Position numbers and translations under genes: made by a program
Assembly (NCBI RefSeq): GCF_003568865.1
Contig: NZ_CP031115.1
Location: 1,736,001-1,800,000 of the forward strand
Length of the DNA: 64,000 nucleotides
Direction: 5' to 3'
Source of the DNA: Rubrobacter indicoceani
GTDB lineage: Bacteria; Actinomycetota; Rubrobacteria; Rubrobacterales; Rubrobacteraceae
Notes under the pieces: generated by a model
Told to the model about the DNA's origin: nothing
Database searches by the model: none
Seen by the model: the letters and a program-made list of their open reading frames with translations, nothing else
Part shown: positions 1 to 64,000 of the stretch, one piece after another
Numbering within the stretch: the stretch's first letter is position 1
Layout of the letters: the number at the start of each line of letters is the position of its first letter

Positions 1-30
1 TCCGCCCCTGTTCCGGTGAGGGCTTCGTCT

Positions 31-49
31 GCGGCCCGGCGTGGGCCGC
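31..49. other. GC-rich hairpin in left-edge intergenic sequence
   Basis: Perfect 7-bp inverted repeat GCGGCCC (31-37) and GGGCCGC (43-49) with a 5-nt loop and no T-tract. It may be part of the 3' end of a transcript that lies outside the window. No coding region is convincing in bases 1-281. Confidence 0.25.
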
Positions 50-183
50 GGGCCGGAGCGAAGATCCGTTTTCTAAACACGCCGAAAAACGACCCTCTGA
101 CGGAAAACCTTCACGTTTCTGTTCTCCGTAACGGCGGTATGCAGATAAATCGTCGTGTTTCGCAAAAGAGCCCCACCTCCGAA

Positions 184-228
184 TGAAAAACTTTTTCAGA
201 TGCATGAAAGTCTTGCCGCTTCTATAAT
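184..228 (+). promoter_or_regulatory. Palindrome and -10 box upstream of the alcohol dehydrogenase
   Basis: Bases 184-198 form a perfect 7-1-7 palindrome, TGAAAAA-C-TTTTTCA. A consensus TATAAT lies at 223-228, about 54 bp before the ATG of the dehydrogenase. No good -35 box sits 17 bp upstream of the TATAAT, which would fit an activator-dependent or otherwise regulated promoter. The AT-rich palindrome stands out in GC-rich DNA and is a plausible operator. Which protein would bind is unknown. Confidence 0.4.
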
Positions 229-281
229 TCCGGGTGTTGTCGGCATGAGGAGCCGACGTTGATCGGGAAAGAGAGGAAGGC

Positions 282-1349
282 ATGAAGGCAGCGAGGATAC
301 ACAAGTACGATGAAAGCGTGCCAGTGGGCAGCCTGGTGGTAGAGGAAGTAGCGGAGCCGAAGATCGAGCACCCGCTCGACGTGATCGTTCGCATCGGGGC
401 GGCGGGACTGTGCCGGACGGACATACACGTAGTAGAGGGTCAGTGGCAGCCGATTCAGGACGTGGAGTACAAGCTCCTCCCCTACATCCCCGGCCACGAG
501 AACGCCGGGTGGGTCGAGGAGATCGGCTCGGGCGTCTCGAACGTCGCGGTGGGCGATACCGTGATCTGTCACCCGCTTATGACGTGCGGGCTGTGCCGGG
601 CGTGTCGGGCCGGTAACGACATGCACTGTGAGAACGGGGCGTTCCCCGGCATCTCGCAGGACGGCGGGTTCGCGGACCTGCTGAAGACAAACGCCCGGGC
701 GGTCGTGAAGCTCGACCCGGTTCTCAAGCCGGTCGAGATCGCGGCACTCGCCGACGCCGGTCTGACGGCTTACCATGCGGTGAAGAAGGCGCTTCCGGTG
801 CTTTATCCGGGTACGAAGGCCGTTATGATCGGGGCCGGCGGGCTCGGGCACATCGGCATCCAGTCCCTGAAGGCGATGAGCCCGGCGGAGATAATCGTCC
901 TTGACCCGTCGGAGGAGGCGCTCGCTCTTGCAAGGGAGATCGGCGCGGATCAGATCGTCAAGGTCGGCGACAACCACGTAGATACGGTTATGGAGATGAC
1001 GAACGGCAACGGTGCGGAGGTTGTCTTTGACTTTGTAGGGGAGCGTGGCGCGCAGGTGGACGCGTGGAACATGACCCGCCCCGGCGGCTCGCACTACGTT
1101 ATAGGCTACGGCGGCGTCACCGAAGTCCCGACGATAGACATAATCTCGACCGAGCGGAACATCGTCGGCAACCTCGTCGGCACCTACAACGACCTCGCCG
1201 AGCTTATGACCCTCACCGCCGAGGGCAAGGTGAAGCTCCACACCGCAACCTATCCCCTCGACGCCGCCGACGAGGCCATGCAGGACCTCAACAACGGCAA
1301 ACTTCGCGGCCGCGGAATCCTCGTCCCCGACGGAGCCGACGCAGCGTAA
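282..1349 (+). CDS. Zinc-dependent NAD(P) alcohol dehydrogenase
   Basis: A 355-residue medium-chain dehydrogenase/reductase that should oxidise an alcohol, or reduce an aldehyde, with NAD(P). Catalytic zinc ligands are visible as C44 and H72-E73. The structural-zinc lobe has C102, C105, C108 and C116, and the Rossmann motif GAGGLG is at about 184-189. Length is typical of the family. A GGAAGG-like ribosome site sits a few bases before the ATG. The gene is single, with its own -10 box and palindrome upstream and a terminator downstream. Substrate cannot be told from sequence; NAD-dependent secondary or aromatic alcohol dehydrogenases look similar. Confidence 0.9.
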   Translation: MKAARIHKYDESVPVGSLVVEEVAEPKIEHPLDVIVRIGAAGLCRTDIHVVEGQWQPIQDVEYKLLPYIPGHENAGWVEEIGSGVSNVAVGDTVICHPLMTCGLCRACRAGNDMHCENGAFPGISQDGGFADLLKTNARAVVKLDPVLKPVEIAALADAGLTAYHAVKKALPVLYPGTKAVMIGAGGLGHIGIQSLKAMSPAEIIVLDPSEEALALAREIGADQIVKVGDNHVDTVMEMTNGNGAEVVFDFVGERGAQVDAWNMTRPGGSHYVIGYGGVTEVPTIDIISTERNIVGNLVGTYNDLAELMTLTAEGKVKLHTATYPLDAADEAMQDLNNGKLRGRGILVPDGADAA

Positions 1350-1373
1350 AGAAATTCGACATCCGGGGCAAAA

Positions 1374-1413
1374 CCGGCCCGAGCCCTCACGGGCTCCGGC
1401 TTTTCTTCTGATT
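1374..1413 (+). terminator. Rho-independent terminator after the alcohol dehydrogenase
   Basis: GAGCCC-TCAC-GGGCTC stem (1381-1396), with CCGG/CCGG able to extend it, followed by CTTTTCTTCTG about 25 bp after the stop codon. Confidence 0.65.
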
Positions 1414-1641
1414 CCCCGCTTGCACTTCGACGACATGATACCCGCACCGGAGCCGCATTGTGAGGACGGCCCGGACCCCGCCCTGGCACTCGTTGCCCGG
1501 TGGAATCTATCGGGGCTCTGTTCTGCGACGAGGTTCCGGCCCGGGCCTGTAGAGGCCCGGCGGTGATTTAGCCTCGCTGCCCGGGGCCCGGTTGCTGAGT
1601 TCTACGGGCGGCGGGTCGGAGGGGAGACAATCGGTGCGGTT
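1414..1641. other. Non-coding gap with one strong hairpin
   Basis: No convincing gene lies between the dehydrogenase terminator and the end of the peptidase gene. The only structure I see is CCGGGCC (1541-1547) / GGCCCGG (1554-1560) with a 6-nt loop, followed on the plus strand by CGGTGATTT. It could be a weak terminator; I could not match it to a known RNA family. Confidence 0.3.
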
Positions 1642-2631
1642 TCAAGTGTCCCGAAGACCGGGGACCCCTCCGACCGACCTCGCAGAGCGGACGGCTCGCA
1701 GCACGGACTTTGTTAACGCTTCGGCGGCCCAAGCGCCGACCACATCGGTCGCGGCGGGAACATCTCCGAGGGCCGCGGCGAAGACCACGTCGCCGTCAAC
1801 GGTGGCGTGAACGGGGTTTATGACGCGGGCAAGGCCGTCGTGGGCCATCTGAGCGACCTTTGTCATCTGGAGCTTGCTCAGGCGGGCGTTGGTTGCCACG
1901 AGGGCGAGGGTGGTATTCCTGCCGTCGTTGTCGCCCCACGTCAGGCGTTCTGCGGCCCGCGGCAGAAGCCGCAGGGTCTCGCCCACCGTGCCGTCTTCGA
2001 GGCGGGGTCCGGCTATCGTTTCGCCGTTCTCGCGGACGTCTCCGAAAGCGTTCACGACAGCGAGTGCGGCGACCATGAGGTCGCCCGAATCCTCACCAAA
2101 GACAAAAGACGCGCTCCCGACGCCGCCCTTCATGGCGTGAGCCGGGCCGAGTATCTTGCCGACCGTGGCACCCGTTCCGGCTCCGACACCGCCCTGGTCG
2201 AAGCCGGAAGACGAAGCGTTTCCGGCGGCTTCGTAGCCCATCGCCGCGTCGGGTCGGGCGTCGGGGGAGCCGCACATCAGGTCAAAGATCACGGCCGCCG
2301 AGACAAGCGGTATCCTTGCAACGCCCACGTCGAGCCCGGTTCCCTTCTCTTCCAGGAACTTCACCACCCCGTCCGCTGCGGCGAGCCCGAAGGCGCTGCC
2401 GCCCGTCAGAAGAACGGCGTGGGTGTCGTTGACGCTCGCCATCGGAGCCAGCCGGGCCGTTTCGCGGGTTCCGGGCGAGGAACCGCGCACGTCCACCCCG
2501 ACCGTAGCGCCGGAGCCGGCCGGGCCTTCAAAGAGAACGGCGGTGCAGCCCGTTATCCCGACGGGGTCCGTAGCGTGGCCGACCTTTATGCCCGGTACGT
2601 CGCAGAGGTTGTCGAGCGGGCCGGAGCGCAC
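1642..2631 (-). CDS. P1 family peptidase (DmpA-like aminopeptidase/D-esterase)
   Basis: A 329-residue member of the DmpA/P1 (S58) family, N-terminal nucleophile hydrolases that self-cleave into two chains and act on short peptides, amides or esters. Family signatures seen: LCDVPGIKVGHATD near the N-terminus, GGSAFGL at about 76-82, GATVGKILG and KGGVGSAS in the middle, and NTTLALVATNA towards the C-terminus. The GTG start lies 10 nt after the stop of the upstream ricT-like gene, so it is probably the last gene of the delta'/ricT transcript. Natural substrate is unknown. Confidence 0.85.
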   Translation of the reverse strand: MRSGPLDNLCDVPGIKVGHATDPVGITGCTAVLFEGPAGSGATVGVDVRGSSPGTRETARLAPMASVNDTHAVLLTGGSAFGLAAADGVVKFLEEKGTGLDVGVARIPLVSAAVIFDLMCGSPDARPDAAMGYEAAGNASSSGFDQGGVGAGTGATVGKILGPAHAMKGGVGSASFVFGEDSGDLMVAALAVVNAFGDVRENGETIAGPRLEDGTVGETLRLLPRAAERLTWGDNDGRNTTLALVATNARLSKLQMTKVAQMAHDGLARVINPVHATVDGDVVFAAALGDVPAATDVVGAWAAEALTKSVLRAVRSARSVGGVPGLRDT

Positions 2632-2640
2632 CTCGTCCGG

Positions 2641-3438
2641 CTAGTTCTCGTCCGGCGGGGTTTCCGGCTCTTCCGCGGTCGGTTCGTCCGTCTCCGGTTC
2701 GTCGTTGATATCGGCCGGAACGATGTTCTCGTTTTCGAGGGCGAGGGCGTTCAGGGTGATAAGTTCGGTGTCGGAGCGTTTCGGGCCGAACTTAACGAAA
2801 ACGGAGTCCTTGACCATCGAGTAGTCAACGACCTTGCCGTCGCGGCCGTCCACCTTCACGTCGGTGTTTTTGAAAGGGGCGCGCTCCTTGAACTCCTTGT
2901 AGGCATCGTGCTCGTAGCGCATACAGCATTTCACCTCACCGCAGCTGCCCATTATCTTCTCGTTCGGCGTTACGCCCTGCTGTCTGGCGAGCCGGACGTT
3001 TACCGGACCCATCTTTCTCGCCCCGCTCCAGACCGCGCAGCAGAGCGGCAGGCCGCACGAGTCGCAGCCGCCCGTATCTGCCGCCCGCTCAAGGAAGTTG
3101 AAGCGCGTCAGGCGGACGTTCAGGTCGTACTTCCGCTTCAGGCCACCCGTTACGCGCCGGAGGTCCGAGTCCTTTTCGGACTCGTACTTCACCTCCACGT
3201 AAGAGCCGTCGAGCGAGACATCGCAGCCGATAAACCGCACGTCCTTGACGCGGTGGTCGCGGGCGAGCTTCTCGGCTTCGAGGCGTACTTCGCGTCCGAA
3301 GTCCCGGTTGCCATCCTCGCGCCACCGGTCCTCATCGCTTGCCAGACGGATGATGTCGAGGGGCTGCATGTAAGCCTCGCGGCGGCGCGGGGTAAGGGCA
3401 ACGCGCCCGACGTAGAGGCCGACCTCCGTGTCCACCAC
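2641..3438 (-). CDS. ricT: PSP1-domain protein, RicT/YaaT homologue (N-terminus uncertain)
   Basis: Homologous to Bacillus YaaT/RicT, part of a cysteine-rich iron-sulfur complex (RicA/F/T) that stimulates RNase Y-dependent mRNA maturation and sporulation or biofilm phosphorelays. The family cysteine clusters are present (GGCDSCGLPLCC, GSCGEVKCCMRYE). Coordinates use the first canonical start (GTG at 3438). However, the 27 codons before it (3439-3519, starting VDIRIPG and ending RVGYEV) align with the conserved family N-terminus, which in B. subtilis begins VVGVRF. No ATG, GTG or TTG is available in that stretch, so the true start may be non-canonical. The C-terminal 25 residues are Pro/Glu/Thr-rich and probably disordered. 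The gene lies directly downstream of holB. Confidence 0.85.
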   Translation of the reverse strand: MVDTEVGLYVGRVALTPRRREAYMQPLDIIRLASDEDRWREDGNRDFGREVRLEAEKLARDHRVKDVRFIGCDVSLDGSYVEVKYESEKDSDLRRVTGGLKRKYDLNVRLTRFNFLERAADTGGCDSCGLPLCCAVWSGARKMGPVNVRLARQQGVTPNEKIMGSCGEVKCCMRYEHDAYKEFKERAPFKNTDVKVDGRDGKVVDYSMVKDSVFVKFGPKRSDTELITLNALALENENIVPADINDEPETDEPTAEEPETPPDEN

Positions 3439-3518
3439 GACCTCGTATCCGACGCGCAGGTCAAGGTCGCGGGCGTAGCAGAGCCTCGGCGTGCTCCAGC
3501 CGGGTATCCGTATATCTA

Positions 3519-4601
3519 CTAGCCTCGGGAGCGTCCGAGTATCCGTCTGCGCGTCCGTGATAAAGCTACCTCCAGCATGGCCTCCGGGGAGACATTATAC
3601 GTAAGCCCGGCGCGAGCTTCCTCGAGCGACAGCGCGGCCCCCGCCCAGTCCGCGTCGGGATGGCGGTCTACAAGCAGCCGGATGTCCTCTACGCGGTCTA
3701 CGTTGGCGACGAGCTCCTCCGCTCCGGCCTGCGTGACCCCTGCGTCGCGGTAAAGGACGGCGAGCAGGTCGAGGGCTTCGCGGTAGGCGTGATCTCGCGC
3801 GGCGCGCCCGACCCGCTTCGCCCGGTCCCGAACCCGTTTGTCCGGTTCCTCTGCGGAGTCAAGTACGGCTTTTTCGCGTTCCTTCCCGACGGCCTCGACG
3901 CGCTCTATAACCTCGGAGACGATGGCGTGTCGTCCCTCGAAGTCCTCCCCGGCGGACATCCCGGCGCGAAAGACCACCTCGCGGAGATCCCGCATCCCCA
4001 CCTCCCCGGCGTAGCGCAGGGCAAGTCCTATGCTCCCGCGCCCGAGCGCCGCTGCGACCTCCGGCTCGCCTACGCCGCGCGAGGCGAGGAGCTCCTTTAT
4101 CTGTCGTTCGGGGACGCGATCGAAGCGCACCGGCTGGGCGCGGGAGACGATGGTCGGCATCACCCCCGAGAGCGACGAGGAGAGTAGCACGAAGACCGTC
4201 TCGCCGTCCGGCTCTTCGAGCGTCTTTAAAAGGGCGTTCGCCGCCTCTGCTCGAAACGAGTCCGCGTCGAGGACGATAACACGTCGTGCCCCTTCAAACG
4301 GGCGGCTCGACGCCAGGCGCACGACCTCGCGGATCTGCTCTATCGTGGTGAAGTTTCCTTCGGGTGGGATCTCCGAGAGGTCGGGGTGGTTGCCGTTGCG
4401 CGCCCGCCTCTCCGCCGAATCGTCCCCGCCGGAGACGAGCCGCGCCCCGAAGAGCCGCGCCACGGTGCGCTTCCCGACCCCGGAAGGGCCGTGAAAGAGG
4501 TAGGCGTGCGAAGAGCCGGAGTCCGCAGCCCGCGCAAGGAACCGCAGCGCGGGCTCGTTGCCTGCGATCCCGGCGAACGGTGATGTCTGTGTGCTGTCCA
4601 C
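3519..4601 (-). CDS. holB: DNA polymerase III, delta' clamp-loader subunit
   Basis: A 360-residue AAA+ clamp-loader subunit that helps load the beta clamp at replication forks. Visible features: Walker A GPSGVGKRT at about 38-46, the DADSFRAEAANALLKTLEEP segment typical of delta'/DnaX (the D-x-A-D Walker B region followed by NALLKTLEEP), and SRAQPVRF sensor-1-like sequence. The zinc-module cysteines usual for delta' and DnaX are absent; that loop reads GGDDSAERRARNGNHPDL. The GTG start is at 4601. The gene lies between tmk and ricT, the arrangement common in Gram-positive bacteria. Confidence 0.9.
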   Translation of the reverse strand: MDSTQTSPFAGIAGNEPALRFLARAADSGSSHAYLFHGPSGVGKRTVARLFGARLVSGGDDSAERRARNGNHPDLSEIPPEGNFTTIEQIREVVRLASSRPFEGARRVIVLDADSFRAEAANALLKTLEEPDGETVFVLLSSSLSGVMPTIVSRAQPVRFDRVPERQIKELLASRGVGEPEVAAALGRGSIGLALRYAGEVGMRDLREVVFRAGMSAGEDFEGRHAIVSEVIERVEAVGKEREKAVLDSAEEPDKRVRDRAKRVGRAARDHAYREALDLLAVLYRDAGVTQAGAEELVANVDRVEDIRLLVDRHPDADWAGAALSLEEARAGLTYNVSPEAMLEVALSRTRRRILGRSRG

Positions 4602-4668
4602 CCGTGTTGCTACCCTTCCGAACGGTCTGCCGATTCACCCGCGACCAGCGGTGCGAGTATACCGGTCG

Positions 4669-5283
4669 TCAGCGTTCTTTCCGGTGGTTTCCGAGGCAGG
4701 CGGCTATCCGGGCGGCGAGGTCGTCCGGCGGAAGCGTCGCGTCCAGCACGGTGATGCGCTCCGGCTCAAGGCCCGCAAGCCTGTCGAAAGCGGCCTCCGC
4801 GCGGGCCATGAAGTCCCGTCCGGCCCGCTCCAGCCGGTCCGGCTCGCCGCGCTTCCCGGCCCTTCGCTCGCGCTCCGCCGCGTCGAGCTTGAGGTAGAAA
4901 GTCCTGTCCGGCCCGGCGCGGCGCACGGCGAAGGCGTTGAGGCTCCGGACTTCTTCCACCCCGAGGTCGCGACCCGCACCCTGATAGGCGAGGCTGGAAT
5001 CGAGGTAGCGCTCACAGACTACGCTCTCCCCCGCTTCGAGCCGGGGCAGGATCACGCGCCGGACGTGATCGGCTCTTGCAGCCGCGTAGAGATACGCCTC
5101 CGTGAGGCTGTCCATCTCCACCTCGGGGTCAAGGACAAGCTCGCGGATTCGCTCCGCCGCGACCGTTCCGCCCGGTTCGCGGGTGAAATACGTGCCTTCG
5201 GGAAGAAGTTCTTTCAGGTGACGGACAAGCGTGCTCTTCCCGGAGAAGTCCAGCCCCTCGATGGTGACGAAGGCTCCGCGCAA
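4669..5283 (-). CDS. tmk: Thymidylate kinase
   Basis: A 204-residue dTMP kinase that makes dTDP from dTMP and ATP. P-loop is GLDFSGKST (10-18), the dTMP-binding segment is FTREPGGT, and CERYLDSSLAYQG corresponds to the DRY-type motif. The TTG start at 5283 is only 10 nt after the stop of the upstream hydrolase gene, and the tmk-holB-ricT order fits one transcript. Confidence 0.93.
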   Translation of the reverse strand: MRGAFVTIEGLDFSGKSTLVRHLKELLPEGTYFTREPGGTVAAERIRELVLDPEVEMDSLTEAYLYAAARADHVRRVILPRLEAGESVVCERYLDSSLAYQGAGRDLGVEEVRSLNAFAVRRAGPDRTFYLKLDAAERERRAGKRGEPDRLERAGRDFMARAEAAFDRLAGLEPERITVLDATLPPDDLAARIAACLGNHRKER

Positions 5284-5292
5284 GCCGGGGTT

Positions 5293-6090
5293 CTACGCCG
5301 CGGCCCGGCGGCGGGCGTAGCTTCGGGCGGCCTCGACGTGGGCGCGGAAAAGGTCCGAGTGTTCCGGTCGGACGGAGCGCATCGCCTCGGCATGCCACTG
5401 AACGCCGAGCATCCACGCCTCCGAGAACTCCCGCGACTCCACGACCTCGACGACGCCGTCCGGCGAGTATCCGGTGGCCCGGAGCCTGGCCGCGAGGTCC
5501 TTTACGGCCTGGTGATGATAGGAGTTGACCGAGGTTTCCCCGGAAAGAACCTCGGCAGCCAGAGAGGACGGCTCCAGCCGCACGGCGTGGCGCGTTACCC
5601 ACTTGTCGTCGGTCTGGCGGTGGCTCTGCATCGCATCCCCTACCTGCGAGGGCAGGTCCTGGTAGAGCGTCCCGCCGAGAAAGACGTTCAGAACCTGCAT
5701 CCCCCGGCAGATGCCGAAAACGGGGATGCCGCGCCTCAGGGCCTCCTCGACGAGTGCCATCTCGAAAAGGTCCCGTTCAGGCATAAGGGCTTCGAGCTCG
5801 GGGAGGGCCTCCTCGCCGTAGTGTCCCGGGTCGAGGTCGTTACCGCCCGAGAGCAGCAGCCCGTCGAGGGAGCCGACCACGGCGCGGGCGTAGGTCTCGT
5901 AGCTGCCGTCCGAGGCCGGGACGGCGGGCAGGATAACGGGGATTCCTCCTGCCTCCGCGACCCCGGACACGTAGTCGAGGTCGTTGCGGACGTAACGTCC
6001 GAGCGGACGCGTCGCGACCGTCTCGGTGTCGTCCTTGAGCGTCGCCGTAACGCCTATGATCGGCGCGTATTCGCCGGGGTTGGACTTCAA
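5293..6090 (-). CDS. Class I glutamine amidotransferase-like gamma-glutamyl hydrolase (PuuD type)
   Basis: A 265-residue single-domain member of the peptidase C26 family, which includes gamma-glutamyl-GABA hydrolase PuuD. Nucleophile C128 is in GICRGMQ, the catalytic His/Glu pair H233/E235 is in QWHAEAM, and LSGGNDLDPGHYGE is a hallmark of this subfamily. It probably hydrolyses a gamma-glutamyl amide. No polyamine or putrescine genes are nearby, so the physiological substrate is open. Start is TTG at 6090 with a weak upstream GGAG. Confidence 0.85.
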   Translation of the reverse strand: MKSNPGEYAPIIGVTATLKDDTETVATRPLGRYVRNDLDYVSGVAEAGGIPVILPAVPASDGSYETYARAVVGSLDGLLLSGGNDLDPGHYGEEALPELEALMPERDLFEMALVEEALRRGIPVFGICRGMQVLNVFLGGTLYQDLPSQVGDAMQSHRQTDDKWVTRHAVRLEPSSLAAEVLSGETSVNSYHHQAVKDLAARLRATGYSPDGVVEVVESREFSEAWMLGVQWHAEAMRSVRPEHSDLFRAHVEAARSYARRRAAA

Positions 6091-6192
6091 ATACGCTCAC
6101 GCTCCAGTCAGGTGACCGCCCGTTCGGAAAACCAGACCGAGCGGGGTTACAAAGAACTACAGGTCGGGAGGATATCAGAGAGTCAAAGGCTT

Positions 6193-6228
6193 AAAAAGCC
6201 GGGCCACGAAGCCTTCCGTGACCCGGCT
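6193..6228 (-). terminator. Terminator after topA
   Basis: On the minus strand AGCCGGGTCACG and CGTGGCCCGGCT form a stem of about 12 bp (6198-6228), followed by TTTTTAAG. It lies about 20 bp past the topA stop codon. Confidence 0.85.
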
Positions 6229-6249
6229 AACAGAAGAGGCCGGGTTTGA

Positions 6250-8454
6250 CTACGAGGCCGAAGCCTCAAGCTCTTTTTCGCGCTCTGCGGTGTCGGTCGG
6301 CTTTCCGGTCGCTTCGGGAGCGTCCCCGTTTGCGCCGTCGGCTTCCGCCTCCCCGGAGCCGTTCTTCACGGCCCCGGCCTTCTTTTTGGCCTCTTCCTCC
6401 TCACGAGCCTTCTTTGCCTCCTCTGCGGCCTTCATCTGCTCCTGCTTTTTCGGGCAGTCCATGTCTATGCAGGTGATCCAGGGCCGCCGGCCCCCGAGAA
6501 CCTTGATCTCGGGACTGCCGCACTCCTCGCAGGTTGTTCCCATCGGGACGATAGAGCCCTTCTGCGGCAACGGATACGTTACCGTGCAGTCCGGGTAGCC
6601 CTCGCAGCCGACAAAGCGTTTGCGGGTCTTGCGGTTGCGCCGGATAATAAGGTTGTGACCGCTCACCGAGCAGGTGCCGAGCGTCTCGTCCACCCGGATG
6701 CCGCGCCAGACGATATCCGAGAAGGCCTCCTCGACGCTGTCGAGGTTCTTGTAGACCGTGCGGAGCAGGTCGCGGGACTCGTCCACCACGCTCGCCTTGT
6801 CCGACTTCCCCTCCGAGATGTCGTCCATGCTGGCTTCGAGCCGCGAGGTCATCTCGTGTGAGGCTATCTCCGAGGCGAACTCCTTGAGCCCCTGCGCAAC
6901 CGAGATGCCCTTCTCCGTCGGGATCACCGGGTCGGAGTGTACGTAACCCCGGTCGTAGAGGTTCTGGATGATGTTCGGGCGCGTGGCTTTCGTGCCGAGG
7001 CCGAGATCCTCCATCACGGTCAGGAGCCTGCCCTGACCGTAGCGGCCCGGGGGCTGGGTCTCTTTGGCGAGGATCTCCTTCTCTATCACCTTGACCTCGT
7101 CGCCTTCCCCCAGGTTCGGTATCTCCTTGTCGGCGCGGCGGCTGTACGGGTAGACCCCGAGCCAGCCCTCCTCGGTTATAACCGTGCCGCCCGTCGTCAG
7201 CGGCTCGCCGCCCGAGTCAAAGTTGAGCGTCGTGCGAAGCGACTTCGACGGCTCCGACAGCGTCGCAAGGAACCGGCGCACGACAAGCTGATAGATCTTC
7301 CACTGTTCGTCCCTGAGAGCGTTTTTCGAGACGTAGCCGGTCGGGTAGATCGGTGGGTGGTCGGTTGTCTCTTTTTTGCCGCGCGTCGGGGTCAACTCAT
7401 CTTTTTCGAGCAGCGCACCCGCCGCCCCCCCGACCTCTTCGACGCCCTTGAGAACGGTGAGTATCTCCCGCAGGTCAAGCGACTTCGGGTACACCGTGTT
7501 GTCCGTTCTCGGGTACGAGATGTAACCGTCGGTGTAGAGGTCCTCCGCGACCCGCGACGCCCGTGACGGGCTCAGCCCGAGGCTCGCCGCCGCCGTAAGG
7601 AAGCTCGTGGTGTTGAACGGGGCCGGGGCCGGACGGGTCGCGGCCTTCTGCTTTACCTCGACGACCTTCGCCGTCTTCTCTATGCTCGCAAAGGCGGCGT
7701 TCACGTCTCTCTCGGACTTGAACCGCCCGGTCTTGTGCGCCACCTCGAACGGGTCGCCGCCGTTCTTCAGGGTCGCTTCGAGTTCCCAGTACGGCTCCGG
7801 CACGAACGCCCGCCGCTCCAGCTCGCGCTCCGCTATAAGAACGAGCGTCGGGCTCTGCACCCGCCCGACCGAGAGAAACGCCGCGCCGTAACGCTTCGTC
7901 GCCCGGGAGACCCAGCGCGTCAGCGTGGCCCCCCAGATCAGGTCTATGTCCTGCCTCGCCTCACCGGCGTCCGCAAGCGAGTTGGAGACCTCCACAAGCT
8001 CGTCGAACGCCCGGTTGACCTCGGACTTCGTGAGCGCGGAGAAGCGGCTGCGCTTCACGTTGTCCGCCAGCTTCGGGTTTGCCTCGAAGACGATGGAGAG
8101 CGCCTCCACCCCGATAAGCTCCCCCTCCCGGTCGTAGTCGGTCGCGACTATAACCGAATCGGCCTTTTTCGAGAGCGACTTTATGGCGTTTGCCACGCCC
8201 TTCTCGGAGACGGGCTTGAGGATCTCGGCGTCTATCAGGCTCGACGGCTCGACCTTCTGCCAGTTGGAGTACTCCTCGGGGTATTCGGGGTTGAGGATGT
8301 GTCCCTTGAGGCCGATGGACACCGTCTCCTCGCCCTTCCACTGAAAGGTGTGGTGGGGTACGACGCGGTGCTTGCCGTCCTTCACCGGGCCTTCCGCAAG
8401 GAAGTTCGCTATCTTTTTCGCCGCTATGGCCTTCTCGGATATTATGAGTCTCAT
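6250..8454 (-). CDS. topA: Type IA DNA topoisomerase I, archaeal-like
   Basis: A 734-residue topoisomerase that relaxes negative supercoils by transient single-strand cleavage. TOPRIM domain at residues 1-130 with the acidic DYDREGE motif at 106-112; active-site tyrosine Y314 in YISYPRT; LSVGRVQSPTL at 194-203. The N-terminus (LIISEKAIAAKKI, GLKGHILNPEYPEEYSNW) and the VATDYDREGELIG wording resemble archaeal topoisomerase I more than the bacterial form, which usually reads ATDPDREGEAI. A topoisomerase zinc-ribbon-like region follows (KRFVGCEGYPDC, CEECGSPEIK), and then a 60-residue Glu/Ala/Lys-rich tail. Monocistronic with its own terminator. Confidence 0.9.
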   Translation of the reverse strand: MRLIISEKAIAAKKIANFLAEGPVKDGKHRVVPHHTFQWKGEETVSIGLKGHILNPEYPEEYSNWQKVEPSSLIDAEILKPVSEKGVANAIKSLSKKADSVIVATDYDREGELIGVEALSIVFEANPKLADNVKRSRFSALTKSEVNRAFDELVEVSNSLADAGEARQDIDLIWGATLTRWVSRATKRYGAAFLSVGRVQSPTLVLIAERELERRAFVPEPYWELEATLKNGGDPFEVAHKTGRFKSERDVNAAFASIEKTAKVVEVKQKAATRPAPAPFNTTSFLTAAASLGLSPSRASRVAEDLYTDGYISYPRTDNTVYPKSLDLREILTVLKGVEEVGGAAGALLEKDELTPTRGKKETTDHPPIYPTGYVSKNALRDEQWKIYQLVVRRFLATLSEPSKSLRTTLNFDSGGEPLTTGGTVITEEGWLGVYPYSRRADKEIPNLGEGDEVKVIEKEILAKETQPPGRYGQGRLLTVMEDLGLGTKATRPNIIQNLYDRGYVHSDPVIPTEKGISVAQGLKEFASEIASHEMTSRLEASMDDISEGKSDKASVVDESRDLLRTVYKNLDSVEEAFSDIVWRGIRVDETLGTCSVSGHNLIIRRNRKTRKRFVGCEGYPDCTVTYPLPQKGSIVPMGTTCEECGSPEIKVLGGRRPWITCIDMDCPKKQEQMKAAEEAKKAREEEEAKKKAGAVKNGSGEAEADGANGDAPEATGKPTDTAEREKELEASAS

Positions 8455-8551
8455 ATATCAATCCCTGTTTGTAGCGTATGCGCTTTTGGTTCCCGGTGCG
8501 AGCAGGAGGTTTACCTGCCTAGAGGATACTTCGTGGAGGAAGTAGCGGGGA

Positions 8552-9547
8552 TCACAGCCCCCGGTCGGTCCCGTCCTGCGTTTCTCTGACGGTCTCTTCC
8601 CCGACCTCTCCTATTATATAACGCACGATCACAAGCCCAACGATACCTATTCCCGCTGCAAACCACAACGTAGCGAGCCGCACCACGAACGTCAGAGCGA
8701 CCGCCGGACCCCGCGCCACCTCCGCAAGCGACACGAAACCGCCCGTCAGGCCCGCCTCCGCCACGCCGAGCCCGCCCGGCGTAAAGAACAGCGCCCCCGC
8801 AAGCGAGCTTACCGCAAAGATAAAGACCACCATCAGAAACGGCCGGTCCAGGCCGATGCCGACCGAACACAGATAAACCGCCGTACACTCAAGCCCCCAG
8901 GAAAGAAACGAGATAACCGTTCCGACAAAGAGCGGCCTGGTGCCGAGCAGCACGTTCGAAGACGACTGAAACTCCGAGAGATGCGGCGCGAGCCGCTTGA
9001 CTACGGGGAGCTTCACAAGAACCCGCTCCGCGAGAAGCGAGAGCCGCTTTGAGCGCAGCACCGCTATCGCCACAACGGTTGCGATAACGAAAAGCACGAG
9101 GATGCCGAGCCCGAACCCGCCGAACACCAGCGCGCCGATAACGCCCCAGATAACCATCCCCGTCCCGTCGGTTGCGCGTTCGGCGACTACGGCGGGTGCG
9201 GTTCTTGCGATGGGCGCACCCGTGACCTGTTTGATGAAGACGCTTTTAAGGACCTCCCCGAGCTTGCCGGGCGAGATAGCCATCGAAAGCCCGGCGGTAA
9301 ATATAGCTGCGTTCGTGGCAAGCGGGACCCGAACCTTCAGGACGCGCAGGTAGTAGAGCCAGCGCGTGAAGCGTCCGGCGTAGGAGAGCAGCACCAGCCC
9401 GATGATAAGCGGCAGCAGCGCATAGTCGAAGTCGGAGAGGGCGAGCCGCAGGTTGTCGAAGCCCGCTACAACGACAAGGACCAGGTAGACCGCCACGCCG
9501 AGGGCGAGGGCGATAAGGAAGTTCCTGAAGAACCGGCCGCCTAGCAA
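8552..9547 (-). CDS. Flippase-like integral membrane protein (LPG synthase TM / YbhN type)
   Basis: A 331-residue polytopic membrane protein with about 8 helices, of the lysylphosphatidylglycerol synthase transmembrane / UPF0104 family. The family motif region SPGKLGEVLKSVFIKQ is present at about 90-105. Family members are thought to move lipid-linked substrates or to accompany glycolipid synthesis; no transferase domain is attached here. The TTG start at 9547 is 10 nt after the stop of the UbiA-type gene, so the two are probably co-transcribed and may share a polyprenyl-phosphate sugar pathway (inference). Confidence 0.75.
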   Translation of the reverse strand: MLGGRFFRNFLIALALGVAVYLVLVVVAGFDNLRLALSDFDYALLPLIIGLVLLSYAGRFTRWLYYLRVLKVRVPLATNAAIFTAGLSMAISPGKLGEVLKSVFIKQVTGAPIARTAPAVVAERATDGTGMVIWGVIGALVFGGFGLGILVLFVIATVVAIAVLRSKRLSLLAERVLVKLPVVKRLAPHLSEFQSSSNVLLGTRPLFVGTVISFLSWGLECTAVYLCSVGIGLDRPFLMVVFIFAVSSLAGALFFTPGGLGVAEAGLTGGFVSLAEVARGPAVALTFVVRLATLWFAAGIGIVGLVIVRYIIGEVGEETVRETQDGTDRGL

Positions 9548-9556
9548 CTCGGCAGC

Positions 9557-10453
9557 TTACGCAAAATAGATAACGCCCATCGCGATGGCGATAAAGAGCA
9601 GGATCGAGACCTGGAGCGGCCGATCTTTGAGAAGAAGCGTATCCGGGTTACCGCCGGTGTCCCTGTGTACGAGCAGCATGTACCGGAGGACCCCGTAGAT
9701 CACAAACGGAATCGTCGCCATCATGTAGATGCTCTCCGCGCCGAAGAACGTGTAGATAGAGTAGGCGATGATCGTCGCCGCGAGCATTATGTTCATCATC
9801 TCGTCGAGGAGCGGTACGGAGTATTCTTCCAGGTTTCTGCGGTGCGTAACGGCCCCGTCCCCGAGCGACGCAAGCTCGTGGCGGCGTTTGGAGAACCCGA
9901 GAAAGAGCGTCAGAAGCCCGGTGCATACTATAAGCCAGGGCGAAACCGGGCTCGAAACCGCGAGAACGCCCGCGATGGCCCGGATAACGAAACCACTTGA
10001 GATGCTCATCACGTCGAGGATGACCATGTGCTTCAGCCAGACGGTGTAGAACGCCTGGAGCACAAGGTAAGACCCGCCCGCAAGGGCCACGAACGGCCCC
10101 ACGACAAAGCATATGAAAAGCCCGAGAACGGCGAGGGCTCCGGCGAAGCTTATCGCCGCTGCGGTAGGCACGAGACCGCTCGCTACGGGTCGGTTCCGCT
10201 TCTCGGGGTGGAGGCGGTCCTCCTCGGCGTCGAGGGCGTCGTTGAAGGCGTAGACGGAGCTCGAGAGGGCGCAGAACGCCGCAAAGGTCGCCAGCGCGGC
10301 CAGAATCGAGGCAGGCTGGAGCGCCTCCCCGGAGAAGACCAGCCCGGCCAGCACGAACCCGTTCTTAGTCCATTGCTTCGGGCGGCAGAGCCGCAGGAGC
10401 GCGCTCGCCACAGAAAGAGAACCACCAGCTTCCATAGAGGCGGTTTCTACCAC
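9557..10453 (-). CDS. UbiA-family decaprenyl-phosphate phosphoribosyltransferase-like protein
   Basis: A 298-residue membrane prenyltransferase with about 8-9 helices. RPKQWTKN near the N-terminus and NDALDAEEDRLHPEKRNRP match the DPPR synthase (Rv3806c) type, which joins phosphoribosyl pyrophosphate to a polyprenyl phosphate at the start of polyprenyl-phosphoarabinose synthesis. SKRRHEL in the second half fits the same subfamily. The neighbouring flippase-like gene would fit export of such a lipid-linked sugar. Start is GTG at 10453, or ATG six codons further in. Function by family only. Confidence 0.78.
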   Translation of the reverse strand: MVETASMEAGGSLSVASALLRLCRPKQWTKNGFVLAGLVFSGEALQPASILAALATFAAFCALSSSVYAFNDALDAEEDRLHPEKRNRPVASGLVPTAAAISFAGALAVLGLFICFVVGPFVALAGGSYLVLQAFYTVWLKHMVILDVMSISSGFVIRAIAGVLAVSSPVSPWLIVCTGLLTLFLGFSKRRHELASLGDGAVTHRRNLEEYSVPLLDEMMNIMLAATIIAYSIYTFFGAESIYMMATIPFVIYGVLRYMLLVHRDTGGNPDTLLLKDRPLQVSILLFIAIAMGVIYFA

Positions 10454-10572
10454 AAACGGGGCCGCAAGTCCGGGCTTTCACAGCCGGTTGGCCCGGCCCG
10501 GTACGGTTACAATTCCCGGTGCGGAATCGCGGGCACGGAAGACACCCACAGAAAATCGGGAGGCTGGATAGA

Positions 10573-11472
10573 GTGAGCGCGGCTGGCGGCAGGTCCATGA
10601 TCTCGGAGTGGTTCTGGCTTGCCAGGCCGTTCACCCTTACGGCTGCGGCGGTCCCGGTTGTCTTCGGGACGGCTCTTGCGCTCGGAGACGGCTTCTTCTC
10701 TTTTCTCCCGTTTCTTGCGATGCTTCTGGCAAGCCTGCTCATCCAGGCCGCAACCAACATGTTCAACGAGTTCTACGACAACGAGCGCGGCCTCGATACC
10801 GTCGAGTCGGTCGGCATCTCCGGTTCGATAGTCAAGGGGCACCTCACCTCGCGGGCGGTTATCCTCGGCGCGCTTCTCCTCTACACGTTTGCGCTGTTTC
10901 TCGGGCTGTATCTGGTGTGGGTCGGGGGGTGGGTCATTCTTTTTCTCGGCTGCCTCTCGGCCCTCGGGGGTTACCTCTACTCCGCCGGACCGCGCCCGGT
11001 AGCCTATACCCCCGCCTCGGAGGCAACGGTCTTTCTCTTCATGGGGGTTCTGATCGTCGTTATAAGCTACGCCGTCCAGACCACTAACGTCTCACCGGCC
11101 GCTGTTCTCGCCGCCCTGCCGATAGGCGGACCCGTCGCCGCAATACTCCTTGCAAACAACATCCGCGACTTGGCGAGCGACCGTCGCGGCGGCCGGAAGA
11201 CCCTCCCGATAATCTTCGGCCGGAAGGTCGCGGTGCAGGTCTACAGGCTGTTTCTGCTGGAGGCGTACGCCGTTCTTCTGCTGCTGGTCGTTTTCGGTGT
11301 TGTAGGGTGGCCCGCTCTGCTCGCCTTTTTGAGCCTGCCGCTGTTCGTAAAGCTCTGGAGCGGCATTGCGTCTTCAAAGGTTCCGGCCGAACTCGACCCG
11401 GTGGTCAAGCGAACCGCCGGGCTGCACCTTGTCTTCGGGGTGCTCTACACGCTCGGAGTGCTGATCGGCTAA
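10573..11472 (+). CDS. menA: 1,4-dihydroxy-2-naphthoate polyprenyltransferase
   Basis: A UbiA-superfamily membrane enzyme of about 299 residues that attaches the polyprenyl tail to DHNA in menaquinone synthesis. Mg-diphosphate motifs are NEFYDNERGLD in the first half and NNIRDLASDRRGGRKTLP in the second. I chose the GTG at 10573 because a GGGAGG ribosome site sits 9-10 bases before it; the upstream in-frame extension lacks family sequence. It converges on tatC, and their 3' ends overlap by 4 nt. hepT and menG, about 2.5-4 kb away, supply the tail and the last methylation. Confidence 0.9.
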   Translation: MSAAGGRSMISEWFWLARPFTLTAAAVPVVFGTALALGDGFFSFLPFLAMLLASLLIQAATNMFNEFYDNERGLDTVESVGISGSIVKGHLTSRAVILGALLLYTFALFLGLYLVWVGGWVILFLGCLSALGGYLYSAGPRPVAYTPASEATVFLFMGVLIVVISYAVQTTNVSPAAVLAALPIGGPVAAILLANNIRDLASDRRGGRKTLPIIFGRKVAVQVYRLFLLEAYAVLLLLVVFGVVGWPALLAFLSLPLFVKLWSGIASSKVPAELDPVVKRTAGLHLVFGVLYTLGVLIG

Positions 11473-12323
11473 AGGTCGTTTCCGGTCCGGTCGCGGCTGC
11501 TGCCGTTCACCGAGGTCTCTTCGTCGTCCTCATCGTAGTCATCGTCATCAGCGAGGGCGTCCGAAAGGGTTTCCTCGACCGCCGGGTTAACGTGAGCGGC
11601 GATAAAGATGGAGACCTCGTAGAGCAGGACAAGCGGGATGGCGAGCATGATCATGCTGAACGGGTCCGCCGGCGTTATAAAGGCCGCTATAACGGCGTTG
11701 ACCATGATCGCGTGGCGACGGTACTTCCGCATTCCCGCGGCGTTTACGAGGCCCATCTTCGCCCCGACGTAGGTTGCAGCCGGAACCTCAAAGGCGACCC
11801 CGAAGGCGAGCAGGAAGCGCGTCGTGAACTGCAGGTAAGAATTGGCGGTGATGATCTCTGAGAAGCGCGTCGGGTCCCAGCCGATAAGGAAGTTGAGTCC
11901 GACGGGAAGCACAAAGTAATACCCGAACGCCACGCCACCAACGAAGAGCAGCGAAGCCATCGTGATCAGGGTGTAGGTGAAGAGCCGTCCCATCTCCCCG
12001 ACCGCCGGGGCGACGAAAGCCCACACCTGATAGAAGATAACCGGGAGCGTGATCATGAGCGCGGTGTACAGCGCGAGCTTTACGTCGGTGAAGAGCGGGT
12101 CGGTGATGCTCGTGAACTGAAGCGTCCCGTCCATCGTCTCGGGGGCGGGCTCGAGCAGGAAATCATAAACGTAGCTTTTGAAGATCCAACCGAAAATCGT
12201 AGCGATGATAAAGACAAGGGCGATTTTGATGATCCGCGACCGAAGCTCGTCGAGGTGCTCGAGGAGGCTCATGTTGGCCTCGTCCTGCGGTCTGAGTATA
12301 GTTTTCAGCGGGCTGCTGGCCAT
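11469..12323 (-). CDS. tatC: Sec-independent protein translocase subunit TatC
   Basis: A 284-residue six-helix inner-membrane receptor of the twin-arginine pathway. The cytoplasmic N-terminal signature MSLLEHLDELRSRI is clear, and FVAPAVGEMGRLF and FGVAFEVP are typical of the middle loops. The C-terminal tail is unusually acidic (ADDDDYDEDDEE) followed by a polar stretch. The partner tatA is 16 kb away in the window. No tatB is seen here. Confidence 0.93.
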   Translation of the reverse strand: MASSPLKTILRPQDEANMSLLEHLDELRSRIIKIALVFIIATIFGWIFKSYVYDFLLEPAPETMDGTLQFTSITDPLFTDVKLALYTALMITLPVIFYQVWAFVAPAVGEMGRLFTYTLITMASLLFVGGVAFGYYFVLPVGLNFLIGWDPTRFSEIITANSYLQFTTRFLLAFGVAFEVPAATYVGAKMGLVNAAGMRKYRRHAIMVNAVIAAFITPADPFSMIMLAIPLVLLYEVSIFIAAHVNPAVEETLSDALADDDDYDEDDEETSVNGSSRDRTGNDL

Positions 12324-12397
12324 TAAAGCTCTGGTCCTTCGGGGATCATAGGGTTACCTTCCCGACCGTTTTGATTTCGCTCTCGATAAGAGTATAC

Positions 12398-12419
12398 GTC
12401 CGAAGCGCGGCTTCGGACT
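12398..12419 (-). terminator. Hairpin at the end of the TPR gene
   Basis: GTCCGAAG (12391-12398 region) and CTTCGGAC (12411-12418) form an 8-bp stem that overlaps the stop codon of the TPR gene on the minus strand. Downstream sequence is AT-rich (GTATACTCTTATC) but has no clean T-tract. Confidence 0.45.
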
Positions 12420-13080
12420 ACTCCGCAGGCCCGCCCGACTCCTGCCCGGCGGCCGGTTCCTCCTCCGGGTTCAGGAGCTGCTCGACGCGCTGCCTGACCG
12501 CCTCGGAGTTCTGCCCGTCCGGCTCCACGTCGAGGTAGCCGTTGTAATACTGTATCGCCCGCCCGACGTCCCCGGCGTTCTCGTAAGCCTGTCCGGCAAG
12601 CAGCTGGAAGTCGGCGTTCTCCGGCTCCGCTTCGGCCGCCGCGACGTACTGCTCGGCGGAGTTGGTGTAGAGCGGCTCGCGGTTCTCCTCTCCGGCGGTC
12701 GCGGCCTGCTGCTCGTAGACCTGACCGAGAAGCGAGGCATAGTCCGGATTTTCGGGCGACTGCTCCCGGCCCGTCTGAAGAACGCGCTCGGCGTTCTCAA
12801 ACTGGGAGGCCTGGAGGTAAAGCCCGCCGAGTTGGAGCCTCGCCTGGGCGTTCTCCGGGTTCTCCTGAACGTTCTGCTCGGCGGTCGTGATCTGCTCGTC
12901 GAGGCTGACCTGCGTCTGGTCCTGGCTCTGATCCTGCTGTCCGCCACCGATAAGATCGAACAGATTGTAGGAGACGTTCCCCCCGATGCCGAGAAAGACA
13001 AAGGAGGAAATAAAGACGACGGCTAGGAAGATGGCGATAAAACGCGCCCAGAACCCCAGCTTGTCTCGATCCATCATCAT
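12418..13080 (-). CDS. Membrane-anchored tetratricopeptide-repeat protein
   Basis: A 220-residue protein: short cytoplasmic N-terminus, one transmembrane helix at about 11-35, a Gln/Asp-rich linker, then TPR-like helical repeats from about 75 to 200 (NPENAQARLQLGGLYLQ, NPDYASLLGQVYEQ, NADFQLLAGQAYENAG) and a Glu/Pro-rich end. TPRs bind protein partners; what it binds here is unknown. Three ATG codons lie in a row at the start. It lies downstream of hepT and upstream of tatC, both also on the minus strand. Confidence 0.75.
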   Translation of the reverse strand: MMMDRDKLGFWARFIAIFLAVVFISSFVFLGIGGNVSYNLFDLIGGGQQDQSQDQTQVSLDEQITTAEQNVQENPENAQARLQLGGLYLQASQFENAERVLQTGREQSPENPDYASLLGQVYEQQAATAGEENREPLYTNSAEQYVAAAEAEPENADFQLLAGQAYENAGDVGRAIQYYNGYLDVEPDGQNSEAVRQRVEQLLNPEEEPAAGQESGGPAE

Positions 13081-13113
13081 GCTGTGGATTCTATCCTAGA
13101 GTACGGTTGATTT

Positions 13114-14169
13114 TTATACGTCGCGTCCGACGACTTCGGCGGCGACCATCTTCAGGAACTCCCGCTCCGGCGAGTCGGGCAGCAGGTCGAGGTCGCGGAG
13201 CGCGCTCTCTATCTCCCCGTTTGCCCACTTTTCGGTCTTGCGGATGGCGTCCGTCGCGAGCACGGCCTCTATCCCGGCCTCTATCGCCGCGGCGGACGGG
13301 TTCCGGTCTTCAAGAACGTTGCGGATGGTCCCCGTATCGCCGTCCTGGAGCGCGAAGATAACCGGGAGCGTTACCGTACCCTCGACGAGATCCGTCCCGA
13401 TCCCCTTACCCATCAACCCGGGCTTGCCGACGAGGTCCATGATGTCGTCCGACATCTGAAACGCTATCCCGAGGGCCTGACCGTAGTTGGCGAGCGCGTC
13501 TATCTGCCGGATGGAGAGCCGCCCGAGCGTTCCGCCCGCAACACACGCGACCTTGAACAGCCCGGCGGTCTTGAGCTTTATGTGATCCAGGTACGCCGTG
13601 ACATCGACCAGGATCCCGTTGGCCCGGTACTGCGTCAACTCGCCGCTCGCAAGCCCCTCGGAAGCCTCCGCAAACAGACGGATCAGCCTCGGGTCGCCGA
13701 TGTCCGCAAGCGCGCGGAACGTCTCCGCAAAAAGGTAGTCCCCGGTCGCCACGGCCACCTCGCGACCGTACTTCGCGACCGCCGTCGGGACGCCGCGCCG
13801 GGTCTCGGCCCGATCCACGATGTCGTCGTGGATAAGCGTCGCCGTATGCAGAACCTCGATGGCGACCGCGGCCTCCATCGTACGTTCCCGGCCGAACTCA
13901 CCCATCCCCGCGCTCAGAAACAGAAGCATCGGCCTCAGCCGTTTGCCGCCGGAGGTCAGGGCCTCCATCGCCGGGTCCCGGAGCCGTTCGGGGGCGCGCT
14001 CCGCAACCTCGGCCAGCCGGACCTCGACCTCTTCGATAGCTTCGCTTGTCCACTCCGGGAGCGCGACGAGAAACCTGCCCGCTCCACGCGGCTCAGAGGC
14101 CTCGGACACCGCGATGGAGGGTGATGATCCCCCCTGCAAGCCGTCTATATGTAACGTCTTGTAATCCAT
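13114..14169 (-). CDS. Polyprenyl diphosphate synthase (menaquinone side chain)
   Basis: A trans-isoprenyl diphosphate synthase of up to 351 residues that elongates FPP/GGPP with IPP to make the long tail used by menA. First aspartate-rich motif DDIVD, substrate motif GGKRLRP, and second motif DDIMD where the usual DDxxD is seen. The first ATG (14169) overlaps menG by 77 nt; GTG at 14109 (VSEASEP) would shorten that overlap and may be the true start. Lies in a quinone cluster with menG upstream. Confidence 0.88.
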   Translation of the reverse strand: MDYKTLHIDGLQGGSSPSIAVSEASEPRGAGRFLVALPEWTSEAIEEVEVRLAEVAERAPERLRDPAMEALTSGGKRLRPMLLFLSAGMGEFGRERTMEAAVAIEVLHTATLIHDDIVDRAETRRGVPTAVAKYGREVAVATGDYLFAETFRALADIGDPRLIRLFAEASEGLASGELTQYRANGILVDVTAYLDHIKLKTAGLFKVACVAGGTLGRLSIRQIDALANYGQALGIAFQMSDDIMDLVGKPGLMGKGIGTDLVEGTVTLPVIFALQDGDTGTIRNVLEDRNPSAAAIEAGIEAVLATDAIRKTEKWANGEIESALRDLDLLPDSPEREFLKMVAAEVVGRDV

Positions 14170-14815
14170 TGCGCTCTATTATGCCACTTAGATCGTCCGC
14201 CGCTACGAACTCTTTCACGCTTTTCGGCAGATACGTATACGCTTCGGCGTCGCCGGAGATTCTCGCCCCGATCTTCGGCACGACCCGATCGAACCACAGC
14301 CCGTAGAACGCCTTTGAAACCTCGTTCTCCGGCGTGGCTATCTCAAGACATACCACCCGCCCCCCGGGCCTCACGACCCGTCGCATCTCTGCGAACAGCC
14401 CGTCGAGGTTCGGGATGTTGCGCGCGCCGTAGGCGATGGTCGCCGCGTCAAACGCCTCGTCCTCGATAAACCGGAGGTCGGTCGCGTCACCGCGTCGGTA
14501 CTCGACGTTCGGCCGGGGGCGCGACCCCGCACCGCGCAGCATCTCGCGCGAGAAGTCCACCCCGAGAACGGAACCGGACTCACCGACGCGGGCGGCGATA
14601 TCGCGGGTCAGGCTGCCGGTTCCGCAGGCAAGATCAAGAACCCTGTCACCGGGGATGATGTTCGCGGCTTTGATGATGCGGCGGTTCCAGAGACGGTGCA
14701 TCCCGCCCGTCATCACGGTGTTTAGGAGCTCGTAGCGCCCGGCGATGCGGTCGAACATCTCTTCGACGAGCGCGGCCCGTTCTCCGCCGGTCGGGAGGTT
14801 TCGGGGGCCGCTCAC
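14093..14815 (-). CDS. menG: Demethylmenaquinone methyltransferase
   Basis: Class I SAM methyltransferase of the UbiE/MenG family, catalysing the final C-methylation of menaquinone. Motifs: FDRIAGRYELLNTVMTGGMH at the N-terminus, SAM-binding DLACGTGSLTRDIA, and ATIAYGARNIPNLDGLFAEM with the RNIPN family signature. I chose GTG at 14815 because it overlaps the stop of the preceding gene as GTGA; another GTG lies six codons upstream. Confidence 0.92.
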   Translation of the reverse strand: MSGPRNLPTGGERAALVEEMFDRIAGRYELLNTVMTGGMHRLWNRRIIKAANIIPGDRVLDLACGTGSLTRDIAARVGESGSVLGVDFSREMLRGAGSRPRPNVEYRRGDATDLRFIEDEAFDAATIAYGARNIPNLDGLFAEMRRVVRPGGRVVCLEIATPENEVSKAFYGLWFDRVVPKIGARISGDAEAYTYLPKSVKEFVAADDLSGIIERNGLQDVTYRRLAGGIITLHRGVRGL

Positions 14816-15243
14816 GCGGAGGTTTCCCGGCACGCCGAACGGATACGTTCTTCGGACTTCGCCTCGCCTTCCTCCGAGAGCACCGAGAGAAGCTCCCCGA
14901 GGTGCGGGGTCCAGAAAGCGATGCTTACCGCGCCGCCGGAGGCTATATAGCCCGAGCCGTCCCGGATCATGCGCGCGGCGACCTCCACGAACTGCGGCTC
15001 ATCGAGACGGGCTATGGTCTCGACCGCCCACGCGTAATCGTTGTCCCCGACGAGTATCCCCTCGTCCGAGACGCTCGCCTCGTAGTGTGCCGCGAAGCCG
15101 CGCTGCAGAAAGTCCAGAGCCTCCGCAACAACCTCCGCCCGCTCGCGCTCCTTCGGAAACTCCGAGGCGGCGAGCAGGAATATCTCCCTGAGAGAAGACT
15201 CCGGCGTGCGCCTGCGCGTTCCGTTCGTCGGGTTCCCGCTCAA
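14812..15243 (-). CDS. Hypothetical protein between hemL and menG
   Basis: A 143-residue soluble protein of no family I recognise. Predicted mainly helical; it contains [22 protein letters not shown] and a Gly-rich patch [15 protein letters not shown]. Its TTG start overlaps the hemL stop (TTGA) and its own stop overlaps the menG start (GTGA), so it is tightly coupled to both and is very likely a real translated gene. A role in heme or quinone synthesis is possible by context only. Confidence 0.7.
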
Positions 15244-16574
15244 CTCCCGGCTTTCCCGGCATCGGACTCAAACCACTCGCGGGCGGCCTCGAAGGTGTGC
15301 GAAAGGTCATCGTCCGAGTGAACGACGGCGAGAAACCCGGCCTCGTACGCGCTCGGCGCAAGGTAGACCCCCCGGCTTATGAGATGCCAGAAGAAGCTCG
15401 CGAAGGCCTCCGTATCCGTTCTCGCCGCGCTCGCGAAGTCGGTAACGGGTTTGTCGCTGAAGAAGAGGCTGACCATGGAGCCGATCTGGTTTACCTGGAA
15501 CGGACGGTCGCCGGCGGAGGCCGCCTCGTTTATCCCTGCGCGCCACTTCATCCCTATCTCGTCGAGCTTCTCGTAGAAGCCGGGGCCCCGGGTTTTCTTC
15601 AGGGTCGCGATCCCGGCGGCCATCGCGAGCGGGTTGCCGGAGAGGGTCCCGGCCTGGTAGACGGGGCCGGACGGGGCGAGCCGGTCCATGATCTCCCGCT
15701 TTCCGCCGTACGCCCCGACGGGCAATCCCCCGCCGACTATCTTCCCGAGGCACGTCATGTCCGGCGTCACCCCGAACCTCTCCTGCGCACCGCCCGCCGC
15801 AAGCCGGAAACCCGTCATCACCTCGTCGAAGATAAGGACTGCGTCGTACTCATCACAGACCTCGCGCAACCCCTCCAGATAACCTTCGACCGGCGGGACG
15901 CAGCCCATGTTCCCCCCGACCGGCTCCACGATGATGCAGGCGAAAAGCTCGCCCTCACGACCGAAGAGTTCGCGCACAGCGTCGAGGTCGTTGTACGGCA
16001 GGACGGCAGTGTCGGCGGCGGCCCCCTCTGTGACGCCGGGGCTGTCGGGGAGGCCGAGCGTCGCGACGCCGGAGCCGGCCGAGACGAGCAGCGCATCACC
16101 GTGACCGTGATAGTTCCCCTCGAACTTGAGGATCCTGTCGCGCCCGGTGAAGCCCCTTGCGAGGCGAACAGCGCTCATGGTTGCCTCGGTGCCGGAGTTG
16201 ACCATCCGCACGGAGTCGACAGACGGGACGGTGGAGCAGATAAGCTCCGCCATCTCGACCTCGAGTTCGGTCGGGGCGCCGAAGGTCGTGCCGCGCTCGG
16301 CGGTTGCTTTGATCTCCCTTACGACATCCCCGTCGGCGTGGCCGAGGATAAGCGGGCCGTAGCTCATCACGTAGTCGGTGTAGGCGTTGCCGTCCGCGTC
16401 GAAGATCCGCGACCCCTCGCCGCGTTCCATAAAGAGCGGGTCGCCCCCGACGGAACGGAACGCCCGGACGGGGCTGTTCACGCCGCCGGGCATCCTGCGG
16501 ACGGCCCGTTCCATCAGGCGGGCGGAACGGTCCATCTGTATCTGCGACTTCGCTCTCTCGACGGCACTCTGCAA
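15240..16574 (-). CDS. hemL: Glutamate-1-semialdehyde 2,1-aminomutase
   Basis: PLP enzyme of about 444 residues that converts glutamate-1-semialdehyde to 5-aminolevulinate in the C5 heme pathway. Hallmarks: [12 protein letters not shown] near the N-terminus, [25 protein letters not shown], and the PLP lysine in [18 protein letters not shown] chose TTG at 16574 because an AAAGGAG site lies 8 bases before it; the 26 upstream in-frame residues do not belong to the family. It works directly after hemA. Confidence 0.93.
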
Positions 16575-16657
16575 GCGGCACGCTCCTTTATCTGCTGCAA
16601 ATTCTACGGATAGTAAACAGGATGTTACGTAACGCTTCTTACCCGGAGGCAAACCCC

Positions 16658-17635
16658 TCAGGAGATCCAGGCCGCAACATCCGGAGCGTGATACGAGATT
16701 ATGATGTCCGCCCCGGCGCGTTTGATCCCGGTCATGGCCTCAAGGACGGCGGCCTTTTCGTTGATCCAGCCGTTTCTGGCTGCGGCCTTGATCATCGAGT
16801 ATTCCCCGCTCACGTTGTACGCCGCGACCGGCACATCCGACGATTCCGCGACGCGTCGCACGACATCGAGGTACGGCAGCGCGGGCTTGACTATGACCAT
16901 GTCCGCGCCCTCTTCGAGGTCGAGGGCGTTCTCCTTCAGGGCCTCGCGGACGTTGGCCGGGTCCATCTGGTGGCTCCGCCGGTCCCCGAAGGCGGGCGCG
17001 CTCTCGGCGGCCTCCCGGAACGGCCCGTAGAACGCCGAAGCGTACTTCACGGAGTAGGACATCACGGGTGTGTTCTCGAAGCCCTCGCTGTCGAGGTCGG
17101 CCCGGATGGCAGCGACCCGCCCGTCCATCATGTCCGACGGCGCGACGATGTCCGCCCCGGCCTCCGCGTGAGAAGTTGCGGTGCGGGCGATGAGTTCCAG
17201 AGAAACGTCGTTCAGGACCTCACCCGATCGCCCGTCCACGATGCCGCAGTGTCCGTTCTGGGTGTACTCGCACAGACACACGTCCGTGATGACGAGCAGC
17301 TCCGGCACGGCGTCTTTTATAGCCCTCACCGCGAGCTGCACGACGCCCTCCGGGTCGTACGCCCCCGTAGCGGCCTCGTCTTTGGCGTCCGGGATGCCGA
17401 AGAGCAGAACGCCCGGGATGCCGAGTTCGTGGACACGCTTCGCCTCGGCGACGGCGTGGTTTATCGAGAGCTGAAAGACGTTCGGCATGGACTTTATCTC
17501 CCGCCGGACGTCCTCCCCGGCGGTTATGAACATCGGGTAGATGAAATCGTCGGGCCTGAGATGCGTCTCCCGCACCAGCCCCCGAAGGCTCGCGTTGCCC
17601 CGTATACGTCTCATCCTCTGCGTCGGAAATGCCAT
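16658..17635 (-). CDS. hemB: Delta-aminolevulinic acid dehydratase (porphobilinogen synthase)
   Basis: Condenses two 5-aminolevulinate molecules to porphobilinogen. The zinc-type cysteine cluster [12 protein letters not shown] is intact; Schiff-base lysines fall in [15 protein letters not shown] and [14 protein letters not shown] at 17635 chosen because GAGGTGG sits 7 bases upstream; a longer in-frame extension of 16 residues is not conserved. Length about 325 residues, normal for the family. Confidence 0.95.
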
Positions 17636-17724
17636 CTGGACCACCTCGGAAATATCCTGTGAAGCTCTACCTACGAAACACACATTCTACTGCGCGAGAA
17701 CCGGGTTACACCCGGCCCCGGGGA

Positions 17725-19266
17725 TCACCCGGCGGCGAAGAGCCTCTCGACCGCCCTGACGAGGCCGGGGATGGTGTATTCGTCGGCCTCGGTGTGGACG
17801 GTGAGGCCGTGCTTTCTTGCGGTGTCGGTGGTGATCGGCCCGATGCAGGCGACTTTCGCCCCGTGAAGCAGCCCCGGTATCTCGTCTCCAAAGACGCGGG
17901 CGAAGTTCTCTACCGTCGAGCTTGCGGTGAAGGTGATGCAGTCTATCTCCCCGGCGCGAAGCTGTTTTTCGAGCGCGGCCCGGCCCGCGTTCGAGGACAC
18001 CGACTGATAAGCGGGCGCAACGACGACCTCGGCCCCGGCCCCGCGGAGCTTCTCCGGGAGGATCTCACGGGCCACCTTCGCCCTCGGGATAAGGATGCGC
18101 CTGCCTTTTATCTTTTCTGCCGGGATCTCATCGAGCAGCCCCTCCGCCCGGAACTCATCCGGGATGACATCCACCCTGAGGCCGGACGCGCGGATGCGCT
18201 CCGCCGTCGCCGGGCCGATGGCCGCTATCTTTGCATCCTGCCTTATCGCCCGAACGTCGAGGTCGTGGTGGGCGAGCCGCTCGGTAAAGGCATCAACGCC
18301 GTTTACGCTGGTAAAGACAAGCCACTCAAAGGAGTCGAGGGCGCGGATGGCGTCGTCGAGCGGGTCGAAGTCGTCGGGCGGAACTATTTCGATGGTCGGG
18401 AACTCCACGACCTCCGCCCCGAGTTCCTCCAGCTTCACCGACAACTCTCCGGCCTGCGCCCGCGCCCGCGTCACGACGACTTTCTTTCCGAAGAGCGGAC
18501 GCGCCTCAAACCATCCGAGTCCCTCCCCGCGCAGCGCGGCGACCCCGCCGACGACCGTTATAGCGGGCGGCCCGAGCTTCGCCCTTGCGACCTTCTCGGC
18601 GATGTCGGAGAGGGTTCCGGTTACGGTGCGCTGTTCGGCGAGCGTTCCCCACCGCACGACCGCGACCGGCGTGTCAGACGGCCTCCCGGCGGCTATGAGG
18701 CTCGTTGAGATCTCTTTTAAACGTCCGACGCCCATGTAAAGGACGAGCGTATCCGCGCCGTGTGCGATGCCCGACCAGTCAACGTCGGTGCGGCCCTTCG
18801 TCGGGTCTTCGTGGCCGGTGATGAACGCGACGCTCGTGGAGACGCCCCGGTGCGTTACCGGGATTCCCGCGTAGGCCGGGGCCGCGACCCCGCTCGTTAT
18901 CCCCGGCACGACCTCAAACGGTATCCCGGCCTCTATAAGCTCTATCGCCTCTTCGCTGCCCCGCCCGAAGATGTACGGGTCGCCGCCCTTGAGCCGGACG
19001 ACCTGCCTGCCTTCTTTCCCGAGCCGGACAAGCGTCGCGTTGATGTCTTCCTGAGACATGGAGTGGTCGCCGGGCTTCTTTCCGACGTAGACGAGTTGGG
19101 CTTCCGGCTTCGCGTATGCAAGCAGACTCTCGGGCGCAAGCCGGTCGTAGACGATGGCGTCGGCGGCTTCAAGGAGCCGCTGGCCCTTGACGGTTATAAG
19201 GCCGGGGTCGCCCGGCCCGCTCCCGACAAGGTAGACCGTCCCGACTTTCCCGTTCTGCTCGCTCAT
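17725..19266 (-). CDS. Fused uroporphyrinogen-III C-methyltransferase / uroporphyrinogen-III synthase
   Basis: A 513-residue bifunctional protein. Residues 1-245 are a SUMT/CobA methyltransferase (VYLVGSGPGDPGLIT, GGDPYIFGRG, PVTHRG), which makes precorrin-2 for siroheme or cobalamin. Residues 255-510 are a HemD-type synthase that cyclises hydroxymethylbilane (VVVTRARAQAGELS, VFTSVNGVDAF, FTASSTVENF). Its ATG overlaps the hemC stop (ATGA). Such CobA-HemD fusions are known in Gram-positive bacteria. Confidence 0.94.
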   Translation of the reverse strand: MSEQNGKVGTVYLVGSGPGDPGLITVKGQRLLEAADAIVYDRLAPESLLAYAKPEAQLVYVGKKPGDHSMSQEDINATLVRLGKEGRQVVRLKGGDPYIFGRGSEEAIELIEAGIPFEVVPGITSGVAAPAYAGIPVTHRGVSTSVAFITGHEDPTKGRTDVDWSGIAHGADTLVLYMGVGRLKEISTSLIAAGRPSDTPVAVVRWGTLAEQRTVTGTLSDIAEKVARAKLGPPAITVVGGVAALRGEGLGWFEARPLFGKKVVVTRARAQAGELSVKLEELGAEVVEFPTIEIVPPDDFDPLDDAIRALDSFEWLVFTSVNGVDAFTERLAHHDLDVRAIRQDAKIAAIGPATAERIRASGLRVDVIPDEFRAEGLLDEIPAEKIKGRRILIPRAKVAREILPEKLRGAGAEVVVAPAYQSVSSNAGRAALEKQLRAGEIDCITFTASSTVENFARVFGDEIPGLLHGAKVACIGPITTDTARKHGLTVHTEADEYTIPGLVRAVERLFAAG

Positions 19267-20201
19267 GCACCGCTCCTGGCCTGTCTGACTTCCGAGAGGA
19301 TGATCTCAGCCCCCTGTTCCAGTAGATCCCGCGCCACCGATACGCCGAGCGCCTCCGGCTCGTCCCCCCGTCCCTCGGCCTTGAAAGACATCGCGCCGTC
19401 CACCGAGACGACCCGGCCGCGCAGGTGTATCCCGGCCCCGTCCACGACCGCGTATCCCCCGACCGGAACCCGGCAACCGCCCTCCAGTTCCGAGAGCATC
19501 GCCCGCTCGGCAAGGACGGCCCACTCGGCCTCCGGGTCGTTCAGGATGCTCCGCACTCGGTCTCCAAGTTCGTGCCCGGTCTGTATCGTAACCGCCAGGG
19601 CGCCCTGTCCGACCGCCGGAAGCAGGATGTTGTGCGGTATCTCCGTTCTCGGGGCGCTGTGGCCGATGCGGGAAAGCCCCGCCCCGGCAAGGACCGCCGC
19701 GTCGGCGTGTCCGTCCTCCAGAACCTTTCTGACCCGCGTGTCCACGTTGCCCCGAATGTCCGCTATCTTCAAGTCCGGCCTGTAGGCCAGAAGCTGCGCC
19801 CGCCGCCGAAGGCTGCTCGTCGCCACAACCGCGCCGTCCGGCAGACCATCCACATCGTACCTTTGTTGCGACACAAGTGCGTCGGAAGGTTCGTGGCGTT
19901 CGGGAACGGCGACTATCTCCGTTCCGTCCGGCACGTCGGTCGGGATGTCCTTGAGGGAGTGAACGGCGAGGTCTATCCCGCCGGAGAGAAGCGCATCGTC
20001 TATTTGCTTCGTGAAGAGGTCACGCTGGTCTATCTGGGCGAACGACTCATCGGGGCGTTGCTCGGCGGTTGTTTTTATGGTCTGGATCTCGACCGGGATC
20101 CCGGCCTTCCGCAGGCGGTCTGCGATGTTCTCCGACTGAGCGAGGGCGAGCTTCGAGCCGCGGGTGCCGAGGATCACCTTCGGGCGTTCCGTTCGGGTCA
20201 T
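19263..20201 (-). CDS. hemC: Hydroxymethylbilane synthase (porphobilinogen deaminase)
   Basis: A 312-residue enzyme that polymerises four porphobilinogens. Hallmarks: LGTRGSKLALAQ at the N-terminus, AVHSLKDIPT, SLRRRAQLL, DIRGNVDTRVRK, and the dipyrromethane cofactor cysteine in EGGCRVPVGG. ATG at 20201 overlaps the hemA stop as ATGA; the long in-frame upstream extension is within hemA and is not real. Confidence 0.95.
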   Translation of the reverse strand: MTRTERPKVILGTRGSKLALAQSENIADRLRKAGIPVEIQTIKTTAEQRPDESFAQIDQRDLFTKQIDDALLSGGIDLAVHSLKDIPTDVPDGTEIVAVPERHEPSDALVSQQRYDVDGLPDGAVVATSSLRRRAQLLAYRPDLKIADIRGNVDTRVRKVLEDGHADAAVLAGAGLSRIGHSAPRTEIPHNILLPAVGQGALAVTIQTGHELGDRVRSILNDPEAEWAVLAERAMLSELEGGCRVPVGGYAVVDGAGIHLRGRVVSVDGAMSFKAEGRGDEPEALGVSVARDLLEQGAEIILSEVRQARSGA

Positions 20202-21493
20202 CCCCGGTTTGCGCCGTGACGGGAGAGTTCGACGCCGAGGCCGTCGAGGGCGAGAAGCCGGCGCTTGACCTCGTGGCTCTCGAGCGGTTCTCCGGCTTCG
20301 GCGCGGGCCTTTATCTCCGCTATCGGCCCGTGAAGCAGCTTGTTCACGAGAAGCTGGCTCATACGCTCGACGGCCTTTGCCTGCTCTTCGGTCAGGTCGA
20401 GGTTGTTCACCGCGCGGGAGAACTCGTGGACGCGGATGCGCTCCGCCTCGCTCCTCAGTTCCTTTATAAGCGGCACGACGTGCAGCGTGCTCACCCACGC
20501 CATGAAACCCTGAACCTCAGGCGAGATGATCCCTTCGGCCTCCCCGGCGGCGCGGCCCCGGTCGTCTGCGTTGTGCTCCACGACGGACTGCAGGTCGTCG
20601 ATGTCGTAGAGGTAGGCCCGGTCGAGCGTCTGTACCGCCGGATCAACGTCGCGAGGAACGGCGATGTCTATAAAGAAGATCGGGTCCTCGCGAAGCCGCA
20701 ACGCCTCCGCCACGACCCCCGAGGTAACAACCCAGTCGTCGGCCCCGGTGGAGCTTACGACAACGTCCGCCCGTCCGAGTTCGTCCGGGAGCGAGCCCAT
20801 GGCGACGGCCTCGCCCCCGACTCGGCCCGCAAGCGAATCGGCGCGGCTGCGGGTTCGGTTCAGGATGCGGAAGTCCGACACCCCAGCATCCTTGAGGCTC
20901 TCGATGACGAGCTCGCTCATCTCCCCCGCCCCGACGATAAGCGCGGAGCGTCCGGCAAGGTCTCCGAAAACGTCCGAGGCCAGCTTCGTCGCGACGCGCG
21001 GAACGGAGAGCGAGTGATCCCCGATGCTCGTCTCGGAGCGAACCCGCTTCCCGACGCGCAGCGACGAGTGGAACATCCGGTTGAGGATCGGCCCGGTCGA
21101 GCGCTCTTCGGTGGCCGAGCGGTACGCCTCGCGCACCTGACCGAGGATCTGCGCCTCCCCGACGACCATCGAGTCCAGCGACGACGCGACGCGGTAGAGA
21201 TGCTCGACGGCGGCGACCCCGGTCTCCCAGAAAACGTAGCCCTCGAAGCCTTCCCGCTCCGCCTCGCGGTCTTCGGCGATAAGGTCGAGGATGTGCTCCC
21301 GCGAACTCTCCGTCTCCACGACGGCGTATATCTCGGTGCGGTTGCAGGTGGACAGCACGACGGCCTCGCTCGCAGCCTCCGCCTCGACAAGCTTCCGGGC
21401 GAACGTCCGCGCCTGACACGGCGCGAAAGCAACCCGCTCGCGCACCTCGACCGGAGCCTCGCGGTAACTTATCCCGAGAGCCGCGATAAGCAA
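20198..21493 (-). CDS. hemA: Glutamyl-tRNA reductase
   Basis: Reduces glutamyl-tRNA to glutamate-1-semialdehyde, the first step of the C5 heme pathway. Active-site cysteine in STCNRTEIYAVV, NADPH-binding LIVGAGEMSELV, and RTRSRADSLA. About 431 residues. The TTG at 21493 is preferred because GAGGTGG lies just before it and the protein then begins LLIAALGISYREAPVEVRE, the normal family start. The start lies inside the end of the precorrin-2 dehydrogenase gene. Confidence 0.94.
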   Translation of the reverse strand: MLIAALGISYREAPVEVRERVAFAPCQARTFARKLVEAEAASEAVVLSTCNRTEIYAVVETESSREHILDLIAEDREAEREGFEGYVFWETGVAAVEHLYRVASSLDSMVVGEAQILGQVREAYRSATEERSTGPILNRMFHSSLRVGKRVRSETSIGDHSLSVPRVATKLASDVFGDLAGRSALIVGAGEMSELVIESLKDAGVSDFRILNRTRSRADSLAGRVGGEAVAMGSLPDELGRADVVVSSTGADDWVVTSGVVAEALRLREDPIFFIDIAVPRDVDPAVQTLDRAYLYDIDDLQSVVEHNADDRGRAAGEAEGIISPEVQGFMAWVSTLHVVPLIKELRSEAERIRVHEFSRAVNNLDLTEEQAKAVERMSQLLVNKLLHGPIAEIKARAEAGEPLESHEVKRRLLALDGLGVELSRHGANRG

Positions 21494-22008
21494 CGTTCCA
21501 CCTCGTCTTTCAGTCTGGTATCTGCCCTGTCCGATCCGCCCGAGAGCCGCGCCTCGCGCTCCCGACGGACCCCTTCCACAAGCCCGGCCCACTCCGGCCC
21601 GAACCTCTTTTCCAGCCGCTTGCGGATCTCCCGCGCAAGCACCGGAGACGCGCCGCCCGTCGAAACGGCCACCTGCAGACCCCCGCGACGAAGCGTTGAC
21701 GGCAGAACGAAATCTCCTTCCTCCGGCTCGTCCGCGACGTTGACCATAACGCCGCGTTCGTTCGCCTCCTCGACCACCCTCGCGTTTACCTCCCGCGAGT
21801 CCGTCGCCACGAAAGCGAGGAACGCCCCGTCAAGGTCGCCCGACTCGTAGGGTCTGCGGTGGACTTCCGTCGCCATCGCCTGAAGTTCTTCGGTCACCTC
21901 CGGGGAGATGACCACGACCTCGGCCCGGGCCTGAAGGAGCCTGCGAGCCTTGCGCCCGGCCACCGCGCCGCCACCGACCATCACGCATCGGCGTCCGGCG
22001 AGGTTCAT
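21469..22008 (-). CDS. Precorrin-2 dehydrogenase / sirohydrochlorin ferrochelatase-type protein
   Basis: CysG N-terminal/Met8-like protein that oxidises precorrin-2 with NAD and may insert iron to give siroheme. NAD site VMVGGGAVAGRKA is at about 9-21; the catalytic-type aspartate lies in ATDSREVN. The listed ATG (22008) is the first canonical start, yet the six codons before it read ILYPVF, which matches the family's usual YPVF start. No ATG, GTG or TTG exists between that and the upstream stop at 22072-22074. The real start may be an unusual codon. It completes siroheme synthesis with CobA-HemD. Confidence 0.88.
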   Translation of the reverse strand: MNLAGRRCVMVGGGAVAGRKARRLLQARAEVVVISPEVTEELQAMATEVHRRPYESGDLDGAFLAFVATDSREVNARVVEEANERGVMVNVADEPEEGDFVLPSTLRRGGLQVAVSTGGASPVLAREIRKRLEKRFGPEWAGLVEGVRREREARLSGGSDRADTRLKDEVERCLSRLSG

Positions 22009-22155
22009 GAAAACCGGGTAGAGGATCTCTCTGGTTTCGACGGCCTGCTCCTGTTCCGGGTTACGAGGGGATTATCTTCTCACAAAGCGTTGCAAGCGGT
22101 GTACGGCTTCACGACCAGGAGTAATTCTTGATCCAAACTTGATCTCGGGCGCCCG

Positions 22156-22602
22156 CTACCCCTGCTTGGTCTTCTCCACGACCCGGACCTCCGAGATGAC
22201 CATGCCCTTGTCGACGGCCTTGCACATATCGTAGAGCGTCAGAGCGGCGACGCTCACGGCGGTCAGGGCCTCCATCTCCACGCCGGTCCGGTCGCTGATG
22301 CGGGCTTCGGCGGTTATCTCAACGCCCGTTCCGTCCACCTCGAAGTCCACGTCCACGAACGTTATGTTCAGCCCGTGACAGAGCGGTATGAGTTCGGAGG
22401 TCTTCTTTGAGGCCATCACCCCGGCGATGCGGGCGGTGTTCAGCGCATCGCCTTTGGGAAGCGCCTTCTCGCGCAGGAGCGTGACCGTTTCCGGGGCCAT
22501 CGTTACCCGGCCCGAGGCTCTGGCTGTGCGCCGGACCACCTCCTTCTCCCCGACATCCACCATCCTCGACGCGCCTTTGCGGTCTATATGTGAGAACTCC
22601 AA
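22156..22602 (-). CDS. moaC: Cyclic pyranopterin monophosphate synthase
   Basis: A 148-residue MoaC, second step of molybdenum-cofactor synthesis. Motifs: [57 protein letters not shown] and a C-terminal KGM motif ([18 protein letters not shown]). I chose the TTG at 22602 because GGAAAGG lies 6 bases before it and SHIDRKG is typical of the family N-terminus. It begins only 35 bases after the 3' end of the selenocysteine tRNA, on the same strand. Confidence 0.93.
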
Positions 22603-22636
22603 GCGTATCCTTTCCGAAGTACCCTCTCCGGGAAAA

Positions 22637-22726
22637 CGGAATGCGGGGGGATCGAACCACCACGGACGCGACCGCGCCCGCAAGCTGGTTTTGAAGACCA
22701 GCCGGGCCACCAGGCCCACGCATTCC
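22637..22726 (-). tRNA. selC: Selenocysteine tRNA (anticodon UCA)
   Basis: About 90 nt on the minus strand. The acceptor stem has 8 bp (GGAATGCG at 22719-22726 with CGCATTCC at 22638-22645), one more than ordinary tRNAs. The D arm is GGGCC-TGGT-GGCCC. The anticodon arm is CTGGT-CTTCAAA-ACCAG, giving TCA, which reads UGA. A long variable arm is built from GGGCGCG...CGCGTCC, and the T loop is TTCGATC. The discriminator is G and CCA is not encoded. One T-stem pair appears mismatched. Together with the adjacent selB and selA this is tRNA-Sec rather than an opal suppressor. It lies between selB and moaC. Confidence 0.95.
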
Positions 22727-22770
22727 ACAAGTCCAGACAGCGAAATTCTACAGCCTGCGCCCCCCGACGT

Positions 22771-24627
22771 TCATCCGGTGCGGTGACGCCGCGTAAGAAC
22801 CCGCACATCGCCCGTCCGGACGGTAACGCCCGCGGCGTCGGCGTACTCCAGCCATGCCTGAGAGAATTTCCGGGAAGTCCCGATGCGGTCCCGAAACCCC
22901 GCTAGTGAGATCTCCCCCTCCGAGTTGCACGCGTCCTTTATCGTATCGAGCACGGAATCTGCGGCTTCGCGGGAGCCGAACAGCCCGCCGCCCATCGCGA
23001 CCGCCTCGCCGCGTTTCACAAGCAGCCGCAGCGCGGAGGACATCTGGAGCGTCGGCGGTTCGCCCCCGGCGGCCCTCAGCTTTCCGAGCAGTTCTTCGGC
23101 CTCGGCCTCGAGTTCCGGGGGGACTTCGTCCGCGCCGCGCACCCGCACCCCCGACTCGGAGACAACGACGGCCTCGCCGTCGAGCTCCGCAAGAAGCGCG
23201 TCCGCGAGGCGAGCCCCGACCCCGCTTGCGACCCGCGCCCCGGCGACGGAGAGTTCCGGGTTCTCCGGGCTGGATTTCGCCCGGTCTTCCAGAGCGCCAA
23301 GGAGGCGTTTCCTTGCTCGCTTGACGACCGCCTTCTCCGCGAAAACCTCTCCGATGGTCGTGATCTCCCCAAGAGACTTCACGGCCTCCGAGACGGCCTC
23401 GACGCTTGACGAGGTTACGAGGGCGAGCTCATCCACCCCGAGACCGGAGTCCGGGTTTCCAGCGATGGCGAGCGGGATGATCTCCTGCAAGTCCCCGCTT
23501 TCAAGGGCGATAAGCCACTCCCGATCGGGGCCGCGTCCGCGCGCGGCGAGGTCGAGCACCGTCCCGCCCCCGATGGTGACGCTCGGGGTCAGCGAGCGTA
23601 TAACGAACCGGTCCCCCGGCAGCACTACAAGCGTCTCGTCGAGCCGGAGACGGGCGAGCGCGTCGCCGCCGGGCGGGATTTCTTCCCCCTCACCGAGCCG
23701 GACGCGAGCGTTTACGTCGCGTGTGCCGTGGTGCAGGCGCACGAGCGTGCCGTGGCGCAGGGGTTTCGCCGACGCCAGCACCCCGAGCCGAACGTCCACC
23801 TGCCGCGCGGGTTCTACGGGCCGCGAGAGCAGGACATCGCCCGGCTCGATCTCCGCTGCTTCTACCCCGACGACATCCAGAGCCGTCCTCGCCCCGGCGC
23901 GGGCGACGGGCGACGGGCGACCGTGGTTCTGCACCCCGCGCACCCTCGGACGCTTCCCGGAGGCGGTGTAGAGCGTGTCGCCGGGGCGCACCTCGCCGTT
24001 CCACAGCGTCCCCGTAACAACCACCCCGATGCCGCGCAGAACAAACGACCGGTCAACCGGAAGCCGCGCAAGGTCGCCCCCGCTCCGGGCGTTCCGGTCG
24101 GTGCCCGCAAGCAAGTCCAGCGCCCCGAGAAGCTCCGGCACGCCCTCCCCCGTAGCGCCGCTGACCGGATATACCTCCGCCGCCACCCCGACCGATTCAA
24201 GGAGTTCCTCCACGTCCAGAACCGCGAGTTCGACCATCTCATCGTCCACCATGTCGGTCTTTGTCAGGGCGACGACGCCGCGCTCGACACCGAGGACGCG
24301 CAGGATGTCGAGGTGTTCGCGGGTCTGGGGCATCACCCCGTCGTCGGCGGCCACGACGAGCAGGAAGGCGTCGACGCCGCTTGAACCCGCCACCATGTTC
24401 TTGACGAACCGCTCGTGTCCCGGCACGTCTATAAGGCTCGCCCGGCGGCCTCCGGGCAAGGTGAGTTCGGCGTAGCCCGGTACGATGGAGATGCCCCGGC
24501 GGTGTTCCTCTTCGAGGCGGTCGGTGTCCGTTCCGGTCATGTAGCGGACAAGGGTGGTCTTGCCGTGATCCACGTGCCCCGCCGTCCCGATGGTGAGCGA
24601 GATCGGCGAACCCGGCGCCTCAGCCAT
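22771..24627 (-). CDS. selB: Selenocysteine-specific elongation factor
   Basis: A 618-residue translational GTPase that delivers Sec-tRNA-Sec to the ribosome at UGA codons followed by a SECIS hairpin. G domain at residues 10-170: GHVDHGKTT (17-25), DVPGHE (67-72), TKTD (122-125). EF-Tu-like domains 2 and 3 follow to about 340. The C-terminal half is made of winged-helix repeats that bind the SECIS RNA, ending in [20 protein letters not shown]. The gene overlaps selA by 8 nt and is followed by the tRNA-Sec gene. Confidence 0.96.
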
Positions 24628-26008
24628 CCGCCGCCCCGAAGAACTGCTGGAAGGCCGCGACTATACGCCCTTCGTCGCCCGGCAGCAGGGTCCGAGCGTC
24701 GAGCAGAAGCGAGCCGTTGTAGACCCGCCCGACAACCGGAACCCTGGCGCGACGCAGCCCCCGGGCGAGCGTGTCCGCGTCCGTACCCCCGACCCGGACG
24801 GCCGCCGAAAGAACCTCGAAGTTCGGGAGCGTCCCGCCGCCGCTTCTTGCCACCGAACCGACGACCTCGAAGGCGAGCGGTCCGGGCGATGCCTCCCGGA
24901 GCCTTTCGGCCAGGGACCCGGCCCGCGCCCCTACGACCTCGGCGCTCTCGTTCAGCATCCGCTGGGTCGGGAGTTCTTCGGCGGCTGTTCCATCCAGATA
25001 AGATTTCAGGGTCGCCTCCAGAGCGGCGAGGCAGAGCTTGTCGGCGCGCAGGGCTCGGGTCAGGGGATGGGATCTCATCTTCCGGATAAGGCGCTTTTTC
25101 CCGACGATGATCCCGGCCTGCGGTCCGCCGAGAAGCTTGTCGCCGGAGAAGATAACGAGGTCGGCCCCGTCTTTTACGGCTTCGGTGATGCGCGGCTCGT
25201 CTGCGAGCGGGAGCATCGCGCCGCTGCCCACGTCGGCGATAACGGTCTGGCCGAGCGTGCAGAGTTCTTTTACCCCGACCGATTCCGTAAACCCCACGAC
25301 CTCGAAGTTGGACGGATGCACCCAGAGTACGGCCCGGGTCGCATCGTTTATCGCCTGGTCGTAGTCCGCGAGGCGGGTCCGGTTTGTAGTGCCGACCTCA
25401 CGCAGCGTTGCGCCGGAGACTTCAAGGACTTCGGGAATTCTGAAGCCGCCCCCGATTTCGATAAGCTGACCCCGCGAGACTATTACCTCGGAACCCGGCT
25501 CACCGTCAACGGCCGCAGCGAGCGCGAGCAAGGTCGCCCCGGCGCAGTTGTTGACGACAAGCGCGTCTTCGGCCCCGGTAAGCTCGGTGAGAAGCGGGAC
25601 GGCGTGGTCGTAGCGGCTCCCGCGCCGCCCGGCCGGTACGCTGTACTCAAGGTTCGAGTACCCCGTTGCAGCCTCGAAAACGGCCTCGACGGCCTTTTCG
25701 GAGAGAACGGAGCGACCGAGGTTTGTGTGCAGTATGACCCCGGTTGCGTTTACGACGCGCCGGAGGCCGCGCCCTTCAAGCGAGTTTCCCGCGAGCAAGA
25801 CGATGTTCTCGATGGAGAGGTCGGGGATGCACCCGGCGAAGATAGCGTCTCTTGTCTCCCCGAGGGCGCTGCGCACGGCCCCGGTCACGGAAACGGCACC
25901 GTAACGTTCGAGCAGCGGCGAGGCCGACGAAGATCTAAGCACGGCATCCACAGCCGGGAGCCGCCTCAGGGCCTCGCCGCTTCCGTTGTATGGTTTCGGG
26001 CTTTCCAT
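24620..26008 (-). CDS. selA: L-seryl-tRNA(Sec) selenium transferase
   Basis: A 462-residue PLP enzyme that converts Ser-tRNA-Sec to Sec-tRNA-Sec with selenophosphate. NATGVILHTNLGRS at 87-100 and VVNNCAGA at 151-157 are family signatures, and the PLP lysine is K291 in IFSGDKLLGGPQAG. Start ATG at 26008. First gene of the selA-selB-selC unit; the substrate selenophosphate comes from SelD, encoded about 24 kb away. Confidence 0.96.
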   Translation of the reverse strand: MESPKPYNGSGEALRRLPAVDAVLRSSSASPLLERYGAVSVTGAVRSALGETRDAIFAGCIPDLSIENIVLLAGNSLEGRGLRRVVNATGVILHTNLGRSVLSEKAVEAVFEAATGYSNLEYSVPAGRRGSRYDHAVPLLTELTGAEDALVVNNCAGATLLALAAAVDGEPGSEVIVSRGQLIEIGGGFRIPEVLEVSGATLREVGTTNRTRLADYDQAINDATRAVLWVHPSNFEVVGFTESVGVKELCTLGQTVIADVGSGAMLPLADEPRITEAVKDGADLVIFSGDKLLGGPQAGIIVGKKRLIRKMRSHPLTRALRADKLCLAALEATLKSYLDGTAAEELPTQRMLNESAEVVGARAGSLAERLREASPGPLAFEVVGSVARSGGGTLPNFEVLSAAVRVGGTDADTLARGLRRARVPVVGRVYNGSLLLDARTLLPGDEGRIVAAFQQFFGAADG

Positions 26009-26130
26009 ATGCCGGGGAGTATAACGCCCGCGGCCCGGTCTTTCGGGGCGCTATCCGAGGCTATGCTAAACTCGAAAACGCTTGTTTTGCTGATTATTCG
26101 GGTTCTGTTCGCGGTCGGAGGGCGGTCGTT

Positions 26131-26424
26131 TTGAGCGAAGGTTCTACGAGGTTTATCCTGGGCACCGCCGTCGGGGCGATCGGCGGTTTCGTCGTCGGGT
26201 CGGTCGCGGTCAGCCCGGCCACAAGAACGGTCGGCCACTCGGTCGCCGACGGCCTGAAAGGCTCCGCGAGGATCGCTCGCGACGTTGCGGCCGGGACGTT
26301 CAGACGTCTTGGCTTCACCCTGGAATCCGGCTATACAAAGGTCCGGGGCCGCGAGGCCTACCTTGAACACGAGATAGAGGAGCTCCGCGAGAAGATCTCC
26401 GACCTCGAAAGCCGCCTCGACTGA
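26131..26424 (+). CDS. Small membrane-associated protein with coiled-coil end
   Basis: A 97-residue protein of unknown function, divergent from selA. The TTG at 26131 is favoured by a GGAGGG ribosome site about 11 bases upstream. N-terminal Gly-rich hydrophobic stretch FILGTAVGAIGGFVVGSVAV looks like one membrane helix; residues about 70-97 (YLEHEIEELREKISDLESRL) form a coiled coil. YtxH-like small proteins have a similar outline, but I cannot claim homology. Confidence 0.6.
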   Translation: MSEGSTRFILGTAVGAIGGFVVGSVAVSPATRTVGHSVADGLKGSARIARDVAAGTFRRLGFTLESGYTKVRGREAYLEHEIEELREKISDLESRLD

Positions 26425-26470
26425 CCTCCGGTCCGACGCACCCGCCTCCGTCCGTCGATTCCGGCTTACT

Positions 26471-26782
26471 CTAGCCCTTGAAGAACCGCCTGAACCAGCC
26501 CCCGAACACATCGGGTCGGGCGCGTTTGTAGTCTTCCAGGTCGTCGGGATGCACGGGCGTTCCGGACTCCCCGAGCAGGGCGCGAGCGTCTGTCCGGTCG
26601 GCCTCGGTGGCCTCCTTCGAGAACGTGGCCTCGACAAGGAAGTTCTGGTTCCAGACTATTCTGTAGACCCTGAGCCCGGTGAGCTTATCTTCGTCGAAGC
26701 GCCGGTCGAGTTCGGCGGCGAGTTCCTTTGCCGCGCCTTCGGAGGTGAACTCGTAGCCGAGCCTCTCGCCTCTCTGCGACAA
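26471..26782 (-). CDS. Hypothetical 103-residue protein
   Basis: A small soluble protein I do not recognise. It has an alpha/beta pattern (GYEFTSEGAAKELAAELDRRF, then GLRVYRIVWNQNFLVEATFS) and ends in a Trp/Phe-rich basic tail, GWFRRFFKG. It starts 8 bases after the stop of the DUF2342 gene on the same strand, so the two are probably co-expressed. Confidence 0.6.
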   Translation of the reverse strand: MSQRGERLGYEFTSEGAAKELAAELDRRFDEDKLTGLRVYRIVWNQNFLVEATFSKEATEADRTDARALLGESGTPVHPDDLEDYKRARPDVFGGWFRRFFKG

Positions 26783-26789
26783 ACGTCCC

Positions 26790-27896
26790 TCACGCCCCCC
26801 CGCGAGCTGACCGGACCGGGCCGCTCTCCATCCGCATCATCCAGAGTCCGGGGTCCCTGACCTCTTCAAGGGTCGGAAGATTCTCCGGGCCTCGCCAGAC
26901 GCGGTTAAGGCCGTCCATCCCCTGGCGGCTGGCGACCGCGCTGCAGAAAGCCTCTCCGAGACGGTACTGCTCCAGCTTCACGTCCATGCCGGTAAGTCGA
27001 AAGATGGCGGTGTCGAGCGGCGGACGGTTGGCGCGGCTCTGGGCCATGCGACGCGTGAGGTTAGCGTAACCGGGGACGGTCTTCCGCCCGACGCCGTCCA
27101 TAACGTAGTCGGAGTAGCCCTCTATGACGCTCATCGCGGCCTGAACCCGGTCAAAGGCGAAGCGCTGCTCGGCGGTCATAAAGAGTTCTATCGAGCGCCC
27201 GCCGCTCTTCAGGTTGCTCGTCAGGCGGCGGATCATCTGGGCACCCCCCATCCTCTGCGAGAGCGGGCCGATCAAGGCCTCCATCGTCTGGCCGAGGTAG
27301 TCCCGAAGCCAGGGAAATCCCTCGAACTGCAAGGCGTGGGTCATTTCGTGGAGGACGATCCAGAGCCTCAGCCCGTCCACCGGGACCCGGAGCCGCTCGG
27401 CCGCAGCGGCGATGTTCCCGTCAAGAAAAAAAACTTTGCCCGGTCCCCCTTCTGTGCTGCGGGCGTTGGGCATAAGCGGTCCGGTGTCGTACTGACCTAG
27501 AACGCGGGCGGAGAGAAAGCCGAGCAGGAACCCCATCTGCGCCGTGAGCGTGGCCCCGCCGAAGATCCGGGTCATCTCCCCCGCGCCTTGCGAGGCGCGT
27601 TTGAGCACCGGCTCCATCAGGACCCCGAAGCTTTCAAGGTTGAAGTCTATCCATGCGGCCCGGTCGGAGACGACGATGCGCCGCTCGGAGGCCGGGTTGC
27701 CGGGTAGCTCTATCCCGGTGAAGTCCGCAAGCGGTGCAAGCGCCTCGGCGGTGGCCGCCTCGTAGTCGAAGCTCCCCGGCGAACCGCGCTCGGTCCTTGC
27801 CGCCATCGTAACGGCGACGGAGCGGGCCATCCGCCAGGAGATCATCTCCGACCCGCCCGTCTCTTTACCCTCTGCTGCTGCGCTGTTTTCCATCAT
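26790..27896 (-). CDS. DUF2342-type zinc metalloprotease-like protein
   Basis: A 368-residue protein of the actinobacterial family sometimes named 'zinc-dependent metalloprotease' or 'F420 biosynthesis associated'. The zincin motif HExxH is present as LHEMTHALQFEGFPWL near the middle, with FGGATLTAQMGFLLGFLSARVLGQYD upstream and YSDYVMDG downstream as further family signatures. Function and substrate are not established. No F420 biosynthesis gene is next to it, although a PPOX-fold protein occurs elsewhere in the window. Confidence 0.8.
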   Translation of the reverse strand: MMENSAAAEGKETGGSEMISWRMARSVAVTMAARTERGSPGSFDYEAATAEALAPLADFTGIELPGNPASERRIVVSDRAAWIDFNLESFGVLMEPVLKRASQGAGEMTRIFGGATLTAQMGFLLGFLSARVLGQYDTGPLMPNARSTEGGPGKVFFLDGNIAAAAERLRVPVDGLRLWIVLHEMTHALQFEGFPWLRDYLGQTMEALIGPLSQRMGGAQMIRRLTSNLKSGGRSIELFMTAEQRFAFDRVQAAMSVIEGYSDYVMDGVGRKTVPGYANLTRRMAQSRANRPPLDTAIFRLTGMDVKLEQYRLGEAFCSAVASRQGMDGLNRVWRGPENLPTLEEVRDPGLWMMRMESGPVRSARGGA

Positions 27897-28039
27897 CCAA
27901 GTATATACGTCGCCCCCCGACAGACGGTTTCCAGCTGAATGTCGTAGGATGCAGAGTAATCCGGTGAACGCCGCGAGACGTATTTATCGGCGTCGGGTCA
28001 CTGGCAACGAAAAGGATTCGCGGGGGTATACTAGAGCGT

Positions 28040-28363
28040 ATGTTCGGAGGACTTGGTGGAAGCGAGATCATCGTCATTGGCATCCTGTTCCTCGTTATCT
28101 TCGGGCCGAACAAGCTGCCCCAGATGGCGCGGGATGTAGGGAAGTTCGTCTCCAATGCCCGCCGCTCGATAGACGAGTTCAAGGACGAACTCAGCGCCGA
28201 GGCCGCCCTTGAAGACGAGAAACCGGCCCGAAACCGGCCCTCGAAAGGCCGCAAACCCTCCCGGAACGGCTCTGCCCAGCGCGACGGGGATGCCCCGGAG
28301 ACCGCAGAAGACCGCGACCGGGAAGCCGCTTCCCGCCGCGACGACGGCCTGAACGACCTCTAG
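28040..28363 (+). CDS. tatA: Sec-independent protein translocase subunit TatA
   Basis: A 107-residue Tat pore-forming subunit. A short N-terminal helix (IIVIGILFLVIFGPNKLPQ with the FGPxKLP hinge) is followed by an amphipathic helix to about residue 50, and then a long charged, disordered tail rich in Arg, Asp and Glu. Works with the TatC encoded at 11.5-12.3 kb. Single gene with its own start; divergent from the DUF2342 gene. Confidence 0.92.
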   Translation: MFGGLGGSEIIVIGILFLVIFGPNKLPQMARDVGKFVSNARRSIDEFKDELSAEAALEDEKPARNRPSKGRKPSRNGSAQRDGDAPETAEDRDREAASRRDDGLNDL

Positions 28364-28431
28364 CCCTTCAAGCTCAGGGCCGTTTTGCTGCGTTCCTGAA
28401 GCGCCCCGGCCGGGCAGACCCCAAATCAATC

Positions 28432-28471
28432 GGGGAGAGCCCGATCCCCGACCGAGGACCGGGCTCTCCCC
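28432..28471. terminator. Hairpin between convergent tatA and lipoprotein genes
   Basis: GGGGAGAGCCCG (28432-28443) pairs with CGGGCTCTCCCC (28460-28471), giving a stem of about 12 bp. T-tracts are weak on both sides. The convergent position suggests that it ends both transcripts. Confidence 0.6.
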
Positions 28472-28486
28472 AGGATGTTTCTCGGT

Positions 28487-29737
28487 TTACTGGTAGGTGA
28501 TAATGGCGGGCGCGGGGTCGAGGGCGAGCACCTGGCTCGGCTCCAGCACGGGGGTGTCCTGGTTGTAGAAGACCTTGAAAGCTCCGTACTGTATCGGCTG
28601 GCCGCGCACGAGCGTACCGTACTTGGAGAACTTCGCCTCGGCGCCGCCGAAACCGTCGGCGTGCAGCGCGACCTGCACGTTGTCCGTCGGCCGGATGTCC
28701 TGCTTGTTCGTGACGATGCCCAGTTCAAACTGGTGGACCATGAGCATCTTGTCGGGGATACCCTCCTCCTCGACCAGGTTGTCGAGGTACTCGACGGCTT
28801 CCTGGATCTCCGGTCCGTCGACCGTGCCGAGGTCCAGCCCCGGAACCTGTCCTTCGTCGACCGCGTACTCGGTGTCTATTGCAAGGTGGACGTACGGCTC
28901 CTTGAGGAACCTCTCCAGCCCTCGGACCTCCTCCATCACGCTCGCCCGGCCCAGCTGTACGTCGAGTATGAGCAGCGCGTCGTTCTGCCGGGCAAGCTCG
29001 GAGTACTGCTCTATGTATTCCGGGTCCACCGAGGCCACGTAGAGGTTGTCCGGGCCCGGGTCGCGCTGGGCAACGGTCGCTATAAACTCGATGGCCGGTA
29101 TGGCCGGACGCTCGGGGTCGGCTTCGGAGTAGGCCTGGGTCTGCTCCTTGAGCAGCCGCATCATCTCGTCCGGCTCGTACTCCCCGAGGATGCCCATGAG
29201 GTCGGAGGTCGGTGTCCCGTAGTAGGCGACTATCCGGTTCTCCTTGAGCGGCCCGTCGGAGTTGTCCTCCTGACCCTCAAGTAGCGTCTCGCCGAGCGGG
29301 ACGCTCCTGTTCGGCCCGGTGTACGGGGTCATCCCCGTCCCCTCGTCGTCTGCGGTGGTCTCCATCCCGGTCGTTTCAGGCGGCATGCCGGGGTTTTCGT
29401 ACTGTTCTATGACCACCCCGCCGTTCTGCGTTCCGACGGCGAGTTCGGTATCGGCGGCGGTTACGCTCTGTGCGATAGGCGTCGCGTTTCGGGAGGGCTC
29501 AAGGGCGGCGTAGGGCTGCACCACCTGTCGCTCGGGCCGGGTCGTTGCGGCCTCACCGGTCGTTCCCTGCCCCTCTCCGTTCTGCCCGGAACTTTCTTCG
29601 CTGGAGGTTTGATCTCCGGACCCGCAAGCCTGAAGCAGCAGCAGGACCAAGATCACGACCGCGGCAGCCGATGCCGCAGCTATGATCATCTGCCTGCGGC
29701 GCTTTCTGCGCCTCTGATATTCCCTGAATGCAGCCAA
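28487..29737 (-). CDS. Large secreted putative lipoprotein of unknown function
   Basis: A 416-residue protein. N-terminus is strongly basic (RRRKRRRQ), then a hydrophobic stretch ending in LLLLQAC, a possible lipobox with C38. Residues 40-150 are a Ser/Thr/Glu/Gly-rich linker. From about 160 a folded domain follows with alternating strands and helices (NRIVAYYGTPTSDLMGILGEY, ALLILDVQLGR, VHLAIDTEYAV, MLMVHQFELGIV) that looks like a TIM-barrel or glycoside-hydrolase-like fold. I do not recognise a family. Start TTG at 29737. Confidence 0.7.
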   Translation of the reverse strand: MAAFREYQRRRKRRRQMIIAAASAAAVVILVLLLLQACGSGDQTSSEESSGQNGEGQGTTGEAATTRPERQVVQPYAALEPSRNATPIAQSVTAADTELAVGTQNGGVVIEQYENPGMPPETTGMETTADDEGTGMTPYTGPNRSVPLGETLLEGQEDNSDGPLKENRIVAYYGTPTSDLMGILGEYEPDEMMRLLKEQTQAYSEADPERPAIPAIEFIATVAQRDPGPDNLYVASVDPEYIEQYSELARQNDALLILDVQLGRASVMEEVRGLERFLKEPYVHLAIDTEYAVDEGQVPGLDLGTVDGPEIQEAVEYLDNLVEEEGIPDKMLMVHQFELGIVTNKQDIRPTDNVQVALHADGFGGAEAKFSKYGTLVRGQPIQYGAFKVFYNQDTPVLEPSQVLALDPAPAIITYQ

Positions 29738-29862
29738 ACCCGGTAGTCCTTTCCCTCTCTTGCAGACCTTTTCAGGCTCGTCCCGGTCTTACGACGCCAC
29801 CCTTCGCCCACGCCGGCTGAGTTTCGAGCAGTCTATCAGCACCCGCAGGACGCTGCGCGGCA

Positions 29863-29891
29863 AAGAAAAAACCCGACTCTTGGAGCCGGGT
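29863..29891 (-). terminator. Terminator after the ferritin-like gene
   Basis: On the minus strand ACCCGGCTC-CAA-GAGTCGGGT (29891 to 29871, one G-U pair) is followed by TTTTTTCTTT. A textbook intrinsic terminator about 40 bp past the stop. Confidence 0.9.
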
Positions 29892-29934
29892 TCCGGTGCT
29901 GCTTCCGTTTTGTACTTGTGCTCGTCGGTCTTCG

Positions 29935-30441
29935 CTAGACGAGACCCTCAGCCTCGTACTCGCGCAGGAAGCCCTCGAAAAGCCTGCGATGTCCCTGCTC
30001 GTCGTGCAAAATGGCGATGACCATGTCCTGCGTAACCCAGTCGGACCCGTCGGTTACCTCGATGATCTTGTTATAGTGCTCTATCGCACCCGTCTCGGCC
30101 TCGATAACGCCCTTTATAACGTGGACGATGTCGGTGTTCGTCTCCGGCGGCTGCAGGTAGCTCTGCTGGGCCTTGAAGTCCATCGAACCGGGGACCGTGC
30201 CGTAGAGCTCCTTGATCCGCTCGGCGAACTGCTGGGCATGCCCCAACTCTTCCTGAACATCGGTTTTGAGCGACTCGATGATCTCCTGCGCCCGAACACC
30301 ATCCGGGTTGACGGAGTTCGTAACGTAGCTCATGACCGTCTCAAGCTCCATCCAGTACGCCTGCTTGAGCAGACCTATGATCTCCTCCCGCTTCTGAGCG
30401 TTCGAGGAATCGAGTATGTCCGCCGTTCTTCCTGTCTCCAT
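29935..30441 (-). CDS. Ferritin-like / bacterioferritin-type protein
   Basis: A 168-residue four-helix-bundle protein with the di-iron ligand pattern of the ferritin superfamily: a Glu in helix 1 (MELETVMSYV), ExxH in helix 2 (EELGHAQQF), a Glu in helix 3 (EAETGAIEHY) and ExxH in helix 4 (DEQGHRRLFEGF). It probably stores iron or protects against peroxide. An AGGAGG ribosome site precedes the ATG. It has its own promoter with an overlapping palindrome and its own terminator, so it is a single regulated gene. Confidence 0.85.
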   Translation of the reverse strand: METGRTADILDSSNAQKREEIIGLLKQAYWMELETVMSYVTNSVNPDGVRAQEIIESLKTDVQEELGHAQQFAERIKELYGTVPGSMDFKAQQSYLQPPETNTDIVHVIKGVIEAETGAIEHYNKIIEVTDGSDWVTQDMVIAILHDEQGHRRLFEGFLREYEAEGLV

Positions 30442-30507
30442 CTGCGACCTCCTGAAAAGTCTCTTCTCGCCTGCAACGGGTTTGTACCCGATGACTTTAG
30501 TTCCAAA

Positions 30508-30536
30508 ACAATATCAATAACTATTATTGATATCAA
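30508..30536 (-). promoter_or_regulatory. Ferritin promoter overlapped by a palindromic operator
   Basis: On the minus strand -35 TTGATA (30536-30531), a 17-bp spacer and -10 TATTGT (30513-30508), about 65-95 bp before the ferritin ATG. A perfect 9-5-9 inverted repeat, ATATCAATA (30511-30519) / TATTGATAT (30525-30533), covers the spacer and parts of both boxes. A bound dimer would block RNA polymerase. An iron- or peroxide-sensing repressor of the Fur/PerR/DtxR kind is plausible; the site is not a clear match to any consensus I know. Confidence 0.65.
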
Positions 30537-30642
30537 GAAAAAGTATATCAGCGTCCGGTGTTTCGTCCACGATTTCGGGGGTTTTCCTGGCGGGTTTTCG
30601 GGGCTGGGACGGGTAGTTTCGAGCGGTGGTGTTCCGGTATCG

Positions 30643-31032
30643 TCAGCCGAGCTTCGGTTCGGTTCGGGCTTCGGCGGCGGCTTCGAGGCATTCGCTGGCG
30701 GTGGCTCCGGTGGAGGCCATCACCCCGGCGGCGAAGGCTCCCTCTACAAACGGGGCATCCACGAGGTGGGTTTTTTCGCGTCTGGCGTCGTCGAGCATCT
30801 CGAGGACGGCCTCGGTTGACATGACCGCGCTGCCGATATCCACGAAGACGAGCAGGTCGGAGGCGTTGGCGGCTTCGATGGAGCGCTGGATACGTTCGGG
30901 GTCGGTGCCGAGATCGCCTCCGGCCGTTCCCCCGACGGGTATTATTTCCACGTCCCCGGCCATTTGGCGCACGAGGTCGGCGGTTCCGGCTGCTATCTCA
31001 GGGCTGTGCGACACAAGGACCATCCCGACCAT
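30643..31032 (-). CDS. dhaM: PTS-type phosphocarrier subunit DhaM of dihydroxyacetone kinase
   Basis: A single EIIA-mannose-like domain of about 129 residues that phosphorylates the ADP bound to DhaL. The phosphorylated histidine is in LVSHSPEIAAG at the N-terminus; GGTAGGDLGTD and FVDIGSAVMSTE are typical. HPr and EI domains found in longer DhaM versions are absent, so general PTS proteins must supply phosphate. ATG at 31032 follows the dhaL stop by one base. Confidence 0.88.
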   Translation of the reverse strand: MVGMVLVSHSPEIAAGTADLVRQMAGDVEIIPVGGTAGGDLGTDPERIQRSIEAANASDLLVFVDIGSAVMSTEAVLEMLDDARREKTHLVDAPFVEGAFAAGVMASTGATASECLEAAAEARTEPKLG

Positions 31033-31033
31033 C

Positions 31034-31657
31034 TTACTTATCCTCCAGGGCGCTCGCGGCGGCGGCGAGAAGGAGCGCGGTCGAGGTCGCACCGGGGTCT
31101 CTGTGGCCGGCGGAGCGCGGTCCGAGGTAGCTTGCCCGGCCCTTTCTGGCGGTGAGTTCGATTGTGGATTCGGCCCCGGATTCGGCGGCCCGCGCGGCGG
31201 CCCGGAAGGCGGTTGCCGGTGAGTCGGTGGCGGACTTCGCGGCTTCGGCGGCGGGGGTAAGGGCGTCTATCATCGTTTTATCCCCCACCTCGGCCTTGCC
31301 GCGCTGCTTTACGCCGCCGAGCGCGGCTTCCAGGGCTTCGGCGACGTCCTCACCGGAGGGTGATTCCTTGTCCTTCAGGGCGGCCGAGGCCCGGAGAAAA
31401 GCGGTGCCGTAGAGCGGGCCGGAGGCCCCGCCGACCTTGCCGATCAGGGCCATGGAAACGGCCTTCAGCACATCGGCGGGGGTATCGAAGGAGCCGGACT
31501 CGAGGCTTGCGAGGGCGGCCTGCATCCCCCGGTTCATGTTCGTGCCGTGGTCGCCGTCACCGATGGCGGAGTCCAGTTGCGTCAGCATCTTCCGGTTCTC
31601 CTCCATGGAGAGGGCCATCGCACGAATGATCTCGACCGTGCTCTCGGCTGCGCTCAA
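31034..31657 (-). CDS. dhaL: Dihydroxyacetone kinase, ADP-binding subunit DhaL
   Basis: A 207-residue helical-barrel subunit that holds the nucleotide used to phosphorylate dihydroxyacetone bound to DhaK. Signature LDSAIGDGDHGTNMNRG near residues 27-43 supplies the Mg-binding aspartates and histidine; GKVGGASGPLYG and GDKTMIDAL are further hallmarks. TTG start at 31657. A terminator lies just upstream, so dhaLM may have a separate promoter or depend on read-through. Confidence 0.92.
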   Translation of the reverse strand: MSAAESTVEIIRAMALSMEENRKMLTQLDSAIGDGDHGTNMNRGMQAALASLESGSFDTPADVLKAVSMALIGKVGGASGPLYGTAFLRASAALKDKESPSGEDVAEALEAALGGVKQRGKAEVGDKTMIDALTPAAEAAKSATDSPATAFRAAARAAESGAESTIELTARKGRASYLGPRSAGHRDPGATSTALLLAAAASALEDK

Positions 31658-31710
31658 GTTATCTCACTCACCCTTCGTTGTCCGGTTGTGAATCCGTACT
31701 TATTATCAAC

Positions 31711-31742
31711 GAAAAGCGGGGACTCCGAAACGAAGTCCCCGC
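31711..31742 (-). terminator. Terminator between the permease and dhaL
   Basis: GCGGGGACT (31742-31734 on minus) and AGTCCCCGC (31724-31716) make a perfect 9-bp stem followed by TTTTCGTT. It lies inside an otherwise continuous dha operon and could set the dhaK:dhaL ratio. Confidence 0.85.
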
Positions 31743-31768
31743 AGAAGTCGGCCCTGATCTCCGCTTGC

Positions 31769-32695
31769 TCAGGCGACGGCCAGCCCGAGCAGGAGAAAGA
31801 CCGTCGTCATGACGGCGATGGCGACGGCTGGGGGGTCGATGTGGGTGTCACCGTGGATCAGGAAAAGCCTGGCGGCGAACTCCCCGACGAGCGCACCGAG
31901 CACACCACCGATCATCGCGATGATCAGGACGCCCGTGTCGCCCAACCCGGCCCCGAGGGCTCCGGCGGCCACCGCCGCCGGAAGAGCCATGTGGTGGGTG
32001 ACCGGGATGGCGGTTCCGAACTGGAGGAAGATCAGGGACGCAGCCGAGATGCCGAAGCCGAGCACCGTAGCCGCGGTCGCAAGGTCCGGGCTGATGCCGA
32101 TGATGGTGATGAACATAAAGCCGCTCATCGCACCGACGCCGAGGCCGATGACGGCGGCCTGTGCCCACTTCTCCTGATGAGGAACCCAGACCTGCGTATC
32201 GCCGGGGTTGAAGCGGCCCCGCTGGGCGGCGGCGGGCTCCAGGTTGCCGAAGATGCCCGTGCTGCCGAAGACCACCCGGACGATTATCGCCGAGAGCGCG
32301 ACCGTCAGGGCGATCACGTCGGTGTAGCTCGTCAGAAACGTCCCGAGCAGGCTGGCGATAAGGTAGCCGAGAGCGCCGAACGCCCCGCCGACCAGCAGCA
32401 CCGCCGGGCTGCCCGTACCGGCGAGGCCCGCCGTGATGTCCTTGCCGTTGTCCAGCAGCCCCTGACGCCTGGCAAAAGCCGCCGCCGCGACCGCGCCGCC
32501 GAACGAGATGTGCGGACCGAAGATCGGGCCGAAGGCGATGTTGCCGATCATGTCGTAGTTGCCCCCGCCTATCGAGGCCGCCACCCCGGCTATAACAAGG
32601 AAGCCGGTGAAGATAAACGCCGGCAGCCCTCCCACTGCGGCCCCGAACAGACCACCTCCAAAGGCAGCGATCAAGAACAGTAGACTGAAATCCAT
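31769..32695 (-). CDS. Polytopic membrane protein inside the dha operon
   Basis: A protein of about 308 residues, very hydrophobic and Gly/Ala-rich, with roughly 8-10 membrane helices, conserved-looking loops (GNIAFGPIFGPHISFGGAVAAAAFARR, NPGDTQVWVPHQEKW) and a His-containing end (IHGDTHIDPPAVAIAV). I do not recognise a transporter family. Start ATG at 32695, favoured by AAAGGGG upstream. Lying between dhaK and dhaL in a glycerol/dihydroxyacetone operon, it may import dihydroxyacetone or glycerol; this is inference from context. Confidence 0.7.
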   Translation of the reverse strand: MDFSLLFLIAAFGGGLFGAAVGGLPAFIFTGFLVIAGVAASIGGGNYDMIGNIAFGPIFGPHISFGGAVAAAAFARRQGLLDNGKDITAGLAGTGSPAVLLVGGAFGALGYLIASLLGTFLTSYTDVIALTVALSAIIVRVVFGSTGIFGNLEPAAAQRGRFNPGDTQVWVPHQEKWAQAAVIGLGVGAMSGFMFITIIGISPDLATAATVLGFGISAASLIFLQFGTAIPVTHHMALPAAVAAGALGAGLGDTGVLIIAMIGGVLGALVGEFAARLFLIHGDTHIDPPAVAIAVMTTVFLLLGLAVA

Positions 32696-32761
32696 CTGAT
32701 TTTCCCCTTTCCGAACTTCACTTGTAGAGGCCCCCACAGACCCCGTATCTCGTATATTCTG

Positions 32762-33769
32762 CTAGAACGGTCTGCCAGCCGCCACTTTGCACGGCGCGGT
32801 CAGGTAACCCTTCATCTCCTCGTCGAGCTTGAGCAGCGAGATCGAGAACCCGGCCATCTCCAGCGAGGTCATGTAATCCCCGACGTAGGGGCGCCCGTAG
32901 ACGCCTATCCCCTCGCGCTCCAGAACCTCCGCCACGCGGGCGTAAGCTATGTAAAGCTCCATCGGCGGCGTTCCACCGAGACCGTTCACCATCACCGCGA
33001 CCTCCGAGCCGGAGTAGTCCACGTTGTCTTCAAGGACCTTGCCGAGGAGTTGATCCACGATGTCGTTGGCGGGTTCTATCTTTTTACGCTCGATGCCCGG
33101 TTCGCCGTGAATGCCCATGCCTATTTCCATCTCGTCGTCGGCGATCTCGAAGATAGGCTCCCCCGACTCCGGCGGGATGCAGCTCGTGAGCGACATGCCC
33201 ATGGTCCTGACGTTGGCGTTTACCTTTTCCGCAAGCTCCTTTATCCCGGCGAGGTCCCTGCCGTCGTCGGCGGCGGCGCCACAGATCTTGTGGATAAAGA
33301 TCGTACCGGCGATGCCGCGCCTGCCGCTCGTGTAGGTCGAGTCCTCGACCGCGACATCGTCGTTGACGACCACGTAGTCGGTCTGGATGCCCTCGGCCTC
33401 CGCGAGTTCCCCGGCCATCTCGAAGTTCAGGACGTCGCCGGTGTAGTTCTTGATAACGTAGAAAACACCCGCCCCGCCGTCTACGGCCTTTGTTGCCTCG
33501 AGCATCTGATCCGGGGTCGGGCTGGTGAACACCGACCCGGCGCAGGCCGCGTCGAGCATCCCGGCCCCGACGTAGCCGCCGTGCGTCGGCTCGTGGCCGG
33601 AGCCGCCCCCGGAGACGAGGGCGACCTTTCCGCTGACGGGCGCGTCGGCGCGTACGATCAGGTTGTGTTCGGGGATGAGGCGCAGAATATCCCCGTGCGC
33701 CCTCTCCATGCCCCGGAGCATCTCCGGGACAACGTTCTCGGGGGCGTTGATGACCTTCTTCATAGCCAT
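32762..33769 (-). CDS. dhaK: Dihydroxyacetone kinase, substrate-binding subunit DhaK
   Basis: A 335-residue subunit that binds dihydroxyacetone covalently through a histidine hemiaminal, here H221 in MGIHGEPG. SGGGSGHEPTHGGYVG at 53-68 and KNYTGDVLNFEMA at 107-119 are family hallmarks. Works with DhaL and DhaM to make dihydroxyacetone phosphate. It starts 13 bp after glpK, so glycerol and dihydroxyacetone use are expressed together. Confidence 0.95.
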   Translation of the reverse strand: MAMKKVINAPENVVPEMLRGMERAHGDILRLIPEHNLIVRADAPVSGKVALVSGGGSGHEPTHGGYVGAGMLDAACAGSVFTSPTPDQMLEATKAVDGGAGVFYVIKNYTGDVLNFEMAGELAEAEGIQTDYVVVNDDVAVEDSTYTSGRRGIAGTIFIHKICGAAADDGRDLAGIKELAEKVNANVRTMGMSLTSCIPPESGEPIFEIADDEMEIGMGIHGEPGIERKKIEPANDIVDQLLGKVLEDNVDYSGSEVAVMVNGLGGTPPMELYIAYARVAEVLEREGIGVYGRPYVGDYMTSLEMAGFSISLLKLDEEMKGYLTAPCKVAAGRPF

Positions 33770-33782
33770 TTCCTCACCCTTC

Positions 33783-35306
33783 CTAGCCGAGCGGCGAATC
33801 TACGACGTCCTGCGCCCAGCCCTTGGACCGCTTGACGGCTTCCTTCCACCGACCGTGCAGTCGTTCGCGCTCCTCTTCGCTCATCTGCGGCTCATAGCGC
33901 TTGGCGAGCCGCCACTTCTCGGCGAGCTCCTCCTTGTTGTCCCAGAACCCGGTTGCAAGCCCGGCGAGGTATGCGGAGCCGAGGGCGGTGGTCTCCGTGA
34001 TCTCCGGTACTTCGACCGGGACGCCCAGGATGTCGGACTGGAACTGCATCAGCCAGCCGTTCGACGCCGCGCCGCCGTCGGCCCGGAACTCGGGGAGCTT
34101 GATGCCGGAGTCCTTCTCCATGGAGTCAACGACGTCTTTGGTCTGGTAGCACATGCTTTCGAGCGCGGCCCGTGCGAGGTGCGCCTTTGTCGTGCCGCGC
34201 GTCAGGCCGACTATCGTGCCGCGAGCGTACGGCTCCCAGTGCGGCGCGCCGAGGCCGACGAGCGCGGGTACAAAGTAAACGTCGTCGTTGGAGTCAACGC
34301 TCCGGGCGAGCTCCTCCGTCTCCGAGGCGTTCTGGATGATGCCGAGCCCGTCGCGCAGCCACTGCACCGCCGCGCCGGTGATGAAGATCGCGCCCTCAAG
34401 CGCGTACTCGACGGGGTTGTCCCCGATGCCCCACGCGATGGTGGTGAGAAGGTCGCCCTCGCTCTTCATCGGCTCCGCACCCGTGTTCATAAGAGCGAAG
34501 GAGCCGGTGCCGTAGGTGTTCTTGGCGAGGCCCTTCTCGTAGGCGGCCTGCCCGAAGAGCGCGGCCTGCTGATCCCCGATGACCGCCGCGACCGGAACCT
34601 CGGCCTGAAAGAACGCGCCGGGGTCGGTGTTGCCGTAGACGTGCGAGGACGGCTTGACCTCCGGGAGTATCTCGTCCGGCACCCCGAAGAGGTTCAGGAG
34701 GTCGCGGTCCCACTCAAGGCTGTAGATATTGTAGAGAAGCGTCCTGGAGGCGTTGGAGTAGTCGGTCACGTGGGCGTGTCCACCGGTAAGCTTGTAGACC
34801 AGCCAAGAGTCGATGGTCCCGAAGCAGATCTCACCCCGCTCGGCCCGCTCGCGCAAGCCCTCGACGTTGTCGAGCATCCACGCGACTTTGGAGCCGGAGA
34901 AGTAAGCGTCTATCGTGAGTCCGGTCTTGTCCCGGACCATCTGGTCGTTTCCGGCCTCGGAGAGCTGGCCGCAGAGCGCGGCTCCGCGCCGGTCCTGCCA
35001 GACGATGGCGTTGTGTACCGGGTCTCCGGTGTTTCTGTCCCACATGACGGCGGTCTCGCGCTGGTTGGTTATCCCGATGGCGGCGAGCTGGCGGGCGCTG
35101 ATCCGGGCATCCCCCAGAGCCTCCCCGACCACGCGCATGGATACGCGCCAGATCTCATCGGCGTCGTGCTCGACCCAGCCCGGCTTCGGATAGTGCTGCG
35201 TGAACTCCGAATAAGCCCGCCCCACAAGCGCGCCGGAGTGGTTGAAGATAAGGACGGTCGTCCCCGTCGTCCCCTGATCTATCGCGAGTACGTATTCCCC
35301 TGCCAT
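33783..35306 (-). CDS. glpK: Glycerol kinase
   Basis: A 507-residue FGGY kinase that makes glycerol-3-phosphate. N-terminal ATP-site motif LAIDQGTTGTTVLIF, SEFTQHYPKPGWVEHD, GVTRG-type sequence GLTRGTTKAHLARAALES and RADGGAASNGWLMQFQSD are all typical. The gene lies behind a 246-nt leader with a terminator, downstream of glpP, which suggests that glycerol-3-phosphate controls its read-through. Confidence 0.96.
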   Translation of the reverse strand: MAGEYVLAIDQGTTGTTVLIFNHSGALVGRAYSEFTQHYPKPGWVEHDADEIWRVSMRVVGEALGDARISARQLAAIGITNQRETAVMWDRNTGDPVHNAIVWQDRRGAALCGQLSEAGNDQMVRDKTGLTIDAYFSGSKVAWMLDNVEGLRERAERGEICFGTIDSWLVYKLTGGHAHVTDYSNASRTLLYNIYSLEWDRDLLNLFGVPDEILPEVKPSSHVYGNTDPGAFFQAEVPVAAVIGDQQAALFGQAAYEKGLAKNTYGTGSFALMNTGAEPMKSEGDLLTTIAWGIGDNPVEYALEGAIFITGAAVQWLRDGLGIIQNASETEELARSVDSNDDVYFVPALVGLGAPHWEPYARGTIVGLTRGTTKAHLARAALESMCYQTKDVVDSMEKDSGIKLPEFRADGGAASNGWLMQFQSDILGVPVEVPEITETTALGSAYLAGLATGFWDNKEELAEKWRLAKRYEPQMSEEERERLHGRWKEAVKRSKGWAQDVVDSPLG

Positions 35307-35396
35307 TTTTCTTTTCCTTTCCCCTGTTTACCCTTGCCCCTGTGACGCAACTTCACCTTTCCCCGACCGCACCCCTTTCCCCGGAAGTACCGAGAT

Positions 35397-35460
35397 AAAG
35401 TAAAAGCCCCGCGCCGAGTCGCCCCGCAGAGACTTCACGGGACATCTTCGACGCGAGGCT
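35397..35460 (-). terminator. Leader terminator upstream of glpK, probable GlpP target
   Basis: On the minus strand AGCCTCGCG (35460-35452) pairs with CGCGGGGCT (35412-35404, one G-U) and is followed by TTTTACTTT. The 39-nt region between them contains a second short helix (TCCCG/CGGGG). It lies 90 nt before glpK and after glpP. In Bacillus GlpP binds glp leader RNA in the presence of glycerol-3-phosphate and prevents termination; the same is likely here. Confidence 0.65.
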
Positions 35461-35552
35461 CTCTCTTATCTCTCAAGCCCGCGCTTGACGCGTATTCGGT
35501 TAGCGGACGGCACTCTACAGCGGGCCGCGCTCCCGGTCAAGGGTGATTCTCT

Positions 35553-36149
35553 TCACGCCAGCTTCCACAGTATCCGCTCGCTTGTCGAGATGCCGACCGC
35601 CCCGGCCTCCACTATCCTCGATGCGGTCTTGAAGTCCCTGACAAGCCCCCCCGCGAGCACGGGCTTTTCGAGCTGTCCGCCGTACTCGGCGGCGACTTCG
35701 GGATAGGCGACGGCGGGGAGTATCTCTATGCAGTCGGGGTCGGCCGATTTCACGAGGCGCATCCCGCGTCCGAGCGCGCTCGAATCTATCGCGAAGAGCC
35801 GCTGCACCGTCACCACGCCCGTCCCCCGCGCCGCCTCGACGACGTTGCGGTGCGTCGTGATGATCCCGTCAACCTCCTCGGCAAGGAACTTTATGCCGCT
35901 GGCATCCGCCGCTATCCCCCCGACGGTGTCCACGTTGATGAAGATAGACGGCCTGCGATACTTCCTCTTGACCATCCGCAAGACCTCGAAGACATCGCCG
36001 CCGAGAACGAAGATGGCGGCGTGATCCCCCGCAAGCGCGCGCTCAAGGTCGACGCCCGGCTCCCGGACCGCCGGGATCATGGGGTTTACCTTTAAAAGCC
36101 CCAGAAACTTCTTCAGCTTGCGCTCCGACGCTTCGCTCTCTTTCCCCAT
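35553..36149 (-). CDS. glpP: Glycerol-3-phosphate-responsive antiterminator GlpP
   Basis: A 198-residue TIM-barrel-like RNA-binding antiterminator. Recognisable family sequences are IFVLGGDVFEVLRMV, FINVDTVGGIAADASGIKFL, DGIITTHRNVVEAA, and GGLVRDFKTASRIVEAGAVGISTSERILW. It is the first gene of the glp/dha operon and its probable RNA target is the leader hairpin directly downstream of its own stop codon. Confidence 0.92.
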   Translation of the reverse strand: MGKESEASERKLKKFLGLLKVNPMIPAVREPGVDLERALAGDHAAIFVLGGDVFEVLRMVKRKYRRPSIFINVDTVGGIAADASGIKFLAEEVDGIITTHRNVVEAARGTGVVTVQRLFAIDSSALGRGMRLVKSADPDCIEILPAVAYPEVAAEYGGQLEKPVLAGGLVRDFKTASRIVEAGAVGISTSERILWKLA

Positions 36150-36219
36150 TCCCTGACTCTAGCAGCTTTTCATACAACCCGGACGGGCGATGTGTCTTGC
36201 CTCAGGCTGACCGACTCTC

Positions 36220-36254
36220 ATAAGCAGATACTTTTGCGTAGATAAGCATCTGCT
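36220..36254 (+). promoter_or_regulatory. Repeats in the glpP-LysR intergenic region
   Basis: Direct repeats ATAAGCA at 36220-36226 and 36242-36248 are 22 bp apart (two helical turns). AGCAGAT (36223-36229) and ATCTGCT (36248-36254) form an inverted repeat. They lie just before the LysR ATG at 36269, as expected for an autoregulatory LysR site. Confidence 0.5.
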
Positions 36255-36268
36255 GATATTCTCTAGAA

Positions 36269-37135
36269 ATGAGCGGAGTCAGCTTTCAGAGTCTACGTAT
36301 GTTTCTTGCGATTCTGGAGCATGGTTCGGTCTCGGCGGCGGGACGGAGGCTGGGGGTTTCCCAGCCGGCGGTCTCGGGTCATCTGCATTCTCTTGAGGCG
36401 CGTTACGGGGTAGTGCTGCTGGAGCGCGGCCGTCCGGTTCGGGCGACGGCGGCCGGGGAGTGTCTGGAGCGTCATGCGCGCCGGATAGTCGCGTCTTACC
36501 GGGAGATGGAGGAGGAAATGTCGCGGCAGGTCGAGCCGAGCGGGGACCTCACGGTCGGGGCGTCGACTACCCCGGCGGAGGTCATCGTTCCGAGGGTGGT
36601 GGCGAAGTTCGCCGAGCTGTGCCCGGAGGTCAACCTGAAGGTCCGGGTCGGGGATACCAGGGAGATCATGTCCATGCTTCGGGAGCGGGAGATCGAGCTT
36701 GGCCTTGTCGGCCTCGAACCCGAAGACGATTTCTTTGCCTCGCGACTTATCGAGCACGACCTTCTGACCGCTATCGTCCCCGAAGGTTCCGAAAAGGATG
36801 AGATCTCAGCCGAAGAATTCGCTTCTCACCCTCTTGTGCTGAGAGAGGAGGGGTCGGCGACCCGCCGGGCCGTCGAGAAGTCGCTCTCGGATTCGAACAT
36901 CGCGGCGAGGAGCATCATGGAGCTGGGCTCGAACGCCGCGATAGTCGGGGCCATCGCTCAGGGCGCGGGGGTCGGGGTAGTCCCGAAGAGAATCGTCTCC
37001 GGGGCTTCGGGCGTAACGGCGGTGCGGGTTGCGGGCCTTGAGATAAGCCGTCCCCTCGCCCTTGTCAGCGAGGCGAACAGGGGGCTCTCCCCCGCCGCCG
37101 AGGAGTTCGGCCGTCTCTGTTTGGAGCTTGCCTAG
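36269..37135 (+). CDS. LysR-family transcriptional regulator
   Basis: A 288-residue regulator with an N-terminal winged HTH (residues 5-64, LEHGSVSAAGRRLGVSQPAVSGHLHSLE split across the recognition helix) and a periplasmic-binding-protein-like effector domain from about 90. No Shine-Dalgarno is obvious before the ATG. It is followed, same strand, by a PhnDCE-type ABC transporter starting 67 bp later, so it probably controls those genes in response to the transported anion or a metabolite of it. Confidence 0.88.
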   Translation: MSGVSFQSLRMFLAILEHGSVSAAGRRLGVSQPAVSGHLHSLEARYGVVLLERGRPVRATAAGECLERHARRIVASYREMEEEMSRQVEPSGDLTVGASTTPAEVIVPRVVAKFAELCPEVNLKVRVGDTREIMSMLREREIELGLVGLEPEDDFFASRLIEHDLLTAIVPEGSEKDEISAEEFASHPLVLREEGSATRRAVEKSLSDSNIAARSIMELGSNAAIVGAIAQGAGVGVVPKRIVSGASGVTAVRVAGLEISRPLALVSEANRGLSPAAEEFGRLCLELA

Positions 37136-37202
37136 TCAGGTACGAAAAGTCGGGGTAGAAGATCGGGTTCACAGACTAGAGTTGCAGACTGGAGGATTTG
37201 CT

Positions 37203-38066
37203 TTGAAGAAGTTTCTGGGTCCGCTCGCAGCGGTCGTGGTGGTCGTGGTGGTCGGCGGCTGCGGGGGCGGCGCGAGCGGTGAGGATGTACTTCGCATTGG
37301 CCTGATACCGAACCAGGCCCCCGACGAAGTCGAGGCCGAGTACCAGCCGCTGGGGGACTACATGTCCGAAGAACTTGACCGGGAGGTGGAGCTCTTTGTG
37401 CCGACGGGATATCCTGCGGTCGTCGAGGCGATGGCCAACGATGAGATAGACCTCGCGCTCTTCGGGGGCCTGACCTACGTGCAGGCAAGGGAGCGCGCGG
37501 AGGTCAGCCCGCTCGTAACGGACATCAACCCGAGGATCGGCAACACGACCTACAGGAGCGTGATCGTCGTTCCATCAGACAGCGATATAGGGTCGGTAAA
37601 CGAGCTGGAGGGCGCGGACTTCGCCTTCGGGAGCGTCTCCTCCACGAGCGGTTCGCTGTATCCGTCCATCATGCTCAACGAGGCCGGGATCGACTACCGG
37701 ACCGACCTCGGCGAGTTCACCTACACCGGCGGCCACGACGCTACGGCGGCGGCGGTGGCGAGCGGCAACGTAGACGCGGGCGGCCTCGAATACCGCATCC
37801 TGCTCGACCTCGAAGAAGAGGGCACGATAGAACCCGGCTCCGTACGCGTTATAGAGCGGTCCGATCCGGTGGAGGGCTACCCGTGGGTTGTCCGGGATGC
37901 GCTGCCGGAGGAGACCCGGGATGAGATCGCCGACGCCTTTCTCAACATAGACGACGAGGAGCTGCTGAGCCTCCTGAACTCCGACGGCTACGAGCGTGTG
38001 GAGGCTGCCGATTACGACTACGTAGAGGAGCAGGCCCGCCAGCTCGACCTCCTCACGGAGAGCTAG
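37203..38066 (+). CDS. PhnD-family ABC transporter substrate-binding lipoprotein
   Basis: A 287-residue extracellular binding lipoprotein; signal peptide with lipobox VGGC (C20). The PhnD-type fold is seen in LRIGLIPNQAPDEVEAEYQP, VPTGYPAVVEAMANDEIDLA, FGGLTYVQARERA and FGSVSSTSGSLYPSIML. Family members bind phosphonate, phosphite, arsenate-like or, in one subfamily, probably selenium oxyanions. The TTG at 37203 is chosen because GGAGG sits 7 bases upstream and a proper signal peptide follows. Encoded with its ATPase and permease. No C-P lyase or phosphite dehydrogenase genes are in the window. Confidence 0.82.
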   Translation: MKKFLGPLAAVVVVVVVGGCGGGASGEDVLRIGLIPNQAPDEVEAEYQPLGDYMSEELDREVELFVPTGYPAVVEAMANDEIDLALFGGLTYVQARERAEVSPLVTDINPRIGNTTYRSVIVVPSDSDIGSVNELEGADFAFGSVSSTSGSLYPSIMLNEAGIDYRTDLGEFTYTGGHDATAAAVASGNVDAGGLEYRILLDLEEEGTIEPGSVRVIERSDPVEGYPWVVRDALPEETRDEIADAFLNIDDEELLSLLNSDGYERVEAADYDYVEEQARQLDLLTES

Positions 38067-38075
38067 AGTACGAAG

Positions 38076-38909
38076 TTGGACCTGCTCCTCAACAACGTCT
38101 CCGTGGACTTCGGCGAGACGAAAGCCCTCGACGGCCTGAGCGTCAACGTCTCCGCCGGCGAGCGCGTGGCCGTTATCGGCTCGTCGGGGGCGGGCAAGTC
38201 AACGCTCTTCCGGGTGATCACCCGCGGCGTCGCGGCAACCGGGGAGGTCTGCGTGGACGGCCGGGAGTTGTACTCCCTCCCTCGCGCAAAGCTCTCCGAG
38301 GTACGCCGCAGGATAGGGACCATCCGGCAGGCCTACGACCTCGTGCCGCAGCTCTCCGCCGGGATGAACGTCGCCCTCGGCGACCTCGGCGGAATGCACG
38401 GTCTGCGTTCGCTGATGCTCTTTCTGAGAGGCCCGGACGCAGACCTCTCGCGCCGGGTCGAGGCGGCTCTGGAGAGCGTAGGTCTGCCCGAGAAGCCCGG
38501 CTCTAAGACCTCCGAACTCTCGGGTGGTCAGCAGCAGCGGGTCGCGGTCGCGAGGCTGCTTGTCCAGAATCCCAGCCTCGTGCTCGCAGACGAGCCGTTC
38601 TCGGCGGTGGACCAGGTGACGAGCCGCCGCGTACTGGAGGCTCTGACGGAGTTGAACCGGGACGGCGCGACGCTGCTCGTAAACCTGCACGACGTGGAGC
38701 TGGCAAAGAGCTTTCCCCGCGTTCTGGCCTTGAAGGACGGCAGGCTCGTCTACGACGGCAAGCCGGACACCCTCACCGACGGAGAGCTGCGCCGGATCTA
38801 CGCCGGAGATCCGGGCCGCAGCAGAAACCGGGAGAGCCCCGAGGAGCCCCGGACGGCTCGTCCACGCACACCGATCCCGGGAGGCATGGATGGCGTCTCC
38901 GCCCACTGA
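38076..38909 (+). CDS. PhnC-like ABC transporter ATP-binding protein
   Basis: A 277-residue ATPase: Walker A GSSGAGKST, signature LSGGQQQRVAVARLL, Walker B LVLADEPFSAVD, and the switch histidine in NLHDVELA. TTG start 9 bp after the binding-protein gene. A Pro/Arg-rich tail of about 35 residues follows the ATPase core. It overlaps the permease gene by 20 nt, consistent with coupled translation. Confidence 0.88.
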   Translation: MDLLLNNVSVDFGETKALDGLSVNVSAGERVAVIGSSGAGKSTLFRVITRGVAATGEVCVDGRELYSLPRAKLSEVRRRIGTIRQAYDLVPQLSAGMNVALGDLGGMHGLRSLMLFLRGPDADLSRRVEAALESVGLPEKPGSKTSELSGGQQQRVAVARLLVQNPSLVLADEPFSAVDQVTSRRVLEALTELNRDGATLLVNLHDVELAKSFPRVLALKDGRLVYDGKPDTLTDGELRRIYAGDPGRSRNRESPEEPRTARPRTPIPGGMDGVSAH

Positions 38910-39738
38910 AGCGAAAGGGGCCGGGATCGGGGGGGCGCTGCCGCGCTTCTCGTGGGGTACGAGCCTCGCCGTGCTCGTCGTGCTCGGCCTGACGGGCTGG
39001 AGCGTCTACGGCACGGAGTTCGACCTTCTGAAACTGCTCACGGGCGGTGGCGCGATAGAGCGTTTCGTCTCCGAGATGTTCCCGCCGGATCTCTCGGCGG
39101 GGACCCTGCGCTCCACCACTACGGGCATCCTCCAGACCCTCCAGATGTCGTTTCTCGGGGCCGTGATCGGGGCCGTGGTCGCCCTGCCGCTCGCCGCGCT
39201 CGGGACGCGCTCGCCGGGCAACGCAGGCGCTTCGCGCCGGGAGCGCGCTCTCAAGGCAGTTCCGTATCACGCGGCGCGCTTCGTCCTAAACATATTCAGG
39301 AGCGTGCCGGATATCCTGTGGGCCCTGATCTTCGTCGTTGCGCTCGGCCTCGGGCCTTTTCCGGGAACGCTGGCCCTCGCCGTACACTCAGCCGGGGTCC
39401 TCGGCAAGCTCTACAGCGAGGCTCTGGAGGCCGTTCCGGGCCGTCCCTCGGAGGCTCTTACGGCCTCGGGGGCCGGGCCGCTCCAGACGTTTCTCTTTGC
39501 AAGGCTGCCGCAGGCGGCGGCTGGCTTTGCGTCGCTTTCGCTGTATCAGTGGGAGTGCAACATCCGCTCGGCTACGATCCTCGGCTTTGTAGGCGCGGGC
39601 GGCATCGGGCAGGAGATTCTTATCGCCATGAACCTCTTCAACTACTCGAAAGTGGCCACGCTCGTCGGGGCGACGGTGGTAGTCGTCCTCGCCGTGGACC
39701 GTCTCTCTGCGCTTATCCGGGCGCGGCTCATCGTCTAG
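38890..39738 (+). CDS. PhnE-like ABC transporter permease
   Basis: A 282-residue permease with about 6 helices. TTTGILQTLQMSFLGAVIGAVVALPLAALG and NIFRSVPDILWALIFV belong to the phosphonate-type permease family, and the EAA-loop-like segment is SEALEAVPGRPSEALTASGAGPLQTF. GFVGAGGIGQEI near the end is also typical. Completes the three-component importer. Confidence 0.86.
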   Translation: MASPPTEAKGAGIGGALPRFSWGTSLAVLVVLGLTGWSVYGTEFDLLKLLTGGGAIERFVSEMFPPDLSAGTLRSTTTGILQTLQMSFLGAVIGAVVALPLAALGTRSPGNAGASRRERALKAVPYHAARFVLNIFRSVPDILWALIFVVALGLGPFPGTLALAVHSAGVLGKLYSEALEAVPGRPSEALTASGAGPLQTFLFARLPQAAAGFASLSLYQWECNIRSATILGFVGAGGIGQEILIAMNLFNYSKVATLVGATVVVVLAVDRLSALIRARLIV

Positions 39739-39740
39739 GT

Positions 39741-40238
39741 TCAGCCGATAAAGAGGCTCAGGAACATAAAGACGGCGAAGCCCGCGACGAGGCCGATCCC
39801 GAGCTGCAGTATCGCGCTCCGCGCCCCGCCCGGGTCCGAGTCTCGACCCGGCTCGCCGTCCCGGACCGCCGCGTCGGCGGTTGCCGCTGCGATGAGCAGA
39901 GCCTCGACGACCTTGTCCATGTTGCCCAGACCGTCAAAGACCCCGACCCGGAAATACGACAGAAAGGAGGAGAAAGCTATAGTGATAATGAAAGCCCGCG
40001 CAACGGGCCGGAAGCGTGCCAGCGAAGACAGGGAAGGCAGATAAAGAACGGCGAGCAGCGTCAGGTAAGCAAAGAAGTTGCCGACAAAGAGAACCTGGAA
40101 CTTGGGCAGCATCTCACCGTTCCCGAAGAAGCCCTCGATAAAGAACAAGTAGAGATGGATTATCGCCGTAACCAGCGACAGGACGACTACCCCGATGCCG
40201 AGGGGGCCGATGCTCGCGCGATGCCCGGTCTGATCCAT
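39741..40238 (-). CDS. Hypothetical membrane protein (4 helices)
   Basis: A protein of about 165 residues, converging on the ABC permease gene. Hydrophobic segments at about 12-33, 44-65, 74-92 and 140-162. Start ATG at 40238 with GGAGAGG upstream; the longer ORF start is not supported. Contains IHLYLFFIEGFFG and FVGNFFAYLTLLAVLYLPS. I do not recognise the family. Confidence 0.6.
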   Translation of the reverse strand: MDQTGHRASIGPLGIGVVVLSLVTAIIHLYLFFIEGFFGNGEMLPKFQVLFVGNFFAYLTLLAVLYLPSLSSLARFRPVARAFIITIAFSSFLSYFRVGVFDGLGNMDKVVEALLIAAATADAAVRDGEPGRDSDPGGARSAILQLGIGLVAGFAVFMFLSLFIG

Positions 40239-40321
40239 GACTTTCCTCTCCGGTCTCTTGCGTAACGTTCCGTTTGCATGCCCGGCTTGGCATACCTCTA
40301 ATCGCAACCGTGGGCTTCACA

Positions 40322-42871
40322 TCACCGTCGGCCCCGACGCCGGACCGCCACGCCAAGCGCCACCGCGGCCACGAGCGCGGTGATGCAGGAGATCACGATC
40401 CCGAGGGTCAGCGTTCGTGACCTGTAGCGCATCTCGACCGTGTGGCTTCCCGCCGGGACCTCGACCGCCCGGAAAAGGTAGTCGGCTCGTCGTATCTCGA
40501 CAGGCTCACCGTCTACGTAGGCCTCCCACGCCGGGTAGTAGACCTCGCTCATCACCAGCAGACCATCGGCGTCGGTGGAGGTCTCTACTTCGATGTAGTT
40601 GGGCTTGTAGGACGTTATCTCGGCGCGACTCTCCGACTGCTCGGGCCTGGCTTCGAGCTTTGGGGGCGGTCCTTCGAGGAGCGCGGTCTCTCGCGGGTCC
40701 ACGTCGCCGGAAGAGAGAAGGTCCAGGATCTCATCCGGTTCGGCCCGGCGCGCGGAGTGGACTACCCGGGCCCGGGGCAGCGCATCCGGGTTCTCGACTA
40801 CCTGCAGGTCCCTGCCGACGTAGGCGGACTCCATCTCATCGTCCAGATAGCGGAGGCTCGTCGGGTCGTCGGCGGTTATCTTTGCGGGTACGATAGCGTA
40901 ACGGACGTTCAGCAGGTCGAGCAGCCGCGAGTAGACCCCGGCGGAGATCACATCGGCGTCGTGGTAGTTCTGGGGGACCCCGTTCATGGCGCGCAGGTAC
41001 TCGTCGTAGCGGGCGAGATGGACGGCGTTGTAGCCCTGGATGCTGTAGAGGTTCCCGCCGAGCGCCGTCGCGCGGTTCGACGCTTCGAGCCTCTTCACCT
41101 CGGGTTGCGTGTGGCGGGGATTCAACGGTATGACGTTCCCCTGCCTGTCAAAAGTGGGATCGTAGCCGAAGTACCTGAAGGGCGGGTCCGGCGCGTTCTG
41201 GAGAAACTCCGCAGCCCCGGTCGGCGCGTAGTACTCGCCGAGATCGAGGTGGACCAGCTTGAGCGTCCCGTCCACCTCCGCTCTCTTCTCGACGATCGCA
41301 CCGGCAGAGGCGTTCAGGTCAACGAACAGGACCAGCGCAAGAGCAACTGTAACTCCCCCCTTCACCAGCGATAACCGCGAGGGCAAGAGGGCGCAGACGG
41401 CGGCGAGGACGGCGGCTGAGATCAGGGCATAGAAAGCCCCCGGCACCATCTGCACCCCGATGTCCGTGAGGTACGGGACGCGGTCGGTCCACGCGCCGGG
41501 ATCATCGGGCAGTTCCGAGAGGAAGTTCTCTCTGGCCTCTTCGTCGAGCGGCAGTTGCAACGTGCTGCGGGTCGCGATAAAGAGCGCGGCCAGCATCGGT
41601 ACGGCGAAGGCGGCCCATCCCCGTCTCCACTCGGAGAGCGCCGAAACCGAAGCTCCGGCCAGCATGGCGGCTGCAAGGTAGAAGACGAAGAGGACACGTG
41701 CCGCCCTGTAGGGAAGGAGCTGTTCCAGCAGCGGCAGCTGGTAGAGAGCCGTGTGGATCAAGGTAGTACCGCTGCCGGAGAGCGTCAGGGCAAGAAGCGC
41801 AAGCGCGGCGAAGTACGGAACCCCGTAGTACGGTACGCCCCTTCGTAGCGTTTCGGGGGGGTCGTCGCCCCCCTTGTCGCGCCCTTCCCCGCGAAGCAGA
41901 AAAGGCGCGGCCAGCGCCAGCGCCAGCACCCCGGCCCCCGCGTAGAAGTCGCTCGGCGGCAGAAAGAGCAGCCGCCAGTCCGCGATGCTCCAGCCCCCGA
42001 CCGTGCCGGGCTCCGTGTAGCCCCCGGCGAGGCCGGAGAGAGCATTGTATTCGAGGCGCGGCAGGAGCCCCGCCGCCGCCAGCCCGAAGCCGAAGGCAAG
42101 TACGGCACCCCCGACCGCGACCGCCGATACGAGGCGCTTCGGGACGGCGCGCAGGTGCGGCGGCGGGGACAGGAGCGTCCGGTATCCGACATACCCACCG
42201 AGCGCGAGCAGGGCGTAGTAAGAACCCTGCCCAAGCCAGGAGGCCAGGATCTGACTGAGCGCCAGCCCCGAAAAAGCGCACCACAACAGGCTGTGAACGC
42301 GACCCGGGCTCCGTATGGCAAGCTCCGCACCGAGGATCGCCAGCGGCAGCCAGACCATGACGCTCGAGAAAGCAAAGCAGCAGAGATCGCGCACATACAG
42401 GTAGCTGCTGAACTCATAGGCGACCGCAGCAACAAGCGAAGCGGCGGCCCTCATCCCGAGCGACCTCGCCAGCGCAAAAGCCGCCAGACCGGCCAGCAGC
42501 AGGTGCAAGAAGACGTAGCTCTTGGCGGCGGCGACGGTCGGCAGCAGGGTGAAGAGGATCATGGCCGGCAGGTACGTCCAGCCGGAGAGCGGGTCCGCTG
42601 CAAGGGGCGCGCCCGCAAACTGGTGAGGGTTCCAGCCCGGTAACTCGCCCGAACGGAGCGTCTCTCCGAGAAAGGAGTACCAGGGGTAGAACTGGCTCGC
42701 CGAGTCGAGGCCGACGGTGATCCCATCCGTCAGGATGCTGCGGGAGGAGAAGACCGTGAGGGCGAGGATCAGGGCAACGGCCCCGAGGTCCGGCAGTTTG
42801 CCGACCCCCGACCACCGCCCCGTCTTCTGGCGGGGGAGCGGTCGGCGAGGCTCTGAAGCCCCGGATATCAT
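40322..42871 (-). CDS. YfhO-family large membrane protein
   Basis: An 849-residue membrane protein with about 12-13 helices and a C-terminal extracytoplasmic domain before the last helix. The family's early motif is clear (SRSILTDGITVGLDSASQFYPWYSF in two pieces, PGWNPHQFAGAPLAADP), as is the late motif VYYPAWEAYVDGEPVEIRRA. YfhO proteins resemble GT-C glycosyltransferases and in Firmicutes help glycosylate surface polymers. It is the last gene of the glycan cluster. Confidence 0.85.
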   Translation of the reverse strand: MISGASEPRRPLPRQKTGRWSGVGKLPDLGAVALILALTVFSSRSILTDGITVGLDSASQFYPWYSFLGETLRSGELPGWNPHQFAGAPLAADPLSGWTYLPAMILFTLLPTVAAAKSYVFLHLLLAGLAAFALARSLGMRAAASLVAAVAYEFSSYLYVRDLCCFAFSSVMVWLPLAILGAELAIRSPGRVHSLLWCAFSGLALSQILASWLGQGSYYALLALGGYVGYRTLLSPPPHLRAVPKRLVSAVAVGGAVLAFGFGLAAAGLLPRLEYNALSGLAGGYTEPGTVGGWSIADWRLLFLPPSDFYAGAGVLALALAAPFLLRGEGRDKGGDDPPETLRRGVPYYGVPYFAALALLALTLSGSGTTLIHTALYQLPLLEQLLPYRAARVLFVFYLAAAMLAGASVSALSEWRRGWAAFAVPMLAALFIATRSTLQLPLDEEARENFLSELPDDPGAWTDRVPYLTDIGVQMVPGAFYALISAAVLAAVCALLPSRLSLVKGGVTVALALVLFVDLNASAGAIVEKRAEVDGTLKLVHLDLGEYYAPTGAAEFLQNAPDPPFRYFGYDPTFDRQGNVIPLNPRHTQPEVKRLEASNRATALGGNLYSIQGYNAVHLARYDEYLRAMNGVPQNYHDADVISAGVYSRLLDLLNVRYAIVPAKITADDPTSLRYLDDEMESAYVGRDLQVVENPDALPRARVVHSARRAEPDEILDLLSSGDVDPRETALLEGPPPKLEARPEQSESRAEITSYKPNYIEVETSTDADGLLVMSEVYYPAWEAYVDGEPVEIRRADYLFRAVEVPAGSHTVEMRYRSRTLTLGIVISCITALVAAVALGVAVRRRGRR

Positions 42872-42920
42872 CGCCCCGCACCGACCTCGGTACGCAGGAT
42901 GGCCCGGACGGACACGTCCG

Positions 42921-44054
42921 TCACCGTGCCTCGTGGACTATCCGGCGGTTGCGGAGCAGCGCTTCGGCCTCGGCGAAGTAGTCGCGTATATCCCCCTGGG
43001 TTTTGATCCAGTCGAGGTAGCGTTCTATTCCGGCTTCGAGGCCAACCTGCGGAGCGTACCCGGCGGCGGTGGCGCAGGAGAGATCCGGGGTGAGGTGGCG
43101 CATCTCACCGGGCCGGAACTCGCTCCGGACAAGCAGCTCGATGTCTATACCGAGCGCGTCCGAGAGCATCGTCGCAACGGTCCTCACGGTCGTCGGGGTG
43201 CCGCTCCCGATGTTGACCGGGAGCCCGTCGAGAGCATCGGTCGTGGCGGCGAGAAGGTTCGCCCGGGCGATATCCCCGACGTAGCAGAGATCGCGGGACT
43301 GTTCGCCGTCCTCGTAGATCACGGGCGGATTGCCGCTCAGGAGGCGGGTGCAGAAGATCGCGATAATCCCCGTGTACGGGTTGAAGATGGACTGCCTCGG
43401 ACCGTAGGTGCAGGAGTAGCGCAGCGCGACGGTCGGTATCCCGGTCTGCCGTCCCCACGAAAGGACGAGGCGTTCCTGATCCATCTTGGTTATCGCATAT
43501 ACGGTCTCACCCCCGACCGGCGCGTCCTCTGCGGTCGGGACCGACGCCGCCACCTCGCCGCAGACCGGACACCGGACCGAGAAATCCCCGCGCGACAGCT
43601 GCCCCGCCGGTCGCATCTTTGGGTGGACGAGACCGTGGACCGGACACCGGGCCGCGCCCTCGCGGTAGACGGCCTGCGAGGAGGCAACGACGACCTTCCG
43701 CACCGGGAGGTTCTCATCGCGGATCGTCTCCAGCATCTGCGCCGTGCCGAAGCTGTTTACGTGAACGTACTTCGCCATCTCGGGCATGTAGCCGCCGTAG
43801 GCGGCCTCGTGAAAGACAAAGTCCACGCCTTCGAGGGCTTCCCGGACGGCGTCGCGGTCGCGGATGTCGGCGTGCAGGAACTCGGCGTTCTCCGAGACCC
43901 AGGGCGGCCTGCCGTTCCGGTGGGTCCGGGGCTCCAGGTTGTCGAGTATGCGGACACCGTACCCCTCGGAGAGCAGCAGGTCCGAGAGGTGCGAGCCGAT
44001 AAGACCCGCACCCCCGGTTACCAGCGCGAGCGGCCGCCTCCCCTTACCGCTCAA
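42921..44054 (-). CDS. NAD-dependent epimerase/dehydratase with a Cys/His insert
   Basis: Extended short-chain dehydrogenase of about 377 residues; NAD motif TGGAGLIGSHL, catalytic Tyr-Lys YAITK, and RYSCTYGPRQ. Between the Ser-containing strand (VVASSQAVYREG) and YAITK lies an unusual insert with CPVH, then about 25 residues, then CPVCG, resembling a zinc knuckle. TTG at 44054 overlaps the end of the small membrane protein and gives the normal SDR N-terminus. It probably modifies a nucleotide sugar for surface glycans. Confidence 0.82.
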   Translation of the reverse strand: MSGKGRRPLALVTGGAGLIGSHLSDLLLSEGYGVRILDNLEPRTHRNGRPPWVSENAEFLHADIRDRDAVREALEGVDFVFHEAAYGGYMPEMAKYVHVNSFGTAQMLETIRDENLPVRKVVVASSQAVYREGAARCPVHGLVHPKMRPAGQLSRGDFSVRCPVCGEVAASVPTAEDAPVGGETVYAITKMDQERLVLSWGRQTGIPTVALRYSCTYGPRQSIFNPYTGIIAIFCTRLLSGNPPVIYEDGEQSRDLCYVGDIARANLLAATTDALDGLPVNIGSGTPTTVRTVATMLSDALGIDIELLVRSEFRPGEMRHLTPDLSCATAAGYAPQVGLEAGIERYLDWIKTQGDIRDYFAEAEALLRNRRIVHEAR

Positions 44055-44238
44055 CGCCGCCCCCGTCGTCCGCTTTATCTTTTGCTGTCTCGGTGGATTC
44101 CCCGGTCTCATTCGGTCGGTCGCGCCCGGTCTTCGAGGATTTGCGGTCTGAGAAGCTGACAAAGACAAGGGTGAAGACGACCGCCGCGACCGCGGCCCCG
44201 GCCAGTACGAGCAATGCTACAAGGACGTTGCTCTCCAC
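44044..44238 (-). CDS. Small single-span membrane protein
   Basis: A 64-residue protein starting at GTG with a near-perfect AAAGGAGG ribosome site 8 bases before it. One transmembrane helix at about 5-28 (VLVALLVLAGAAVAAVVFTL), then a charged cytoplasmic-type tail. Function unknown. Its stop lies 8 bases beyond the preferred epimerase start, so the two are translationally coupled. Confidence 0.7.
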   Translation of the reverse strand: MESNVLVALLVLAGAAVAAVVFTLVFVSFSDRKSSKTGRDRPNETGESTETAKDKADDGGGVER

Positions 44239-44265
44239 GGCTTGTACCTCCTTTCGGGGTCGGGA

Positions 44266-44967
44266 TCAGGTAAGGAGGAGCAGCAGGCGGTCCGGGAAGC
44301 CGCCCTGCCCCTCTTCCCTCCGGGCGAACAGTCGGCGGCGCAGCAGCCGGTCGAGACCGAAGTACCGTCCCGGCGCGAGCCCGAAGAGGAGCACCGCAAG
44401 GATGAATATGGTCTGGTAGCTCCACTCCCACTCGTACGGCTCGGGGATGCCGGCGAGCCCGATCATGAGCTGACCCGATATCCCGACCGCCGCCAGCGCC
44501 CCGAGCCGACTCAGAAAGCCGAGGCTCAGGCTCAGGAATATAAACGCCTCCGTGGTCCAGATGACGTACCCGAACCACCGGATGTTCGGCTTGACGACGT
44601 TCTCGATAAACGCGCCGTTTGCCTGTTGCGCCAGACCGATGGGTATGCTCAGTTCAGCGCCGTCGTTGTCGCGCACGATGTCCGCCGAGAACAGCTCTCG
44701 CGGTTGATCGGCGTAGAAAGCTTCGATGCCGATCCAGCCACAGAGACCCGGCTCGCGCACGAGGTTTCCCTCCGGCCCGGCCTCGGAGAACGCGAAGTCC
44801 TGCGTGCAGCGGAAGTCCGGCGGTAGCTTCCACCAGAGTTGCGTGAAGAACAGGTACCCCATCCCGATGCTCGCTACGGCCACGACAACGACGACCAGGG
44901 TGCGTTCCAGCCTTGTCCGGTACATCCCGCTCCCCGGCGGCCCTTCGCCTGCGTTTGTCTGGCTCAT
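44266..44967 (-). CDS. DoxX/DoxD-like membrane protein
   Basis: A 233-residue protein with about 4 helices. One N-terminal helix with MGYLFFTQLWWKLPPDF, a 75-residue extracytoplasmic loop with two cysteines (FRCTQDFAF, PGLCGWIG), and three helices after NIRWFGYVIWTTEAF, including SLGFLSRLGALAAVGISGQL. The pattern resembles the small subunit of thiosulfate:quinone oxidoreductase (DoxD) and DoxX proteins. Role in the glycan cluster unclear. Confidence 0.65.
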   Translation of the reverse strand: MSQTNAGEGPPGSGMYRTRLERTLVVVVVAVASIGMGYLFFTQLWWKLPPDFRCTQDFAFSEAGPEGNLVREPGLCGWIGIEAFYADQPRELFSADIVRDNDGAELSIPIGLAQQANGAFIENVVKPNIRWFGYVIWTTEAFIFLSLSLGFLSRLGALAAVGISGQLMIGLAGIPEPYEWEWSYQTIFILAVLLFGLAPGRYFGLDRLLRRRLFARREEGQGGFPDRLLLLLT

Positions 44968-45020
44968 GCCGATGCTCCTTCCCGAAGTCCGACGTTCTTC
45001 TCTTCAAGTGGTTCGTTTCG

Positions 45021-45746
45021 TCAGGGCGGGGTGAATCGCTCCTTCTCTACATGGTCCGCATCCTCGGGCTTCGCTTGCTCCAGAAATCCGAGTGATTCCA
45101 GGGCGGCGCGGGTGGCCGGCAGATCGCCGCGGCTCGTGGCGTGCGGGATCAGCCACCGCAGGTCCTCCTCCAGGTCAACGTCGAAGGTCGCTTCAAGGAG
45201 GCCGACGCTCAGCCCGGCGAGCTCGGCCCGACCGCGCAGCCCGTCCAGCTCAGAGCCGGTGCTCATCGGGCCGTCGAGCACGTCGTGGGGATGGCTCATG
45301 CCGATCAGGTAATATCCCCCGTCGTAGGTCGGCCCGACCACGATGTCGTCGCCCGTGCGCAGCCTGCGGAAAGCCTCCTCGACGACCTCCGTCCCGAGAT
45401 GCGGCGAGTCGGCGGCCATCAGCACCACCGGGCTCTCGCCCCGGTTACCGGCGAGGCGGAAGAAATCGCGCTGCCGGTCCGTCAGGTCGCCCTTACCCTG
45501 GAATACGACGTGCCCGCTGTCTCCGACAAGAGAGGATATTTCGGGCCAGCCGTCGGGCGGTGTGATGTACCAGCCCAGACGGAACCGTGGCCCCGAGAAA
45601 CGCGCCGCCAGGTCTTTGAGGAAGGCCCGGTAGAGATAGACGGCCCGTCCGTGGCCGATGGTCGCACCGAGACGCGTCTTGGCGAACCCGGCCCTCGGCG
45701 CCCGGGCGATTATGTAGAGCGACTCCCTGTCGAGTGGCTCGCTCAC
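45021..45746 (-). CDS. DUF2064 / TIGR04282-type nucleotidyl- or glycosyltransferase
   Basis: A protein of about 241 residues with a GT-A/CofC-like fold. IIARAPRAGFAKTRLG near the N-terminus, VLMAADSPHLGTEVVEEAF and VVGPTYDGGYYLIGM are the family signatures. GTG at 45746 overlaps the GT2 stop (GTGA), so the two are coupled. In databases this family is often paired with a GT2 gene and sometimes called arsenosugar-related; no arsenosugar genes are evident here. Confidence 0.82.
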   Translation of the reverse strand: MSEPLDRESLYIIARAPRAGFAKTRLGATIGHGRAVYLYRAFLKDLAARFSGPRFRLGWYITPPDGWPEISSLVGDSGHVVFQGKGDLTDRQRDFFRLAGNRGESPVVLMAADSPHLGTEVVEEAFRRLRTGDDIVVGPTYDGGYYLIGMSHPHDVLDGPMSTGSELDGLRGRAELAGLSVGLLEATFDVDLEEDLRWLIPHATSRGDLPATRAALESLGFLEQAKPEDADHVEKERFTPP

Positions 45747-46522
45747 GAAGAACGCCCCGTTTGCAGGCCGGTCCGACCGGCCTCGTCTGCGTTGGTTTCC
45801 GGGCTCCAGCGCGAGTAGCGCAGGGTGGCGAGGATGATCCTCCACCCGGCCTTCAGGCTGCCGGAGAGCGTACCGCCGACCTTCGAGGTTCCTATCCTGC
45901 GCCGGTAGGTAACGGGGACTTCACGGTAGCGGTATCCGGCACGGGCCGACTTGACCATCATCTCGACCGGCCAGCCGTAGGTCATCTCGCTCATGCCGAG
46001 CGCGAGCAGATCTTCGCGGCGGATCGCCCGAAACGGCCCCGTATCCGTAACCTCTATCCCGTAGATGCGGTGTATAAGAAAAGCCGCGAGGCGGTTGCCG
46101 AAGACCTGCTGTACGCTCATCGAACCCCGCTCACGCTGGCCCGGAGAGCGTGAGCCGACCACCAGGTCCGCCTCCCCGTCAAGGAGCGGGGCGAGGATAC
46201 GCCCGAGGTCGACGGGGTCATCTGCGGCGTCCCCGTCGAGAAAGACCAGAAACTCCGCCCCCTCGGCGGCGATCGTCCCGGTGAGGCAGGCCCGCCCGTA
46301 GCCGCGCTGCTCCTCGCGTATGACCCTTGCTCCGGCTTTCATGGCGACCTCTCCGGTGCCGTCGGTCGAACCGTTATCCACGACGATTATCTCCGAGAGC
46401 AAGCCCTGGAGATAGAGTTGCTCGATGACGCCGGGAATAGAGGCCGCCTCGTTGAGCGACGGCACGACGGCGGCGATCTGCGGCCCGCTCGCAGGGTCTC
46501 CGAGGTGGTCCGGCCCTACCAA
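45743..46522 (-). CDS. Family 2 glycosyltransferase (DPM/DPG synthase-like)
   Basis: A cytoplasmic or membrane-associated GT-A glycosyltransferase of about 259 residues. AAVVPSLNEAASIPGVI and IIVVDNGSTDGTGEVA hold the nucleotide-sugar site; FLDGDAADDPVDL carries the DxD motif. The end (GWPVEMMVKSARAGYRYREVPVTYRRR) is typical of polyprenyl-phosphate sugar synthases. TTG at 46522 lies just after the radical SAM stop, with GAGAGG 8 bases upstream. Likely makes a lipid-linked sugar used by GT-C enzymes such as the YfhO-like protein (inference). Confidence 0.85.
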   Translation of the reverse strand: MVGPDHLGDPASGPQIAAVVPSLNEAASIPGVIEQLYLQGLLSEIIVVDNGSTDGTGEVAMKAGARVIREEQRGYGRACLTGTIAAEGAEFLVFLDGDAADDPVDLGRILAPLLDGEADLVVGSRSPGQRERGSMSVQQVFGNRLAAFLIHRIYGIEVTDTGPFRAIRREDLLALGMSEMTYGWPVEMMVKSARAGYRYREVPVTYRRRIGTSKVGGTLSGSLKAGWRIILATLRYSRWSPETNADEAGRTGLQTGRSS

Positions 46523-47595
46523 ATTGCGGGCCTCTCGGTCATGGTGATCACGGTCGTGCAGGCGTTCCCGGCCTTCGGCACGTCGGAGGGAGAGCTCATC
46601 ACGACCCGGAGCATCTCCCGGATGCGCCGGACCTCCTCGTCCCCGCCCCGCATCACCGGGCAGTATTCGTCCGGCTCGTCCAGCCTGCCCCGCAGAGCGC
46701 GGCGGCTCGCGCACCCCCCGGCGCAGCTCTCCACGAACCGGCACGGCTCGCAGGCCTCCGGAACCCGCCGGGCCTTCCTGAACTCGCGGCTCTCCCAGAC
46801 GTTCCGGTTCCCGTCCGAGAGGTGTGAGATCATCCCCGCCGCAGACGGCCAGTAGGGACAGGGGGAGATGGTCCCGGCGGGCAGGGCGCGGATGCTCCCG
46901 TTGCCGCACGGGTTCCCCCGCGTTGTTTCGAGGCCCATGATCGCGTTGACCAGAGGCTCGCTGCACACGACCACGGACCCGGCGGCAAAAAGGTTCGCAA
47001 AGCCCTGCCAGAACTGCTCGTAGGAGAGGGTGAACTCCTCCCCGGAGACGGGCTGATAGACGTTGACCCGCAGGTCGCACCCGAGCCCGAACGCAAAGCG
47101 GGCGACCTCTTCCATCTCGTTGTAGTTGGTGTTCATCATCACCGCCGCTACGGAGGTCGGTATCCCGAGCTCGGCGCAGCGCTCGACGGCCCCGACCGCA
47201 AGCTCCCAGGCCCCTTCTCCCCGGAACTCGTCCATCTCCTTCTTTGTGGGGAAGTCAAAGGACAGCTCGACGGAGTGGAACCCGGCCAGCTCCTCGTCGT
47301 CGAGCATCCCGAGGCTGTACCCGTTGGACGTGATAGCGGTCTTGACCCTGCGGTCCCTCAGCAGCGCGAGCATCTCCCGGTACTCCGGGTGGACGCCGTT
47401 CTCCCCGACCCCGAGGTTGACGGAGCCCACGTCGAGGTTATCGAGTATCGTCTCGACCTCCGGGACGGTGAGACGCTGCTGCGTCAGCGTCGGCCTGTAG
47501 CAATGCGGGCACGCCAGGTTACACTCGTTTGTCAGACCGATACCTACCGCTACCGCCAATGCCCGCTCCTTCTTTTCCCTGATCACGAAACTCAC
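46516..47595 (-). CDS. Radical SAM / SPASM domain protein
   Basis: A 359-residue radical SAM enzyme: CxxxCxxC at C25, C29 and C32 (ECNLACPHC), then a SAM barrel. A SPASM-like auxiliary Fe-S region near the C-terminus has CEPCRFVESCAGGC together with upstream NPCGNG and CPYW. After it comes a 40-residue extension with one more cysteine (GNACTTVITMTERP). SPASM enzymes usually modify peptides or proteins, or act in cofactor synthesis. No small precursor peptide gene is obvious next to it, and it heads a glycosyltransferase operon. Substrate unknown. Confidence 0.85.
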   Translation of the reverse strand: MSFVIREKKERALAVAVGIGLTNECNLACPHCYRPTLTQQRLTVPEVETILDNLDVGSVNLGVGENGVHPEYREMLALLRDRRVKTAITSNGYSLGMLDDEELAGFHSVELSFDFPTKKEMDEFRGEGAWELAVGAVERCAELGIPTSVAAVMMNTNYNEMEEVARFAFGLGCDLRVNVYQPVSGEEFTLSYEQFWQGFANLFAAGSVVVCSEPLVNAIMGLETTRGNPCGNGSIRALPAGTISPCPYWPSAAGMISHLSDGNRNVWESREFRKARRVPEACEPCRFVESCAGGCASRRALRGRLDEPDEYCPVMRGGDEEVRRIREMLRVVMSSPSDVPKAGNACTTVITMTERPAIW

Positions 47596-47728
47596 TTTAC
47601 ATCTGATATCTATAGACTATCTCTAAACCGAAATTCTTACGATCTTCACGGAAACCCTGGAATCCGGCGAACGGCAGCGGTCTGTAGAATACCCGCGACG
47701 ATCAAAACCAGGCGGAGCCGGAGGTGAG

Positions 47729-48466
47729 ATGGCATCGGTCGAGGAACATTACGAGGAACTTCTCGCACGCCACTATACCTGGATGCGCGGCGACTACAAA
47801 GACCGCGTCCGGGAGAACCGGGAGCTGTTCGAAGGGCTCGGCATCCGGCCGGAGCGCGGCGGTGCGGCCCTCGACCTCGGTTGCGGCTCCGGCTTTCAAT
47901 CGGTGGCGCTCGCCCGCCTCGGTTTCCGGGTCGTGGGCGTGGATTCCAGCGAGACACTTCTTGCGGAGCTGGGTGAAAAGGCCGCGTCGGACCTCGACAT
48001 CAGCACCGTGAAAGGCGACCTGCGCAGGACGGGTCTCTACAGGGACCGGGGGCCGTTCGAGGTCGTGGTCTGCATGGGCGATACGCTCACGCACCTCGGC
48101 TCCCGGCAGGAGGTTCGGCTGCTGCTCGGAGACCTTCACCGTGTGGTGGAGCCGAAGGGATGGGTGGTGTTTCAGTTCCGGGACCTGACGACCGCGCTCG
48201 AAGGTTCGGAGCGGGCGGTCCCGGTGAGGATGGAGGAGAACCGCATCATGGCGACTTTCCTTGAATACGAGGCCGAGCGCGTGAACGTTCACGATATGAT
48301 CTTCTCTCGCGAAGGCTCCGGCTGGACGATGCACAAGAGCGCATATGTAAAGCTCCGGCTCGGCGCCGGAGAGATCGCCGGTTTCATGGAGGAAGCCGGC
48401 TTCAAGGCGACGGGGCGCTACGAAGAGGCCGGTTTCTCTGTTATCACGGGTCGCAGGCAAGCCTGA
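47729..48466 (+). CDS. SAM-dependent methyltransferase
   Basis: A 245-residue class I methyltransferase with SAM motif I LDLGCGSGFQSVALARLG and motif II VVVCMGDTLTHLGS. GGAGGTGAG sits right before the ATG. Transcribed divergently from the radical SAM gene. C-terminal half resembles small-molecule or sugar methyltransferases (no DNA- or rRNA-binding domain). Substrate unknown. Confidence 0.82.
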   Translation: MASVEEHYEELLARHYTWMRGDYKDRVRENRELFEGLGIRPERGGAALDLGCGSGFQSVALARLGFRVVGVDSSETLLAELGEKAASDLDISTVKGDLRRTGLYRDRGPFEVVVCMGDTLTHLGSRQEVRLLLGDLHRVVEPKGWVVFQFRDLTTALEGSERAVPVRMEENRIMATFLEYEAERVNVHDMIFSREGSGWTMHKSAYVKLRLGAGEIAGFMEEAGFKATGRYEEAGFSVITGRRQA

Positions 48467-48482
48467 CCGCAGCTATTCGGCT

Positions 48483-49319
48483 CTACTCGGTTCCCCGACC
48501 GAGTTCGCCCTCGATCCTGTAGATGTAGCCCGAACTGTTTGTGAGGTCGGCTTCTTCGAGGTTCGCGGCGGCTTCGAGGACTATGCGGGGCAGAACCTCC
48601 GAAGACCTGGCGATGAGCCGCTCAAGGTCTTTTTTCGTTTCGATCTCCCCGATTCCGGTTGCGTAATTCACCGGGAAACCGACGAGGGCGTAGGGCATCT
48701 CGAGTTCTCCGGCGAGGATGGCCTCCGGACCACAGGTCTGGCTGACCGCCGCTACCCCGAAAGAAGCGAGGGCGCGGATCTCGGACGCCGTCTCGAACCT
48801 CGGGCCGTTGGTGTGGGCGTAGATGCCGCCCGGCGTAACCTCACGGCAGACCTCAGAAGCGGCTTTCTCCAGCCTGCGCCGCAGTTTCGGGGAGAAAGGC
48901 TCAGAGGAGATCAAATGCCCCCGCCCCCTCTCACCCGGCTCGTCGAAGATGGTGCAGAGGCCCCCGTCAGGGAGGCGATTGTCCGGGAAGTAGAGGTCGT
49001 CAAAGACAACGGGCCGCCCCGGAACGACCCCTGAAGCCACCGCCCCGACGCTCGTCGTGGCGAGCACGGCCCGCGCTCCGAGCAACTTGAGGGCCGCAAG
49101 GTTGGCCCGGTGCGGGATCGTGTTCGGCAGGTGGAAATGTCCCCTCAGGTGACGGGAGATCGCCCCGACCCTCCAGCCCCCGACACAGGATATCGCGACC
49201 TCGGCTTCCCCGAAGCGGCTCGCCACGACGCGACGCTCCTCCTCGAAAGAGCCGCCGGACAACTCGTAGACCCCGGAGCCGGTTATCACCCCGAGGTCTA
49301 TCTCTTTGATCTCGCTCAA
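48483..49319 (-). CDS. 5'-methylthioadenosine/methylthioinosine phosphorylase-like enzyme
   Basis: A protein of about 278 residues of the PNP/MTAP family. GVITGSGVY, RHLRGHFHLPNTIPHRANLAALKLLGA (HxxxPxxIxxRANI-type motif), NGPRFETASEIRAL and the AVSQTCGPEAILAGELEMPYA phosphate/base site are typical; the usual MT-PEA motif is replaced by TCGPEA. TTG at 49319 chosen for a GGGGGTGG site. It probably splits methylthioadenosine from SAM-using reactions. Confidence 0.82.
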   Translation of the reverse strand: MSEIKEIDLGVITGSGVYELSGGSFEEERRVVASRFGEAEVAISCVGGWRVGAISRHLRGHFHLPNTIPHRANLAALKLLGARAVLATTSVGAVASGVVPGRPVVFDDLYFPDNRLPDGGLCTIFDEPGERGRGHLISSEPFSPKLRRRLEKAASEVCREVTPGGIYAHTNGPRFETASEIRALASFGVAAVSQTCGPEAILAGELEMPYALVGFPVNYATGIGEIETKKDLERLIARSSEVLPRIVLEAAANLEEADLTNSSGYIYRIEGELGRGTE

Positions 49320-49414
49320 TCGCCACCCCCGAGAGGCTTGAAAGGGACTACGCGCCCGGTACATTCCTCCTGTACATTCCGTAGTGTAAGCTTATCCAGA
49401 TACATGCCGTAAGC

Positions 49415-49906
49415 ATGAAGAAGGTATCAGGGGGTCTCTGGTTGAACTTCGCACCGCGTCGCCCAGGGAATCTCCGGCTGATAAAAGCTCTTGTTCTGTG
49501 CATCTTCGGGCTTCTGCTCGTCTCGAGCTGCGCACAGCAGCCCGGGTCAACGGGCGACTCCGGCTCGGGGGGCTCTGCGGAGACCTCCGTAGCCGGGGAG
49601 CAGATATACCCTGATATTCTCAAGGCGGAGCTCGAGCCTTCGGGTGATGAGTACACGCTCGATGTAACGGTCTCTTCGCCGTACGATTCGCCGGAGCGGT
49701 ACGCGGACGGCTGGCGCGTTCTCTCGCCGGACGGGACGGTTCTCGGCGAGCATCAGCTGACGCACGACCATGCCGGGCAGCAGCCGTTTACCCGCACGCA
49801 GACGGGGCTTGAGGTCCCGGACGGCGTCGAGGAGATCACGGTCGAGGGCCGGGATCAGGCGAACGGCTACGGGGGCGACACGGTTACGATACCGGTCGCG
49901 GGCTAG
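49415..49906 (+). CDS. Putative lipoprotein
   Basis: A 163-residue protein with signal peptide and lipobox LVSSC (C39), a Ser/Gly linker, and a beta-rich domain (YTLDVTVSSPYDSPERYADGWRVLSPDG, ITVEGRDQANGYGGDTVTIPV) that looks immunoglobulin- or FixG-like. It ends 27 bp before selD. Function unknown; co-transcription with selD is possible. Confidence 0.68.
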   Translation: MKKVSGGLWLNFAPRRPGNLRLIKALVLCIFGLLLVSSCAQQPGSTGDSGSGGSAETSVAGEQIYPDILKAELEPSGDEYTLDVTVSSPYDSPERYADGWRVLSPDGTVLGEHQLTHDHAGQQPFTRTQTGLEVPDGVEEITVEGRDQANGYGGDTVTIPVAG

Positions 49907-49933
49907 CGGGTGCCAACCTATATAATCCTCTCC

Positions 49934-50989
49934 ATGAACGAAAAAGGCGACACACGCGAGAAGATCCGGCTCACCCAGTATTCCTCCAAGGCGGGTTGAG
50001 CCTCCAAGCTGGCTCCGGGGGTCCTGGAGCAGGTACTCGAAGATCTGAAATCCGGCTCCCCGTCGGTCGGCGGCGCGATGAGCAGCATGGACACGCGCGA
50101 CGACGCGGGTTACATCCCGTTCGCGGGGGGTCTGATGCTGCAGTCGGTGGACTTTTTCCCGCCCATCGTTGACGACCCGTTCCGCTTCGGGCAGATCGCC
50201 GCCGCCAACGCTCTCTCGGACATCTACGCGATGGGCGGCGAGCCTCTCACCGCCATGAACCTTGTCGGGTTCCCGGCGAAGATGGACCTCGGCGTGCTGC
50301 GCGACATCCTCGCGGGTGGTCTCTCCAAGGTCGAAGAGTCCGGCGCGAAGCTCTGTGGCGGCCACTCCGTCGAGGACTCCGAGCCGAAGTACGGCCTCTC
50401 GGTTACGGGCTTTGTCTCGAATGAGAACCTGGTCAGGAACGCCGGAGCCAGACCAGGCGATGCGCTTGTCCTGACCAAGCCCGTCGGCTTCGGGATACTC
50501 ACGACCGCCGTGAAGCGCGGCCTCGTTACGGAAGACGACATCGAGGGCGCGATAGACTCCGCCGCGACGCTGAACTCCGCGGCATCCGGGGCGATGAGCA
50601 GGGTCGGTGGAGTATCGGCGGCGACGGACGTTACGGGCTTCGGTCTGGCCGGTCATCTCTCGGAGGTCACGCGGGCGAGCGGGGTCGGCGCGGTCGTGAA
50701 GCTCGGGGAGCTCCCGGTGTTCGACCGCGCCGCGAAGCTAGCCTCGGGGGGCTGCTATCCGGGCGGCCTCGTAAACAACCGGGAGTACCTCGGCGGCTAC
50801 GTCAACCTCGACGGCGTTTCGGACGCAGACGCGCTTGCGTTCTTTGACCCGCAGACAAGCGGCGGCCTGCTGCTCGCGGTTACTGCGGACAGGGCCGGGG
50901 ACTACCTCTCCGCCCTGACGGCGAGCGGTGTTTCGGGCGCGGTGATCGGGGAGATCGTGGAAGGCAACGGCATCACCCTCCTCCCCTGA
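49934..50989 (+). CDS. selD: Selenide, water dikinase (SelD), itself a selenoprotein
   Basis: Makes selenophosphate from selenide and ATP. The full frame of 352 codons runs from ATG 49934 to 50989 and has one in-frame TGA at codon 22 (49997-49999). The protein begins with IRLTQYSSKAG-U-ASKLAPG, matching E. coli SelD around catalytic Cys17 and Lys20; here they are U22 and K25. Downstream are family sequences such as LQSVDFFPPIVDDPFRFG, ANALSDIYAMGG and GGHSVEDSEPKYG. Without recoding, the first usable start would drop the active site. A hairpin fitting a bSECIS follows the TGA, and tRNA-Sec, SelA and SelB are in the window. Confidence 0.95.
50009..50032 (+). promoter_or_regulatory. Bacterial SECIS-like hairpin in selD
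   Basis: C50009-T50010 pair with A50031-G50032, G50011 is bulged, and GCTCC (50012-50016) pairs with GGAGC (50026-50030). The apical loop GGGGGTCCT (50017-50025) contains GGT/GGU. The loop begins 18 nt after the TGA, within the spacing expected for SelB recognition. Confidence 0.75.
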
Positions 50990-51027
50990 CGGGCGGGCTC
51001 TTCGTATCCGGCGTATGATCTCCGCCC

Positions 51028-51957
51028 GTGGAGATTATTTTCGAGACGGTCGTGCCGCTCTTCGGGCTGGTTCTCTGCGGGTTCCTCGCCGGGAAGCTCG
51101 GGGTTCTCGGTCCGGCGAGCTTCGAGGGTCTGAACCGCTACGTTTTCTATTTCGCGCTTCCGGCCCTGACGTTCTCGGTCCTGTCGGGACTTTCTCTCTC
51201 AGAGGTCGTGAACGGCCGGTTTCTGGGGGCGTACCTCGGGGCGGGGCTGTCGGCGTTTGTTCTGGCGGCGGTCTTCGGCAAGGTCTTCTTTGGCCTGAAG
51301 CGCGAGGAGTGGGCGATGATCGGGGCCGGAGCGTCGCTCGGGAACACGGGCTACATGGGGCTGCCGCTGATGGGGGCCGCGCTCGGGGCGCAGGCGACGG
51401 GCATCATCGCGCTCGGGCTGGCGGCGGAGGCCATCATCATCCTCCCGCTCGCCATGATCCTTATAGAATCCGGGCGCGGCGTCGGAAGGCTTTCGGAGAA
51501 GGTCGCGTCCATCGCGAGGCATCTGTCGAAGAACCCCCTGATCCTCTCCCTCGCGGCAGGCGCGGCGTTCTCGCTCTTCGGTCTGTCGCTGCCCGTCCCG
51601 GCGGCGAACTTCGTTGACCTGCTCGGCTCGACGGCCGGCCCGGTCGCGCTGTTCGCCCTCGGGGCCACCCTGTCGGCTTTCAGAATATCCTCTCATCCGG
51701 GCGAGGTCACGGCGATGTCGGCGTTCAAGCTGCTGCTGCACCCCGCGCTGATGCTGGCGTTCGTGTTTGCGCTGGGCGTGCCCCAGCCCTGGTCGAGCGT
51801 CGCCCTGATCGCGGCGTCGCTCCCGGTTGCGGCAAACGTTTTCGTTATCGCCCGCCAGTACGATGCCTACGTCCAGCGGGTTTCAAGCGTCGTCCTTGTC
51901 TCGACCGCCGGCTCGATAGTGACAGTATCGGTCGTGGTCTCGCTCGCCACGGGCTGA
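51028..51957 (+). CDS. AEC-family transporter (auxin efflux carrier type)
   Basis: A 309-residue permease with about 10 helices arranged as two five-helix repeats. GASLGNTGYMGLPLM and the later SLPVAANVFVIARQYD are characteristic of the family. Substrate unknown; bacterial members transport malate, other organic acids or amino-acid-like compounds. GTG start at 51028, 38 bp after selD. Confidence 0.83.
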   Translation: MEIIFETVVPLFGLVLCGFLAGKLGVLGPASFEGLNRYVFYFALPALTFSVLSGLSLSEVVNGRFLGAYLGAGLSAFVLAAVFGKVFFGLKREEWAMIGAGASLGNTGYMGLPLMGAALGAQATGIIALGLAAEAIIILPLAMILIESGRGVGRLSEKVASIARHLSKNPLILSLAAGAAFSLFGLSLPVPAANFVDLLGSTAGPVALFALGATLSAFRISSHPGEVTAMSAFKLLLHPALMLAFVFALGVPQPWSSVALIAASLPVAANVFVIARQYDAYVQRVSSVVLVSTAGSIVTVSVVVSLATG

Positions 51958-52039
51958 GCGGGGTTCTCGGGGGTTTTGTTTTCTTGTAGAAATGCGGGGT
52001 CGCAATAGACTCTCCGGGTACACAGGCTTACGGTGTGGT

Positions 52040-52059
52040 CCGTCCCGGCGTCGGGACGG
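52040..52059 (+). terminator. Attenuator-like hairpin upstream of the MFS gene
   Basis: Perfect 8-bp stem CCGTCCCG (52040-52047) / CGGGACGG (52052-52059), loop GCGT, followed by GTATGTTTTGG. It lies directly before the ribosome site of a short leader ORF. Confidence 0.5.
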
Positions 52060-52087
52060 GTATGTTTTGGTTCTGGAGGATCTTCTG

Positions 52088-52138
52088 ATGGCTTTTTATC
52101 TGACCCATTCCCGGCGATATACGGGGCTTTTTTCTTGA
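52088..52138 (+). CDS. Possible 16-residue leader peptide of the MFS gene
   Basis: ATG at 52088 has a strong GGAGG 8 bases upstream and encodes MAFYLTHSRRYTGLFS. Its TGA (52136-52138) overlaps the TTG start of the MFS gene (52135-52137). This is the arrangement of a translationally coupled leader; the peptide itself has no recognisable similarity. Confidence 0.5.
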   Translation: MAFYLTHSRRYTGLFS

Positions 52139-53559
52139 GCGCGGAGGTGGCCGTCGCGCCGGAGCGTCCGGCCTCGACGCGGCTGCTCCTTATAGTCCTC
52201 TCCTCGGCGGTCTTTGTCTCGGTTCTGAACAGCTCGATGGTGAACGTCGTGGTGCCGGATATCGGGGCGGAGTTCGGGGCGGCGCAGGCTCAGGTCGGGT
52301 GGGTTATTACGTCTTTCCTGCTCGCATACGCCATCTCCATCCCGCTCTACGGCAGGATGTCCGATATCTACAGCATTCGTTCGCTGTACGTTTTCGGGCT
52401 CGTGACCTTTGCGGTTGGGAGCCTGCTCAGCGCGCTCGCCCCGAACCTCGGGTTTCTTGTCTTTGGCCGGATAGTTCAGGCCGTAGGCGGGGCCGCGATT
52501 CCGGCCCTCGGGACGGTCGCGGTTACAAAGGCACTTGCGCCCGGCGAACGCGGCGCGGCGCTCGGCCTCATAACTTCGAGCGTCGGTGTCGGGGCGGCGA
52601 TAGGACCGGTCGTCGGGGGGATCGTCGGGGAGTTCGCGAGCTGGCACTACCTCTTTATCGGCTCGATGCTGCTCGCGCTCGTCCTGATCCCGCTCTCCCT
52701 GAAGGTCATCCCGCGGGGCGACCGCGTTGCGGGTTCTTCCTTTGACGTCGCCGGCGGTGTCCTGCTCGGCCTGACGGCGGGGCTCTTCCTGTTCGGCATC
52801 ACACAGGGTCAGGTCTCGGGGTTTTCAAGCGCGGTCACGCTCGGCTCCTTTGTCGGTGCGGCTCTCGCCGGCATCGGGTTTTATCTGAGGATCACGACCG
52901 CAAGGGACCCGTTTGTAACACCCTCTCTGTTTGCGAACAGCGGCTACGTTCTTGCGATCGGGGTCGGCTTTTTTGCGATGCTCGGGAACGTCGCGTCGCT
53001 TGTCATGGTCCCGCTGCTCGTAACAGGCGTGAACGGCCTCTCGGCGGGGCTTGCGGGGCTGGTCCTCTCGCCGGGGGCCATCGCCCTTGCGCTGCTCTCC
53101 CCGAAGACGGGCAGGCTCTCGGACACCATCGGGGTGAAGGCCCCGATCATCATCGGCGTCGGCGCGATGCTGGCCTCGACGCTCTTCCTCTCGTCGTTCG
53201 GGGCGGGCGCGTCCCCCATCGTCGTCTCCATCGGGATGATGGGGATAGGGATCGGCTTTGCCTTTGTCAGCCCGTCGGCGGTGAACGCGGCGGCAAACGC
53301 GCTGTCAAGTGAGTCCGAGCATGAGATCGGGGCCGGACTCGGTATCTTTCAGGGGGCGTTCTTTCTCGGCGGCGGTACGGGACCGGCCATCATCGGCGCG
53401 TTTCTGGCCGCCCGCCAGGAGTCCGGCTCCCCGGCCATCAACCCCCTCTACCCGCTCTCGGCCCCGGCGTTCTCGGATGCTTTCTTTGCCATCTCCCTCT
53501 CCCTCGCCGTCTCCCTCGCCGGAGCGTTCTTTCTGAAGAACCGCGCTGCGAAGGGATAG
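52135..53559 (+). CDS. MFS transporter, DHA2-type drug efflux-like
   Basis: A transporter of about 474 residues with 12-14 helices. Motif A GRMSDIYSIRSLYVFG, motif C region SSVGVGAAIGPVVGG, and early NSSMVNVVVPDIGAEF typical of drug:H+ antiporters of the DHA2 group. TTG at 52135 is the preferred start because it overlaps the stop of the small leader ORF and places helix 1 normally; a longer in-frame start at 52033 lacks support. Exported compound unknown. Confidence 0.85.
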   Translation: MSAEVAVAPERPASTRLLLIVLSSAVFVSVLNSSMVNVVVPDIGAEFGAAQAQVGWVITSFLLAYAISIPLYGRMSDIYSIRSLYVFGLVTFAVGSLLSALAPNLGFLVFGRIVQAVGGAAIPALGTVAVTKALAPGERGAALGLITSSVGVGAAIGPVVGGIVGEFASWHYLFIGSMLLALVLIPLSLKVIPRGDRVAGSSFDVAGGVLLGLTAGLFLFGITQGQVSGFSSAVTLGSFVGAALAGIGFYLRITTARDPFVTPSLFANSGYVLAIGVGFFAMLGNVASLVMVPLLVTGVNGLSAGLAGLVLSPGAIALALLSPKTGRLSDTIGVKAPIIIGVGAMLASTLFLSSFGAGASPIVVSIGMMGIGIGFAFVSPSAVNAAANALSSESEHEIGAGLGIFQGAFFLGGGTGPAIIGAFLAARQESGSPAINPLYPLSAPAFSDAFFAISLSLAVSLAGAFFLKNRAAKG

Positions 53560-53600
53560 AATCCGTCTGTTGACCGCAGGCCACCGCCGGAGGAGCAGGT

Positions 53601-54008
53601 TTGTCCGAGAAGAGCATCGTCCCAGAGCAGTACACAGATATCCTCAGGTCGAAGGCGGTAGCGCACTTCGCGACCATCGGGCCGAAAGGCGAACCGCAGA
53701 ACAACCCCGTCTGGTTCGGCTGGGACGGCGAGTTCGTCAAGATCAGCCAGACCAAAGGCCGCCAGAAGTTCAAGAACGTCGGACGCAACCCCGAGGTCGC
53801 CCTCTCCTTTGTAGACCCCGAAAACCACCTCCGCTACATCGAAATCCGCGGCGAGGTGGACCACATAGACGAAGACCCCGACAACGCCTTTATCAACGAG
53901 ATGGCAAAGAAGTACATAGACAAGGACATCTACCCCTTCCACCAGCCCGGCGACGAACGGGTCGTTCTTTTTATCCGCCCCGAACACACCACCCAGATGG
54001 GCAGCTAG
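53601..54008 (+). CDS. PPOX-class flavin/F420-dependent oxidoreductase-like protein
   Basis: A 135-residue split-beta-barrel protein. AVAHFATIGPKGEPQNNPVWFGWDG and KGRQKFKNVGRNPEVALSFVDPENHLRYIEIRG are typical of actinobacterial F420-dependent or FMN-binding PPOX-fold enzymes. Start TTG at 53601 with GGAG upstream. Reduces an unknown substrate. Confidence 0.82.
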   Translation: MSEKSIVPEQYTDILRSKAVAHFATIGPKGEPQNNPVWFGWDGEFVKISQTKGRQKFKNVGRNPEVALSFVDPENHLRYIEIRGEVDHIDEDPDNAFINEMAKKYIDKDIYPFHQPGDERVVLFIRPEHTTQMGS

Positions 54009-54122
54009 CCTCCAAAGACCCGGAAAGCACTACCCCGAAACCCCGGATAACCCGGCTCACAAGCCGCCCGGGGTCTCACTCCACCCGAAGCCCGAGAGAA
54101 CCGACCACGCTTCCACCTTCAA

Positions 54123-54138
54123 AGTTTAGTGGTAAACT
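54123..54138 (+). promoter_or_regulatory. Palindrome upstream of the MhqO-like gene
   Basis: AGTTTA-GTGG-TAAACT, perfect 6-bp arms, 37-52 bp before the ATG. A candidate MarR-type or other repressor site for the dioxygenase-hydrolase operon. Not identical to the Bacillus MhqR consensus as I remember it. Confidence 0.45.
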
Positions 54139-54174
54139 ATCTTTCGTAAAGCTATTCGACTACGGGAGGCACAG

Positions 54175-55116
54175 ATGAGCGTTGCGGAAGGGTTGCATCA
54201 CGTAACGGCGATATCGGGCGGGGCGCAGGCGAACGTGGACTTTTACGTCGGGGTTCTGGGGCTGCGGTTCATCAAGCGAACCGTCAACTTCGACGACCCG
54301 GGCACGTACCACCTTTATTACGGTGACGGCGAGGCCTCTCCCGGAACGGTGATGACGTTCTTTCCCTGGGCGAACGCGCCGAAGGGGACGCAGGGGTCGG
54401 GGCAGCTGACGGTAACAGCGTTTGGCGTACCGAAGGGTTCTCTGGACTACTGGCGCGCTCGCCTGACCGAGAACGGCATCGAGTACGGCGAGACGGAGAG
54501 CCGTTTCGGGGATGAGGTGCTGCCGTTCGCCGACGAAAGCGGGATGCGGGTGGAGCTTGTAGCCGCCGAGGACCCGCGTAAGGGCTGGGACGGGGGTCCG
54601 GTCCCCGAGGAGTTTGCGGTCCGGGGCTTTCACAGCGTAACGCTCTCCGTGCGGAACCCGGCGCGGACGGGTGAGGTTCTGGGCGTTCTCGGCTTCCGGG
54701 AGGCCGTATCGGCGGACGGTCGGACTCGTTACGAGGCCGGGGCGGGCGGCATCGGCAACAGCGTTGACCTTGTGGATGGCTCCGGCGGCGCGGAGGGCCG
54801 GATGGGCGTCGGAACGGTGCATCACGTCGCCTTCCGCGTCCCGAACGACAGAGCACACGGCGAGGTGCGGGAAAAGGTCTCGACCCTCGGCTTCGATGTA
54901 ACCCCGGTTCTGGACCGGAACTATTTTCACTCGATCTACTTCCGCGAGCCGGGTGGGGTTCTGTTCGAGATCGCAACCGACAACCCCGGTTTCGACGCCG
55001 ACGAGCCGATGGATGAACTCGGACGGGCCCTCAAGCTCCCCGGGTGGCTGGAGCCGCGTCGCGAGCGCATCGAGCAGGTTCTCGACCCGCTCACCATCCC
55101 CGGCGGGGAGCGGTAA
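54175..55116 (+). CDS. VOC-family ring-cleaving dioxygenase (MhqO/PcpA-like)
   Basis: A 313-residue two-module vicinal-oxygen-chelate enzyme. GLHHVTAISGGAQANVDFYVGVLGLRF opens the first module with its metal His; TVHHVAFRVPNDRAHGE and YFHSIYFREPGGVLFEIATDNPGF carry the second metal site (His and Glu). Members such as B. subtilis MhqO are linked to quinone/hydroquinone detoxification and PcpA cleaves hydroquinones. An MhqD-like hydrolase follows, its start overlapping the stop. Confidence 0.88.
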   Translation: MSVAEGLHHVTAISGGAQANVDFYVGVLGLRFIKRTVNFDDPGTYHLYYGDGEASPGTVMTFFPWANAPKGTQGSGQLTVTAFGVPKGSLDYWRARLTENGIEYGETESRFGDEVLPFADESGMRVELVAAEDPRKGWDGGPVPEEFAVRGFHSVTLSVRNPARTGEVLGVLGFREAVSADGRTRYEAGAGGIGNSVDLVDGSGGAEGRMGVGTVHHVAFRVPNDRAHGEVREKVSTLGFDVTPVLDRNYFHSIYFREPGGVLFEIATDNPGFDADEPMDELGRALKLPGWLEPRRERIEQVLDPLTIPGGER

Positions 55117-55739
55117 TGACCGATACAAACGGAGAATTTGTCCACCGCTACATACCGGGCAAGTCGCAAGACGGTGGGACGGTACTCATCCTGCACGGCA
55201 CGGGCGGCAATGAGGAGGACCTTATCCCGCTTGCGAGGGAGCTCGCCCCCGAGGCGAACATCCTGAGCCCCAGGGGGAAGGTCTCCGAGTTCGGGGCGCC
55301 GCGCTTTTTCCGGCGGCTCGCGGAGGGCGTCTTCGACCACGAAGACCTTCTCTTTCGCACCCACGAGCTTGCGGACTTCATCGCGTGGGCGGCGGACGAG
55401 TACGGCTTCGAAAAAAGCAGGCTCGTCGCGGTCGGTTACTCCAACGGCGCGAACATCGCCGGGAGCCTGATGCTGCTGCATCCCGGCTTGCTGAGCGACG
55501 CGGTGCTGTTCCGGGCGATGGTCCCGTTTGAGCCGGAAAACAGGCCGGACCTGAACGGGGTCGGGGTCTTTATCGGGGCGGGAACGGTGGATCAGATGAT
55601 CCCGCAGGACCAGACCCGGCGGCTGGCCGAGATACTCACCGAATCGGGCGCGGACGTCGATCTGCGGTGGAAGAATACCGGACACGGCCTCACCGTTGAC
55701 GAGGTCGGGGAAGTGAAAGACTGGCTCGGAGCGCGCTAG
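55116..55739 (+). CDS. Carboxylesterase/phospholipase-like alpha/beta hydrolase (MhqD type)
   Basis: A 207-residue serine hydrolase. LHGTGGNEEDLIPLARELAP near the oxyanion hole, nucleophile in VGYSNGANIAGSL, acid in GAGTVDQMIP, His in NTGHGLTVDE. ATG overlaps the dioxygenase stop codon (TAATG). The pair mirrors MhqO-MhqD of Firmicutes, so it probably belongs to quinone detoxification; exact reaction unknown. Confidence 0.87.
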   Translation: MTDTNGEFVHRYIPGKSQDGGTVLILHGTGGNEEDLIPLARELAPEANILSPRGKVSEFGAPRFFRRLAEGVFDHEDLLFRTHELADFIAWAADEYGFEKSRLVAVGYSNGANIAGSLMLLHPGLLSDAVLFRAMVPFEPENRPDLNGVGVFIGAGTVDQMIPQDQTRRLAEILTESGADVDLRWKNTGHGLTVDEVGEVKDWLGAR

Positions 55740-55765
55740 CGACGCTTCGGGCGGAAAGGCTGAAC

Positions 55766-56338
55766 GTGGATACAAGAGTCAGGGAGACCCTCGACTTCTG
55801 GTTCGGGGACGGCGGCGCGGAGTATTACGGCTCCGCCCGCGAGGAGTGGTTCAAAAAAGACGCCGACTTCGACGCCGAGATAAAGTCCCGTTTTGCGGGT
55901 CTTTACAGAGAAGCCGCCTCCGGAGAGCACGACGACTGGCGGGAAGATCCGGAGAGCTGCCTCGCGCTTATCATCGTTCTGGATCAGTTCCCGCGCAACA
56001 TGTTCCGGGGAGACCCGGAGACCCATGCCACCGACGACAAGGCCCTCTACCTTGCGAAGTACGCCGTCGCCGAAGGTCACGACCGGGCGCTGCCGCCTTT
56101 CCAGCGCGTCTTTGTCTACATGCCGTACATGCACTCCGAGGATGTGGAGGATCAGGAAAGCTGCGTCCGGCTCTTTGAGGCGCTGGGCGAAAACTACAGG
56201 TACAACCTGAAGTTTGCCGTCCAACACCGCGACGTTGTCGCCCGCTTCGGACGGTTTCCACACCGCAACGACCTGCTCGGCCGCGAAAGCACGCCGGAAG
56301 AGCTTGAGTTCCTCAAGGAACCCGGCTCGTCTTTCTGA
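55766..56338 (+). CDS. DUF924 family protein
   Basis: A 190-residue helical protein. LDFWFGDGGAEYYG at the N-terminus, EEWFKKDADFDAEIKSRF, LALIIVLDQFPRNMFRGD, and FVYMPYMHSEDVEDQE are the strong signatures of this TPR-like family. Biochemical role not established. GTG start 26 bp after the hydrolase; probably the same transcript. Confidence 0.88.
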   Translation: MDTRVRETLDFWFGDGGAEYYGSAREEWFKKDADFDAEIKSRFAGLYREAASGEHDDWREDPESCLALIIVLDQFPRNMFRGDPETHATDDKALYLAKYAVAEGHDRALPPFQRVFVYMPYMHSEDVEDQESCVRLFEALGENYRYNLKFAVQHRDVVARFGRFPHRNDLLGRESTPEELEFLKEPGSSF

Positions 56339-56354
56339 GCGACCCGCAACCGCT

Positions 56355-57335
56355 CTAGAGCACCCGAAGGGTGGCGCTTCCGTCGGCGGTCGCCCTTAGC
56401 CTTCCCCGGCCACCGAGCGGGAACGTAAACGTCGGGGTCGTGTGACCGAAGCTGGCATCGGCCACTACGGGGATTTCGCTCAGCTCCGGTTTGGCGTGGA
56501 CTATGCCGTCGAGAACGTCGGGGTCCATCTGGGAGTCGCGCTGGAAGCGTCCGATAACCAGGCCGCTCACGTCCCCGAAGCCGGGCTGCATCACGAGCGC
56601 CTGAAGTTCGCGGTCGAAGTGCTGCGGCCCGGTCTCGTTGTCGGCTTCGATCATCAGGATAGAGCCGCGAAGGTCCGGCAGAAAGCCTGTCCCGAAGAGA
56701 AGCGCGAGCGTCCCGAGGTGCCCCCCGACAAGCCGTCCTTCGGCCTCGCCTCTGTTCAGGATACGGTAACCCTCGTTCGGCTCGAAGAGGCGACGGTCCT
56801 GGTTGTCGTGCCAGAGGTCGTCCGACCAGTGATCCGCCGGACGGATCTCGTACCCTTCACCCGACATCACGGCCTTTTCTAGGTATTCCGTTGTGTACTC
56901 GAGGCCGTCACGCATCCCGAGCGACGAGAAATGCGGCCCGTAGTACGTCACCAGGTCGGCCTTCGCCAGCATCGCGTTGTGCAGCGCGGTGATATCCGAG
57001 AAGCCGCAGAACACCTTCGGGGTCTCGCGGATAAGGTCAAAGTCGAGGCGCGGCAGCAACTGGTTTGAGCTGTAGCCGCCGAGCACGGTCATCACCCCGC
57101 TCACGCCGGGATCGAGAAACGCCGCGTGGATGTCCGAGACCCGCGATTCGACGGGCGAGGAATAGAAAAGGTCTATCTCCTCGACGTGAGCTGCAAAAGA
57201 AACCCTCAGCCCGAACGCCGCGAGCCGCTCTTCTGCGAGCTTGCGCTGGTCCTCAGCGATAAACGAGAGGCTCGTGGCCGGGGCAACGACGCGCACCTCG
57301 TCGCCGGGCTTCAGCTTCGGCGGGACGGTCGGCAT
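56355..57335 (-). CDS. LD-carboxypeptidase-family (S66, MccF-like) peptidase
   Basis: A 326-residue serine peptidase. LKPGDEVRVVAPATSLSF at the N-terminus, the nucleophile region FCGFSDITALHNAMLAK (GxSD), and GHLGTLALLFGT and FGHTTPTFTFPLGGRGRL at the end are typical of the S66/MccF group. Members trim muropeptides or cleave microcin C-like nucleotide peptides. Its ATG follows directly on the stop of the upstream dehydrogenase gene. Confidence 0.87.
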   Translation of the reverse strand: MPTVPPKLKPGDEVRVVAPATSLSFIAEDQRKLAEERLAAFGLRVSFAAHVEEIDLFYSSPVESRVSDIHAAFLDPGVSGVMTVLGGYSSNQLLPRLDFDLIRETPKVFCGFSDITALHNAMLAKADLVTYYGPHFSSLGMRDGLEYTTEYLEKAVMSGEGYEIRPADHWSDDLWHDNQDRRLFEPNEGYRILNRGEAEGRLVGGHLGTLALLFGTGFLPDLRGSILMIEADNETGPQHFDRELQALVMQPGFGDVSGLVIGRFQRDSQMDPDVLDGIVHAKPELSEIPVVADASFGHTTPTFTFPLGGRGRLRATADGSATLRVL

Positions 57336-58355
57336 CTAGTAGGCCCTCTTCAGGATGGCGAGGGCGCGGTCTTCCTGCCCCTCGTACTCGCTTGCGATGG
57401 CTTCGAGGTCGGACTCCGGCACGTCGAACTCGGAGATGCTGTTCGGCAGGCCGAGCTCAAGGACAAGCGACGCCACCCGCCCGTCCGGTTCACCGCCGAG
57501 CGCATCCGAGAGCGCCCGCCAGCGCCGGGGTTCGATATCGTCTTCAGCGAGCCCGAGCGACGGCGCGAGCGTGATGCACGACGTAACGCCGTGCGGTATC
57601 CCGTAGCTCGCCCCGAGCCGCTTGCCGAGGTTGTGCGAGAGGCCCATCGGGTTGTTGGCCGGCGCGAAGTACGAAAGCCACGCCGCCACCTGAAGCTCCC
57701 CGCGAACCTCTATATCGTCGGGCCGGGCTCTGCTCTGCGGCAGCAGCTGCATCAGGCGCGACATGCCTTCCAGCACCGTTACATCCGTTACCGGATGCGG
57801 ACCGCCGTAGAGGTAGCCTTCCACGGCGTGGTCCAGGGCACGAATCCCGGTCGAGAGCCAGAGCTTCTCGGGGGTATGGACCGTCATCTGCGGGTCGTAG
57901 ATCACGGCCTCCGGCACGGCCCGCCGGTCCACGAACCCGGCCTTCCGGCCCCTGTTGTTCGTCACCCCGACGAGGTGCGCAAGCTCCGCCACCGAAAGAG
58001 TAGTCGGCACCGCGACCTGCGCCACGTAGCCGAGCTCTCTGGAGACGGCCTTGGTTCCATCTATAACGCTCCCGCCCCCGACGGAGACGAGCAGGTCCGC
58101 CCCGGCGGCGAGCTTCGCGGCCTCCTTTACCGATGCGGCGGGCGTGTGCTGGCTTATACCCGCGCAGGTTCCCGAGTGCTTCCCGCCGAGCAGGCCCTCG
58201 ACCCTTCGCACGAGGTCGGTCTCTTCGTTAAGCGACCTGCCCGTTACGACGAAGGCCTTCTCCCGCCCCTCCGACTCGTCCTTCAGCTTGTCGAGGCTCC
58301 CCGGCCCGAAGTGAACCCGGCGGGTCCGGAGAGCTTCGTGAGTTCCTTTATCCAT
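57336..58355 (-). CDS. Iron-type alcohol dehydrogenase, maleylacetate reductase-like
   Basis: A 339-residue group III dehydrogenase. NAD motif VSVGGGSVIDGTKA, VAVPTTLSVAELAHLVGVTN, and His-rich metal region SHNLGKRLGASYGIPHGVTSC. The HAVEGY segment (ALDHAVEGYLYGG) is typical. Closest by eye to maleylacetate reductases, which act after hydroxyquinol or hydroquinone ring cleavage; the nearby MhqO-like dioxygenase makes this attractive but unproven. Confidence 0.82.
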   Translation of the reverse strand: MDKGTHEALRTRRVHFGPGSLDKLKDESEGREKAFVVTGRSLNEETDLVRRVEGLLGGKHSGTCAGISQHTPAASVKEAAKLAAGADLLVSVGGGSVIDGTKAVSRELGYVAQVAVPTTLSVAELAHLVGVTNNRGRKAGFVDRRAVPEAVIYDPQMTVHTPEKLWLSTGIRALDHAVEGYLYGGPHPVTDVTVLEGMSRLMQLLPQSRARPDDIEVRGELQVAAWLSYFAPANNPMGLSHNLGKRLGASYGIPHGVTSCITLAPSLGLAEDDIEPRRWRALSDALGGEPDGRVASLVLELGLPNSISEFDVPESDLEAIASEYEGQEDRALAILKRAY

Positions 58356-58433
58356 GAGGCGGATTATAGGGTGGTTTCTATGGAAGACCCCGGCTGGGAA
58401 AACCCCGGGGACCCGAGCGACTCCCCAGAACCC

Positions 58434-59162
58434 TCAGGAGACGAGAATCACGTCGCAGGAGACGTGGTCGGTGACGAATCGGGCCGTGTGTCCGAGGTGA
58501 ACGTGCATCAGGCCGCCGTCTTTGCGGTCCGGCGGCGGCTTGTGGGCCTCGACGGGGTCGCCGCCTTCCGGGCTGGAGAGCGCGTAGGCGTGGACGCTCC
58601 CGCCCCTGCGCGACCCGTACACCTCGACCGTCGCGCCTTCGGCGAAGGCCCGTTCTATCGCCTCGCCCCGGTGCGGCGGAAACCTGACCTCGACGGGTTC
58701 CGGGCCGTCGCCCGTCCTGAGAAAGAGCCCGTCCCGGTCACCGGCGTGGTTTGTCTTCCAGCCGGAGATCGTCCCGGTCAGGTTCACCGAGACTTCGGGT
58801 CCGGTGTTGCCGCGTCCGATCAGGACGGCGTCGAAGCCTTCGTCCCGGACAAGCCCCGCCAGTTCTTCCTCCGGCCTGCCCGTGAGGGTCCGGCCCGTCG
58901 CCGCGACTCCGGGCCCTGAACGGGCGAGCAACTCCACCGCGCGCTTCACGGTCTCTTCGGCGGTCTCTTCAGCGGTCGGGCTGAGCTCCTCCTCCCGAGG
59001 GCGGCGACCGAGCAGACCGCGCACCAGGAAACCATAGCCCTTCGGGGCGCGCTCGTCCACCGCGCAGACGACCACGACCTCGGAGGCCCCCGTCAGGTAC
59101 CTCGCCGCGTTCCGGGTCATACGTTCGGCGTCCGACGGGTCAACGCAGAGCAGGCATTTCAT
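58434..59162 (-). CDS. Universal stress protein with an inserted OB-like module
   Basis: A 242-residue protein. Residues 1-120 form a UspA-like N-terminal part (KCLLCVDPSD, FDAVLIGRGNTG) and residues 222-242 (HLGHTARFVTDHVSCDVILV) match the last helix and strand of UspA. The normal nine-residue gap of the G2XG9XG(S/T) nucleotide motif is replaced by about 100 residues (121-221) containing GTISGWKTNHAGDRDGLFL and EVRFPPHRG, a pattern I associate with small OB-like domains. Function unknown; likely a stress or nucleotide-binding protein. Confidence 0.72.
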   Translation of the reverse strand: MKCLLCVDPSDAERMTRNAARYLTGASEVVVVCAVDERAPKGYGFLVRGLLGRRPREEELSPTAEETAEETVKRAVELLARSGPGVAATGRTLTGRPEEELAGLVRDEGFDAVLIGRGNTGPEVSVNLTGTISGWKTNHAGDRDGLFLRTGDGPEPVEVRFPPHRGEAIERAFAEGATVEVYGSRRGGSVHAYALSSPEGGDPVEAHKPPPDRKDGGLMHVHLGHTARFVTDHVSCDVILVS

Positions 59163-59194
59163 CTGGGCTCCTTCCGACCTTCCCCGACCCTATC

Positions 59195-60481
59195 TTAGCC
59201 CCCGAAAAGCCTGAGCGAAACCCAGAGACCGAAGACCGCCGAAAGCAGGATCGGCGGGGTCGAGATCAGGCCGATCTTCAGGTAGTCGAGCGCCCCGACC
59301 TCCACCCCGCGACCGCGCACGATGCTCAGCCAGATAAGCGTCGCGAGCGAACCTACGATCGTCAGGTTCGGGCCGACGTTCGTCCCTATCAGGGCCGCGT
59401 ACACTACGCCGAAGTCCCCGTCCCCCACGATGGACCCCGCGCCGTTTACGACGAGCAGCGTCATCGGGACGTTGTTGACGACGTTTGAGCCGAGCGCGGC
59501 CCCGGTCGCAACGCCAAGCACCGCGAGAAACCCGTCCCCGCCGATGGCGGCCATCCCCGCCCCGACAAACGCCGTGAGGCCCGCATCCTCAGCCCCGCGC
59601 ACGACCACGAACAGCCCGACAACAAGAACGAACAGCCCCCATGAAATATCCCCTGCAAGCTCCCCGAACCGCATCCAGCCGAGCGCGACCGCCAGAAGCG
59701 CGACCACCGCCCCGCCGACCAGCGCGGCCAGCCCGATCGAAAACCCGAGAACCGGAGAGAGGAAAAACGCCGCCAGAACGCCCCCGACCCCGACCGCCGC
59801 AAGCCGGAAAAACGGGCGGTTCTCCGCCTCCGGCGGCTCGGTCTGCTCGTAGTAGCCGTTGAGATCCCCCCGGAAGATAAAGAAGAACACCGCCACGTTG
59901 GCCGCAACGGCGAGAACGGCGGGCAGGAACATCACCATCCCGAACCGGGCGAAGTCAAGGTCGAAGGCATTGTAGGCCAGCAGGTTCGTGAGGTTGGATA
60001 CGGGCAGGAAAAGCGACGCCGTGTTCGCGGTATACGTACAGGCAAAGACAAACGGCAGCGGACGCAGCCGCAGCTTCACGACCATCCCGTAGACGATGGG
60101 CGTCAGGACTATCGCCGTTGCGTCGAGCGAGAGAACCGCCGTAACAACGGTCCCCACAAGAAAGACCATGAGGTACAGACCGCGAACGCTCCCACGCCCG
60201 GCCCTTGCGGAAAGCGCGGCGGCCCAGCTGAAGAACCCGGCCTTCTCGGCGGCGGCGGAGAGGGCCATCATCCCGAGCAGCAGGAGAAGCGCGTCGTGCG
60301 TCTCCCAGAGGATCTCACCGACCTCGCGCACGGAGACAAGCCCCGCCACGACGGCGAGGGTGCCGCCGAGAGCCGCCCAGACCGACTCCCCGATGTCCTT
60401 TGGGCGGGTGAGTATCAGGGCGAGCGTCCCGAAAAGGATTACCCCCGCAACCACGCCCGTCGCTGTCCCACCGTCCAGCAT
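59195..60481 (-). CDS. ArsB/NhaD-family ion transporter
   Basis: A 428-residue ion-transporter-superfamily permease with about 11-12 helices. SLDATAIVLTPIVYGMVVKL, NTASLFLPVSNLTNLLAYNAF, and ATGAALGSNVVNNVPMTLLV followed by ALIGTNVGPNLTIVGSLATLIW are the diagnostic repeats seen in ArsB. It may export arsenite; other anions or Na+/H+ exchange are possible. No arsR or arsC is adjacent. Confidence 0.83.
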   Translation of the reverse strand: MLDGGTATGVVAGVILFGTLALILTRPKDIGESVWAALGGTLAVVAGLVSVREVGEILWETHDALLLLLGMMALSAAAEKAGFFSWAAALSARAGRGSVRGLYLMVFLVGTVVTAVLSLDATAIVLTPIVYGMVVKLRLRPLPFVFACTYTANTASLFLPVSNLTNLLAYNAFDLDFARFGMVMFLPAVLAVAANVAVFFFIFRGDLNGYYEQTEPPEAENRPFFRLAAVGVGGVLAAFFLSPVLGFSIGLAALVGGAVVALLAVALGWMRFGELAGDISWGLFVLVVGLFVVVRGAEDAGLTAFVGAGMAAIGGDGFLAVLGVATGAALGSNVVNNVPMTLLVVNGAGSIVGDGDFGVVYAALIGTNVGPNLTIVGSLATLIWLSIVRGRGVEVGALDYLKIGLISTPPILLSAVFGLWVSLRLFGG

Positions 60482-60552
60482 CCTCGAATACTACTCCCGC
60501 CCGGCCCCTCCCGCGCTTTACAACGACGCTCAGAACGTCTATACAAACCCGC

Positions 60553-61896
60553 GTGGCCGAGCAGCGCGACATAGAGGAGCAGCGCAGGACGCGCCGGCAG
60601 CGCATCCGCGCCCGCATTCAGAGCCGTCCCCACCTCCGACCGCACGTCTTCGGCTACCTGACGGAAGAGAAGGAGTCCCTGCGACAGGGCTTCGCCGCGC
60701 TCTTTATCTCGTCGGTCGGGGAGCTTGTGGCCGGGGTCGTTCTGGCGAGCATAACCAACACGCTGGAAGAACTCATCGGTCTTGCGATCCTTATCCCGGC
60801 GGCCATAGCCATGCGGGGTGCGATCTTCGGCGCGATGGGCAGCCGCCTCTCGACGGCCATACACACCGGCCTCTTCGAGCTGAACTTCCGTCGCGGAACG
60901 CTGGCCGAGAACGTGCAGGCCGCCGTTGCCCTCTCGCTCGTGTCGAGCATCTTCCTCGCCTTTCTGGCCCGGTACCTCTCCGGGTTGCTGGGCATCGAGA
61001 CCAGCCTCACGATAGTGGACTACGTTATCATCTCGACCATCGCCGGGCTTCTCGCCGGGGCGCTGCTGCTCGGGATCACGCTCCTCCTCACCCGCCTGAG
61101 CGTCCGGCGCGAGTGGGACATGGACAACATCGTGGCCCCGATACTCACCGCCGCCGGAGATATCCTGACGCTCCCGGCCCTGGTCCTTGCAACCTACCTT
61201 ATAGGGATACCGGTCTTCTCCGTTTCGTTCTCGGGGGTGCTCGTCGCGGTGGCGGCGGGCGCGCTGTACCTCGGCCTGCGCTACGGCGCGCCGGGACTCA
61301 GGCGCATCCTGCGCGAGAGCCTCCCGATACTGGCCTTAAACGGTTTCGTCATCATCCTCGTGGGGATGGCCCTCGAAGACCGGCTGGATCAGTTCGTCGC
61401 GTTCCCGGCGCTTTTGATCCTGCTCCCGGCCTTTCTTCAGGAGGGCGGCGCGCTCGGGGGCATTCTGGCGAGTCGGCTCTCGTCCAAGATCCACCTCGGC
61501 CTTCTTGAGGTGCGGGCTTTTCCGCAGCTTGCGGCCTTCAGGGACTTCACCCTGATCTACATCTTCGCCGTCGGGGTCTTTCTCTTTATCGGGGGGGCCT
61601 CGCACCTTATAGCCGAAGGCCTCGCCGCGACCCTGAGCCCCGACCTCCTTGCCTCGCTCGGCCTCGACGGCGAAACGGTCAGCCCCGGGTTCTTCGCCAT
61701 GCTCGGCATCAGCGCGCTCGCCGGCCTGATAGCGACCACGGCGTCGGTAGTCGCGGCGTACTACGGTTCGACGGTCAGCTACCGGCTCGGCCTCGACCCG
61801 GACACCTACGGCATACCGGTAATCACGGCGGCGGTGGACCTGCTCGGCTTCCTGAGCCTTATAATCGCCCTTATAATATTCGGATTGGCGGGATAG
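60553..61896 (+). CDS. MgtE/SLC41-like divalent-cation transporter (two membrane domains)
   Basis: A 447-residue membrane protein with two homologous MgtE-type membrane domains of about five helices each, preceded by 45 basic/polar residues. Domain 1 has LIGLAILIPAAIAMRGAIFGAMGSRL and domain 2 FPALLILLPAFLQEGGALGGILASRL, with the paired PVITAAVDLLGFLSL near the end. The cytoplasmic N and CBS domains of standard MgtE are missing. GTG start. The next gene, 5 bp downstream, is a likely cytoplasmic regulatory partner. Confidence 0.82.
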   Translation: MAEQRDIEEQRRTRRQRIRARIQSRPHLRPHVFGYLTEEKESLRQGFAALFISSVGELVAGVVLASITNTLEELIGLAILIPAAIAMRGAIFGAMGSRLSTAIHTGLFELNFRRGTLAENVQAAVALSLVSSIFLAFLARYLSGLLGIETSLTIVDYVIISTIAGLLAGALLLGITLLLTRLSVRREWDMDNIVAPILTAAGDILTLPALVLATYLIGIPVFSVSFSGVLVAVAAGALYLGLRYGAPGLRRILRESLPILALNGFVIILVGMALEDRLDQFVAFPALLILLPAFLQEGGALGGILASRLSSKIHLGLLEVRAFPQLAAFRDFTLIYIFAVGVFLFIGGASHLIAEGLAATLSPDLLASLGLDGETVSPGFFAMLGISALAGLIATTASVVAAYYGSTVSYRLGLDPDTYGIPVITAAVDLLGFLSLIIALIIFGLAG

Positions 61897-61901
61897 CGAA
61901 C

Positions 61902-63095
61902 ATGGCACGAAAACAGCGCAACCTCAAGGACATGCTGGCGGAGGCGAAAAACACCTCCGAGCTCATGGTAGACCTCGCTTACGCCGCGATCTTCTACGAC
62001 TCCGAAGATATCTCCGAGGAGGTCTTCCGGCTTGAATCTCGCCTCAACGAGCTTGTCTACGACATGCGGACGCTCGCGATACTGGCCGCCCGTTCCCCCG
62101 CCGACGCCGAGCAGATGGCCGGTATCCTGCAGGTTGTTCAGGACATAGAGAAGATAGGCAACGCCGCCTACGACATCGCCAAGATAGTCGTCAAGGAACT
62201 CGGCATCCCGCCGGAGCTCCTGCACGATATCCCGGAGGCCGAGGAGATACCGGCCCGCGTCCGCATCCACCCCGAAAGCGAGCTCGACGGGCGTTCGCTT
62301 GAAGAGGTGGACCTCGCGGTGGAGACGGGGATGCGCCCTATCGCCATCCGCTCCGAGCAGGACTGGCACTACCATCCCGAGGACAACCACGTTCTGCGCG
62401 AGGGCGACGTGATGTTCCTGCAGGGCCCGCCGGAGGGCGTAGCGGAGCTTCGCCGGCTCGCCGGGGCGCGCCCGATGCAGCGGATGCCCGGCGACGACGA
62501 CCTCGGCGGTCAGCTCTCGGAGCTTGAGCGGGCCGTGGACATCGTTATCGAGATGAAGAACATCTCGGAGGTGGCGGTGGGGCTTGCGTACTCCGCGCTT
62601 CTCTACGACGACGCGGGTCTTGCGCGGGAAGTAGTCGCCATCGAGGGCGAGATGGACGACATGCGCTACCGGCTGGAGCGCTGGGTTCTGCTCGCGGCCA
62701 AGCACGTCGAGGACGCCGGGAGGCTTCGGGGGATGCTTCACCTCGCCATCGCCTCCGAGACCATCGCCGACTGCGCAAAAGAGATGGTCTGGATGATCGA
62801 ACGCGGCGACGATGTCCACCCCGTCCTCTCCGCCGCCGTCGGTGAATCAGACGAGCTCGTCGTGAAGGTCAACGTCGCCCCCGACTCCCCGGCGGACGGC
62901 AGGACGATCATGGACCTGTCTCTGGAGACGGAGACGGGGATGTTCCCGCTGGCGGTGAACCGGGGCGGCCGCTGGACGTACCGCCCGCGCGACAATTATG
63001 TTTTGCGCGGCGACGACGCGCTGCTCTTTACGGGCGCACCCGAGGGCTTCGAGGTTCTCTCGGAGATGTTCGGGCAGGTTTCGGGGGCGGATTGA
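61902..63095 (+). CDS. Duplicated PhoU-like / RCK_C regulatory protein
   Basis: A 397-residue soluble protein made of two tandem copies of a PhoU-like helical domain plus RCK_C (TrkA-C) domain. Helical parts: NTSELMVDLAYAAIFYD (17-33) and NISEVAVGLAYSALLYD (220-236). RCK_C parts: DGRSLEEVDLAVETGMRPIAI (129-149) and DGRTIMDLSLETETGMFPLAV (332-352), each ending in a REGD or RGDD turn. RCK_C domains bind small ligands or ions and gate transporters. It starts 5 bp after the MgtE-like gene, so it probably regulates it. Confidence 0.85.
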   Translation: MARKQRNLKDMLAEAKNTSELMVDLAYAAIFYDSEDISEEVFRLESRLNELVYDMRTLAILAARSPADAEQMAGILQVVQDIEKIGNAAYDIAKIVVKELGIPPELLHDIPEAEEIPARVRIHPESELDGRSLEEVDLAVETGMRPIAIRSEQDWHYHPEDNHVLREGDVMFLQGPPEGVAELRRLAGARPMQRMPGDDDLGGQLSELERAVDIVIEMKNISEVAVGLAYSALLYDDAGLAREVVAIEGEMDDMRYRLERWVLLAAKHVEDAGRLRGMLHLAIASETIADCAKEMVWMIERGDDVHPVLSAAVGESDELVVKVNVAPDSPADGRTIMDLSLETETGMFPLAVNRGGRWTYRPRDNYVLRGDDALLFTGAPEGFEVLSEMFGQVSGAD

Positions 63096-64000
63096 CCCCA
63101 CCGGATAAAAGGCAGGGCCCGCTCCCGGCGGGCCGTCCGGCCTTTGCAGCGGGAACGGTCTTTCTTGCGGTGGCGATGTGCTACTTTCTCGTGCGCGGCT
63201 TTTCACGCCTGACGCCGGGGCTTCTCCAGAACTCAAACGACCTCCGCATCTACTGGCAGACCGGGGAGGCGGTGCTGTCGGGGCGGCTACCGTACCGGGA
63301 CTTCTTTATCGAGTACCCGCCCGGGGCAGTACCGGCCTTTATTCCCCCGGCCTTCTTCACCGACAACCGGCTCGCCTACATAGACGTCTTCGCCCTTCAG
63401 ATGGGGCTGTTTCTGGTGGCGGCGCTCGTTATGGTCGCGGTTTCGTCTCGGCTTCTGTTCGGGGCGGCATCCTGGCCCCTCCCGACGGCGACGTTCGCGG
63501 TCTGTGCTTCGCTTCTCTACCCCGTCGCCCTGACCCGCTACGACGCGACCGTTACGCTCGCCCTTGCGGTGGCGGTTTTCGGCGCGGCGCTCGGCGGACG
63601 CTGGGTCTACCTCGCCTACGCCTCGCTCGGCTTCGGGGCGGCGGCGAAGCTTGTCCCGGTTCTGGCCGCGCCCGCGCTCGCCCTGGCCCGGGGGAAGCCT
63701 GTTCGCGGGTTTCTCGCGGCCGGAATCGTCGGGCTTCTTTTCGTTGTTCCGGCGGTCTTTCTCGGAGAGACGCGGTTTGTGGAGAGCCTTCTGTACCACT
63801 CGGAGCGGGGGGTTCAGATAGAGAGCGTCCCGGCCTCGCTCCTGCTCGCTTCCGGCTCGGTCGAGGCCGTAGTCTTCGACTTCGGGGCGTTCGAGGTTAC
63901 GGGGCCGAAGACCGACCCGGCCGCCGCCCTGAGCCTGCCGGTTACGCTCGGCCTGCTCGCCGTTACGGGCTTCTTCGCCTACCGCGACCACCGCGCCGGA
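63092..64000 (+). CDS. GT87/DUF2029-like membrane mannosyltransferase (cut by window end)
   Basis: A TTG start at 63092 overlaps the stop of the PhoU/RCK_C gene, and the frame stays open to the right edge (303 codons visible). Polytopic; the N-terminal loop after helix 1 reads RIYWQTGEAVLSGRLPYRDFFIEYPPG, the D/E-containing loop of GT-C enzymes, and HSERGVQIESVPASLLL is typical of polyprenyl-phosphate-mannose-dependent GT87 enzymes. The C-terminus is outside the window. Confidence 0.8.
   Translation, partial: MTPPDKRQGPLPAGRPAFAAGTVFLAVAMCYFLVRGFSRLTPGLLQNSNDLRIYWQTGEAVLSGRLPYRDFFIEYPPGAVPAFIPPAFFTDNRLAYIDVFALQMGLFLVAALVMVAVSSRLLFGAASWPLPTATFAVCASLLYPVALTRYDATVTLALAVAVFGAALGGRWVYLAYASLGFGAAAKLVPVLAAPALALARGKPVRGFLAAGIVGLLFVVPAVFLGETRFVESLLYHSERGVQIESVPASLLLASGSVEAVVFDFGAFEVTGPKTDPAAALSLPVTLGLLAVTGFFAYRDHRAG

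What the first reader, a model, noticed from the sequence alone, without database searches (positions are those of the whole stretch)
49934..50032. selD is a selenoprotein: in-frame TGA at the catalytic position
The reading frame upstream of the apparent start of SelD encodes the family's conserved N-terminus (IRLTQYSSKAG-U-ASKLAPG), with TGA exactly where other SelDs have Cys or Sec. The window also encodes tRNA-Sec, SelA and SelB. Standard gene calling would shorten the gene by at least 21 codons plus the active site or call it broken. Sec-containing SelD is known in some bacteria (established), but this instance is easily missed and implies self-dependence: selenophosphate synthesis needs Sec.
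Basis: partly seen in the sequence, partly recalled or inferred. Interest (0 to 1): 0.72.

Follow-up and report, generated by a model that had tools for sequence, protein, structure and literature searches.

The report
Selenocysteine-containing selenophosphate synthetase (SelD)
The enzyme that activates selenium in this Rubrobacter-family bacterium is itself predicted to carry selenocysteine, written as an in-frame UGA "stop" codon and read with the help of an RNA hairpin; this is real and strictly conserved in the family, but Sec-containing SelD has been known in bacteria, including Rubrobacter, since at least 2006.

Summary
Confirmed. Window 49934-50989 (+) is one open frame for a full-length SelD of 351 residues, interrupted only by TGA at 49997-49999 (codon 22), which aligns with E. 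coli Cys17. The genome has no second SelD. The window also holds selA, selB and tRNA-Sec. All 30 distinct Rubrobacteraceae selD sequences that cover the site have TGA there, so it is neither a sequencing error nor a broken gene. Just downstream (50012-50030) lies an 8-bp hairpin with a GGU loop, 20 nt after the UGA. It meets the published bacterial SECIS model, is kept in 28 of 30 family members, and is the stretch of strongest synonymous constraint in the gene. Cys-type selD genes lack such structure.

This pins the start at 49934 and predicts a leaderless selD mRNA.

Corrections: ordinary gene calling would lose 48 codons, not about 21. "Self-dependence" is reasonable (sole SelD) but not shown to be absolute. 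SelD is not the only selenoprotein; two Sec-type formate dehydrogenases are encoded elsewhere.

Sound but ordinary: Zhang et al. 2006 already list SelD of Rubrobacter xylanophilus as a selenoprotein.

The parts
49934..50989 (+). selD coding sequence, 351 aa with Sec at residue 22
   Evidence: translation with TGA=U; NCBIfam TIGR00476 E 4e-105; PDB SelD matches; only SelD in the genome
49997..49999 (+). in-frame TGA = selenocysteine codon at the catalytic position (E. coli Cys17)
   Evidence: alignment with E. coli SelD; TGA in all 30 distinct family sequences covering the site; TGA/TGC/TGT only across phyla
50012..50030 (+). bacterial SECIS hairpin: 8-bp stem GCUCCGGG/CCUGGAGC, loop GGU, 20 nt after the UGA
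   Evidence: folds at -14 to -16.5 kcal/mol; all 8 pairs kept in 28 of 30 family members, loop GG[A/U/C] in all; strongest synonymous constraint in the gene; absent from Cys-type genes
49921..49926 (+). -10 promoter hexamer TATAAT ending 7 nt before the ATG; predicts a leaderless mRNA
   Evidence: -10-like hexamer at -16..-5 in 29 of 30 family loci, 0 in 2670 positions farther upstream
22637..22727 (-). tRNA-Sec (selC), anticodon UCA
   Evidence: ARAGORN; Rfam RF01852 62.9 bits, gathering 47
22771..24627 (-). selB, Sec-specific elongation factor
   Evidence: TIGR00475 322 bits, cut-off 242
24620..26008 (-). selA, Sec synthase
   Evidence: TIGR00474 501 bits, cut-off 268

Best explanation
selD of this Rubrobacter-family bacterium encodes a selenophosphate synthetase whose catalytic N-terminal residue is selenocysteine. 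Inferred mechanism: transcription from a promoter whose -10 box abuts the start codon gives a leaderless (or nearly leaderless) mRNA; the ribosome starts at 49934; at UGA codon 22 the hairpin at 50012-50030 recruits SelB with GTP and Sec-tRNA-Sec (selB, selC and selA are in the window), and Sec is inserted. SelD then makes selenophosphate from selenide and ATP, which feeds SelA for its own Sec and for at least two Sec-type formate dehydrogenases elsewhere in the genome. Shown by sequence: the frame, the conserved TGA, the hairpin and its constraint, the machinery genes, a single SelD copy, the -10 position. Inferred: actual Sec insertion, the leaderless start, catalytic dependence on Sec.
For: Full-length SelD match across the TGA. 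TGA conserved in all 30 distinct Rubrobacteraceae selD sequences that cover the site. Catalytic position is TGA, TGC or TGT only in 81 loci. The hairpin meets every constraint of the published bSECIS model (3-9 nt loop, G in the first two loop positions, 16-37 nt spacing, 4-16 bp stem, MFE at most -7.5; PMC13188914); 28 of 30 keep all 8 pairs. Synonymous constraint peaks at codons 25-32: GCT in 28 of 29 Ala codons, GGG, CTG and GAG in 30 of 30. Hairpin z-scores against synonymous shuffles: mean -2.3 in the family, -1.6 in other Sec-type selD, -0.1 in Cys-type, p about 1e-12 for Sec versus Cys (related sequences are not independent, so the p value is optimistic). selA, selB, tRNA-Sec present. 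Two formate dehydrogenases with in-frame TGA at the Sec site in the same genome.
Against: No protein or expression data. Plain dinucleotide shuffles of the single window sequence do not make the hairpin stand out (z between +0.5 and -0.8), because the region is GC-rich; the support comes from comparison. Change within stem pairs is limited to A-U/G-U exchange at one pair. The synonymous-constraint test over 7 codons is modest on its own (p 0.01).
Confidence: 0.97

Rival explanations
1. The TGA is a sequencing error or a recent nonsense mutation, and selD is a pseudogene or is truncated.
For: Plain ORF calling yields only 50078-50989.
Against: TGA at the same codon in all 30 distinct family sequences that cover the site, from many independent assemblies; coding constraint continues on both sides; hairpin constraint; the genome needs a SelD for its other Sec enzymes and has no second copy.
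Confidence: 0.01
2. Translation starts downstream of the TGA (ATG 50078) and makes a functional short SelD without the Se-binding loop.
For: An ATG exists at 50078 with 303 codons after it.
Against: The N-terminus including Lys25 (E. coli Lys20) is conserved and lies upstream of that ATG; the family-wide -10 box sits 6-9 nt before the upstream ATG; E. coli SelD is known to need Cys17 (established knowledge, not tested here).
Confidence: 0.01
3. UGA is read at this site by something other than Sec insertion (for example near-cognate Cys or Trp readthrough), so the protein carries Cys or Trp.
For: Non-Sec readthrough of UGA is reported for insect SPS1 genes (PMC4561486).
Against: A complete Sec system is encoded and the SECIS hairpin fits the SelB model; Sec-type formate dehydrogenases co-occur.
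Confidence: 0.02

Closest known systems
Sec-containing SelD of Rubrobacter xylanophilus (Zhang et al. 2006, PMC1794560)
   Same: Same family of bacteria, same enzyme, listed as a selenoprotein
   Different: Another species of the family; that paper, as far as read here, gives no SECIS or promoter detail for it
Aquifex aeolicus SelD (PDB 2yye, 2zod)
   Same: Same enzyme and catalytic loop (SGCAAK against AG-U-ASK); matched here at E 1e-61. That these entries are the Aquifex enzyme and that its natural form carries Sec is from my own knowledge
   Different: Distant phylum; the crystallised chain has Cys at the site
Escherichia coli SelD (PDB 3u0o)
   Same: Same enzyme, E 3e-68; Cys17 aligns with U22, Lys20 with Lys25
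   Different: Cys at the catalytic site and a second Cys (Cys19) that is Ser24 here
Cys-type SelD of Thermoleophilaceae (L008-L011)
   Same: 56-59% identical, same N-terminus
   Different: TGC/TGT instead of TGA and no comparable hairpin; nested inside the Rubrobacteraceae Sec-type clade, as after a Sec-to-Cys change

Membership tests
Selenide, water dikinase SelD (TIGR00476) | Full-length match above the curated cut-off | tested here: met
   351 bits against cut-off 125, profile 1-310 of 311
Selenide, water dikinase SelD (TIGR00476) | Catalytic Cys/Sec and Lys in the N-terminal loop | tested here: met
   U22 and Lys25 align with E. coli Cys17 and Lys20
Selenide, water dikinase SelD (TIGR00476) | Makes selenophosphate from selenide and ATP | not testable with these tools
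   needs an enzyme assay or complementation of an E. coli selD mutant
Bacterial selenoprotein gene | In-frame UGA at a position that is Cys in homologues | tested here: met
   TGA in 40, TGC/TGT in 41 of 81 loci
Bacterial selenoprotein gene | bSECIS hairpin: 3-9 nt loop, G in first two loop positions, 16-37 nt from UGA, 4-16 bp stem, MFE at most -7.5 | tested here: met
   loop GGU (3 nt), 20 nt spacing, 8 bp, -14 to -16.5 kcal/mol (model from PMC13188914)
Bacterial selenoprotein gene | Genome encodes SelA, SelB and tRNA-Sec | tested here: met
   all three in the window
Bacterial selenoprotein gene | Selenium present in the protein | not testable with these tools
   needs mass spectrometry or 75Se
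Leaderless mRNA | Transcription start at or within about 2 nt of the start codon | tested here: inconclusive
   -10 hexamer position fits in 29 of 30 loci, but no transcript data

The most novel reading that the evidence does not exclude
selD in Rubrobacteraceae is a leaderless selenoprotein mRNA with its UGA at nucleotides 64-66 and its SECIS at 79-97, so that initiation, SelB recruitment and Sec supply are coupled near the 5' end and the cell's only SelD is set by its own product (a selenium-sensing feedback loop).
Probability: 0.15. Interest if true: 0.45.

Novelty: new member of a known kind. Interest (0 to 1): 0.22.

Why it matters
It is a clean example of an enzyme that needs its own product to be made, with the sole SelD copy of the genome carrying Sec. 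It corrects the gene model by 48 codons including the active site. The family-wide -10 box abutting the start makes it a candidate for studying Sec recoding on leaderless mRNA. None of this changes current understanding of SelD.

Tried and rejected
Folding the single sequence against dinucleotide shuffles was uninformative and was replaced by family comparison. The idea that SelD is the only selenoprotein was rejected: two TGA-containing formate dehydrogenases exist. The idea that SelD also serves selenouridine or the selenium-dependent molybdenum hydroxylase trait found no support: no SelU (TIGR03167) match over its cut-off and no YqeB (TIGR03309) match. Naming the organism through one of its smaller contigs failed (no match). 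A paper search for leaderless selenoprotein mRNAs in bacteria found nothing relevant by title and abstract.

Full report
What was checked. The frame from ATG 49934 reads MNEKGDTREKIRLTQYSSKAG, then TGA at 49997-49999, then ASKLAPG and on to the stop at 50987-50989. The whole, read through the TGA, is SelD: TIGR00476 at 351 bits over nearly the full profile, and solved SelD structures (3u0o, 2yye) at E 3e-68 and 1e-61. Residue 22 aligns with E. coli Cys17 and Lys25 with Lys20. One figure needs correction: no in-frame start codon lies between the TGA and ATG 50078, so ordinary gene calling would lose 48 codons.

Is it chance or error? No. A scan of one-genome-per-species contigs gave 80 related loci; with the window's own copy, the codon at this place is TGA in 40, TGC in 21 and TGT in 20, and nothing else. 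In the window's own family, 33 of 39 genomes show a match to the query, and each SelD match that spans the site carries TGA (the weak, roughly 30%-identity matches in that list are more distant relatives of the fold). Thirty distinct sequences were extracted and all have it. The window's genome has one SelD only. The window also holds selA, selB and tRNA-Sec.

The SECIS. Twenty nucleotides after the UGA, at 50012-50030, lies GCUCCGGG-GGU-CCUGGAGC, an 8-bp stem with a 3-nt loop that begins GG. This meets every limit of the published bacterial SECIS model as given in PMC13188914. All eight pairs stand in 28 of 30 family sequences, and the loop is GGA, GGU or GGC in all; apart from single outliers, the only exchange within a pair is A-U against G-U. 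The codons that make the hairpin are the most constrained synonymously in the gene: the best window of seven scored codons is 25-32, with GCT in 28 of 29 Ala codons and GGG, CTG and GAG in 30 of 30. Against shuffles that keep the protein, the region after the codon folds at mean z -2.3 in the family and -1.6 in other Sec-type genes, but -0.1 in 41 Cys-type genes (Sec against Cys p about 1e-12; relatedness makes this p value optimistic). The single-sequence fold alone would not have shown this.

The start. In 29 of 30 family loci a -10-like hexamer (TATAAT, TATACT or a close variant) lies within 16 nt of the start codon, its end 6-9 nt before it in nearly all; the same motif occurs at 0 of 2670 positions farther upstream. 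In the window it is 49921-49926, seven nucleotides before 49934. This fixes the start and suggests a leaderless mRNA. Several other genes of the window show a similar arrangement, selA among them, so this may be common in the organism. No transcript data are at hand.

What SelD serves. Two formate dehydrogenase genes of the same genome carry one in-frame TGA at the Sec site (contig 1, 144604-146193 and 155201-155953), each followed by a sequence that folds at -15 to -17 kcal/mol. SelU and YqeB were not found. So selenophosphate here most likely goes to Sec alone: to SelD itself and to at least these two enzymes. That remark is inference.

Evolution. A tree of 104 SelD proteins needs five Sec/Cys changes. 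Thermoleophilaceae Cys-type SelD fall inside the Rubrobacteraceae Sec-type clade with fair but not full support, which suggests a Sec-to-Cys change, perhaps after transfer. Sec-to-Cys changes in SelD are already described (PMC1794560).

Known or new. Zhang et al. 2006 list Rubrobacter xylanophilus with five selenoproteins and name SelD among those lost in its sisters. Mariotti et al. 2015 report that 19% of SelD genes in their prokaryote reference set carry Sec, always at this position, and that a bacterial SECIS was recovered from them (PMC4561486). The present case is a further member. What may be unreported is the family-wide promoter position; paper searches found nothing relevant on it.

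Noticed in passing
window 26008 (-) and upstream: selA also has a TATACT hexamer about 9 nt before its ATG, so the selA-selB-selC cluster may start from a leaderless or nearly leaderless mRNA too; 58355 (-) and 27893 (-) look alike.
   Followed up: partly
window 22637-22727 (-): tRNA-Sec: between the T loop and the likely G73 there are 12 nucleotides, which fits the unusual 12-bp acceptor/T stem reported for Rubrobacter xylanophilus (PMC5330540) instead of the usual 13 bp; no CCA is encoded.
   Followed up: partly
G012, G022, G018 (same family): Genomes with high completeness estimates have tRNA-Sec-like matches (over the cut-off in G012 and G022) and TGA-containing formate dehydrogenase matches but no SelD match over the family cut-off. 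Assembly gaps are the likely cause, as G020 and G026 hold only 5' fragments of selD.
   Followed up: partly
L008-L011 (Thermoleophilaceae): Cys-type SelD nested inside the Rubrobacteraceae Sec-type clade: a likely Sec-to-Cys change with loss of the hairpin.
   Followed up: partly
L108 (G006): A second in-frame TGA near the start of selD, probably an assembly error or mutation in this one draft genome.
   Followed up: no

What the first reader, a model, noticed from the sequence alone, without database searches (positions are those of the whole stretch)
58434..59162. Universal stress protein split by a roughly 100-residue inserted module
The UspA nucleotide motif G2XG9XG(S/T) is interrupted exactly in the nine-residue gap. 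The insert has a DGxFL...VRFPPHxG pattern typical, as I remember it, of a small beta-barrel domain. Insertion of a folded module into the nucleotide loop would be a new way to couple ligand sensing to a Usp.
Basis: partly seen in the sequence, partly recalled or inferred. Interest (0 to 1): 0.6.

Follow-up and report, generated by a model that had tools for sequence, protein, structure and literature searches.

The report
Stress protein split by OB domain
A universal stress protein in a Rubrobacter-type bacterium has a second small folded domain, an OB-fold barrel, built into the middle of it, and its gene sits right behind a membrane transporter gene in every relative found, which suggests that it helps to control that transporter.

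Summary
The gene lies on the minus strand (58434-59162, 242 aa). Residues 1-121 and 222-242 are the two halves of one Usp domain: joining the flanks raises the Usp score from 14-26 to 28-43 bits in 5 of 5 orthologs tested. Residues 122-212 are an inserted five-stranded barrel, predicted as an OB-fold in two AlphaFold models. It is homologous to an unnamed OB module found in proteobacterial two-module proteins. It is no artefact: the full architecture is kept in 8 of 39 genomes of the class, in 4 genera. In all 8 the gene directly follows an ArsB/CitMHS-type transporter gene, in two otherwise different neighbourhoods. The nucleotide motif is degenerate (G-R-G ... G-H, invariant), so ATP binding is doubtful. 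Best reading: a cytosolic Usp-type partner of that transporter, comparable to TeaD of TeaABC, with the OB module as ligand-sensing or docking part. The architecture is well supported; the function is inferred. A beta-hairpin at the same site in AF0826 is a small precedent (PMC3673472, passages). Verdict: new variant of a known kind.

The parts
58434..59162 (-). usp-OB gene (242 aa plus stop)
58800..59162 (-). first part of the Usp domain, residues 1-121 (beta1 to beta4), with the invariant stretch DERA..GY......GLLGR at residues 36-53
   Evidence: Pfam Usp residues 2-118; model strands and helices; invariant columns
58527..58799 (-). inserted OB-fold module, residues 122-212
   Evidence: strands 124-137, 143-149, 157-160, helix 163-172, strands 178-186, 189-196; OB chains aligned over 121-201; profile match to proteobacterial OB module
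58500..58526 (-). linker, residues 213-221, low model confidence
   Evidence: pLDDT under 50 for 213-233
58437..58499 (-). last helix and strand of the Usp domain, residues 222-242
   Evidence: joined-flank test; 13 invariant of 22 residues in 221-242
58809..58817 (-). G116-R-G118, first part of the degenerate nucleotide motif
   Evidence: invariant in 8 orthologs
58488..58493 (-). G224-H225, last part of the motif; His replaces the usual Ser/Thr
   Evidence: invariant in 8 orthologs
59195..60481 (-). ArsB/CitMHS-type transporter gene, 32 bases upstream, same strand, probable operon partner
   Evidence: Pfam ArsB 165.7 bits, CitMHS 148.8 bits; directly upstream in 8 of 8 genomes
60553..61896 (+). 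MgtE-like divalent cation transporter gene, divergent neighbour (context only)
   Evidence: Pfam MgtE; neighbour also in L013 and L015

Best explanation
A single Usp (alpha/beta, Rossmann-like) domain carries a whole OB-fold module in the loop between beta4 and its last helix, the loop that in other Usps holds the ribose and phosphates of ATP. The protein has no signal sequence or membrane segment that I can see by eye and is probably made together with the transporter encoded just upstream. I think it is the cytosolic regulatory partner of that transporter, as TeaD is of TeaABC: the Usp part forms the dimer and the contact surface, and the OB module binds a ligand or docks on the transporter and changes the shape of the loop where a nucleotide would sit. 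Shown here: the split Usp, the OB-type insert by sequence homology and by prediction, its conservation, and the tight pairing with the transporter gene. Inferred: physical contact, direction of control, what the OB module binds, and whether any nucleotide is bound.
For: Usp: Pfam hit residues 2-118; joined flanks raise Usp bits 23.5 to 43.4, 14.4 to 31.6, 18.8 to 35.5, 16.4 to 28.2, 25.6 to 42.6, 5 of 5 tested; structural alignment to TeaD 3hgm_C Z 11.2, rmsd 2.6, 103 aligned, spanning model 1..239, and Z 11.9, rmsd 2.5, 103 aligned, spanning 1..231 in the ortholog model. OB: SSB 4dam_A Z 10.2, rmsd 3.1, 81 aligned over 121..201; TiaS OB domain and SSBs again in the ortholog model; insert profile against the proteobacterial OB module: probability 99.4, E 1.6e-21, 30% identity, against 0.3 for the Usp half as control. 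Conservation: 8 of 39 class genomes. Pairing: in 8 of 8 the gene lies 17-99 bases after the transporter stop on the same strand, counted from the aligned Met, and in the 12 locus pairs between the two neighbourhood types no other gene is shared at over 150 bits. Usps as transporter regulators: TeaD deletion potentiates transport and ATP promotes TeaD oligomerisation (PMC8280820, passage); Rv2623 with Rv1747, UspC with KdpD/KdpE (PMC5549992, passage).
Against: The transporter also occurs in 4 genomes of the class without usp-OB, and nearby ORFs there show no Usp by eye, so the transporter does not always need it. The 4 genomes of each neighbourhood type are related, so the 8 pairings are nearer to two independent cases. 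Model confidence is moderate (mean pLDDT 73.1 and 72.5, pTM 0.52 and 0.56), and the C-terminal rejoining segment is under 50. The nucleotide motif is degenerate. The OB module in G000/G001 is less constrained (dN 0.297, dS 0.507) than the Usp half (0.232, 0.71). No interaction was measured.
Confidence: 0.5

Rival explanations
1. The OB module binds RNA or single-stranded DNA, and the Usp part is a stress-linked dimeriser of a nucleic-acid-binding protein.
For: The nearest solved folds are SSB, PriB, tRNA-synthetase anticodon domains and TiaS; weak sub-threshold Pfam match to tRNA_anti-codon in one ortholog insert (13.8 bits, cut-off 27).
Against: OB folds of many functions look alike. The homologous proteobacterial modules sit in proteins of which one type begins with a signal-like, proline-rich leader (by eye), so probably outside the cytoplasm. 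The gene pairs with a transporter, not with nucleic acid genes.
Confidence: 0.15
2. The insert is a structural or docking decoration in a Usp that has lost nucleotide binding; it senses nothing and only adds a protein contact surface.
For: Ser/Thr of the motif is His in 8 of 8, G-2X-G is G-X-G in 8 of 8, and the Asp after beta1 is Glu in 4 of 8.
Against: Usps with degenerate motifs, TeaD among them, still bind ATP (PMC3673472, passage). The loop residues are invariant rather than drifting.
Confidence: 0.25
3. The protein is a divalent-cation or metal-complex sensor of the transporter, with invariant His residues H191, H207, H225, H233 and Cys C6, C236 near the OB-Usp junction.
For: 5 of 8 His are invariant against 59 of 242 residues in all (one-sided p 0.02); H191 and H207 are not in the proteobacterial OB modules. 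Mg transporter families lie near the pair in both neighbourhoods: MgtE-like and CorA.
Against: The His test was chosen after seeing the data. Metal transporters are common genes. No coordinates were at hand to test geometry, and the segment is modelled with low confidence.
Confidence: 0.15
4. Assembly or frameshift artefact joining two genes.
For: None found.
Against: Same architecture, open frame, in 8 genomes of 4 genera; C-terminal half completes the Usp profile.
Confidence: 0.01

Closest known systems
TeaD, universal stress protein of the TRAP transporter TeaABC (PDB 3hgm)
   Same: Closest or second-closest Usp fold in both models; acts with a transporter; partly degenerate ATP motif (PMC3673472, passage).
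   Different: No inserted domain; partner is a TRAP transporter, not ArsB/CitMHS type; 18-19% identity in the structural alignments.
AF0826 of Archaeoglobus fulgidus (PDB 3qtb, 6hcd)
   Same: Extra strands inserted between beta4 and beta5 of a Usp, the same loop (PMC3673472, passages).
   Different: Only a beta-hairpin there, not a folded domain.
Unnamed two-OB-module proteins of proteobacteria (for example L037 3803-4534, L038 3815-4564)
   Same: Module homologous to the insert, with the DG..L.DGT.V.FPPH core.
   Different: Two modules per protein, no Usp, gene near a histidine kinase and a sigma-54 regulator.
SSB, PriB and other OB-fold proteins
   Same: Barrel topology.
   Different: No significant sequence relation found: Pfam OB hit below cut-off in one ortholog; PDB profile search gave no SSB or other OB protein that I recognise.

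Membership tests
Universal stress protein (PF00582) | Score over the Pfam gathering cut-off | tested here: met
   29.6 bits against 24 for the whole protein; 43.4 with the insert left out. The six-frame genome search gave 21.5, below cut-off.
Universal stress protein (PF00582) | Complete alpha/beta domain including last helix and strand | tested here: met
   Joined-flank gain in 5 of 5; Usp chains aligned across 1..239 and 1..231; model confidence low in the rejoining segment.
ATP-binding Usp subgroup | G-2X-G-9X-G(S/T) motif | tested here: not met
   G-R-G, then about 105 residues, then G-H, invariant in 8 of 8.
ATP-binding Usp subgroup | Binds ATP or AMP | not testable with these tools
   Needs purified protein.
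OB-fold | Five-stranded barrel with a helix between strands 3 and 4 | tested here: met
   Predicted order E-E-E-H-E-E in both models; OB chains lead the matches for this part. Prediction only.
Unnamed proteobacterial OB module | Profile homology over the whole module | tested here: met
   80 columns, probability 99.4, E 1.6e-21, control 0.3.
TeaD-like transporter regulator | Gene next to a transporter gene | tested here: met
   8 of 8.
TeaD-like transporter regulator | Alters transport activity | not testable with these tools
   Needs deletion and transport assay.
ArsB arsenite pump (neighbour gene) | Over the NCBIfam ArsB cut-offs | tested here: not met
   247.7 against 457, 204.4 against 760, 202.9 against 415 bits; Pfam ArsB and CitMHS both over cut-off.

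The most novel reading that the evidence does not exclude
A nested allosteric regulator: an OB module placed inside the phosphate loop of a Usp reads a small ligand, perhaps a divalent cation or its complex, and by moving that loop controls nucleotide binding, Usp dimer form and so the co-encoded transporter. This would be the first Usp that I know of with a sensory domain built into its nucleotide site.
Probability: 0.25. Interest if true: 0.65.

Novelty: new variant of a known kind. Interest (0 to 1): 0.42.

Why it matters
How Usps pass on a signal is little understood. A family in which a separate folded module interrupts the nucleotide loop, always encoded with one transporter in the genomes found, gives a natural case in which sensing part, nucleotide site and output can be taken apart. 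It also gives a first lead on an unnamed OB module that recurs in proteobacteria next to two-component systems.

Tried and rejected
Artefact or frameshift: rejected by eight intact orthologs. A wider spread of the architecture: the first genome-contig scan with the single protein found nothing; the second, with the alignment, gave 4 loci, three on Rubrobacter or Rubrobacteraceae contigs and one on a contig of an unnamed actinobacterium; viral contigs none; plasmids and phages none with the whole protein. Insert profiles in the phylum: 8 of 296 genomes and 9 of 396 with the wider profile, the ninth a 33-position partial match that I did not follow. So no free-standing copy of the module was seen in the phylum sample; the first look there scored only 14-18 candidates per genome. 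Insert-less close relatives: the Usp-half profile matched 6 of 149 genomes at E 1e-9, all usp-OB genes themselves, so the ancestor without the insert was not found. One search listed 11 of 41 genomes; three of these (G029, G009, G031), and a second match in G002, are partial matches starting in the Usp half and were left out of the ortholog count.

PDB search with the insert profile gave only chance-like rows (ribosomal uS3 fragments and others). NCBIfam gave nothing for the protein or the insert. Transporter tree: the seven usp-OB-linked transporters form two branches next to the unlinked ones, least changes 2, so one gain is not shown; the eighth (G013) was left out because its gene is split in two frames. 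An arsenite role for the transporter: below all NCBIfam ArsB cut-offs, so left open. Papers: no paper held 'universal stress protein', 'OB-fold' and 'insertion' together; two papers held 'universal stress protein' and 'OB fold', both by title unrelated (listing only); listings showed nothing on this architecture; the domain-insertion survey PMC13114784 has no mention of Usp or OB (find only). That is a search of one open-access library, not proof of absence.

Full report
The reading frame is on the minus strand, 58434-59162 including the stop, 242 residues. The long plus-strand frame over the same place (57126-58919) is taken to be an accident of the high G+C content: the minus-strand protein has the Pfam hit and the orthologs. 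The window lies in a genome of 3.08 Mb in three contigs; of four orthologs on named contigs two are titled Rubrobacter sp., one Rubrobacteraceae and one Actinobacteria bacterium, so the genome is very probably of that group.

The Usp domain is real and split. Pfam Usp matches residues 2-118 at 29.6 bits, cut-off 24. If residues 222-242 really are the missing end, the score must rise when the insert is left out. It does, in 5 of 5 orthologs tested (of 8, two of which are identical in sequence): 23.5 to 43.4, 14.4 to 31.6, 18.8 to 35.5, 16.4 to 28.2 and 25.6 to 42.6 bits, the match then reaching profile position 139 or 140 of 141. This is the strongest evidence for a nested insertion rather than an end-to-end fusion.

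The insert is predicted as an OB-fold. AlphaFold on the window protein with its orthologs gives strand, strand, strand, helix, strand, strand for residues 124-196, at pLDDT 76-93 by ten-residue block. A second model, of the ortholog on L020, gives the same order. Foldseek and VIA-align place two separate sets of solved structures on each model: Usps over the outer parts (TeaD 3hgm_C, Z 11.2, rmsd 2.6, 103 aligned, 1..239; in the second model TTHA0350 3ab7_A, Z 12.2, rmsd 1.8, 96 aligned, and TeaD Z 11.9, rmsd 2.5, 103 aligned) and SSB, PriB, TiaS and tRNA-synthetase OB domains over about 121-205 (4dam_A, Z 10.2, rmsd 3.1, 81 aligned; second model 7f5y_B, Z 9.1, rmsd 3.8, 80 aligned).

The insert has relatives elsewhere by sequence. 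A tblastn of one ortholog's insert against plasmids matched 19 records, all proteobacteria by organism name, best E 1e-5. I read six of the 19 regions. The five that carry annotation hold proteins of 226-249 residues with two such modules; in all five a HAMP histidine kinase and a sigma-54 regulator gene are near, and in L037, L038 and L041 a second, shorter two-module protein follows. Profile against profile, seven insert sequences and nine proteobacterial modules align over 80 columns with probability 99.4 and E 1.6e-21, against 0.3 for the Usp half as control. Pfam has no hit over its cut-off for the module, and NCBIfam none for the insert.

The architecture is conserved but narrow. Full-length orthologs occur in 8 of 39 genomes of the class, in 4 genera, with 43-68% identity to the window protein for the seven others. 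The insert profile found the same 8 in 296 genomes of the phylum. The Usp half has no close relative without the insert in 149 genomes. Partial matches were not counted (see Tried and rejected). dN is below dS for the Usp half, the OB module and the C-terminal part in the four non-identical pairs compared; the fifth pair is identical. In G000/G001 the OB module is less constrained than the Usp half.

The nucleotide loop is unusual. Where typical Usps have G-2X-G-9X-G(S/T) (PMC3673472, passages), all 8 orthologs have G116-R-G118 and, after the insert, G224-H225. The Asp after beta1 is Asp in 4 and Glu in 4. The same paper says that Usps with partly degenerate motifs, TeaD included, still bind ATP, so binding here is doubtful but not excluded. 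It also reports a beta-hairpin between beta4 and beta5 of AF0826, and a plain loop there in all other structures then known: a small precedent for extra structure at this site.

The gene keeps one partner. In 8 of 8 genomes usp-OB lies 17-99 bases after the stop of an ArsB/CitMHS-type transporter gene on the same strand, counted from the aligned Met (in G013 the transporter is split in two frames). The 8 fall into two neighbourhoods: G000, G001, G013 and G021 (Fe-dependent alcohol dehydrogenase, and an MgtE-like transporter where the contig reaches) and G002, G011, G014 and G022 (other genes, a CorA-like transporter among them). Between the two only the pair is shared at over 150 bits, in 12 locus pairs; in two of the twelve even the Usp-OB match fell under that line. 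The same transporter is found in four further genomes without usp-OB. The transporter tree puts the linked ones in two branches and does not show a single gain.

From this I take usp-OB to be a cytosolic regulatory partner of the transporter. Usps are known to act on transporters: deletion of TeaD potentiates ectoine transport and ATP promotes its oligomerisation (PMC8280820, passage; the original paper is not held), and Rv2623 and UspC are cited as further cases (PMC5549992, passage). The OB module in the phosphate loop is well placed to couple ligand or partner binding to the nucleotide site; this step is inference. Invariant His residues around the junction (5 of 8 His invariant against 59 of 242 residues, p 0.02, chosen after seeing the data) and Mg transporter families nearby in both neighbourhoods make a cation ligand a fair guess and no more.

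Novelty: both parts are known kinds of fold, and Usps that regulate transporters are known; an OB module inside the Usp nucleotide loop was not found in the papers searched. I call it a new variant of a known kind, interest 0.42.

Noticed in passing
L037 815-5092, L038 833-5236, L041 739-5132, L042 1028-4633, L040 3815-8120: Uncharacterised proteobacterial proteins with two OB modules, one type with a signal-like proline-rich leader, lie near a HAMP histidine kinase and a sigma-54 regulator gene in 5 of 5 annotated regions read; no Pfam family covers the ones tested. Possibly a conserved signalling cassette of unknown role.
   Followed up: partly
window 60553-63095: A protein with PhoU and TrkA-C domains, two matched stretches of each (61902-63095), follows an MgtE-like divalent cation transporter gene (60553-61896) on the same strand; both are also found side by side in G001 and G013.
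   Followed up: partly
L015 3272-4560: The transporter gene of G013 is split in two overlapping frames, a recent frameshift or an assembly error.
   Followed up: no
L062 4606-4959, L063 3981-4334, L060 3326-3703, L061 852-1226: Where the transporter occurs without usp-OB, a small gene of 117-125 codons lies directly before it in 4 of 4; no Pfam match for the one tested (L062); by eye it resembles a DNA-binding regulator.
   Followed up: partly
window 59004-59057 (residues 36-53): The stretch DERA..GY......GLLGR is invariant in all 8 orthologs although the models give it low confidence; it may be a partner-binding loop.
   Followed up: no
L014 2895-2993: The 99-base gap between transporter and usp-OB in G021 holds, by eye, an imperfect repeat of GTTCTCGG-like units not seen in the other gaps.
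   Followed up: no
L073 (G095): A 33-position match to the OB profile inside a 659-codon frame in another family of the phylum.
   Followed up: no
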